38,787 nucleotides of DNA, taken from positions 1-38,787 of the forward strand of contig JAKQHX010000052.1 in assembly GCA_029557815.1 (NCBI GenBank), given 5' to 3'. The notes beneath the pieces were generated by a model that was given only the letters and a program-made list of their open reading frames with translations, did not search any database and was not told where the DNA came from. Positions within the stretch are counted from its first letter, which is position 1, and every line of letters starts with the position of its first letter. Positions 1 through 38,787 of this stretch are shown piece by piece. The DNA comes from a bacterium. Lineage in GTDB: Bacteria > Patescibacteriota > Saccharimonadia > Saccharimonadales > JAGQNK01. Position numbers and translations under genes: made by a program.

Positions 1-135
1 TCGTAAAAGATGCAGGTTTTTACAGTAAGATGTACGTACTTTTTCTGCAAAACAGGACGGCTATCAGCGGACTGCCCTTGGTGAATATAGTCCTGTACCT
101 ATACTAAATTCAGTAAAAATCCGTTGATTGACTTT

Positions 136-220
136 TGGTGCGCGAGAGAGGACTTGAACCTCCACGCCTTGCGGCACAGCCACCTCAAGGCTGCGTGTAT
201 ACCAATTTCACCACTCGCGC
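136..220 (-). tRNA. tRNA-Leu (anticodon GAG)
   Basis: An 85-nt class II tRNA on the minus strand. The 5' acceptor arm GCGCGAG (214-220) pairs with CTCGCGC, followed by discriminator A and a genome-encoded CCA (136-138). The anticodon stem CAGCC/GGCTG closes the loop TTGAGGT, giving anticodon GAG, which reads CUC/CUU leucine codons. A short variable arm with a GCCGCAAGGC core and a T-arm containing GGTTCAAGTCC are visible. The long variable arm and the leucine-type D-loop support Leu rather than Ser. It lies downstream of, and on the same strand as, the peptide-binding protein gene. Confidence 0.96.
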
Positions 221-418
221 GCGTTAGTGTGTGATGATGTGTTTACCGAGCCGCCGATAAGACAAGCCTATTCGGCACTTCTGATAGACCCACTGAGCCG
301 CTTCCCTTTCAAGACCGCGAATCCTCTCGCGATTTTGGGCGGGCTACATCACAAACAACCTCATCATGATACGATTTTTGGGCAAAAAACTCAAGAGGTC
401 ATACGGGTTCGCAAGATA
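221..418. other. gene-free spacer with small inverted repeats
   Basis: About 200 bases between the tRNA and the binding-protein gene hold no convincing gene. Two small inverted repeats are visible: GCCGA...TCGGC around 251-274 and CGCGA-6 nt-TCGCG at 316-331. Neither is followed by a convincing T-run on either strand. The stretch may hold the tRNA promoter or a small RNA, but I recognise none. Confidence 0.4.
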
Positions 419-2200
419 TTATTTAATGACTTTTTCCTGGCGTATCATCCAGTTTTCGACACCCACATACCGGCTAGTGATACTGTTGAGTGATTTTGGC
501 TCAAAGTTATAGACCGTGCCCCGAGTCACGTACAAAAACGCTGGCTGGTACAGTGCGAGTGCTGGTGCGTCTTCGCGCCAAGCCTTAAGGAAAGGCCCGT
601 ACTTGGCACCACGAACTTTTGGATCGAGCCGTGTCCTGCCTGCCTCCAGCGCTGTATCCGCCTCCTTGGATTTATACTCCGAAAAGTTTAGGCGCGACGG
701 CGAACTCGGGCTTGCCTGCGAACTGTGCCAGTAGGCAAAAACGTCTGGATCGGTACCGATAGAAATGCCATGCAGTAACGAATCATAGTCGTGACGACTC
801 ACGACACCTTGCATATCGGCATCACTCTGCAACATGACGTCTACCTTTATGCCCATACCCTTCCAAGCCTTTTGCAAGTATGCCGTGACAGCACTGTAGT
901 CACTAGTGTTTTGTGCATAGAGCGTAAATGTTAGTTCTTTGCCAGCCTTTTTGCGAATGCCGGTGGCATCTTTCTTCCACCCCGCTTCATCAAGGTACTT
1001 CGCGGCTTGCACCAGATCGGTTGGTAGCTGGGTCAGTTTCTGGCTGAAACCAACGTGCGATTCGAGTAGTGGCCCGCGAACGGTTTTCGTAGGATACCCC
1101 AGTCCTCCAATAGCCTGCGAAACGTCTACGGACTGTACAAGAGCGCGCCGAACTTTTACATCATCCAGTGGCGGTTCACTCGTCTTGAAGAAAACCATGA
1201 CGGCACCCGTAAGGGGTATATTATATTCGTGAAAATCAGGCACTTCACGCACATTATCTGGTATGCTCGCAAGACCGACCATACTCGTTAGTTCACCGCC
1301 CTCATAGGCCTGGACCATCTGCTTCTCATCACGGAAAGTGCGAATAATAAACCGGGTAATCTTTGGCGGGTTTCGATAAAAATCTTCGTTCGGCAACAAA
1401 CCAATGACTTCTTGCCTGGACTCCTGGGTGGTCCCGGCCACTTCCAGCTCGTCCCACCTAAAAGGACCTGTACCAATCGGCTCAATAGTGTTAAATTTGT
1501 TGGTTCTCAGCTGTGCAGGCTCAATTGATTTCAACAAATGTTCCGGCACGATCCCGTTCGTGATAATTTCCCGAAAGGTACTCAGTACGTTGGGCAGCTC
1601 AAACACGAGCGTGTGCGTATCTTTTGCACTCACACTTATGTCTTTCCAGGTGTTAAAAAGCGGCGACCGGGCATCCGGATTCTTAATAATTCCGTATGTG
1701 AATGCAACATCTTTAGCCGTGAACGGCTGGCCATCGTGCCATTTGACATCGTTGCGCAGCTTGACGGTAAATACTCTACCACTACTGTCCACAGAGACGG
1801 TTTCTGCCAAATCGGGCACAAGTTTGTTGTCCTGGTCGTATTTCATAAGTCCCGAAAACACCAACCGTGACACTGAGCTATCCGCCGCACTCGTGGCATA
1901 CAGCGGATTAGCATTCGTAAAGGTACCGATGATACCTTCTGTATATGTTCCTCCCGAAGCGGGCTGAAGTGTCTGATAGTGCTGCCCTAACGCCCGTATC
2001 TGCATGACGGTTCCGACAGCAACCAGCACTAGCAATAATAGCCAGCTAGCCGCAAATCGCCACACGTTTACCAACCGGCCAAGCCGTTTAAAAAAGTGCG
2101 CTTCTAGCCCTTGCTCAGCACTTACACCAATTTCTTCTACCTGCTTTCGACGTTTTTTCAAACGTCGACGCCAGCGGAGTTTTGTCGTCCGATTAACCAT
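419..2200 (-). CDS. membrane-anchored oligopeptide ABC transporter substrate-binding protein (SBP family 5)
   Basis: Captures peptides outside the membrane for an ABC importer; no permease or ATPase of the system is in this window. The 593-residue protein has a basic N-terminus (residues about 1-30, rich in R/K), one hydrophobic segment at about 46-68, and then the DppA/OppA fold. The conserved stretch with LVPDLAETVSVD, WHDGQPFTAKDVAFTYG and the later domain-II region are typical of family 5. The anchor replaces the lipobox seen in many Gram-positive homologues. The ATG start is preceded by TAGGAT at 7 nt, which reads equally as a -10 box or as an AGGA Shine-Dalgarno. The ligand cannot be told from sequence; peptides are likely for an organism with few amino-acid pathways. 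Confidence 0.9.
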   Translation of the reverse strand: MVNRTTKLRWRRRLKKRRKQVEEIGVSAEQGLEAHFFKRLGRLVNVWRFAASWLLLLVLVAVGTVMQIRALGQHYQTLQPASGGTYTEGIIGTFTNANPLYATSAADSSVSRLVFSGLMKYDQDNKLVPDLAETVSVDSSGRVFTVKLRNDVKWHDGQPFTAKDVAFTYGIIKNPDARSPLFNTWKDISVSAKDTHTLVFELPNVLSTFREIITNGIVPEHLLKSIEPAQLRTNKFNTIEPIGTGPFRWDELEVAGTTQESRQEVIGLLPNEDFYRNPPKITRFIIRTFRDEKQMVQAYEGGELTSMVGLASIPDNVREVPDFHEYNIPLTGAVMVFFKTSEPPLDDVKVRRALVQSVDVSQAIGGLGYPTKTVRGPLLESHVGFSQKLTQLPTDLVQAAKYLDEAGWKKDATGIRKKAGKELTFTLYAQNTSDYSAVTAYLQKAWKGMGIKVDVMLQSDADMQGVVSRHDYDSLLHGISIGTDPDVFAYWHSSQASPSSPSRLNFSEYKSKEADTALEAGRTRLDPKVRGAKYGPFLKAWREDAPALALYQPAFLYVTRGTVYNFEPKSLNSITSRYVGVENWMIRQEKVIK

Positions 2201-2207
2201 ATTCGTT

Positions 2208-2213
2208 ATCCTA
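2208..2213 (-). promoter_or_regulatory. -10 box close to the start of the binding-protein gene
   Basis: TAGGAT lies 7 nt before the ATG, with a weak TTGGTG 16 nt upstream. The expected transcript would start at the ATG. The same AGGA could instead act as a Shine-Dalgarno, so this is one of the ambiguous members of the leaderless set. Confidence 0.45.
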
Positions 2214-2270
2214 TATTACCACGCGGCCGCACCAATACCGTACAGAATTCAGACGTGGCAAAAAGCAAAA

Positions 2271-2480
2271 TTATACGATACCCAGGATGATAGAACCTGC
2301 AAAGACGACAGCGGTAATAATCGTCAACTGATGCAAAGACTTATCAGAACCCCGGCGAACGGTATTTACCTCTGCGCTACCGCCTAAGCCCGCCCCAAGG
2401 CTCGCCCCACGTGATTGCACGAGCACTAAAAGCGTCAAGAGTAGTGCAGTACCTATAGAGATGTAATTATATATACTCAA
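2271..2480 (-). CDS. secG: preprotein translocase subunit SecG
   Basis: Small auxiliary subunit of the SecYEG protein-conducting channel. The 69-residue product has the family layout: a first hydrophobic segment (about 6-24) ending in the LVLVQSRGASLGAGLGGS stretch, a polar Gly/Ser loop, then a second hydrophobic segment (about 50-68). Length matches small SecG proteins. The start is TTG, with GAGG about 9 nt upstream, and it begins 3 nt after the stop of the preceding membrane-protein gene, so translation is probably coupled. No in-frame ATG would keep the first membrane segment. Confidence 0.9.
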   Translation of the reverse strand: MSIYNYISIGTALLLTLLVLVQSRGASLGAGLGGSAEVNTVRRGSDKSLHQLTIITAVVFAGSIILGIV

Positions 2481-2483
2481 AAC

Positions 2484-2852
2484 CTAAGACCTCTCTTCTA
2501 AAATGACTGATACCAGATAGTTTACCAAGCCTATGACCAACCCGGCAAGCACTGCGGTTCCAAAGGTAGCAATCTGCATTTGCGGATAAAGCCAGCCGAC
2601 AATATACACCATGAAACCGTTAATCACGACCATGAACAACCCCAGGCTAAACAAGATTGCCGGAAGCGACAATATGACTACAATCGGTTTGATGATGGCG
2701 TTCACAATGGCTAGAATCAGCCCCGCAATAACGACCACGCCTATACGACTATCGTAGTTGATCCTGTCTCCGAGTAGCCCGGCGGCAATCCAAAGACCGA
2801 GCCCACATACGAACCACCGTATAACAAATCGACTCAAAGGACCGCGTTGCAT
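2484..2852 (-). CDS. phage-holin-like four-helix membrane protein (PF04020 type)
   Basis: A 122-residue, strongly hydrophobic protein with about four membrane segments, matching the small membrane family often annotated as 'phage holin family protein' (mycobacterial four-TMS type). The stretch IVNAIIKPIVVILSLPAILFSLG is characteristic, with its conserved N, K and P. No phage genes surround it, so lysis is not implied; its role is unknown. I start at the ATG at 2852; an in-frame TTG four codons earlier overlaps a TGATACAAT extended -10 box. It precedes secG by 3 nt. Confidence 0.8.
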   Translation of the reverse strand: MQRGPLSRFVIRWFVCGLGLWIAAGLLGDRINYDSRIGVVVIAGLILAIVNAIIKPIVVILSLPAILFSLGLFMVVINGFMVYIVGWLYPQMQIATFGTAVLAGLVIGLVNYLVSVILEERS

Positions 2853-2863
2853 AATTATATTCA

Positions 2864-2872
2864 ATTGTATCA
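2864..2872 (-). promoter_or_regulatory. extended -10 box for the holin-like/secG pair
   Basis: TGA-TACAAT (hexamer 2864-2869) lies 11 nt before the ATG. This would give a leader of only a few nucleotides. No Shine-Dalgarno is visible between the box and the start codon. Confidence 0.5.
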
Positions 2873-2875
2873 GGC

Positions 2876-4096
2876 TTATAGCGCTACTGGTAGTTTTTCA
2901 CTCAAGTTTCTTATGCCATCACTCGTAATAAGGATATCGTCCTCGATTCGCACGCCAATACCTTCTTCGGGTATGTAAATCCCCGGCTCACATGTAACGA
3001 CCATACCAGGTGCGAGCGGCCGGTCGTACTCACCAACATCGTGAGTGTCCAATCCCAAAAAGTGAGATGTGGCATGTGGGTAGTATTTGCGTACTTGTGT
3101 TTTTTCGATGAGCTTTATAAGTCCAAGCTCGCGCAATTTCTCGCCCATAAACTGTTCTACTTTCTTCTCATATTCCTTGATGAGCACACCGGCTCTTAGT
3201 TCGCTCAGTGCGAACTTCTGTACCTCGTGCACGGCGTCAAAGATCATCCGTTGACGCTTGGTGGGCTCGCCGATAGCATACGTCCGCGTAATATCCGCGG
3301 CATAGTTGGACACTTCCGCACCAATGTCCAGAACCAGGAGTCCGTTCGGGTCTACGACGTTACTGTTTGCAACGTGATGAATGGTACAGGCACTCGCACC
3401 ACTTGCGACAATTGGCGAAAAAGCATGATCCGACCCCTTCCTTTTGAACAGCGAGGTAATGTCGGCCTCTATTTCATATTCGTGCTTGTACCTTTCACGG
3501 CTACGCTGAACTTTCTTCATCGCCTCAATCGTCAGATTGATCGCAGATTGCATCACATCAAGCTCCTGCGGCTGCTTAACCACCCGTAGCCGCGTAAGGT
3601 GGTGCCTCAGGTCCAGTAGCTCTAGGTCGCTATTTACAGACTTGAGGCGTTCGTGCAAGCGTATCCGCGCCGGATTGGTATATATTCCATGCCGCTGTAT
3701 ATAGGGGAGCGGTGCCGCCAAAGTTGCGACATGCTGCACCCTTTTGAGCCGGGCGCTTAACTGCTTCCAGCCGTTCTTTTCATCCAGTACGTCCGAAATT
3801 CCTGAAATTTGCGACAAATTCGCAATATCATATTCACCATCAAACTGCTGGATCACTTCTTCTCTTTCCGGAAGAATCAAATACTCTTTGACCTTATCCA
3901 TCACCAGTATGATGTCAGGCTTATCTATACCCGTCAGATACCAGAAGCTACTGTCTTGCCTGAACGTATACGTTACGTCACTGTTGCGCTGCATAATGCC
4001 ATGCGCTGTCAGAACAATCGGGGCAGTGCCGGTGAACAGTTTCCGTAACCGCTCTCGGTTTTGTGAAAAGAATTCTGACGTAAAGTCTGGTTTCAT
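2876..4096 (-). CDS. pepP: Xaa-Pro aminopeptidase (M24 metallopeptidase, aminopeptidase P type)
   Basis: Removes the N-terminal residue from peptides with proline at position 2, and would help recycle imported peptides. The 406-residue protein has the N-terminal aminopeptidase P domain (about 1-160, with the typical SSFWYLTGIDKPD) followed by the pita-bread M24 domain. Dinuclear metal ligands are visible: two Asp in LVLDIGAEVSNYAADITRTY, His in HATSHFLGLDTHDVG, Glu in VTCEPGIYIPEEG and Glu in GVRIEDD. Length is close to the 440-residue E. coli enzyme. No good Shine-Dalgarno precedes the ATG. Confidence 0.95.
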   Translation of the reverse strand: MKPDFTSEFFSQNRERLRKLFTGTAPIVLTAHGIMQRNSDVTYTFRQDSSFWYLTGIDKPDIILVMDKVKEYLILPEREEVIQQFDGEYDIANLSQISGISDVLDEKNGWKQLSARLKRVQHVATLAAPLPYIQRHGIYTNPARIRLHERLKSVNSDLELLDLRHHLTRLRVVKQPQELDVMQSAINLTIEAMKKVQRSRERYKHEYEIEADITSLFKRKGSDHAFSPIVASGASACTIHHVANSNVVDPNGLLVLDIGAEVSNYAADITRTYAIGEPTKRQRMIFDAVHEVQKFALSELRAGVLIKEYEKKVEQFMGEKLRELGLIKLIEKTQVRKYYPHATSHFLGLDTHDVGEYDRPLAPGMVVTCEPGIYIPEEGIGVRIEDDILITSDGIRNLSEKLPVAL

Positions 4097-4122
4097 AGTG
4101 AGAAATTTGTTGACAGCTACCT

Positions 4123-4131
4123 AGTATAGCA
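4123..4131 (-). promoter_or_regulatory. extended -10 box for pepP
   Basis: TGC-TATACT (hexamer 4123-4128) lies 26 nt before the ATG, predicting a short leader of about 20 nt. This leader has no obvious Shine-Dalgarno. Confidence 0.5.
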
Positions 4132-4156
4132 AAAGCTGGCAAAAATACCTCGTCTG

Positions 4157-5668
4157 CTATTTCTGCTGTTTTTTGTCAGCCCGTATGTATTGCTTCAAAA
4201 TTGTCGCTTTTTTAGCGCCTACTACTTTTTCTAGTTCAAAGTCTCGAGCCTGACTTATCCCTCGCATACTACCAAAGGTCCTGAGCAATTTCCTACGCGT
4301 AGCGGGGCCAATGGTGGGCACGTCATCAAGCAAACTTGACGTTTGGCGTTTAGCCTTGAGAACAGAGTGGTAGCTGACCGCAAACCGATGTGATTCGTCG
4401 CGAATCCGTTGCAATAACTTCGTAAGGTTTGAATTGTGCGGCACATTGATAAGTATAAAATCTTCAGACTCCACCGAAAAGCCGCCAAGCTTATGCAGGG
4501 CCACTGTATTCAGTTCTACATTTGACGCTCGTTTTTTTATAACAATCTGCTCTTCACGCTTAGCAAGACCGATAAAAGGAATTTTGCTACAGCCAGCTTC
4601 ATCGCGTGCTCGGATAGCCGCATCCAACTGGCCCTTGCCACCGTCAATAAGCACCAAACTTGGCAAGCCCCACTGTTTACGATTCTTTTCGCCGAGGCGG
4701 CGCTTTATCGTTTCGTGCATGTTATAAAAATCATTGTTATGATCTTTTTTTGTCTTGAACTTGCGATACTCCCCTTTGTTGCTCACACCGTTTGTAAACA
4801 CTACCATGCTTGCTACGACATCCGTTCCTTGCATGTGGCTGATGTCGTATCCCTCGATTCGTTTTGGAAAGCCCTGCAGTCCAAGCAAATCAACAAGTTC
4901 GTTTAGGGCGTGGTCTTTGGAAATGTCCTGGAATTCCTTGTCGCTGAAGATGACCTGCTTGTTCAGCCGCTGGAGCGCGAACAGTTGATTACGTACCTTG
5001 GCCGCCTCCTCAAATTGCGACTGTCTCGCAAGTCGTTTCATATCTTTTTCCAGATCTCTTTCTATGGTTTTGCGCTTGCCTTCAATTATGGCTATGAGCT
5101 TACGAAGATTAGCCCGGTAATCCTCCAAGCTTGTCCGGCCCTCTTCCAGGCCGGGATCCAATCCGAGATGGTAATGTAGCGTAGCACGTCTTTGATTCGG
5201 GGTCCGTTTGGTTGCAAATGGAAATATTTTGCGCAGCAGCTTCAGTGCCTGCCTCACGCCATATGAGCTGAGATATGGACCAAAATACCGCGCTCCATCA
5301 TCGAGCGGCCGACGAGTCGTCGTAACTGTAGGAAAATCGCTGTCATAGTCTATACGAATATACGTCATCGACTTGTCGTCGCGTAACAATATGTTGTAAC
5401 GTGGCATGTAGCGTCGAATCATCTCGGCCTCCAGGAACAATGCCTCCAGCTCGCTTTCGACAACCATCCAGTCTGTATCAGCTATCTCTGCGATGAGTGC
5501 TTCTGTCTTTGGATCGCGAGTGCGAGATTTCTGAAAATACTGCCGCACCCGATTGCGTAGTACGGCCGCTTTGCCGACATAGATAATCTGGCCCTCCGCG
5601 TCCTTATGGAAATACACGCCAGGCTCTTTGGGCAGTTCTTTCAGTTTGTTTTCAAATCTCTCGTCCAC
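4157..5668 (-). CDS. uvrC: excinuclease ABC subunit C, short form
   Basis: Makes the dual incisions around DNA lesions after UvrAB loading. The 503-residue protein has the GIY-YIG nuclease (GVYFHKDAEGQIIYVGKA, with R/N/R following), a UVR motif (about 205-245), the RNase H-like nuclease (EGYDISHMQGTDVVAS and LVLIDGGKGQLDAA supply acidic residues), and a C-terminal helix-hairpin-helix region. It is about 100 residues shorter than E. coli UvrC. Two differences are visible: the cysteine cluster usually seen near CLxYxIGxCxxPC is replaced by a cysteine-free TLHYHLGLDPG, and the beta-rich segment between UVR and the RNase H-like domain is almost absent. The start is GTG, 6 nt after a TATACT box. 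Confidence 0.94.
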   Translation of the reverse strand: MDERFENKLKELPKEPGVYFHKDAEGQIIYVGKAAVLRNRVRQYFQKSRTRDPKTEALIAEIADTDWMVVESELEALFLEAEMIRRYMPRYNILLRDDKSMTYIRIDYDSDFPTVTTTRRPLDDGARYFGPYLSSYGVRQALKLLRKIFPFATKRTPNQRRATLHYHLGLDPGLEEGRTSLEDYRANLRKLIAIIEGKRKTIERDLEKDMKRLARQSQFEEAAKVRNQLFALQRLNKQVIFSDKEFQDISKDHALNELVDLLGLQGFPKRIEGYDISHMQGTDVVASMVVFTNGVSNKGEYRKFKTKKDHNNDFYNMHETIKRRLGEKNRKQWGLPSLVLIDGGKGQLDAAIRARDEAGCSKIPFIGLAKREEQIVIKKRASNVELNTVALHKLGGFSVESEDFILINVPHNSNLTKLLQRIRDESHRFAVSYHSVLKAKRQTSSLLDDVPTIGPATRRKLLRTFGSMRGISQARDFELEKVVGAKKATILKQYIRADKKQQK

Positions 5669-5674
5669 ACTACT

Positions 5675-5680
5675 AGTATA
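5675..5680 (-). promoter_or_regulatory. -10 box immediately before uvrC
   Basis: TATACT lies 6 nt before the GTG start, with no Shine-Dalgarno between. It predicts a leaderless GTG-initiated transcript. Confidence 0.5.
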
Positions 5681-5689
5681 GCGCTTTGG

Positions 5690-6775
5690 CTATCGCCGAG
5701 GAGCTTCTTCATGCGCAACCCGAATATCATGCTTGGAGCAGTCCAGCAGGTCACGGTCATTAATCTCCGGGTCTTTATGGCTTCCGTCTTCGGTTTCTTC
5801 GAGATAATCCTGAATAACCGTATCTACAGCTTGCCGGAACCCCTGCACACTATTGCCATACATAGCGTCAACAGATACATCGTAGTCTTCAATTTCAACA
5901 CGCATGTCATCCAGTTCTTCCGCACTCTGGCCACCTGCCAGATCAGTATTGGCGATGAAGCTCCTGATGCCGCTCTCGAACACCTTTCTGCCCGCCTCGT
6001 CTTGCATCGCACAACTTGCCGCGACACTACCCGTCTCCTGAACGGCAATATCTAGAATATTTCGGGCCCATGTAATTTCGTTTGTGCCGACGCACATATC
6101 GATGCCACCACTTGCTCCACGAACATCTATTACATTATCTCTGTAATCCACGCTTGCATCTGTCATGGTTATGCCACCACTAACTTCTGCAGTTATTTGA
6201 TCTCCGTCACGTGTCACGGCCAACGACTCAATGACAAGGCCCGTATTGGTCGTGGTAGTTATCTTATCGTCTTCTCCCTCTTTGCCAGTATGACGTGTCT
6301 GGGTATCACAATTGATTGGCCCAGGACGGTCAAGGGAAGTATCTAACGAAATTCCAAAAGTAGACTCAACCCTTGCAAGGTTCAGATACACGTCTTCATA
6401 TACTTCGGTCTCGGGCGCCTCAATCGCAAGCTCGACAGAGTGGCTTGACTTTGGACTAAAAGGATTGCCTAAACCATCAAGCCATTGCTTGACCTGTATA
6501 CCGGCAATGCCGACAGCACCGACCAGACCAATCGCTCCTACCATTTTTGCCCGACGCATAAATCTACCAGGACGACTCTGCTCTACCACTACATTAATCG
6601 CTGGGCTTGGCTCAGCCGCTCCAGGGGAAGGTGCTTCGTAATCTCCCTGCGCACTGAGAAGAGGGGCGTCGTCAAAGTCTACCCTCTCACGCATTTCGTA
6701 CCTGCCCGTACCATCGGGGTTAACACTCACCGGGAACATCTCTCCAATAGGGACTTTTGATTCTTGACCACTCAT
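5690..6775 (-). CDS. single-pass membrane protein of unknown function
   Basis: The 361-residue product is not one I can assign with confidence. It has a polar N-terminal segment, a basic stretch then a hydrophobic segment at about 78-95 (VGAIGLVGAVGIAG), and a 260-residue mainly beta-like C-terminal part that should lie outside the cell. This part contains several Thr-rich and Asp/Glu-rich stretches and few cysteines. Its ATG overlaps the stop of the upstream wall-hydrolase gene by one base (TAATG) and has GGAG about 8 nt upstream, so the two are translationally coupled. That suggests a partner of the hydrolase, for example an inhibitor, chaperone or anchor, but this is inference from position only. 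Confidence 0.8.
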   Translation of the reverse strand: MSGQESKVPIGEMFPVSVNPDGTGRYEMRERVDFDDAPLLSAQGDYEAPSPGAAEPSPAINVVVEQSRPGRFMRRAKMVGAIGLVGAVGIAGIQVKQWLDGLGNPFSPKSSHSVELAIEAPETEVYEDVYLNLARVESTFGISLDTSLDRPGPINCDTQTRHTGKEGEDDKITTTTNTGLVIESLAVTRDGDQITAEVSGGITMTDASVDYRDNVIDVRGASGGIDMCVGTNEITWARNILDIAVQETGSVAASCAMQDEAGRKVFESGIRSFIANTDLAGGQSAEELDDMRVEIEDYDVSVDAMYGNSVQGFRQAVDTVIQDYLEETEDGSHKDPEINDRDLLDCSKHDIRVAHEEAPRR

Positions 6776-9540
6776 TATTTTTCTCCTTGCGCCATGTCCG
6801 GCGTGTTATAAATACTGACTAAAACTTTGCCATCTTCGTTTGTCCTCAAGCCGTCAATCCACTTATCAAGAGCCTCTTGGTCTACCTCGCCGTTCTCGAT
6901 GAAATAAACCCTATATGCCTTTAGCGCAGCCTCTGGGCTAATCCAAGCACTGCCACGTATTTCGGCTTCCGGTAGACTCGTTGTTGTAGTGGTTTGTCCA
7001 GCTTCAGTTGTTGTAGTCACAGCAGCCTGGGTTGTGGTAGACGCTTCGGGTGTCGTTTCGCCCAATTGGGCACGCACAAGTTCTTCATAACCATGTCTTT
7101 TAATGACATCGAAAACCTTTTGCTCGTAATCACGATCCGTACCGTAGCTCAAAACTCCTGGCGCTCCCTGTTCCTTGACGATATTTCCACTACCATCAAC
7201 CTCGTTGAACAGCCCATTCGTATAGCCGTGTACATCCTGGTAATTTGCGGCCGCATCGGCATAATGTTCTGAGGTTTGGATGAGTCGTGCGTAGTCCGCC
7301 ACGCTCGCGGCCGGGCTTGGATACACCCTGAAGCCGTCAGTAATTGTCACTACGTCACCAGCTGTGTATTCTTCCTTTGTATCGATATTAAATACGTCGC
7401 CCGTCCAATGTGCACCCGCCTTCATGCCAAAGAAGTTGTTTGTCGCAGGACTGAGCCTATCATTACCGAAACCTGTCTCCAGTGATGTCTGAGCCAATAC
7501 AACCGCAGGATTTATGTGAGCCCCTGTGCGATACACCGTCGTAATACTCGGTAGCATTCGGCGCAAGAAGTCTTTGTGTCCATCCGGGAGATTAAGTTGG
7601 TTAATCATTTCCTCTGCTGCAGGACTCAACGGCTCAGTATCAGCAGGAAGTTCCGGATTAGGATTACCGGCTGGCGTCTCAGAACCAGGATGCTCAACTG
7701 GTGCGTCACTTGTTGGATTACCATAGGCTTTCCCATGCTCAGCAACCCACGCCTCAAAGTCACTATGCTGGGAAGCGTGCTGCTCGGCAGTAATGCTCTG
7801 TGCCATACCGGCAATACGCAGATCCTGATCCACGCTCCATGGTAATTCGGCGGCTCTTACACGCCACTGTGGTAGTGCGAGGTCTTTGCGCAACTGTACG
7901 TGGAAATGGTCTTCGTGATGTTCGAAGTCAACCATAAACCGACGTCCAACCCGCTGATTTATTTCTGGAACCATAGTATTCCCACTGGATAGAATTTTAT
8001 CGATAACCGGCTGGCCACCTGAGTAAAGTCGGGCCATCTCCTCAGCCATTCGTATAGTGAATTCTTTATTAAACCTTTCAGAAAACTGATAGTCAGCAAA
8101 GGCCCCTGTCGCGTATTGTGTAACATCAAATCCAAAGGCGCCAGAAATGTCAGCATGACGGCCGTCATTGTGCGTGCGGTGGGCAGGTGAATTCTGATCA
8201 CGGATACGAAGCATATCACCTTGTAATTCCGGGAACTCGGCAATCAAGTCCTGGTAGATTTTTGCGCTTGCAAGCAATGTTGCAACCATATGGGGTGATG
8301 TGTACAGTTCGTTATCTGCTGTGCGCTCAGCCACGGTATAGGGTACGGCGAGACCCTCAGCTTCGTGCAAGAGCGGCATCTTTATATAGTCAGCCGGCAT
8401 TCCTGCTGGTCGATTTGGATCATTTGGCGCAAAGGCGACATCCATTCGTTTAACTGCCTCAACCAGCGTATCAAGGTTGTTATTTTGACCGGGCTTAATT
8501 TCAACTAACGCCTCATTAACGGCTAGGACTTCAGGGCTTATTACATCACTTACTTCTGGGGTAGTTACTGCTGGAGAAGCCTCCTGCGCTGTAACATCAG
8601 GAGCCGTCGCAGCCACAGCACCGGCGATTATACGATCCCGCGCTTCATTGTTGAGCAGTGCGGGATCCGTAAATCGCAAAGTTTCACTTTCTTGATCAAA
8701 TTCCACCGCTTCGACAGAAACGCCCGCCGCTTCCGCCGCGGCGAAGCGGGACTGTTCTAGGTCCTGGCCAGCTGCGTCAAACTTGATATAAGCACTGGTT
8801 TCATCGTATCCAACCACTATTTCCTGTGCGCCTGTTTCAGGCGTGAGGGAGATATCAGTCTCACCTTGACTAGAAACTGCAATAGCAGAGGCCAAGATGC
8901 CCACACTAACAACTGCTGCCACAATACGACGCGGAGAGACATTAAGCTGGTCGGCAATACTTTCGATTGCCTCAACTGTCGCAGCCGTACCCTTTCGTAA
9001 ATCATCCCCAAGTGCAGGAAGTACAGATGCCAGATAATCACTAACGGATTCTCCCTCCGGCACCATCAAAGCATCGTGCTTCAAACTATGCAGCATTTCA
9101 CGCCACGCTTGCCCGGATTGGCCAAATTCTTCCCGCACTTCTGACTTGGTCTTTTCCCACCAATCCATAAATGTTGCCGAGCGATCTCTCGGGATTAGGA
9201 CGTGGTCGAGGTCACCGTCTTTGGGCAAATCTATACTTTTCACCCCTATTCGAGTCGTTCCTTGTGGAAGGTCAACTTCTTCCATATCTTCACGCCAGCG
9301 AGGCTCAGGAGAATCTCCAAAAGCACCGCTTGCCATAAGCCGGTCAATACGATTCATGACATCATCCAAGAAAGCAATAGCTTCGGGATCGTGCGTCTCC
9401 GGCCCATAACTTACGCCTTGGAGCCGCTCCGTAACCTGTGGTTGACCACTTCTAATAACATCTCCGGTTACGCGGAGGTCACTAACAAAACCATTGACTT
9501 CGGGATGATCTGCTAAACCGCCTAAAGACTCGTAGCTCAT
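6775..9540 (-). CDS. large anchored cell-wall hydrolase: LAS-type metallopeptidase plus GH73-like glucosaminidase
   Basis: Predicted to cut both peptide cross-bridges and glycan strands of peptidoglycan. In the 921-residue protein an intracellular-looking region of about 200 residues precedes one hydrophobic segment (about 205-222). A LAS/MepA-like peptidase region follows, with H-x6-D (HNDGRHAD, about 456-463) and H-x-H (DHFHVQL, about 545). Then comes a FlgJ/LytG-like glucosaminidase with the catalytic-Glu context TSLETGFGND (about 688) and NNFFGMKAG, a Thr-rich linker and a short C-terminal domain. I start at the ATG at 9540, which has GGAAAGG upstream, rather than at the in-frame GTG at 9585 that lies in an inverted repeat. 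Exact peptidase family (M15 or M74) is uncertain. Confidence 0.88.
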   Translation of the reverse strand: MSYESLGGLADHPEVNGFVSDLRVTGDVIRSGQPQVTERLQGVSYGPETHDPEAIAFLDDVMNRIDRLMASGAFGDSPEPRWREDMEEVDLPQGTTRIGVKSIDLPKDGDLDHVLIPRDRSATFMDWWEKTKSEVREEFGQSGQAWREMLHSLKHDALMVPEGESVSDYLASVLPALGDDLRKGTAATVEAIESIADQLNVSPRRIVAAVVSVGILASAIAVSSQGETDISLTPETGAQEIVVGYDETSAYIKFDAAGQDLEQSRFAAAEAAGVSVEAVEFDQESETLRFTDPALLNNEARDRIIAGAVAATAPDVTAQEASPAVTTPEVSDVISPEVLAVNEALVEIKPGQNNNLDTLVEAVKRMDVAFAPNDPNRPAGMPADYIKMPLLHEAEGLAVPYTVAERTADNELYTSPHMVATLLASAKIYQDLIAEFPELQGDMLRIRDQNSPAHRTHNDGRHADISGAFGFDVTQYATGAFADYQFSERFNKEFTIRMAEEMARLYSGGQPVIDKILSSGNTMVPEINQRVGRRFMVDFEHHEDHFHVQLRKDLALPQWRVRAAELPWSVDQDLRIAGMAQSITAEQHASQHSDFEAWVAEHGKAYGNPTSDAPVEHPGSETPAGNPNPELPADTEPLSPAAEEMINQLNLPDGHKDFLRRMLPSITTVYRTGAHINPAVVLAQTSLETGFGNDRLSPATNNFFGMKAGAHWTGDVFNIDTKEEYTAGDVVTITDGFRVYPSPAASVADYARLIQTSEHYADAAANYQDVHGYTNGLFNEVDGSGNIVKEQGAPGVLSYGTDRDYEQKVFDVIKRHGYEELVRAQLGETTPEASTTTQAAVTTTTEAGQTTTTTSLPEAEIRGSAWISPEAALKAYRVYFIENGEVDQEALDKWIDGLRTNEDGKVLVSIYNTPDMAQGEK

Positions 9541-9572
9541 ACCTATATAACACCTTTCCACTCTTGCCACCC

Positions 9573-9589
9573 TGTTGTGATACACAACA
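9573..9589 (-). promoter_or_regulatory. perfect inverted repeat in the leader of the wall-hydrolase operon
   Basis: TGTTGTG-ATA-CACAACA is a 7-bp perfect dyad with a 3-nt centre. It sits about 20-35 nt after the predicted transcription start and about 33 nt before the ATG. It could be a repressor site or an RNA hairpin near the ribosome-binding site. Confidence 0.6.
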
Positions 9590-9614
9590 TAAGCGAAATC
9601 GAGTTAGGTGTTAC

Positions 9615-9643
9615 ATTCTACGCTATTTTTGCTATTTTGTCAA
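9615..9643 (-). promoter_or_regulatory. strong sigma70-type promoter of the wall-hydrolase operon
   Basis: TTGACA (9638-9643), a 17-nt spacer and TAGAAT (9615-9620) match the consensus closely. The predicted start is near 9608, giving a leader of about 68 nt with a Shine-Dalgarno. This is the best promoter in the window. Confidence 0.85.
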
Positions 9644-9650
9644 TACTACA

Positions 9651-9857
9651 TTATAAGTAGCCATTTGTCTGGCCATTTGGCTCGATGACCAAAGGAGTGG
9701 TCTTAGCCTTTTCCGCGATAACCGCTGCCGGGTTTGCCATTTCGCTTGCGATAAGGTCGATATCTACCGTCCGTCGCACTATTATCCCTGGCCCATAAGG
9801 ATTTGACCGCCTCTCTACAATTGGCGGGTACGGCATCTCCATACGCTTGCCACTCAT
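9651..9857 (-). CDS. small protein of unknown function
   Basis: A 68-residue protein that I do not recognise. It has no membrane segment, is rich in proline near the N-terminus (MEMPYPPIVERRSNPYGPG) and has a short Ala-rich helical stretch. It begins inside the stop of trhO through a 4-nt ATGA overlap and has AGGAGT upstream, so it is translated from the same mRNA. The stop lies next to the promoter of the following operon. Its coupling and good Shine-Dalgarno argue that it is real. Confidence 0.7.
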   Translation of the reverse strand: MSGKRMEMPYPPIVERRSNPYGPGIIVRRTVDIDLIASEMANPAAVIAEKAKTTPLVIEPNGQTNGYL

Positions 9858-10747
9858 TGTTTGACTCCTGTATTAAAAGACATGCTCACGCAATCATTAC
9901 AATAACTTTGCTTATCGCATGTTTCACAGACTAACACCAATTTGTTGCATGCGACATTGTTGCAATTTATATACCGGCTGGTCTTTTGATCGCAGTGGAT
10001 ACAGCTACCGATATCATGGGCTTTGTCGCTGAATTGCATCTGCATTCTGTCGTCAAAAATGTGCAACTTTCCTTCCCACTGGCCATCATCACCATATGTT
10101 TCACCGTACTTCACAATACCGCCGTCAATTTGGTACACCTCTTTGAAGCCACGATTCTTCATCATCGCACTGATAACTTCACAACGGACGCCGCCTGTAC
10201 AGTACGTCACAATAGGCCTGTCTTTGATGTCGTTATACTTGGGATCCTCAAGTTCATCGGCAAAATCCCGGGAAGTTTCAACGTCAGGCACGACCGCACC
10301 CTTGAATCTGCCAATTTCTGCCTCATACTTGTTGCGACCGTCAAAAAAGACCACCTCGTCACCACGCTCTTCAAGCAACTTATGGACCTCTTTGGGCTTC
10401 AGGTGTTTGCCGCCATTTTCAACACCCTTTTCTGATACGATAATTTCATCGGCCGCATTCAGGGCGACTAGCTCCGGCCTTACTTTGATCTTGAGCTTTG
10501 GAAAGTCCTTACCAGTACCATCACTCCACTTGTACATGATTCCCTTGAACACAACTGATTTGTTCATCTCCCGTTTGTACTGGCGCAAATCCTCTATATG
10601 GCCGCCAAGCGTACCATTGATACCATGTTCAGAAATAAGCACACGCCCCTTCAAGTTCAGTCGGGCACACAGCTCACGCTGCCAGCGCATAGTCATCTCA
10701 GGATCCTTCACTGGCACAAATTTGTAATATAAAATAATCTTTTGCAT
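9854..10747 (-). CDS. trhO: tRNA uridine(34) hydroxylase (rhodanese family)
   Basis: Family known to hydroxylate uridine 34 of certain tRNAs (formerly YceA). The 297-residue protein has an N-terminal acylphosphatase-like domain, a central rhodanese domain with the active-site loop YCTGGVRCE (about 187-195), and a C-terminal cysteine-rich region with CIHC, C-N-N-V-A-C, CETC and CNDC, probably a zinc site. The ATG has no Shine-Dalgarno, and TATAAT lies 8 nt upstream, suggesting a leaderless mRNA. It is divergent from the ABC exporter and overlaps the downstream 68-residue gene by 4 nt. Confidence 0.95.
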   Translation of the reverse strand: MQKIILYYKFVPVKDPEMTMRWQRELCARLNLKGRVLISEHGINGTLGGHIEDLRQYKREMNKSVVFKGIMYKWSDGTGKDFPKLKIKVRPELVALNAADEIIVSEKGVENGGKHLKPKEVHKLLEERGDEVVFFDGRNKYEAEIGRFKGAVVPDVETSRDFADELEDPKYNDIKDRPIVTYCTGGVRCEVISAMMKNRGFKEVYQIDGGIVKYGETYGDDGQWEGKLHIFDDRMQMQFSDKAHDIGSCIHCDQKTSRYINCNNVACNKLVLVCETCDKQSYCNDCVSMSFNTGVKQ

Positions 10748-10755
10748 CGACGTTC

Positions 10756-10761
10756 ATTATA
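10756..10761 (-). promoter_or_regulatory. -10 box immediately before trhO
   Basis: Consensus TATAAT ends 8 nt before the ATG. No Shine-Dalgarno is present at a usable distance. This is one of the clearest leaderless candidates. Confidence 0.65.
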
Positions 10762-10785
10762 CCTTATAATTTTGAGTCTATTTAT

Positions 10786-10840
10786 GATTAGCCCTTAGGA
10801 CTAATCCTCTATTGCCAACGATCGGACGAGCCGATCCAAT
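10786..10840 (+). promoter_or_regulatory. promoter with two dyads for the ABC exporter
   Basis: TTGCCA (10812-10817), a 17-nt spacer and TCCAAT (10835-10840) form a plausible promoter. A perfect dyad GATCGG-ACGAG-CCGATC (10820-10836) fills the spacer. A second, imperfect dyad with arms GATTAG and CTAATC (10786-10806) lies just upstream of the -35 box. Both are in the position expected for regulator sites; the protein that binds is unknown. Confidence 0.55.
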
Positions 10841-10882
10841 AGCACCTATACAAATACCAAAACTTGATGTATTAGACGTAAA

Positions 10883-10904
10883 TCACCTGTTAGGAGGCAG
10901 GTGA
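10883..10904 (+). promoter_or_regulatory. hairpin presenting the Shine-Dalgarno of the ABC exporter
   Basis: TCACCTG (10883-10889) and CAGGTGA (10898-10904) form a perfect 7-bp stem. The 8-nt loop TTAGGAGG holds the full AGGAGG ribosome-binding site, 9 nt before the ATG at 10907. The arrangement may tune translation. Confidence 0.65.
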
Positions 10905-10906
10905 CC

Positions 10907-12709
10907 ATGAAAACAATTACCGCTCAAACAACTCGGCAAGTATTTTTATTTTACTGGCAGCAAGCAGCAAAGTATCCATTATTCGTGCTTGGGGCATTTA
11001 TTGCTATGCCTATTACTGTTCTTGTAAACACTTTCTTGCCTCCACTTATACTCGCGAATGTCCTTAATCGGCTGAGCGCAGGTGAATTTGTCGTAAACCA
11101 GCCATGGCAGAGCTTTGGTGGTGATATAAGTCTCTACATACTTCTGACCCTATCAGGGAGCATAGTGCTTTGGAGAATCGTTGATGCCTGTGTATGGACA
11201 GTTGAAGGCCGTGTCCAGCGCGATCTTGCGCGCAAAGTCTTCAACCACCTCATGAGCCGCAGTGCGGACTTTCATGCAAACAATTTTTCCGGCTCGCTCG
11301 TTTCGCAGACAAATAAACTACTTGGCTCATACATACGTATTGCCGATACAACAATATTTGGCACGCTTCCACTCCTGTTGAGTATTGTCTTCACTTCTGT
11401 GATTTTATTCCCGCGAGCGCCTTGGTTTGTCGTTGGGCTAATCGTCCTTTCGTTGCTGTACATTGTCCTTTCGTTCAAAGTTTCTGCACCTGTACGAAAA
11501 GTTGGAGCATACCATTCTAGGCTGGAGAGCAAGCAGACGGGTTATTTAGCTGACGCCATCACTAATGCCATGGCCATAAAAAGTTTTGCCGCAGATGGGC
11601 GAGAACGCCAGTCATTCGACAAGGTCACAAACCGCACGCATAAAGCACTAAAAAAAGTTATGTTCGCCCACCAGAAGCAGATGCTTTTCTTTGGTACTGC
11701 AAGCGGAACCATCTCTGCAGCATCGTTAATACTAGCTGTTGTAAGTGTCGTGAGCTTTGGGGCAAACATAGCCACTGCATTTCTCATATTCAACTATACC
11801 GCTAGTATCGTTCAGCAGCTGTTTCAGTTCAGTAACAATGCCATCCGAAACTATAACCGAGCAATTGGCGACGCAAGTGATATGGTCTCCATATTAGACG
11901 AGCCGGCTGAAGTGCAGGATCCCGCAAACCCAGAATCATCAAAAATTGTTCGCGGAGACATCCGGTTGGTTCACACCACTTTCAAGCACAAAGGGTCAAA
12001 CGAGCCAATTTTCAAGAACCTGAACCTACATATTAAGCCTGGCGAGAAAGTAGGACTGGTGGGGCAATCTGGGTCCGGCAAATCCTCTCTTACCAGAATT
12101 CTGTTGCGGTTTTCGGACATCGATGGCGGCGAGATTCTTCTGGATAATCAGAATATTGCTAGAATCACCCAAAACGATTTACGACGTGCAATTGCTTACG
12201 TGCCGCAAGAGCCACTGCTTTTTCATCGTAGTATCGCAGAAAACATAGGCTATAGTTCTGGCACGACGGACTTGCGCGTGATATCGGCAGTCGCCCGCAA
12301 GGCAAACGCCCATGAATTCATAGAAGCTCTACCTGAAAAATACGATACCCTTGTTGGCGAACGTGGCGTCAAACTCTCCGGTGGCCAACGTCAGCGTATT
12401 GCAATTGCCCGCGCCATGCTCAAGAATGCGCCCATATTAGTACTGGACGAAGCTACGTCTGCTCTGGACAGTGAGAGTGAAGTCCTCATTCAGGACGCAC
12501 TATGGAAACTCATGGAAGGCCGGACGGCAATTGTCATCGCCCACCGACTGAGCACCATTCAAAAAATGGATAGGATACTGGTGATGGACAAAGGCAAGAT
12601 CATCGAAGAAGGGTCACATAAGGACTTGCTTCGTTTGAACGGCACCTACGCAAAACTTTGGAATCATCAGTCAGGTGGATTTCTAGAGGAAGAGACCGAG
12701 GAGCAATAA
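10907..12709 (+). CDS. ABC exporter, fused permease and ATPase (MsbA/LmrA-like)
   Basis: Half-transporter that should dimerise to export a lipid, drug or peptide; the substrate cannot be read from sequence. The first 320 of 600 residues form the six-helix exporter domain. The ATPase domain has Walker A GQSGSGKSS (about 389), the Q-loop region, signature LSGGQRQR (about 490), Walker B ILVLDEATSALD (about 512) and the switch His in IVIAHRLST. I start at ATG 10907, 9 nt after AGGAGG; the in-frame GTG at 10901 is too close to it. It is the only gene between divergent trhO and the convergent acidic protein gene, whose 3' end it overlaps by 27 bp. Its regulatory region is the most elaborate here. 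Confidence 0.94.
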   Translation: MKTITAQTTRQVFLFYWQQAAKYPLFVLGAFIAMPITVLVNTFLPPLILANVLNRLSAGEFVVNQPWQSFGGDISLYILLTLSGSIVLWRIVDACVWTVEGRVQRDLARKVFNHLMSRSADFHANNFSGSLVSQTNKLLGSYIRIADTTIFGTLPLLLSIVFTSVILFPRAPWFVVGLIVLSLLYIVLSFKVSAPVRKVGAYHSRLESKQTGYLADAITNAMAIKSFAADGRERQSFDKVTNRTHKALKKVMFAHQKQMLFFGTASGTISAASLILAVVSVVSFGANIATAFLIFNYTASIVQQLFQFSNNAIRNYNRAIGDASDMVSILDEPAEVQDPANPESSKIVRGDIRLVHTTFKHKGSNEPIFKNLNLHIKPGEKVGLVGQSGSGKSSLTRILLRFSDIDGGEILLDNQNIARITQNDLRRAIAYVPQEPLLFHRSIAENIGYSSGTTDLRVISAVARKANAHEFIEALPEKYDTLVGERGVKLSGGQRQRIAIARAMLKNAPILVLDEATSALDSESEVLIQDALWKLMEGRTAIVIAHRLSTIQKMDRILVMDKGKIIEEGSHKDLLRLNGTYAKLWNHQSGGFLEEETEEQ

Positions 12710-14395
12710 AGTCCCGAAGAAAGCTATCAGAACCCAGACATAGACATAGTTCTTGGGCTTGTGTTCCTCGATGGCGTGCTGTGCGATGAGCGCTTCGGAA
12801 ACAGCCGATATATCGACGTCTGAGCCTGTTGTACCTGCAGCCTGAGGTTGAACCGCGGGGTCCGGTTGTTGTGTCGGCACACCTGGGCTATAGTGCCGCG
12901 GTTCTTGCTGTGATGCCAAGCGCTCATGGGTACCGCGGTCGATTTCTAGGGGCCTGATTCGCTCGCGTAGTAACCGCGCAGCACGTCCTTGACCAACCAG
13001 CTGTTCCGTTGCAGCGGCCCGCAAATCGTCCTTGCTAACACGCCCCTGCTCATAGAGCTGCTTGGCGTTCTGCCCGTCAACCTCGATGCTTGCTGCAATC
13101 TTCAATAACTCCATGTCCGGCATCGTTTGGACAACTTCTTTTGTAACCACCGCCTGGCGTTCTGCCTGGGATATGAGGATGCCGGCTATTTTTTCTGTTT
13201 GACGTGCAGACTTTGGCGTCTCAGCTTGTTCAGACTTGGGTTCATCTGTAAACACCGGCTCTTCAGGCCTAGGATGACTGTCTGGTATAGTGCTCGGCTC
13301 TCGATCACTTTCTTTTGGCTCTGCCTTTTGCCGGGCTTTTGCTTCGGCTTTTTCTATGACCATCCGACGCATATCTTCACCTTCGCGGGTCATCTTTTCG
13401 GAGGCAAGCAGACGAATCTTTTGCTCACGTAAAGTGACTTTTTCGTTCAAGTCACGAACCTGCTTCTCGAGTGATTTTTGTACTGGAGCAAGCCGGGCCT
13501 CCGTCTTTATCCTCCCTCGACGACGTCCGATGAGATATCCAACGATACCGCCTACCAGCAAGTCGGCACCGCGCTGGTAGCGGTTGCTGGATACTTCGGC
13601 AAACGGTAGTCGGTGCGTGTTCATATGAGGCGTGGGTGTCGCTCCACCGCTCGCCATAGTAACGCCAGTCGGCGCTGACCCGCCAGCGCCGACTGGTCGG
13701 CCTGCTGAACGAGGGGGAGCCGGAGGCGGTGAGTAGGGCGTATGGGTTGAGGTAGGGGATGATGGTGTTGCCAAGGGAGCTGCACTGGCTGAGCCAGCCG
13801 TTGAAGTAACCGTATCATCGTCTTCATGAGATGTCGCATTCGGAACGTCAGTACCAGGGCTCTCTACGTCCTCTTCCGGAATCTCAATATCCAGCTCCCT
13901 AGCTACCTCATCAACGATCGAGTCCAGCAACTCATCATCAAGCGGCTTACCCTCATCCACTTCCGTGGCCAAGCTATCGATAAACAGCGCTGTGCTAAGC
14001 ACTTCCACCTCTTGCGTACTATCAGGTATGGCCTCTGCTAGCTCAGCTTCGAGCTGCTGGTCATGGCTTTCAATAATCTGACGAGAGATTTCACGCAGTT
14101 CGGTCTCGGATATATCTTCGGGACTATCCGGAACTTCAGCACTGTCTTCAGCCTCGGACGGTACGGACTCGCCCTCTTTTGCTGCCTTAGCCTTTTCAAC
14201 GTCTTTCTTCAGTAACGAAATCTTTTCGTGAGACCCCCCGCTCTCATCATCCTGCTTCTCGATTTTCTTGTCATCCTGCTTTTCATGCGAACCAGCGGGA
14301 GGGCGTCTTCTCTTCTTGTCGTCTTTTATATTGTCGGAATCATCTTCTGGGGACTCATCAAAGTAGTTGAAACTGTCAAAAGGGTTTTGTTCCAT
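12683..14395 (-). CDS. acidic tail-anchored protein of unknown function
   Basis: The 570-residue product is not recognised. The first 270 residues are low-complexity and rich in Asp/Glu, then Pro/Ser/Thr/Ala. A short hydrophobic Gly-rich stretch (GGIVGYLIGRRRGR, about 281-294) is followed by a predicted coiled coil (about 295-350), a charged region, and a single C-terminal membrane segment (about 549-568) ending the protein, so most of it should face the cytoplasm. TAGAAT lies 9 nt before the ATG and no Shine-Dalgarno is visible. The last 27 bp overlap the 3' end of the ABC exporter on the other strand. A structural or scaffold role is possible; nothing in the sequence shows an enzyme. Confidence 0.78.
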   Translation of the reverse strand: MEQNPFDSFNYFDESPEDDSDNIKDDKKRRRPPAGSHEKQDDKKIEKQDDESGGSHEKISLLKKDVEKAKAAKEGESVPSEAEDSAEVPDSPEDISETELREISRQIIESHDQQLEAELAEAIPDSTQEVEVLSTALFIDSLATEVDEGKPLDDELLDSIVDEVARELDIEIPEEDVESPGTDVPNATSHEDDDTVTSTAGSASAAPLATPSSPTSTHTPYSPPPAPPRSAGRPVGAGGSAPTGVTMASGGATPTPHMNTHRLPFAEVSSNRYQRGADLLVGGIVGYLIGRRRGRIKTEARLAPVQKSLEKQVRDLNEKVTLREQKIRLLASEKMTREGEDMRRMVIEKAEAKARQKAEPKESDREPSTIPDSHPRPEEPVFTDEPKSEQAETPKSARQTEKIAGILISQAERQAVVTKEVVQTMPDMELLKIAASIEVDGQNAKQLYEQGRVSKDDLRAAATEQLVGQGRAARLLRERIRPLEIDRGTHERLASQQEPRHYSPGVPTQQPDPAVQPQAAGTTGSDVDISAVSEALIAQHAIEEHKPKNYVYVWVLIAFFGTLLLLGLFL

Positions 14396-14404
14396 TATGG
14401 GTTT

Positions 14405-14410
14405 ATTCTA
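14405..14410 (-). promoter_or_regulatory. -10 box before the acidic tail-anchored protein gene
   Basis: TAGAAT ends 9 nt before the ATG, with no Shine-Dalgarno between. No clear -35 box is visible. Confidence 0.45.
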
Positions 14411-14423
14411 CTTGATGCATAGC

Positions 14424-14458
14424 CAAAAACCCACATCTGACTCCTGAACAAGGAGATG
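14424..14458 (-). terminator. candidate intrinsic terminator after the L25 gene
   Basis: On the minus strand CATCT/AGATG and CTCCT/AGGAG can alternatively pair around a TGTTC loop, and GTGGG then TTTTT follows. It lies about 30 nt after the L25 stop and before the next gene's own -10 box. The stem has a bulge, so the call is moderate. Confidence 0.5.
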
Positions 14459-14485
14459 CGGTCTTGGTACTACAACGGCGCAGTA

Positions 14486-15172
14486 TTATTTATCGGTTTC
14501 GGCTTCGTCGCCCGGTACTTCTGCGGCTTGAGCCTCGGTTTCGGCTTCGTCGCCCGGTGTGTCCTGGCCCTCTGCCAAAGCAGCCGCCGCGGCATCAGCT
14601 TCGGCTATCTGATCTTTTGGCATTTCAACCACGGCAAGCGAAGCTTCGGAATCACTCAGAATCGTCACCCCGTTCGGCACATCGATATCAGAAACGTACA
14701 GATGGTCACCAACCTCTTCCAATTTGGTCGCATCAACCGTCACTTCGTCTGGCAAGTCACGCGGCAGAGCCTCCACCTGTACCGAATCCAACTGTGTCAG
14801 AACAAGTAGGCTCTTCTTTTCGGCTGGAATCTCCTCACCAACCAACACTACAGGAATTTCAGCAGTGGTCTTCTCGTTTTGCTTAATTGCCTGAAAAACG
14901 ACATGACGCAATTGGTGTTTGCGTGGATCAAAATCGACGTCTTTGATAAGGGCAAGTTTCTGCTTGTCACCAATCTTTAACTCTACGGGATGATGCTTAC
15001 CCGCTTGAGAATAGACCTTGGTAAGTTTCAGGAAGTCCCCCATCACGTGCATGGACTCCTTGCCATGGTTATGAATTACCGCTGGCACCTGGCCCGTCGT
15101 GCGCAGTCTGCCGAGACCTTTGCCGACGATATCACGTTGTGTAAGCTCCACCTCTATGATGTCCTTTGACAT
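14486..15172 (-). CDS. rplY: 50S ribosomal protein L25, long (TL5/Ctc) form
   Basis: Binds 5S rRNA in the large subunit. The 228-residue protein has the L25 N-terminal beta-barrel (about 1-90, with TGQVPAVIHNHGK and DVDFDPRKHQLRHVVFQ) and the TL5 C-terminal beta domain (about 95-185, with DLPDEVTVDATKLEEVGDHLYVSD), then an acidic Ala/Glu tail. The tail holds a repeated PGDEAET motif encoded by a 24-bp direct repeat. GGAGGG about 6 nt before the ATG and a TATAAT box further upstream give a normal leader, unlike many neighbours. It is divergent from dedA. Confidence 0.96.
   Translation of the reverse strand: MSKDIIEVELTQRDIVGKGLGRLRTTGQVPAVIHNHGKESMHVMGDFLKLTKVYSQAGKHHPVELKIGDKQKLALIKDVDFDPRKHQLRHVVFQAIKQNEKTTAEIPVVLVGEEIPAEKKSLLVLTQLDSVQVEALPRDLPDEVTVDATKLEEVGDHLYVSDIDVPNGVTILSDSEASLAVVEMPKDQIAEADAAAAALAEGQDTPGDEAETEAQAAEVPGDEAETDK
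14493..14558. repeat. 24-bp direct repeat in the acidic tail of L25
   Basis: The same 24 bases, beginning TCGGTTTCGGCTTCG, occur at 14493-14516 and 14535-14558, 42 bp (14 codons) apart. Both copies are in frame and encode the PGDEAET motif of the tail. This looks like a recent in-frame duplication that could expand or contract. Confidence 0.8.
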
Positions 15173-15200
15173 GTATTCCCTCCGATAACTGTATTAGCTC

Positions 15201-15206
15201 ATTATA
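15201..15206 (-). promoter_or_regulatory. -10 box of the L25 gene
   Basis: TATAAT lies about 28 nt before the ATG, giving a leader of about 22 nt that contains GGAGGG. No convincing -35 box is seen. Confidence 0.55.
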
Positions 15207-15220
15207 TTTTAACATTAATC

Positions 15221-15249
15221 TGGACTGTAATCACGCCGCCTGCTAGGCT
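15221..15249 (+). promoter_or_regulatory. promoter reading into dedA
   Basis: TGGACT (15221-15226), a 17-nt spacer ending in TGC, and TAGGCT (15244-15249). The box ends 7 nt before the ATG, predicting a leaderless mRNA. AAGG directly before the ATG is too close to serve as a good Shine-Dalgarno. Confidence 0.55.
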
Positions 15250-15256
15250 AGTAAGG

Positions 15257-15910
15257 ATGATTGCGATTGACAAGATGATTCTCGGTGGCGGCCTCGTGGC
15301 AATTGGCGCAACCGTCTTCGCCGAATCAGGCTTGTTGATAGGTTTCTTTCTGCCCGGCGATACACTGCTGTTCGGTGCCGGAATCCTCGCTTCACAGGAC
15401 ATCCTGCCCTTGCACTGGCTCATTTTGGTTGTCGTCGTCTCGGCGATCCTTGGCGATAACGTTGGCTACAGTATTGGCCGGCGAACCGGCAAACGGCTAT
15501 TCCGCAAAAAGGAAAGTATCCTTTTCAAGCCTGAGCACCTGGAGCGTGCAGAGAAATTCTACGAGCAACACGGTGGCAAAACTATCATTCTGGCACGTTT
15601 TGTACCTGTCGTACGTACGTTCGCACCGATGGTTGCAGGGATCGGCAAGATGTCTCGCGGCCGCTTCCTCGTTTTCAATATCGTTGGCGGCATACTGTGG
15701 GGAGCGGGTGTTACGCTGCTCGGCTACTGGCTCGGGTCCAAGATGCCATGGCTTGAGGATTTCATTACGCCCGTTATCCTGGGTATTGTACTCATCAGCA
15801 TCATTGCCTCCGCTTTCCACATTCTAAAAGAAGACGACAATCGTAAAATTATCGCCGCAAAGATCAAACTCATGCTCAGCAATATCGCACTCAACAAAAA
15901 AGTGCAATAG
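15257..15910 (+). CDS. DedA-family membrane protein
   Basis: Members of this family are implicated in flipping or recycling lipid carriers such as undecaprenyl phosphate. The 217-residue protein has the DedA signature: FAESGLLIGFFLPGDTLLFGAG near the N-terminus, GDNVGYSIGRRTGKRLF, FYEQHGGKTIILARFVPVVRTFAPMVAG and GGILWGAGVTLLGYWLG. These include the conserved Glu/Asp and Arg residues of the re-entrant loops. The length is normal. The ATG at 15257 sits 7 nt after an extended -10 box; a later in-frame ATG (15275) would also keep the first conserved motif. Confidence 0.92.
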   Translation: MIAIDKMILGGGLVAIGATVFAESGLLIGFFLPGDTLLFGAGILASQDILPLHWLILVVVVSAILGDNVGYSIGRRTGKRLFRKKESILFKPEHLERAEKFYEQHGGKTIILARFVPVVRTFAPMVAGIGKMSRGRFLVFNIVGGILWGAGVTLLGYWLGSKMPWLEDFITPVILGIVLISIIASAFHILKEDDNRKIIAAKIKLMLSNIALNKKVQ

Positions 15911-15921
15911 CTTTACTTTTG

Positions 15922-15930
15922 TGGTATAAT
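15922..15930 (+). promoter_or_regulatory. extended -10 box for the orphan gene downstream of dedA
   Basis: TGG-TATAAT (hexamer 15925-15930) is a consensus extended -10 box and ends 8 nt before the ATG. There is no Shine-Dalgarno, so this is a strong leaderless candidate. Confidence 0.7.
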
Positions 15931-15938
15931 ATATAGAT

Positions 15939-16556
15939 ATGTCTTATCTTCCGTTAGGTCGCGGCCGGATAGAAGTTCCGCCAATCACATCTGAGAGGTA
16001 TATTCAATATGCCGACGCCCTAGAAGAACCACTTGCAGAATCCTATGGCACGGTTGTTGTCGGCATATCAGGTCAGCACGATCTACACGAACTGTTTGCC
16101 AGTCAAGCGACCCATCTGCTGCACAACATTACGCCGGAACTTGCCGGATCAGGGCTTGCGATCGCACTCAGGACAATACGGGCAGTCCACAAACACGAAC
16201 AACCTTTCTCGGACGAAAGGACGACCGACGAGCAGACATCCGCTCGCGTACTTGTACCATATACTCCGCAGTACGGTTGCATGACCAAGGAGGAGACCGA
16301 AATAGATCGACCGCTTCATATGACGTTCGGCTTGCTGCGGTCTACTGCCGACGCAGTCCATGTCGCACGCACGAATATATGGGTTTGCCGAGATGACCAA
16401 GCCCTCAAACCATCATTTCGTGCTGTAAAAGACACCAACACCCATAGGACATTCGAGACCCACGAAGAAGCAAATGAGTTCTTTGTAAAATCCAGGAAAC
16501 GCTCGCGCGCCAGAGCAAGCTTTGTTGTCTCGAGGATGCTCGAAAACGCAGACTAA
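15939..16556 (+). CDS. soluble protein of unknown function
   Basis: A 205-residue protein that I cannot assign. It has no signal or membrane segment. Visible points are a short beta-alpha-like start of the central region ([16 protein letters not shown]), a PLHMTFGLL stretch at about 126-134, and a basic C-terminus ([10 protein letters not shown]). The single H-x-T resembles one half of a 2H-phosphoesterase site, but I see no second copy, so I do not assign that family. It has its own TGG-TATAAT box and appears to be leaderless. Its stop overlaps the uvrA stop tail-to-tail by 4 nt. Confidence 0.7.
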
Positions 16557-19363
16557 AGCAGCTTGGAAAGAAATGCACCCGTATACGAGCCTGCGGCCTT
16601 GGCAACCTGCTCCGGTGTGCCCTCGGCTACTACCTGCCCACCGCCCGACCCGCCCTCTGGGCCCATGTCTATAAGCCAGTCAGCGTTTTTAATCACATCC
16701 AGGTTGTGCTCGATAATGACCATACTGTTGCCGGTATCAACGAGCGCGTGCAGTACACCCAACAGTTTATTGACGTCCTCCATGTGAAGGCCGGTCGTTG
16801 GCTCATCTAGGATATAAAGCGTGCGACCGGTCGCCCTGCGAGACAGTTCGGTCGCCAACTTGACGCGCTGCGCCTCACCGCCGGAAAGTGTCGTAGCCGG
16901 CTGGCCGAGCGTGATATATCCGAGCCCCACGTCTACGAGTGTCTGCAATTTTTTTGCAATCGCAGGAATGTTTTCAAAAAACTCCAGTGCTGTTTCACAT
17001 GTCATTTCCAAAACGTCACTAATAGTCTTACCTTTGTAATGAATTTCCAGGGCTTCACGATTATAACGCTTGCCTTTACATACTTCGCATGGCACGTACA
17101 CGTCTGGCAAGAAGTGCATTTCAATCTTTATGATTCCATCACCCGAACAGTTTTCGCAGCGCCCACCGCGCACATTGAAACTAAACCGGCCGGGACCGTA
17201 GCCACGGATCTTGGCTTCCGGCGTGCTGGCAAAGAGTTCACGGATTGGTGTGAAAAGGCCTGTGTATGTTGCCGGATTGGAGCGCGGCGTACGGCCAATT
17301 GGCGACTGATCGATAATAATCACTTTGTCCAGGTGTTTTATTCCTTCAATATCGTCGTGACGACCCGGCACCGCATTGGCGCGCATCAAGCGAGCCGACA
17401 GTTCTTTGGCCAGGATATCATTTATGAGGCTGGACTTGCCTGAACCAGACACACCACTGACCACAACAAGCTGGCCAAGGGGAATCTCGACGTCAATATT
17501 TTTGAGGTTATTCTCTTTGGCACCTTTGATATGTAGTGACTTGTCACTGCCTTTACGACGCTTTTTTGGTGTGGCTATGTGTTTTTTGCCCTGTAGATAT
17601 TTACCAGTAATACTTTTTTCGTTTTTGGCCACCTGATCGGGAGTGCCTTCGGCGACGATTTCGCCGCCATGGATACCTGCGCCGGGACCGATATCCAGCA
17701 GGTAATCTGCCGTGCGGATCGTGTCCTCGTCGTGCTCGACAACAATAACCGTATTACCCAGATCCCGCAGGTGCTTAAGAGTGTTGATGAGTCGTTCGTT
17801 GTCTCGCTGGTGCAATCCGATGCTTGGTTCGTCCAGGACGTACAAGACACCCTGCAGGCCAGAACCGATCTGTGTCGCCAAACGGATGCGCTGCGCCTCA
17901 CCGCCGGAAAGTGTGGCGGCGCTTCGGAGCAGGTTCAAGTAGTTTAGGCCGACATCTTGCATGAACTGCAGACGCGCACAAATCTCCTTTGTCACCTGCG
18001 CCGCAATATGTGACTCTTTTGCATTCAGTTTGACCGTGTTGAAGAAATCGATAGCTTCATCAATGGACATTTCGCATATGTCCATGATGGAATGCTTGGC
18101 AACCGTAACCGCCAAGACTTCTGGCCGTAAGCGGCGGCCATGACAAACGTGGCATGGACGTTCACGCATGAAACGCTCGATGTCACGGCGCATGAAATCA
18201 CTTTCGGTTTCTTTGTGGCGGCGTTCGAGGTTCGGGATAACGCCTTCGTAAGTCGTATCAAAGCTACGGCCAATACCAAGTGAGACCTTGTACTTCTCGT
18301 TTCCTGTGCCATAGAGGATTTTATCTAGTTGATCCTGTTTGAGCTCACTCGTGGGCACGTGTAACGAAAACCCGTAGCGATCCGCTACGGCCTGCATCTT
18401 CTTGGTGTACCAAGCATCAGCATTGATACGGTTGAACGGACGGATTGCACCCTCGGCAATAGTTAGGCGTCCATTTGGAATCACCAGTTCGGGATCGACT
18501 TCCAGCCGAGAGCCGAGCCCGGTACAAACCGGACAAGCACCATGCGGGCTATTAAAACTGAAGGTTCTCGGCTCCAGTTCGGGAATCGCAACGTCGGGAT
18601 GGTCGATACATGCGTACATCAGACTGAACGACCGCCCGCTATCGTCGTCGGCGTTGATAACTTTGAGCTTTCCATCAGTAATATCAAGTGCTTGTTCAAC
18701 GCTCTGGGTCAGCCGCCCGCGGCTTTCCTCGTTATTGACCACGCGGTCAACGACGATTTCGATGGAATGTTTGTAGTTCTTATCAAGCTCCGGGAATTCA
18801 TCCAAGGCGTATACCACTCCATCTACCCGGGCGCGGGCAAATCCAGCCCTTTGATATTGTTCAGGCACATGTTCGAAAGCACCTTTTTTATCCTCGACCA
18901 CAGGAGCCAGGATCATCAAGCGGGCTTTTTCTGGAAAACTTACAACCTGATCAACAATCGCTTGGGCGGTCTGTCGTTCGACCGGTTTACCACAAATTGG
19001 ACAGTGGGGAATCCCTATGCGTGCAAACAACAAACGCAAGTAGTCATAGATCTCTGTCACTGTCGCGACCGTACTGCGTGGATTTCGGCTGGTTGATTTT
19101 TGGTCAATGGAGATTGCAGGACTCAGCCCGTCGATCTGGTCAACATCCGGCTTTTCCATGAGACCCAGGAACTGGCGAGCATACGAACTAAGTGACTCTA
19201 CATAGCGACGCTGACCTTCTGCATAAATGGTGTCGAAGGCGAGTGATGATTTCCCGGAACCCGACAGGCCGGTAATTACAACCAGCTTATTGCGCGGCAG
19301 CTCGACACTGATGTCTTTGAGGTTATGCTCCCGCGCACCTTTAACTACGATCTTTTCACTCAT
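16553..19363 (-). CDS. uvrA: excinuclease ABC subunit A
   Basis: Damage-recognition ATPase of nucleotide excision repair; partner UvrC is encoded at 4-6 kb and UvrB is outside the window. The 936-residue protein is full length. It has two ABC ATPase modules: Walker [10 protein letters not shown] (about 31) and GVSGSGKSS, signatures [12 protein letters not shown] and [12 protein letters not shown], and Walker B motifs [13 protein letters not shown] and [12 protein letters not shown]. Zinc-binding cysteine pairs are visible in CPIC, CHVC, CENC and CEVC. GAGG 5 nt before the ATG and a TATAAT box at about 27 nt upstream give a conventional leader. Confidence 0.98.
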
Positions 19364-19389
19364 AAAACCTCGCTCGTAAACGGATTGGA

Positions 19390-19395
19390 ATTATA
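19390..19395 (-). promoter_or_regulatory. -10 box of uvrA
   Basis: TATAAT predicts a start near 19383 and a leader of about 20 nt containing GCGAGG as Shine-Dalgarno. The -35 box is weak. I see no LexA-type operator near it. Confidence 0.55.
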
Positions 19396-19475
19396 CGCGA
19401 AAATCAGATAAATTGCCAGTCATCTAAGCTCGCCTGCAAACCCGGTCACTATGCCGTACCGACCTAGATGTTCTC

Positions 19476-20141
19476 TTAGTATTCGCCGGGGTAAAACTCT
19501 ATCGGATCAAGCCTTACTTCTTCCGGTACATATAACACCTGTTCCGCTGGGCCACCTGCTACCTCGCCCTCCAACAGATCGTTCATGACATCAATCGTCC
19601 TAAAGATTTCAGTACGTCTCAGCCCGCGGGGTGCATTGCCACACGTGATATGTAACGGCTCTACATCACGCATCGTCCCCTTGACACCTATACGACCCAT
19701 CATGACCCGGACATCGTGATACTCTTCCTCCAACTCTTGGCTGTGCACCCTGTAACCGATATTTCCTTGTTTGAAAATCGCCGCCTCACCCAGACGGACT
19801 GTCAGCTGCCCGGGAAAGGCAGACCTGATATCCTGACGGGCCCTGACGCTCTTGCGCCCAAATTCATACCCTATAACAATTCCTCTGCTAAGCTGTTTGC
19901 TGACATTTATCTTCGGCATTTCCGTAACATGCAGAGAGGTACGCGGAACAATAGACTCGTCAATCACCCCATCATCAATAAGGGCTTGGAATGTTTCTAG
20001 AATTGGTTGCTGGGACTCAAAAGTCAGTCGTCTACGGACACCGAAAGGCTCGGCCCTCTCGGCTTTCGCCGCCATTCGAAACTCACGATCTGCCATCTGA
20101 CGAGTACGCCGGATAGCACTAGCCTTATGGTTCCTGCTCAT
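19476..20141 (-). CDS. putative 2H phosphoesterase-like protein (LigT/2'-5' RNA ligase superfamily)
   Basis: The 221-residue protein has two H-x-T motifs, LHVTEM at about 70 and LHITCG at about 163, spaced about 93 residues apart. This is the hallmark of the 2H phosphoesterase fold, whose members act on 2',3'-cyclic phosphate RNA ends or small cyclic nucleotides. The region before the second motif (LTVRLGEAAIFKQGN) resembles the beta-strand that usually leads into it. The N-terminus is basic. I chose the ATG at 20141, which has a G-rich GGGGGA just upstream, over an in-frame start 24 codons earlier. The assignment is from motif spacing only; substrate is unknown. Confidence 0.68.
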   Translation of the reverse strand: MSRNHKASAIRRTRQMADREFRMAAKAERAEPFGVRRRLTFESQQPILETFQALIDDGVIDESIVPRTSLHVTEMPKINVSKQLSRGIVIGYEFGRKSVRARQDIRSAFPGQLTVRLGEAAIFKQGNIGYRVHSQELEEEYHDVRVMMGRIGVKGTMRDVEPLHITCGNAPRGLRRTEIFRTIDVMNDLLEGEVAGGPAEQVLYVPEEVRLDPIEFYPGEY

Positions 20142-20183
20142 ACATCCCCCAAAGCAAAGTTCTGTAAGATTTCTAACATTTTT

Positions 20184-20213
20184 AGTGTAGCGTTTATGTT
20201 TTGGCCCAGACAA
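20184..20213 (-). promoter_or_regulatory. promoter of the 2H-like gene
   Basis: TTGTCT (20208-20213), an 18-nt spacer and TACACT (20184-20189). The start would be near 20177, leaving a leader of about 36 nt. It is back-to-back with the pheA promoter. Confidence 0.45.
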
Positions 20214-20218
20214 CTAGA

Positions 20219-20247
20219 TTGTAAAAACTACTTGGAAATGCTAGGGT
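20219..20247 (+). promoter_or_regulatory. promoter reading into pheA
   Basis: TTGTAA (20219-20224), a 17-nt spacer ending in TGC, and TAGGGT (20242-20247), 7 nt before the GTG start. It has the same geometry as the dedA promoter. The AGGG in the box could also be read as a Shine-Dalgarno. Confidence 0.55.
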
Positions 20248-20254
20248 TGCTAAG

Positions 20255-21073
20255 GTGAAAATTGCAATACAAGGCATAGTCGGCTCATTTCATCACGAAG
20301 CGGCCGTTAAAATGCTAGGTCCAGATATAGAGCTGCTGCACTGTAACACGTTCCAGCAAGTCTTCGAGGCAGTCAAAGGCGGACAGGCGGACCAAGGTGT
20401 CGTCGCAATCGAAAACAGTTTGCATGGCTCTATCAACGCCGTCTACCGCTTACTTGCACGCAATACTTTGTGGGTGAGCGGCGAGACAACCCTGCACATC
20501 AACCAGTACCTCATTGCCGCCCGTGATTTGCCACTCGCAGCAATAAAAATAGTCATGTCACAAGCTCCCGCCCTCGCCCAGTGCGAACTCTGGCTGGAAG
20601 CCAATATGCCACAAGCCCACCTGGAAGAAACTCATGATACGGCCGAAAGCATCCGATTCGTGGTACAGCATGCCGATAAACCACTCGCAGCGATCGCCGG
20701 CAAACGCGCAGCCGACCTTCATGGAGGTACCATATTGGCCGGACCTATCAACGACGATCGGCATAATTACACTCGTTTTTTCCTCATAGGCCGCGAGAAA
20801 GTCCATACCCCTGATGCGACAAAGACAAGCATCATACTGGAAACCAACCATGAACCAGCATCTCTGTATAATGCACTTGGCGCATTCGCTAAAGCTAATG
20901 TCAATTTATCAAAACTCGATAGCCATCCCATTGCGACCGACAAGAAACATTACGCATTCTATATCGACTTTGAAGCCGGACTCAATAAACGGTTAGAGCA
21001 TGACATCTTCGAGACTCTGCGCGCACAGGGCTGTAAAGTAACCGTTCTTGGCAGCTATAAATCCGGCGCCTAA
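20255..21073 (+). CDS. pheA: prephenate dehydratase
   Basis: Converts prephenate to phenylpyruvate in phenylalanine synthesis. The 272-residue protein has the periplasmic-binding-like catalytic domain (about 1-180): GSFHHEAA at the start, VVAIENSLHGSINAVYRLL, and NYTRFFLIG with the conserved T-R-F catalytic motif. An ACT regulatory domain follows (about 188-265: TSIILETNHEPASLYNALGAFAKANVNLSKLDSHP). There is no chorismate mutase domain, and no other aromatic-pathway gene in the window. The start is GTG, 7 nt after a -10 box. It is unusual for an organism of this type, and the start of a possible pair with the PGPGW protein gene 17 nt downstream. Confidence 0.93.
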   Translation: MKIAIQGIVGSFHHEAAVKMLGPDIELLHCNTFQQVFEAVKGGQADQGVVAIENSLHGSINAVYRLLARNTLWVSGETTLHINQYLIAARDLPLAAIKIVMSQAPALAQCELWLEANMPQAHLEETHDTAESIRFVVQHADKPLAAIAGKRAADLHGGTILAGPINDDRHNYTRFFLIGREKVHTPDATKTSIILETNHEPASLYNALGAFAKANVNLSKLDSHPIATDKKHYAFYIDFEAGLNKRLEHDIFETLRAQGCKVTVLGSYKSGA

Positions 21074-21075
21074 GT

Positions 21076-21081
21076 TATACT
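21076..21081 (+). promoter_or_regulatory. -10 box before the PGPGW protein gene
   Basis: TATACT lies 9 nt before the ATG and just after the pheA stop. It would give the downstream gene its own near-leaderless transcript. Confidence 0.45.
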
Positions 21082-21090
21082 AGTAAGCAC

Positions 21091-21507
21091 ATGGCTCGCA
21101 TAAAACACTATATTCAGCTCATAATTTTTGATACATTAGCAGTCATTTGCATAATAGGGGCTATTGCAACCGGCTGGCTGCCAGGCCCTGGAGGTATTCC
21201 GCTGTTCATAGTCGGACTCAGCCTGCTAGCTATCAACCACGAATGGGCTGAACGGTATATAGACCTACTTCGCGAGTACGCCGATAAGATAAGTGACATG
21301 ATATTTATCCCTCGGTTGCGGGTGTTTTTTGACATTACTGCGGCCTTGCTCCTTGCGGCTGGGGTGTTGCTCATCGCTTTCCAAAACGCCATCTGGATGA
21401 TGTCACTCGGGGTATTCTCGATTGGCATGGGTCTACTGACCTTTTTCGGTAACCGTAATCGTTGGGCCCGGTTCAAAAAATCACTATCTCGGATCAAAAA
21501 GCATTAG
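21091..21507 (+). CDS. PGPGW-family membrane protein
   Basis: The 138-residue protein carries the family motif region GWLPGPGGIPLFIVGLSLLAINHEWAERY, with a first membrane helix (about 8-28), a second at about 32-46 and a C-terminal pair (about 82-125). Proteins of this family are small, widespread and of unknown function. The tail is basic. The gene follows pheA by 17 nt and has its own -10 candidate, so cotranscription is possible but not required. Confidence 0.82.
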   Translation: MARIKHYIQLIIFDTLAVICIIGAIATGWLPGPGGIPLFIVGLSLLAINHEWAERYIDLLREYADKISDMIFIPRLRVFFDITAALLLAAGVLLIAFQNAIWMMSLGVFSIGMGLLTFFGNRNRWARFKKSLSRIKKH

Positions 21508-21586
21508 CTCTATAAAATATATTTGCTTTTTTTACAATTAGATGTAAAATGCAAACCAATATTGATTGACACTCACGAGGTGGCAC

Positions 21587-21778
21587 ATGCTAGAGTTCAT
21601 CGTTTTGGGACAGGTTCCAGGCACTCATATCCAACTCTCTTTTGGTAACGTTATAGTTTTGTGGCTAACCGTCCTGTGCGCATACGTAGTTATTACAGGT
21701 GGACGGAAGTACAAACCAACCATCAAGACTGAGATTAATATACTACTCATCTACCTGTCGCTTCGTCTGCACCGCTAA
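21587..21778 (+). CDS. small membrane protein of unknown function
   Basis: A 63-residue protein with one clear hydrophobic segment (about 22-41: FGNVIVLWLTVLCAYVVITGG), a basic middle and a second, weaker hydrophobic stretch at the end. I start at the ATG at 21587, which has GAGGTGG about 5 nt upstream; a TTG 21 nt earlier is in frame but less likely. TTGCTT and TAAAAT about 16 nt apart lie upstream. It ends 4 nt before the convergent exonuclease gene stop. Not recognised. Confidence 0.65.
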   Translation: MLEFIVLGQVPGTHIQLSFGNVIVLWLTVLCAYVVITGGRKYKPTIKTEINILLIYLSLRLHR

Positions 21779-21782
21779 CATA

Positions 21783-23225
21783 CTACTGTTCAGCGACGGG
21801 CAAGATACTCTGCCCATAAAGCTGAAGCTCTTCTAGGATATACTGCTGCCCGCCGCTTAGATCTGGGTTTTTTGCAAGTTCGGCCAACCTGGCAAAGTAT
21901 TTGGCAGCACGGCTCGCCTGACCACCGCCCAGAAGCTTGTGTTCACGAAATTGCTCCCATTTTACACGATCTTCATCGCTCATACTTTTTGGATAATTCC
22001 TGGCTTTATAAAGCGGCAATAGCGCTTCAAGCCGAGCATCCTTGAAAGGCACATCGAGCGAGCCAATGCTTTCGCCGTCAGCGGCACGGACCATGGTCAG
22101 CTTGGACTTATCCTCGTTAGCAAAGAAGCTATCGTACAGCCGTCCGTCCACGTCGGACTCACTTTCAGGCAAACGGGCCTGAAGTTTTTTGTCCAGCAAC
22201 TGTAGTGCCTCAAGTACACCGGCGGTGAGCTCCTTTTGGACTTTTTGCAGCTTCTCATAATTCTGCATATATGTTTCAGGGAATAGCTTAAGCCGCTCCT
22301 GGCTGGCTTCGTCCAAGACGCTCAAGGGAGCGACTGCCGGACAACGGTTGAATTTCAGCGACTTGACGGGCAAACGAGGCCCCGGTTCGTCCTTGCGCTT
22401 TCGCATGGCTTCCGCCAAAGCCGGCGGATCCAGCTTCGTAAACGGCGTGGGGTCATAACGCAGGTCAAATACAAGTGCCCCTTGCCCTTGCGGATGTTCA
22501 GCGAGGGTTCCAACAACTGTCGTTTTTTCAAACTCACTCGCGTACTTACCTGATGTGTAGACAAATGGCTGGTAACCCATAACCAGACCTGCAACCTCTT
22601 TTTTGTCACGCATCTGCAACAAAAAGTCAAAAAGTTTTGGCTGTTTGTCTCGAATCAAACGGGCCACAGCAATAGTCGCATTGACATCGCTCAGTGCATC
22701 GTGGGCATTGGCGTGATCCAATTTGTTAAGCGAAGCCAACAGCTCCAAACGATTAGTCGGATTACCCTTGGTGTCAAAGGGCCATTCTATTCCTTCGGGC
22801 CGTAAAGCCCGTGTCATACGTACTACGTCCAAAATATCCCAACGTGACCGGCCATTCTGCCACTGCCATTCGTATGGATCATAAAAATTACGATACATCG
22901 TGTAACGCATGAATTCGTCGTCAAATCGAACGGTATTATAGCCAACAAATATTGTATCTGGTGAGGCTATCTCTTCATGAAATATCTTTAGGAATTCTGC
23001 TTCATATAGACCGTCTGCGAGGGTCTTTTGTGGCGTTATCCCCGTAACAAGCACGGCGTCTGGCTCCGGCAGGACATCGTCACTCAGCCGCACCAAATAG
23101 TTGTACGGCTCACCTACAGGCCTGAGCTGCAGGTCAGTCCGTTGACCTGCAAACTGCATAATCCGCGCCTCTTTGGGATTAAAGCCTGAGGTTTCTAAGT
23201 CATAAAAGAAAAAACTGGAGCTCAT
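21783..23225 (-). CDS. sbcB: exodeoxyribonuclease I
   Basis: Degrades single-stranded DNA 3' to 5' in recombination and repair. The 480-residue protein matches the 475-residue E. coli enzyme. The DEDDh nuclease domain has FYDLETSGFNP (Asp, Glu), GYNTVRFDDEFM (Asp) and HANAHDALSDVNATIAVARLI (His, Asp). The SH3-like and C-terminal helical domains (NYPKSMSDEDRVKWEQFREHKL) follow. I start at ATG 23225: the upstream in-frame GTG lies inside a TGC-TACACT extended -10 box that ends 8 nt before this ATG, so the longer version is unlikely. Confidence 0.95.
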   Translation of the reverse strand: MSSSFFFYDLETSGFNPKEARIMQFAGQRTDLQLRPVGEPYNYLVRLSDDVLPEPDAVLVTGITPQKTLADGLYEAEFLKIFHEEIASPDTIFVGYNTVRFDDEFMRYTMYRNFYDPYEWQWQNGRSRWDILDVVRMTRALRPEGIEWPFDTKGNPTNRLELLASLNKLDHANAHDALSDVNATIAVARLIRDKQPKLFDFLLQMRDKKEVAGLVMGYQPFVYTSGKYASEFEKTTVVGTLAEHPQGQGALVFDLRYDPTPFTKLDPPALAEAMRKRKDEPGPRLPVKSLKFNRCPAVAPLSVLDEASQERLKLFPETYMQNYEKLQKVQKELTAGVLEALQLLDKKLQARLPESESDVDGRLYDSFFANEDKSKLTMVRAADGESIGSLDVPFKDARLEALLPLYKARNYPKSMSDEDRVKWEQFREHKLLGGGQASRAAKYFARLAELAKNPDLSGGQQYILEELQLYGQSILPVAEQ

Positions 23226-23233
23226 GCTACTTA

Positions 23234-23242
23234 AGTGTAGCA
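23234..23242 (-). promoter_or_regulatory. extended -10 box immediately before sbcB
   Basis: TGC-TACACT (hexamer 23234-23239) ends 8 nt before the ATG at 23225. There is no Shine-Dalgarno, so the mRNA should be leaderless. The box also settles the start codon. Confidence 0.65.
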
Positions 23243-23252
23243 CTCCAGTAAC

Positions 23253-24524
<1,272 letters not shown>

Positions 24525-24526
24525 TC

Positions 24527-24535
24527 AGTATAACA
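24527..24535 (-). promoter_or_regulatory. extended -10 box immediately before obgE
   Basis: TGT-TATACT (hexamer 24527-24532) ends 8 nt before the ATG. No Shine-Dalgarno is present. Confidence 0.65.
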
Positions 24536-24574
24536 GAGGTGGTGTAATTTTTACAGTAGCAATTTATACTGCTT

Positions 24575-25720
24575 TTAGCGATAGATGAACTTCTGGAACT
24601 TGCTATGTACGGGCACCCAGTCACTATAGCCCGTCGCACCCCATCCGGCGAGGCCGTTCATGTCCGAATACTTTATCATCGTGCCGTCCGGTGAAACAGC
24701 TTCAACGACACCAACATGCCCAAGCCCACCAGCATCTGTCTGCGCGACCGCACCGGGCCGCGGGATGGCACTCACCGTCCAACCACTGCCGGCGGCATAG
24801 TTGTCCCAGGTATTGGCGTTACCCCAGTTCGCAGGTACTGCTACTTTATTGGCAGCGTACCATGTACACCAGCCATAATCATAGCCGTTATAACCGTAGA
24901 TGGGCGTATTACCCCAGGCGGCTGCTCCATAGCCGCCAAATGATGCCACGTTGTAAGTAGTAGAGACTTTGGTACCATCAGGAATAACGATTCGCCGACC
25001 CACCACCAGACCAAGCACTTCGGCGTCATTGAACGCCTCTATGGCAGCTTTGCTCGCATTGTATTCACGTGCCAACTTGTCAGCAGTATCACCAGCCTTG
25101 ACCAGGTAAACAATACCATTGACCGGAGGAATGTAGAGCTCCCGACCCACTGGCAATTCATTGCTCTCTATGTTGTTCGACCAACGAATACTGTCTGAAG
25201 TTACGCCAAACTTGGCAGCAACGGTCGCAAGTGTATCCCCCGGCTTAACGACATATACCTGGATATCCTTATACGACTTCGCACTTGTACTCACGATCTG
25301 CGGCTTGGCCACGATACGGCTGTCAGCAGAACTTATAGCCAGCTGACCACTAATGGTGTCAGCCTGGTTTACGACTGCCGTAGACTCCGGCAAACTGGCC
25401 ATCCGGGCAAGGTGGACGGCAATATCAGACGAAGATAACTGGTCAAGCGGACTTGCGGCAACCACATCGCTTGACAGCGCGCTTTGCTTGATAGCCTGGC
25501 TCGTATTGGGGCTTTTGAGCACAAACCCAACCACGGCCAATAGCAAAGCTACGTTAGCGGTCACTAGTCCGTAACGGATGATGCGTTTCTGCGACTTTTT
25601 CAGCGTTCGGCCTAGGGTACGTCGGTAGGTCTTGACGACCGGTGACGCGCCTTTGTGCTGGCTTACTGCTTGCGAGAGTATACGAATGACTTTCTCCTGT
25701 TTCGCAGGGTAGCGAAACAT
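24575..25720 (-). CDS. anchored LysM-CHAP peptidoglycan hydrolase
   Basis: Predicted to cut wall peptides by a cysteine amidohydrolase/peptidase (CHAP) domain while two LysM modules hold glycan. In the 381-residue protein a basic cytoplasmic start is followed by a membrane segment (about 52-70). LysM 1 is at about 154-197 (YVVKPGDTLATVAAKFGV...LYIPP) and LysM 2 at about 203-245. The CHAP domain has catalytic Cys in YGWCTWYAA (about 284) and His in GLGHVGVVE (about 334). Domain order fits secreted wall hydrolases. No good Shine-Dalgarno precedes this ATG, and AGGAG lies about 20 nt inside the gene, so the start is slightly uncertain. Confidence 0.93.
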   Translation of the reverse strand: MFRYPAKQEKVIRILSQAVSQHKGASPVVKTYRRTLGRTLKKSQKRIIRYGLVTANVALLLAVVGFVLKSPNTSQAIKQSALSSDVVAASPLDQLSSSDIAVHLARMASLPESTAVVNQADTISGQLAISSADSRIVAKPQIVSTSAKSYKDIQVYVVKPGDTLATVAAKFGVTSDSIRWSNNIESNELPVGRELYIPPVNGIVYLVKAGDTADKLAREYNASKAAIEAFNDAEVLGLVVGRRIVIPDGTKVSTTYNVASFGGYGAAAWGNTPIYGYNGYDYGWCTWYAANKVAVPANWGNANTWDNYAAGSGWTVSAIPRPGAVAQTDAGGLGHVGVVEAVSPDGTMIKYSDMNGLAGWGATGYSDWVPVHSKFQKFIYR

Positions 25721-25851
25721 GCCTACCGATTGGTTCTTACTTGTTATTCACGCCAGAATGTTCGACCAGTCTGGCCCTGATTTTGAATAATCAATCAGAA
25801 GGGCAACTTGTTTTTTGCCCTGGAAATGTGAGGCACAATACGCAAGTTGCG
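25721..25851 (-). promoter_or_regulatory. structured 5' leader of the LysM-CHAP gene
   Basis: About 130 nt between the predicted start site and the ATG can form three stem-loops: CCAGA...TCTGG (25753-25774), CTGATT...AATCAG (25777-25798), and AGGGCAA...TTGCCCT with an 8-nt loop (25800-25821). No coding sequence is seen and no known riboswitch consensus was recognised. It may be a cis-acting regulatory RNA. Confidence 0.5.
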
Positions 25852-25852
25852 T
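25840..25852 (-). promoter_or_regulatory. perfect palindrome at the LysM-CHAP transcription start
   Basis: ACGCAA-G-TTGCGT is a perfect 13-bp dyad covering the expected +1 (near 25851). Its position suits a repressor site. Confidence 0.5.
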
Positions 25853-25857
25853 CTCTG

Positions 25858-25885
25858 ATTATACCAAAAAACCTTGCACAATCAA
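25858..25885 (-). promoter_or_regulatory. promoter of the LysM-CHAP gene
   Basis: TTGATT (25880-25885), a 16-nt spacer ending in TGG, and consensus TATAAT (25858-25863). It lies between mltG and the LysM-CHAP gene on their shared strand. Confidence 0.7.
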
Positions 25886-25932
25886 TACCTTCACCCCTGT
25901 TACGTCTCTGTAGCAAGCAGCAGGCAGATACC

Positions 25933-26997
25933 CTACTGACAGAGTTGCGTACAGTGCTCTTTCGTAAGCGCTTCGTGCTCAGCCAATGTACGCGAAAAAT
26001 ATGTTTTTCCGTCATCGCCGGATACGAAGTAAAGATAGTCGGTTTTTGACGGGTTTGAAACCGCTTCCAGCGAGGAAATACTAACGTTACTGATTGGGGT
26101 AGGGGTCAACCCTTTATGTAGGTAGGTGTTGTACTTCGAATCATACATAAGAAGCTCTTCCCTGTTCAGCCTGTTAGCTTCGCCGCTTAAGACCGCCCCG
26201 TAACTCGCTGTCGCATCGGATTGTAGTAATCGTCCCTCCTTCAAGCGTTTGAGAAATACTTGTGCAACCGTTTTTTTGTCGGCGCCATCACTTACCTCTT
26301 GCTCGATGACGGAAGCCAAAATAACTCCTTGGTGTACAGTCAAGCCTTGCCGGACAATACCAGCCCTCAGCTCTGGCGTCAGATACTTTTGCATCTGATC
26401 CAGGGAGGAGCGGATAATTGTCTGCGGATTGGTTTCAGCGGTCTTCTGAAATGACTCCGGGTACAGGTAACCTTCTAGGCTCGCGTTCTTTGGCTTATCA
26501 ACAAGAGCCGGATGATCGTTATAGTTGGACGGATCAAGCGCCGCATCCACCGAAGCAGCGCTAAAGCCATACTTGTCAATCAAGGTGCTGCGCACCTGGT
26601 CAAGCCGCAGCCCAGGAATAATCGTGACAAGATCCGTTGCAACCCGACCCTGCGTTATGACATCAGCAATTTCTGACACCGACAGGTTAGGACGCAAGTT
26701 ATACGTACCAGCCTTCAGGTATTCACGTAAGTTATTAGTCCGGAAATACCACTCAAACGCCCACGACGAACGTATCAGCCCGGCTTCTTTTAGGGAAGCT
26801 CCGACCTCTTGTACCGAAGCACCCTTCTGTACCGTGAAGATCACATTCTTCTGCGAAGCGCTTACGGGACGCAGGTTTTGGTTATACTCACGGCGTATCA
26901 AAAATACACTGGCAAGTACGACGAAAAGGGATACCAAGAGAACGGAAGCTATAATCCTACGCCAGTTTTTTTGTTTGCGGCCACGAGAAAATACCAT
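25933..26997 (-). CDS. mltG: endolytic peptidoglycan transglycosylase MltG (YceG-like)
   Basis: Cuts nascent glycan strands at the membrane and so sets their length. The 354-residue protein has a basic start, one membrane segment (about 14-35), a LysM-like region (about 45-115), and the YceG domain with the catalytic Glu context ILASVIEQEV (about 225), LKEGRLLQSDATASYG, and the typical SKYNTYLHKGLTPTPISNVSISSLEAVSNP, YLYFV and GKTYFSRTLAEH motifs. It begins 2 nt after the ruvX stop, the usual pairing of these two genes in many bacteria. Confidence 0.96.
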   Translation of the reverse strand: MVFSRGRKQKNWRRIIASVLLVSLFVVLASVFLIRREYNQNLRPVSASQKNVIFTVQKGASVQEVGASLKEAGLIRSSWAFEWYFRTNNLREYLKAGTYNLRPNLSVSEIADVITQGRVATDLVTIIPGLRLDQVRSTLIDKYGFSAASVDAALDPSNYNDHPALVDKPKNASLEGYLYPESFQKTAETNPQTIIRSSLDQMQKYLTPELRAGIVRQGLTVHQGVILASVIEQEVSDGADKKTVAQVFLKRLKEGRLLQSDATASYGAVLSGEANRLNREELLMYDSKYNTYLHKGLTPTPISNVSISSLEAVSNPSKTDYLYFVSGDDGKTYFSRTLAEHEALTKEHCTQLCQ

Positions 26998-26999
26998 AT

Positions 27000-27419
27000 C
27001 TAGCTACCCCTTGGCGTATTAAGATAATCTTCCAGTATATAGGTAGCTGCGAGCGCGTCAATGTCGCCTTTGGCAAAACCCTTGCCGCGGTTCCTCAGTT
27101 CTTGCTCGGCCTGATGCGAAGTGAGCGCCTCATCCTGTGTTACGACATCGACGCCAGTACGTTCTTTGAGCTCTGCAATAAATTCCTTTGTGGCGCGCGT
27201 TTGTCCGGTGTCGTTACCACTTAGGTTACGGGGCAGGCCAACTACCACCCTGACTACAGCTTCATCTGTGATCAAGCTTTGGAGCTTTGGCCAAAACGTA
27301 TCATCACGCACCAATGTGGCGTATGGACTCGGCAGCCGTGCAAGTGTATTCGTCATGGCAACGCCGACTCTTTTATCTCCGACATCCAGTCCAATGATGT
27401 TATTGGCCTGTGTCTGCAT
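27000..27419 (-). CDS. ruvX: RuvX/YqgF-type RNase H-fold nuclease
   Basis: Family implicated in 16S rRNA end processing and Holliday-junction resolution. The 139-residue protein has the motifs GLDVGDKRVGVAMTN, VVVGLPRNLSGNDTGQT, DEALTSHQAE and KGDIDALAATYILEDYL, with the conserved Asp/Glu set. I use the ATG at 27419, preceded by GGGTGA, which overlaps the upstream gene by 20 bp; an in-frame start 8 codons earlier is less likely. It sits between the baseplate-J-like gene and mltG and is cotranscribed with them. Confidence 0.94.
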   Translation of the reverse strand: MQTQANNIIGLDVGDKRVGVAMTNTLARLPSPYATLVRDDTFWPKLQSLITDEAVVRVVVGLPRNLSGNDTGQTRATKEFIAELKERTGVDVVTQDEALTSHQAEQELRNRGKGFAKGDIDALAATYILEDYLNTPRGS

Positions 27420-29097
27420 TGTCACCCGTGCCACTACCTTCAATTATAATCGTAATTTTGTCTGCTTTTTTCGGTGTTGACTGGACCCAGAACGGGCTAT
27501 AATCCACTTCTACTTCGTTGACGCCCGGACGTGCCTTGAGCAGTTTTTGGATATCACCGCTCTTCTTGCCGGCTACCTCCTCCTTGAGAGACGCTTCGTC
27601 TAAATCCGGACCGGCGGTCACCACCGTCTGTAATGATAGTGTCATTTGCCCGTTTTGGCCTGTTTCTTCGACCTGGATAGTCGCCTCATCTAATCCGTTG
27701 TCGCGGATAACCTGTGTATCGGGATCGATCTTTTTCCGCGCATCGTCTTCGATAAGTGTTTTCAGGTCATCTTTTTTGACACCGAGCATCGTAAAGACCG
27801 TCGTCGAAGTGATGGTCACCTCGTTGGCTTCATCGCCGACATTCGGGGTACTGGTCACGGTTGGGGTACCTGCCTTGAGCGTCTCTTCGATAGGGTGATA
27901 GCCTTCCTCGCGAATATCGTCTTTCAGATCGTCCGGCGCTTCGGTCCCTGCTCGCTTGGTGATAGCGTCTTTGGCCTTGTCGACGTCTTCTTGCGTCACG
28001 ATTTTGACGACTTTATCGGTACCGCCCGTCATAGAGTCGTCATTCGTGCCAGTTACAGCGGAGTAGCCGGCTACCGTAAATGATTTGCCTGAGCCGAAGT
28101 TATATTCATCTCCAGGATTCTGTGCCACAACATCTACTTCTTTATGGAATTTGCATCCACCGTCAGTTGTATCAGGGAACGAGGCGACTGATACGGTGCT
28201 CTCCGTTATAAATGTTAAGTTGTTTGTACTCACTCCTGTGCCTGCAGGAATAGAGGGCGCTCCTTCGCCGCAATCAACTGATAAGGTAACCGTTCCTGTG
28301 GCTTTTTTGCCAATATTCTTCTCGCCCGTGGCCGCGACTTTTTCGGTATCGGTTTTGCGGAACTCTTTGTTGATGGCCGGAATTATGCCGTTCTCTTTGT
28401 CGAGTCTCTCGACAGCCGGGTCAGCGATAAGCGTCAAGTTCGTATCGAGGTTGCTGGTGTCGGTTTTGAGCGTCACAGTCGCCTTTGGCAACACCACAAA
28501 CGCCATGACGAAACCAATTATGAGCACTAGCAGTGCGGCAATGCCCAAGAACAGCTTGCCACGGAACCTCTCAAAGTTCGGTATGTTGAACTTTTTCTTG
28601 GCCGAAGCATCTTTGGCTTTCTTGCCTTTTTTGGGTTTCTTCCCATCAGCTGCGCTCGCATCAGCACCGGCGACCGGCTCACTGTTGTCGACTTCAATTG
28701 CCTGGTCTTCGTCCGGCACACCGGCCAAAGCACCGACAGAAGCCGCCTTGTCCAAAGGTACGTCTTCGTTTTGGTTCGGAGCATTTGCGGCAGCCATCGC
28801 AGCCATCGGCGCGGGCGGAATCTCGGGCTTGCTCTGCAAAGTCTTTGCGACGTGCATGCCAACTGCACCCGCAAGTGGCATCAGTGCCGCTTCGGAAGTT
28901 ATCAGCACAACGTTTTTCTTCTCGTTATCTGCCGTACGCTTCAACAGCTTCATGTTCACAATGCTCTGGAAAACGGATGCCCGTTTCGGCAGCACCAGAG
29001 CAACGATTTTTTTTGGTGAACTTTGCAGCTTATCAATGACGGCAGTAATTTCGTCGTCTACATCTATGTAAATAGTATCTTTGGGATTATCTGTCAT
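27400..29097 (-). CDS. single-pass membrane protein with baseplate-J-like beta domain
   Basis: The 565-residue protein has an N-terminal alpha/beta-looking domain (about 1-90: DDEITAVIDKLQSSPKKIVALVLPKRA and KKNVVLITSEAAL), an Ala/Pro/Asp-rich linker, a Lys-rich stretch and a membrane segment (about 181-203), then a large outside part. That part contains KATGTVTLSVDCGEGAPSIPAGTGVSTNNLTF, a pattern seen in CPR proteins annotated as baseplate-J/gp47-like. The exact role is unknown; it may belong to an envelope assembly. It follows the PilM/FtsA-like gene by 9 nt and leads into ruvX, so it is part of one operon. The family label is from memory of the pattern, not a search. Confidence 0.72.
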   Translation of the reverse strand: MTDNPKDTIYIDVDDEITAVIDKLQSSPKKIVALVLPKRASVFQSIVNMKLLKRTADNEKKNVVLITSEAALMPLAGAVGMHVAKTLQSKPEIPPAPMAAMAAANAPNQNEDVPLDKAASVGALAGVPDEDQAIEVDNSEPVAGADASAADGKKPKKGKKAKDASAKKKFNIPNFERFRGKLFLGIAALLVLIIGFVMAFVVLPKATVTLKTDTSNLDTNLTLIADPAVERLDKENGIIPAINKEFRKTDTEKVAATGEKNIGKKATGTVTLSVDCGEGAPSIPAGTGVSTNNLTFITESTVSVASFPDTTDGGCKFHKEVDVVAQNPGDEYNFGSGKSFTVAGYSAVTGTNDDSMTGGTDKVVKIVTQEDVDKAKDAITKRAGTEAPDDLKDDIREEGYHPIEETLKAGTPTVTSTPNVGDEANEVTITSTTVFTMLGVKKDDLKTLIEDDARKKIDPDTQVIRDNGLDEATIQVEETGQNGQMTLSLQTVVTAGPDLDEASLKEEVAGKKSGDIQKLLKARPGVNEVEVDYSPFWVQSTPKKADKITIIIEGSGTGDNADTGQ

Positions 29098-29106
29098 TGT
29101 AATTGC

Positions 29107-30399
29107 CTAAATTCTTAACATCCTATCGATTTTTTCTTTTACCGAATTGGCTGGCCGGGTGTCTTGTTGAAGCGTGTCCAGACCAACCCGCAGTAGTCCC
29201 ATGGCAGTTATGAAAGTATGATCCGATACATTACCGGTTTTGTCCAGGATACCAACGACTTGGTTGGGCTTTATGTGCTGAATGACCGGTTTACGGGTAA
29301 AGGGGAGCTCCTTGTACCAGCCGGACTGGCCAAGGGAGTCCATGAGCATATCAAGGCTGGAGCCACCGCCACAGAGTAGTATGCGATTCGGAAGGTGGTC
29401 GAGCTTGGTAAACTCACTTAGCGCCAACTCTACGCCACTCGTCCAGACGTCCAGTGTTTTGCTGAGGATTTTCTCGGCGGCCGCCTGCTTATTTTGGGGC
29501 AGGCGATCGGTACCGAGGCTGAGCTTGAGTTCTTCGGCCCGCGCGAAATCAATACCAAGCTCACGTTCGAGCGTGCGGGTGTATGCCCGTCCACCGATAC
29601 CGAACATCTTGGTGCCTTGCACACCGCCTTCATTTATGACAGCGATGTCTGTCGTGCCGCCACCAACATCCATCAGAATAGCGCTCATATTTGCATTCGG
29701 ATCATTGCCAATCACCGAGCGCGCTACTGCGAAAGGCTCCGCGGCTACCGCCAAAAGGTCCAAATCCAGCTCCTGGGCCGTACGCTCTAGAGCACCAATG
29801 TGAATAAGTGGTGCGAATGCCGTATACAGCTGGACAATGACATCCTTGCCCTGGAACCCAACCGGGTTCGTTACTTTGTAGCCATCTATATCAATACCGA
29901 CCAACGCACTGTTGACCAGACGAATTTCGACTTCTTTACCACCAAGCTCCCAGGCCAACTCTTGCTTGGCCTTTTTTTCGGCACGCTCTTGGACAAGTCC
30001 GATAATCCGCTCCAGCTCTGCAACATCGAGTGGCTTATCGGCGTTCGTACGGGTACAGCGAACCGTAGTAGTCGTACCCTTGACAAGTTCACCGGCGATG
30101 CCGATGACTGCAGTCCGGGCACTCACACCAGCCTGCTGTTCTGCCTGCGTAAGGGCGGCATCACAGTTCGCTACGACGGCGCCGATATCTGCAATCGCTC
30201 CGGCCTGCATATCAGACAACTCCTGATGAGCTCTGCCGACACCGACAATCTCAAGTTTGTCGTCATTGACTCGGGCGACCAATGCCTTCACGAACTCGGT
30301 ACCTATATCGAGCCCCACTATATACTGGCGACCATCGGTCGAGCTTGGTTTTGTTTTCTTCAATACAGAGCTGGAAAGGCTCGAGAGTTTATCAAGCAT
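29107..30399 (-). CDS. PilM/FtsA-like actin-fold ATPase
   Basis: The 430-residue protein has the actin/Hsp70 fold with the phosphate-1 motif YIVGLDIGTEFVKALVA (about 26), an SHS2-like insert (about 85-200), phosphate-2 SAILMDVGGGTTDIAVI (about 240) and the adenosine motif RILLCGGGSSLDMLM (about 341). The family includes FtsA, which tethers FtsZ to the membrane, and PilM, which nucleates type IV pilus assembly; sequence alone does not decide. Its partner here is the baseplate-J-like membrane protein, 9 nt downstream, a position where PilN would sit in a pilus operon. TGC-TATAAT lies 10 nt before the ATG with no Shine-Dalgarno. Confidence 0.88.
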   Translation of the reverse strand: MLDKLSSLSSSVLKKTKPSSTDGRQYIVGLDIGTEFVKALVARVNDDKLEIVGVGRAHQELSDMQAGAIADIGAVVANCDAALTQAEQQAGVSARTAVIGIAGELVKGTTTTVRCTRTNADKPLDVAELERIIGLVQERAEKKAKQELAWELGGKEVEIRLVNSALVGIDIDGYKVTNPVGFQGKDVIVQLYTAFAPLIHIGALERTAQELDLDLLAVAAEPFAVARSVIGNDPNANMSAILMDVGGGTTDIAVINEGGVQGTKMFGIGGRAYTRTLERELGIDFARAEELKLSLGTDRLPQNKQAAAEKILSKTLDVWTSGVELALSEFTKLDHLPNRILLCGGGSSLDMLMDSLGQSGWYKELPFTRKPVIQHIKPNQVVGILDKTGNVSDHTFITAMGLLRVGLDTLQQDTRPANSVKEKIDRMLRI

Positions 30400-30409
30400 A
30401 ATCGAGATA

Positions 30410-30418
30410 ATTATAGCA
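30410..30418 (-). promoter_or_regulatory. extended -10 box before the PilM/FtsA-like gene
   Basis: Consensus TGC-TATAAT (hexamer 30410-30415) ends 10 nt before the ATG. It predicts a leader of about 3 nt for the first gene of the pilM-like/baseplate-J-like/ruvX/mltG operon. Confidence 0.65.
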
Positions 30419-30436
30419 CGTCAGGTAGCTAAGACT

Positions 30437-32398
30437 CTATTGCAGCTTCGCCTTGATACGGCGTACACCAGCTGACGAAGCCTCTTCTTTGATGATTTTG
30501 AAGCGTTTGCCGTCTTCAAACAATTGCAGCGTATGGTCAACGTGCGGACCACCGCAAATTTCAAAACTAAATGGTTTCTCTTCACCGTCAGCAATCATTT
30601 TGTAAACCTTTACCGTATCGCCATAACGGTCACCGAACTGGCCAAGGGCACCGAGCGGGCCAGTAGCCTCTTCGGTTGGGTATTCAGCCCAAGAGACCTT
30701 GAGGTCTTTGCCAATCTGTTCATTGACAATTTCTTCTACTTTGTCCAGCTGCTCGCGAGTGACTTTCTCAGGATGAGAGAAGTCGAAACGCAGACGTTCT
30801 TCGGTAATGTTGCTGCCGCGCTGAATGACATGATCGCCCAAGACGTCGCGTAGCGCTTGGTACATCAGGTGCGTTGCAGTGTGGTACTTTTTGTGTTGCA
30901 AGGTTTGACCACCAAGACCGCCCTTGAAAGTACCCTTGGCCGCAGTCTGCGAGCGTTCGCGCTGCTCTTTCATTTTTGCATCGAAATCCTGTTGCCAATG
31001 CTCATCAACAGGTATGTTTTGTTTGAATGCTTCTTCTAGGCTAAGTTCAACAGGAAAGCCATACGTATCGTAAAGCGTAAAAATGAACTCGCCATCCAAA
31101 CGTGCGTTCATTTTTGGTACTAGAGGCTTGCCAATCGCAAAATCCGAGCTTGCCTCTAAAGTGACATAGCCCTCTGGTTTAGTAAGTTGATATTGAAACT
31201 TCAGTAACCCTTTGCGCAAAGTGTTACGAAAAACTTTTTCCTCGCGCACCAGTACATCAATAACCTCCTGGCGCTTTTCGGCTACCTCAGGATAGTCTTC
31301 GTGGTACAAATCGGCGATAACCGGTACAACTTGCTCCAAGAAATTCTGTTCCACCCCAAGCTCAAAGGCAAAACGGATAGCCCGGCGAACCAACCGGCGC
31401 ATGACGTAACCCTGCTCTTTGTTGCTCGGCTTGACCCCATCTACCGCCAAGAAAGTCGCAGCCCGCAAATGATCAGAGATTACCTGCATACTTTCACGAT
31501 GCGAATCATACTTTTTGCCACTCAGGTTTTGCAGCTGTTCTATGATTGGCCACAAAATACTGATACGGAACATGTCTGATGAATCTATAGCGGCCTGCGC
31601 GATTCTCTCAAGTCCGCCGCCAAAATCGACATTTGGTTTTGCTAGCTTCTCAAAACCTTTTTCAGTCCGCTGGTACTGCATAAAGACCTGGTTGCCAATT
31701 TCCACAAACCGGCCGGAGTCACTAGCTGGATGCGGCTTGCCAAAGCCTGGTTTATGGAATTTTTCGCCAAAGTCATAGAATACTTCACTGTCTGGTCCGC
31801 AGGGATCACCAATGGGAGTTTCCTCTATTCCGCCAGCTCGTGACCACCAGTTTTCACCGTCGTCGTAGAAAAAGATACGTTCGCCCGGCTTAACTCCCCG
31901 TTTATCACCATCTTCCTGAGAGCCGATTTCAGCTATCTTCGCTTCGATTCCTTTGCTTTCAAATAATCCTTGCCAAATTCTAGCGGCTTCATCATCCCTA
32001 GGGATATTGTTTTTAGGATCTCCAATAAAACAAGTTACATATAAGTTTTCTGGATTAAGTCCTACAACGTCAACTAAAAATTCAAAGAACCACTTAATTT
32101 GGTCCTCTTTGAAGTAATCGCCCAGACTCCAGTTGCCAAGCATTTCAAAGAATGTCGTGTGCCGATCATCGCCGACATCTTCAATATCCATAGCCCGTAA
32201 GCAAGTTTGGCTATCCGCCAACCTGGTACCATCCTGATGTGGTTCACCTAATAAATACGGGATCAGCGGCTGCATGCCGGAACCAGTGAACAGTGTCGTG
32301 GGGTCGTTGTACGGCACCAACAATGCCCGTGGAATTACTGTATGACCGCGTTTTTCAAAAAAATCTAAATAAGCCTTACGGATTTGTTGTGCATTCAT
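30437..32398 (-). CDS. alaS: alanyl-tRNA synthetase, short form lacking the C-Ala domain
   Basis: Charges tRNA-Ala. The 653-residue protein is about 220 residues shorter than E. coli AlaRS (875). The class II catalytic domain (motif 1 to 3, with TLFTGSGMQPLIPYL, RHTTFFEMLGNWSLGDYFK and GGGLERI), the tRNA-recognition region, and the editing domain are present. Editing zinc ligands HTATH (about 505) and C-G-G-P-H (about 616) remain, with Pro where Thr is usual. The protein ends just after the editing domain, so the C-Ala dimerisation/tRNA-elbow domain is absent. TGG-TACAAT lies 7 nt before the ATG, predicting a leaderless mRNA. Confidence 0.97.
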   Translation of the reverse strand: MNAQQIRKAYLDFFEKRGHTVIPRALLVPYNDPTTLFTGSGMQPLIPYLLGEPHQDGTRLADSQTCLRAMDIEDVGDDRHTTFFEMLGNWSLGDYFKEDQIKWFFEFLVDVVGLNPENLYVTCFIGDPKNNIPRDDEAARIWQGLFESKGIEAKIAEIGSQEDGDKRGVKPGERIFFYDDGENWWSRAGGIEETPIGDPCGPDSEVFYDFGEKFHKPGFGKPHPASDSGRFVEIGNQVFMQYQRTEKGFEKLAKPNVDFGGGLERIAQAAIDSSDMFRISILWPIIEQLQNLSGKKYDSHRESMQVISDHLRAATFLAVDGVKPSNKEQGYVMRRLVRRAIRFAFELGVEQNFLEQVVPVIADLYHEDYPEVAEKRQEVIDVLVREEKVFRNTLRKGLLKFQYQLTKPEGYVTLEASSDFAIGKPLVPKMNARLDGEFIFTLYDTYGFPVELSLEEAFKQNIPVDEHWQQDFDAKMKEQRERSQTAAKGTFKGGLGGQTLQHKKYHTATHLMYQALRDVLGDHVIQRGSNITEERLRFDFSHPEKVTREQLDKVEEIVNEQIGKDLKVSWAEYPTEEATGPLGALGQFGDRYGDTVKVYKMIADGEEKPFSFEICGGPHVDHTLQLFEDGKRFKIIKEEASSAGVRRIKAKLQ

Positions 32399-32405
32399 CC
32401 CTGTT

Positions 32406-32414
32406 ATTGTACCA
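32406..32414 (-). promoter_or_regulatory. extended -10 box immediately before alaS
   Basis: TGG-TACAAT (hexamer 32406-32411) ends 7 nt before the ATG. The intervening AACAGGG touches the ATG, too close for Shine-Dalgarno use. Confidence 0.65.
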
Positions 32415-32454
32415 GATTAGAACAGATTGCACCCCATCTCACACTCGCAGCTAC

Positions 32455-33513
32455 TTAACGCGGTACGACTTTGACAATTTTGTCCTGGCCCGCACCGTTG
32501 TCGGTCGTGAGGTACAAAGCCTGGTCCGGACCCATTACGACACTACGAATACGACCGTATTTGTTTGTGAACAATAGCTCCTCGGACTCCACTTTGCTGT
32601 CTTTTCCGAGCTTCAGGATACGTACGTGCTTGTTCTTCAGAACTGCCATCGCCAACCTGCCTTCCAGGCCACGCCACCTTGAGCCACGTATAAATGTCAT
32701 GCCAGAAGGGGCGATTGTTGACTCCCCGGATGTCCAGATAGGGTCGATAGCATCTGGAAACTCCTTCTTGTCAGTCATCGATACCAGTTCGTTATACAGA
32801 GGCACTGGGTTCCAGCCCATGTTGCCGGGCTTGAGCGGGTTAATCTCATCATCCTTGTCGGGACCATGCTCCACGCTGTAGCCATACGAGCCGTCACGTG
32901 CGTGATCATACATAGCCAGTCCCTGTACGTTACGATGGCCATAGCTATAAATCCGCGCGTCGAACTCGCCGCCGATATTCCCGGGTGCGGCTTTGCCGTC
33001 ACGGTCAGTCCGCAAAACCTTACCGCCGAGTGATTTCGGATCCTGCGGGTTCTTGCCGGTAGCTGCATCGCCAGTACCAATCCACAGATAGCCATCAGCG
33101 CCAAAGCGTGGCCGACAGCCGGAGTGCCGACCTGGGTAAAAAGTCGTGTTGACAGGCATGCCTGTCACGATATCCGTCTTTTCACTCAGGCTACGTACTC
33201 GGGCATCTACCTTCCACCGACTCAGACGTACATCATTTTCGGTGCTATAACAGGCATAGATAAAGCCATTTTCACGAAACTTCGGGTCAACCGCCAACCC
33301 AAGTAGACCACCTTCGCCCCGTGCATACACATCAGGCAACGTATGAAGTGCAACTTTCTTACCGTCAGATAGTTTACTGATTGTGCCGCTGCGTTCGGTA
33401 AAAAGTGCCGTACTGTCCGGTAAAAACGCCACATCCCATACATTTGACAGGCCGCCTAGGATTTCTTCTTCAACAAGTGTCGGAACGCCACCTACTCCCT
33501 GCTGGACGTTCAT
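32455..33513 (-). CDS. soluble aldose sugar dehydrogenase-like beta-propeller, N-terminally truncated
   Basis: Related to PQQ-dependent glucose/sorbosone dehydrogenases. The propeller starts near VEEEILGGLSNVWDVAFLPD and continues to the C-terminus, with ERSGTISKL, GEGGLLGLAVDPKF, GADGYLWIGTGDA, YSYGHRNVQGLA and PSGMTFIRG. Such proteins normally carry a signal peptide or N-terminal anchor; here none remains. Upstream sequence in this frame derives from the reverse-transcriptase fragment, so the long reading to 33660 is an artefact. I use the ATG at 33513, whose ATGA overlaps the stop of the fragment; ATG 33549 is also in frame. If made, the protein would stay in the cytoplasm. Cofactor use and activity are uncertain. 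Confidence 0.75.
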   Translation of the reverse strand: MNVQQGVGGVPTLVEEEILGGLSNVWDVAFLPDSTALFTERSGTISKLSDGKKVALHTLPDVYARGEGGLLGLAVDPKFRENGFIYACYSTENDVRLSRWKVDARVRSLSEKTDIVTGMPVNTTFYPGRHSGCRPRFGADGYLWIGTGDAATGKNPQDPKSLGGKVLRTDRDGKAAPGNIGGEFDARIYSYGHRNVQGLAMYDHARDGSYGYSVEHGPDKDDEINPLKPGNMGWNPVPLYNELVSMTDKKEFPDAIDPIWTSGESTIAPSGMTFIRGSRWRGLEGRLAMAVLKNKHVRILKLGKDSKVESEELLFTNKYGRIRSVVMGPDQALYLTTDNGAGQDKIVKVVPR

Positions 33514-34088
33514 GGCGTCATCGGGTGCCGGCCGTCGGTCATCTGCCATCGTCGTGGCCGGAAACCACGGTCTTTGGGCGCCCGTACATCGTAGCTGGCT
33601 ATCACTTCCTGGCACAACCACAATGCCCGGGTATCGTCCCCGATTTTTCGCTCCAAGCACGCCAGTAATACGTCATGGCGAACGCTGTCAAAGAACTTTG
33701 TGATGTCTGCCCGCCACACCAAGGAGTCGGCATGCTTCCGAAGAAGCAGCTGCGTACGTTCCAGACACTTGTGCAATCCCTTACCTTCGCGGCAGGACCA
33801 TACATCGGGGTCAAACGTCCTGTCAAACCGCTCAACGAGATAGTCGTATAGTAGTCGATGCACCACCCGGTCACGCACCGATGCGACTGCCAAATCGCGA
33901 CGCTTTTTCTCCTGTATGGTACTGGAGCGGTACCCTCCGTGCCTGTAGGATTTTTGCGTGAGATCTGCTGCCAGGCAGGAGAGGTTTTCTTCCAAGTGGT
34001 ATGCAAAATCATCCAGCGCCCGGCTGGGCCTCTTGTCCTTCCTAAAACAACGCCATGTTTCATAGAGCGTTACGTAATCAACACGCAA
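33510..34088 (-). pseudogene. 5' remnant of a reverse transcriptase (group II/DGR-like)
   Basis: The 192-residue reading frame matches the N-terminal half of bacterial reverse transcriptases: YRHGGYRS, KKRRDLAVASVRDRVVHRLLYDYL (fingers), DVWSCREGKGLHKCLERTQ, and motif A WRADITKFFDSVRHDVL with the first catalytic Asp. Homology stops at about residue 175 (PKDRG, near 33564), just before the expected G-[IL]-P-[IL]-G-N-L-T-S-Q segment. The YxDD motif and the thumb are missing, so it cannot polymerise. The last 17 residues are read from sugar-dehydrogenase DNA in another frame. The TTG start is 13 nt after the mnmA stop and perhaps 10 residues short of normal. The class is not certain. Confidence 0.85.
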
Positions 34089-34100
34089 GGCATTCCGTTT

Positions 34101-35186
34101 CTAGACAACAATACCGCCGCCTATGACGCGTTCGCCATCGTAGATGACGGCAGACTGCCCAGGGGTGATGGCGCGTATTTTATCAGACAACGCTATATGT
34201 AGCGTAGGGGCGCTATATGTAGCGTCTGACTTGCTACTACCCGCTACCTGTAGCGTACCTTCCACGAGTGGAGCTCTGTATCTGGTGCGCACCTGATAGG
34301 ACTTTGTCATATCAGGTACTTCATTGATCCAATGTACGTCTGTAAGCTGAAGCTCCCCCTTCCAGAGGTTTTCGTCATCGATGTTGGTAGTAACGTACAC
34401 TTCATTCTTGTCCATATCTTTGCCAATGACGTAGTACGGCAACCCGCCGCCAACGTTCAAACCGTGGCGCTGCCCTATAGTGTAGAAAATCGCGCCGTCA
34501 TGCTCGCCGATGGTCACGCCGCTGCGTTCTTTGATAGCACCCGGTTTGGCCGTAACGTACTGGCTCAGAAAATCGCGGATACCGACCTTGCCAACGAAAC
34601 AGATTCCCTGCGAGTCTTTTTTCTCGGCCGTGGCCAGTCCGAGTTCCTTGGCCATAACACGCACCTCATCCTTGGTTACAAAGTCGCCAATCGGCATGAG
34701 CGATCTCTTGAGAGCGCTTTCGCTCACCCTGTACAAGAAGTACGTCTGATCCTTATCTTTATTGGCTGCCGTCCATAACTGTCCGTCTCGTACGCGAGCA
34801 TAGTGCCCAGTCGCAATCATATCCGCTCCATCCTCTAGGGCAGTTTCCAGAAACAGCTTGAATTTGACCTCTTGGTTACACATGATGTCCGGGTTTGGCG
34901 TACGTCCGGCCTGGTATTCGGCAATCATATAATCGACAACTTTTTGTCGGTACTGCGTTTCGAAATCATACATCTTGAACGGAATGTCCAACTGCACCGC
35001 GACGCGCTTGGCATCCTGGTAGTCGTCTTTCCACGGACATGGCAGTCCTGGCAAATCTTGGCTCCAGTTCTTCATGTACACGCCCACGACGTTGTAGCCT
35101 TGCTGCTTAAGCAAGGCGGCAGTAACCGACGAATCAACGCCGCCGCTCATGCCAACATACACGGTTTTCTGAGAGTTCCGTACCAT
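34101..35186 (-). CDS. mnmA: tRNA-specific 2-thiouridylase
   Basis: Thiolates uridine 34 of tRNA-Lys, -Glu and -Gln. The 361-residue protein has the PP-loop GMSGGVDSSVTAALL (about 11), the first catalytic Cys in DIMCNQEVKF, and the second in QGICFVGKVG, then the beta-barrel C-terminal domain with TPGQSAVIYDGERVIGGG. The C-terminal domain contains an unusual insert-like stretch encoded by palindromic repeats (34191-34255). I start at ATG 35186; an in-frame TTG two codons earlier is less likely. TGT-TAAAAT lies 9 nt upstream of the ATG. Confidence 0.95.
   Translation of the reverse strand: MVRNSQKTVYVGMSGGVDSSVTAALLKQQGYNVVGVYMKNWSQDLPGLPCPWKDDYQDAKRVAVQLDIPFKMYDFETQYRQKVVDYMIAEYQAGRTPNPDIMCNQEVKFKLFLETALEDGADMIATGHYARVRDGQLWTAANKDKDQTYFLYRVSESALKRSLMPIGDFVTKDEVRVMAKELGLATAEKKDSQGICFVGKVGIRDFLSQYVTAKPGAIKERSGVTIGEHDGAIFYTIGQRHGLNVGGGLPYYVIGKDMDKNEVYVTTNIDDENLWKGELQLTDVHWINEVPDMTKSYQVRTRYRAPLVEGTLQVAGSSKSDATYSAPTLHIALSDKIRAITPGQSAVIYDGERVIGGGIVV
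34191..34255. repeat. three short palindromic repeats inside mnmA
   Basis: CGCTATATGTAGCG occurs at 34191-34204 and 34211-34224, and a variant CGCTACCTGTAGCG at 34242-34255. Each is an inverted repeat with CGCTA/TAGCG arms and a 4-nt centre. The outer two are read in one frame (TLHIA, TLQVA) and the middle in another (DATYSA). Confidence 0.75.
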
Positions 35187-35195
35187 AACCAACCT

Positions 35196-35204
35196 ATTTT
35201 AACA
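35196..35204 (-). promoter_or_regulatory. extended -10 box before mnmA
   Basis: TGT-TAAAAT (hexamer 35196-35201) ends 9 nt before the ATG. AGG between them could also act as a weak Shine-Dalgarno. Confidence 0.45.
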
Positions 35205-35251
35205 GATTAGCTCATATTTTTCTCGTGTTCGCAAACAGTGGTCTAGTGTGC

Positions 35252-35524
35252 TCACTTTACATAGCGGGCATGTGCCTCTATCGCCAGTCCTAGACACTCT
35301 TCGGGGGTATATCCCATATCATCACACCAACGTATAGTCGAAAAGATTATATTTCCCAGTTCTTTCTTGAACTCGGTACTGTCGACCTCTTTACCTTCCG
35401 CATGGTCACGGACATAGCGGCAGATATCACCATAGATTACCCCCATCGCAATGGCTATGTCCTGCTCAGTAGCTTTGTTCGGCCATAGTTTTCGGGCTTG
35501 TTCCAGTAAATCATCTGTGTTCAT
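35252..35524 (-). CDS. MazG-like small helical protein
   Basis: A 90-residue all-alpha protein resembling the MazG/RS21-C6 nucleotide pyrophosphohydrolase fold: KKELGNIIFSTIRWCDDMGYTPEECLGLAIEAHARYVK. The usual E-E-x-x-E...E-x-x-D metal set is only partly kept (E-L-G-N instead of E-L-G-D), so activity is doubtful. The ATG overlaps the stop of the epsilon subunit gene by 4 nt (ATGA), placing it in the ATP synthase mRNA. The longer in-frame reading upstream overlaps atpC and is not used. Confidence 0.72.
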   Translation of the reverse strand: MNTDDLLEQARKLWPNKATEQDIAIAMGVIYGDICRYVRDHAEGKEVDSTEFKKELGNIIFSTIRWCDDMGYTPEECLGLAIEAHARYVK

Positions 35525-35817
35525 ACGTCTAAAAATACTATAACCCTGTTCGCTTTGACGTGCATAATGCCACGGGCGATGCTGAATTTTTCGTCTCCTT
35601 GATCGGCCCGGACGATAATATCGCACGGGCTAAGGAGCGTCATGAAGTTGTGGTGTTTGGGCAAAATATCGAATGGCCCCGTTTCATTCACCGCAGAAAT
35701 GCTGTTCGCAACACCATTAAAGTAGGTTTTGAACGGAGCGTAGACCTTGACGTGCATCTTGCCGTCAGGAACTATGAGTTCAGGGTCTTTCGTGGCTGCT
35801 GCCTTGTCTTCGAACAT
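35521..35817 (-). CDS. atpC: F1-ATPase epsilon subunit, beta-sandwich only
   Basis: Part of the central stalk of F1. The 98-residue protein has an N-terminal extension of about 20 residues and then the epsilon beta-sandwich (HVKVYAPFKTYFNGVANSISAVNETGPFDILPKHHNFMTLL...IMHVKANRVIVFLD). It stops where the C-terminal helical hairpin should begin; E. coli epsilon is about 139 residues. That hairpin inhibits the motor in other bacteria, so this kind of inhibition is probably missing. It starts 5 nt after the beta gene and overlaps the MazG-like gene by 4 nt. Confidence 0.93.
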   Translation of the reverse strand: MFEDKAAATKDPELIVPDGKMHVKVYAPFKTYFNGVANSISAVNETGPFDILPKHHNFMTLLSPCDIIVRADQGDEKFSIARGIMHVKANRVIVFLDV

Positions 35818-35822
35818 ATAAC

Positions 35823-37995
<2,173 letters not shown>

Positions 37996-37999
<4 letters not shown>

Positions 38000-38787
38000 G
38001 TTTTTGCCCCTGGCCGTTTGGCTTCTTTCAAGTCATTGGTCAGTTCTGCCTTGACTGCTTGACGAATGCTTTCCGGTTTGTTTGACTCGGGTGGTTTGGC
38101 AACTGGTTGGGTTGGGGTCGGCGTAGCCGTCTTGACGAAACCTCTCACCGACTCTGTCTTTAGCCCCTCACGTACCTTTTGGTAGTCTTCCTCTTTTGAG
38201 ACCTTCGCCGCATACTCTTTTGCTTTGACTTTGAGCGCCGCCACGTCTAGGCTCTCTGGATTTTCAGCGTTCAATACGATGTCCAGCATAAGCTGCTGGG
38301 CGATAAGCGAAAATACTTCTTCAGGTGATTGGGTAACGAGCTCGAATATCTGTCTACCGGTAAAAAGCGACCGCTTGGCCTCAATTGCCAGTTCGGTACC
38401 AAAATGTGAAAACTCCTCTGCTTGCCTATAGTCGGCCAGGAGCTTGAGCGTTTGTGCAGCAAGGGTTTTTTGTCGTTTGTTGTGGCCGATTCCACCAGCA
38501 CGCGTGACGCTAAGCCCCATATTGATAGCTGGTCGTATCCCATCCCGGAAGATATTCATGTCCAGTATCCATTGACCGTCGGTGATGGACATAATATTCG
38601 TAGGCAGGTATGCCGTTATATCACCGCCAGCCACATTTACGAGTGGGATGCTGGTGAGATGCTTGCCGTTTTTGCCCAGACGTCCGGCTCGCTCGAGCAA
38701 GCTTGAGTGGGCATAAAACATATCTCCAGGATATGAATCACGGCCGGGGCTGACACCAGACAATAATGCGACTTCCCGGTAGGCATG
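37996..38787 (-). CDS. atpA: F1-ATPase alpha subunit, C-terminal part (cut by the window edge)
   Basis: The visible 263 residues begin HAYREVALLSGVSPGRDSYPGDMFYAHSSLLERAG, which matches the alpha subunit downstream of its Walker region. The frame is open to the end of the window, so the 5' half lies outside. The conserved ITAYLPTNIMSITDGQ and RPAINMGLSVTRAGG with the alpha-Arg are present. The last 50 residues form a Pro/Thr-rich then charged tail (ATPTPTQPVAKPPESNK) in place of the usual alpha C-terminus. It is the first visible gene of the operon and overlaps gamma by 4 nt. Confidence 0.95.

Follow-up and report, generated by a model that had tools for sequence, protein, structure and literature searches.

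The locus analysed here raises the question of what a large, apparently membrane-anchored bacterial protein with two putative peptidoglycan-cutting domains acts on, and what the gene coupled to it contributes. We addressed this in a window of 38,787 nucleotides (the whole stretch of DNA that was analysed, from a member of the order Saccharimonadales), and in relatives that all belong to the same order. Bifunctional peptidoglycan hydrolases are common, and we consider it likely that the locus encodes one that is anchored, has an interchangeable catalytic core and a partner protein, and is controlled by c-di-GMP in most relatives. The features concerned are as follows.

4157 to 5668, reverse strand: uvrC, the conserved edge of the slot opposite trhO (family match, synteny)
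5690 to 6775, reverse strand: partner gene, 361 aa, membrane-anchored, with a Cys-containing ectodomain (its start overlaps the hydrolase stop)
6775 to 9540, reverse strand: anchored bifunctional wall hydrolase, 921 aa (ORF, PF01832, fold match)
6778 to 6942, reverse strand: C-terminal module, residues 867-921, behind a Thr-rich linker, present also in the congener G001 (profile model)
7093 to 7518, reverse strand: GH73 glucosaminidase domain, residues 675-816, with catalytic Glu688 (PF01832)
7717 to 8538, reverse strand: MepA (M74/LAS)-like peptidase region, residues 335-608 (AF2 and Foldseek; alignment with Escherichia coli MepA)
7900 to 7917, reverse strand: motif H542-x2-H545-x-H547, with Asp for the last His in the relative G058 (motif, alignment)
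8149 to 8181, reverse strand: motif H454-x2-H457-x2-G-x3-D464 (motif, alignment)
8869 to 8925, reverse strand: membrane segment, residues 206-224, after RR, with an N-in/C-out orientation expected (hydrophobicity)
8926 to 9540, reverse strand: N-terminal part, residues 1-205, predicted cytoplasmic (shared with G001)
9615 to 9643, reverse strand: promoter-like TTGACA-N17-TAGAAT (consensus match, conserved in G001)
9854 to 10747, reverse strand: trhO (UPF0176 rhodanese), conserved slot edge (family match, synteny)

The hydrolase ORF starts with an ATG at 9540 and is free of stops over its 921 codons. From the N to the C terminus, it comprises ∼200 residues, a membrane segment, the MepA-like zinc-peptidase region, the GH73 domain, the Thr-rich linker, and the short C-terminal module. 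The 200-residue cytoplasmic-looking part and membrane anchor claimed in a preliminary description of this DNA are borne out by residues 1-205 and the segment that follows, which is the most hydrophobic stretch of the hydrolase (Kyte-Doolittle 2.3); the anchoring segment of the homologues is less hydrophobic (1.2-1.7). The protein looks anchored rather than released, with both catalytic domains predicted to face outward. A foreign base composition of the catalytic core was considered and rejected, as its GC content of 0.49-0.50 matches the surroundings. The same window also encodes a LysM+CHAP protein (24575-25720, reverse strand) and a YceG/MltG-like protein (25933-26997, reverse strand), both wall enzymes.

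For the glycan-cutting half, PF01832 matches with an E-value of 8.6e-22 and 78.5 bits, far above its cut-off of 30.2, and the catalytic Glu688 is invariant across the four homologues, in agreement with the FlgJ/LytG-like glucosaminidase proposed earlier. The closest solved relatives of this part by sequence are FlgJ domains (PDB). Lying behind the peptidase, the domain would be expected to cut the glycan strand.

The peptidase region (residues 335-608) matched nothing in Pfam, NCBIfam, PHROGs, or the PDB sequences, PF03411 (Pfam M74) had no match in the window, and an hhalign comparison of the peptidase with a single MepA sequence was weak. Since no profile recognized the region, we turned to fold and motif instead; and since PF03411 did not match, we name the domain MepA-like and refrain from assigning it to Pfam M74. 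The H-x6-D and H-x-H motifs, placed ∼80 residues apart in the preliminary description, are 81 residues apart (D464 to H545), a loose pair that is weak, being present in 6.7% of shuffles of the hydrolase; the strict set, H-x2-H-x2-G-x3-D followed by H-x2-H-x-H, occurred in 0 of 20,000 shuffles. In an alignment with E. coli K-12 MepA, the six MepA active-site positions, whose roles we take from general knowledge, correspond to (i) H454, H457, and D464 and (ii) H542, H545, and H547, and the motif Gly corresponds as well. A search for loss of these residues across orthologues found the full set in G087 and in G053; G058 has five of the six, the last motif His being Asp there, and for this reason one caution on the peptidase remains. 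Further, Foldseek on an AF2 model, itself shallow (4 sequences; mean pLDDT 48, higher in the peptidase half), found a metallopeptidase-like fold where one had been postulated, in the 440-560 region: the two best matches in the whole PDB were MepA structures, 1u10 (probability 0.99, E-value 0.015) and 1tzp (0.97, 0.022), and all others had probabilities of at most 0.13. A MepA (M74)-like peptidase within the LAS group is thus well supported by modeled fold and conserved motif, and that part of the LAS-type claim stands, although profile and sequence searches recognize nothing. This putative extracellular metallo-endopeptidase would be expected to cut the peptide cross-link. The overall reading as a dual cutter is likewise well supported, by the GH73 profile together with the fold and motif of the peptidase, with the missing profile match for the latter as its exception.

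The partner gene begins at the last base of the hydrolase stop (TAATG), its start being preceded at a short distance by GGAG, and its product has no known family or fold match (AF2 pLDDT 67, no PDB match), so that the earlier view of a coupled partner of unknown function holds. An assignment to DUF4230 was tried and dropped, since PF14014 did not match the partner in any of nine genomes. A profile search found the partner family in 9 of 295 genomes of the same order (the ninth match being marginal); a further count among sampled Saccharimonadales was 6 of 393, which makes ∼2-3% overall. We picture the locus as a two-gene accessory module, whose first gene would encode the anchored peptidoglycan hydrolase and whose second gene a translationally coupled, anchored extracellular protein.

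The pair sits between trhO and uvrC, in a slot that many Saccharibacteria leave vacant. These two genes abut in at least 7 of 20 other neighbourhoods (G073, G032, G050, G079, G072, G031, and G006), and the pair, complete or truncated at the end of a contig, is found between them in the window, G001, G053, G087, G064, G080, and G070; in G058 the pair is sited elsewhere. A 68-aa ORF in the window (9651-9857, reverse strand) overlaps the trhO stop and has no family match, and the gap between trhO and the enzyme in G001 is too short for it. Beyond trhO lies an MDR-NUDIX RNA-like element (10781-10845, forward strand; RF02918, 40.7 bits, below the gathering score of 54.9), just upstream of an ABC transporter (10901-12709), as also in G001 (46.1 bits).

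Comparison of the slot's occupants showed that the catalytic core is not constant. The same-genus relative G001, in which the flanking genes are kept too, shares the N-terminal part (29% identity over 296 aa, E-value 9e-27) and the C-terminal module (E-value 3e-10 for Z=1000, with a model from M74-type proteins); its core consists of Amidase_2 (PF01510, 1.1e-10) and, behind it, a region of another kind that was judged by eye to be lysozyme-like. G080 and G064 have cores of the G001 type, 45-47% identical to that of G001, and the C-terminal link to these two is no more than suggestive. G070 has a metallopeptidase-like domain, whose first motif is one residue shorter, followed by SLT (PF01464, 5.8e-15). 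In a uvrC tree, both core types were found in both main clades, and core type therefore does not follow descent. The core is swapped between lineages, as (i) M74-like plus GH73, (ii) metallopeptidase-like plus SLT, or (iii) Amidase_2 plus lysozyme-like, each of them, as judged from domain content, always predicted to pair one peptide or amide cutter with a glycan cutter behind it. The partner is 60% identical between the window and G001, though their cores are unrelated; because it is so conserved across a complete core change, a role as an inhibitor specific to one core is improbable. The partner goes with the scaffold, not with one particular core, and is more likely to be a tether, an activator, or a folding/localization helper.

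Two other loci resemble this arrangement. In G078 (L091:4328-7517), the same slot holds two anchored proteins side by side, one of 743 aa with a C39-like peptidase (PF13529) and one of 323 aa, possibly a further core type. In G041 (L129:638-4723), the genes behind a riboswitch encode an anchored protein of 285 aa and a LysM protein of 829 aa, the latter with an H-x6-D/H-x-H region and a phage tail lysozyme (PF18013), a similar design of peptide and glycan cutter. Comparison of our partner with the neighbouring proteins in G078 and G041 did not establish homology.

The predicted control of the operon differs between this genus and most relatives. The preliminary description credited the hydrolase with the strongest promoter in the window, and the site at 9643-9615 is indeed the sole 11/12 consensus match there, the total number of such matches being equal to chance. 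The window and G001 have this TTGACA site and no RF01786 match upstream of the operon, whereas a c-di-GMP-II riboswitch (RF01786) with a terminator precedes it in five of the six relatives with sequenced upstream DNA: G087 (65.2 bits), G053 (62.2), G064 (61.7), G080 (56.3), and G058 (53.3, which is 0.2 bits below the gathering score of 53.5). In G070, the upstream DNA is absent (contig end). Behind each of the five aptamers lies a terminator-like hairpin with a T run, more stable than nearly all shuffles (within their 0.2% tail or beyond it). In four of the five, the closing strand of the aptamer can pair with the first arm of the terminator. Such pairing would imply that c-di-GMP turns the operon off, but it is weak compared with shuffles (fractions of 0.02-0.36, and 0.61 in G058). 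In these relatives, c-di-GMP is probably an OFF signal for the operon. Transcription would be gated by riboswitch and terminator in most relatives, and driven from a near-consensus promoter instead in this genus.

The riboswitch is not confined to this operon. Of 295 Saccharimonadales genomes, 32 contain RF01786: 6 of the 8 that bear the partner, against 26 of the remaining 287 (Fisher p 2.5e-5, uncorrected for relatedness). A further match directly precedes a GGDEF gene in G058, G064, and G080, the same placement recurs in G098, G032, G073, and G092, and a GGDEF gene is kept in both the window and G001. These sites look like a c-di-GMP regulon in Saccharibacteria. At other sites, inspected by eye, the genes downstream encode large surface-like proteins and SCP/CAP-like proteins; loci with riboswitches before GGDEF genes or large surface-like proteins include L150, L152, L157, L158, and L161. 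In G080, two aptamers (L031:3404-3486 and 5566-5649) flank a reverse-strand 651-aa gene inserted between trhO and the hydrolase operon. Our searches of an open-access library turned up no article about c-di-GMP riboswitches in Saccharibacteria, nor any that names a wall hydrolase as a c-di-GMP-II riboswitch target.

Whose wall would the enzyme open? An accessory anchored enzyme that changes its core but keeps its scaffold and partner agrees with a surface tool with a varying substrate, and for an epibiont the host wall is a likelier variable substrate than its own. The preliminary description suggested that the enzyme may attack the host wall at the site of contact; the host wall is a plausible target, indirectly favoured by the accessory distribution, the core exchange, and the riboswitch in most relatives. 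Alternatively, the protein could be an ordinary autolysin that serves daughter separation or remodelling of the cell's own wall, as Atl or FlgJ-type enzymes do. Its anchoring in the cell's own membrane agrees with such a role, and dual autolysins that join amidase to GH73, or peptidase to glycosidase, are known for own-wall turnover (PMC6403190); however, a partner family present in only ∼2-3% of the sampled genomes, a slot empty in many, and a core exchange unusual for a housekeeping function leave this the less likely reading. A narrower doubt concerns the peptidase, which might be a degenerate, non-catalytic binder that leaves the cutting to GH73. Its divergence beyond all profiles and the His-to-Asp change in G058 would fit, but with all six active-site positions present in the window and two relatives, and five in G058, we judge this unlikely.

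About equally improbable is an antagonism module, in which the hydrolase would be a toxin aimed at competing bacterial cells, with the partner serving as immunity or inhibitor protein. The coupled gene pair, the accessory distribution, and the exchange of catalytic domains between shared N- and C-terminal parts are indeed reminiscent of polymorphic toxins; yet the conservation of the partner across unrelated cores means that it is not core-specific, the enzyme appears anchored rather than released, and the hydrolase has no visible toxin-delivery module. Capture of a phage endolysin at a hotspot is very improbable: although endolysin profiles in PHROGs do recognize the GH73 part, pattern-seeded searches of 2.9 million viral contigs detected nothing related to the peptidase domain or to the partner, the flanks trhO and uvrC are conserved and cellular, and the long N-terminal part and membrane segment also speak against such an origin.

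We thus favour a regulated enzyme that would open walls at the cell surface, the wall of the host being a likelier target than the cell's own. In a more specific and tentative form, this would be a c-di-GMP-gated host-wall-opening module, in which a fixed anchored scaffold and a new partner carry swapped cutter pairs, perhaps matching host wall chemistry, and are switched along with other c-di-GMP-controlled surface genes. The locus offers a concrete candidate for the means by which epibiotic Saccharibacteria get through a host wall or make use of it. It also raises the possibility that core type is linked to the wall chemistry of the host, and it would add a peptidoglycan hydrolase, in a reduced-genome symbiont, to the genes under c-di-GMP riboswitch control.

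Compared with known systems, each part is of a known kind. E. coli MepA (1u10, 1tzp) is the closest PDB fold and has both strict motifs, but it is ∼20% identical, single-domain, and periplasmic, whereas the domain in the window is fused to GH73 and anchored. The GH73 enzymes (the FlgJ C-terminal domain, LytG, and Auto) share the PF01832 domain and catalytic Glu; unlike FlgJ, the hydrolase has no flagellar part and falls under the FlgJ equivalog cut-off (TIGR02541, 73.9 versus 193 bits). The aptamers are c-di-GMP-II riboswitches (RF01786), upstream of the operon in five relatives and in neither the window nor its congener. The combination of M74 and GH73 is missing from those tabulated in a 2019 review, where M74 pairs with amidases and SLT1 (PMC6403190). 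Like the bifunctional autolysins and conjugation hydrolases Atl, AcmB, CwlT, and PrgK, the protein would join a peptide or amide cutter and a glycan cutter in one chain, but the module described here differs from them in its exchangeable core, its partner gene, and, in relatives, its riboswitch.
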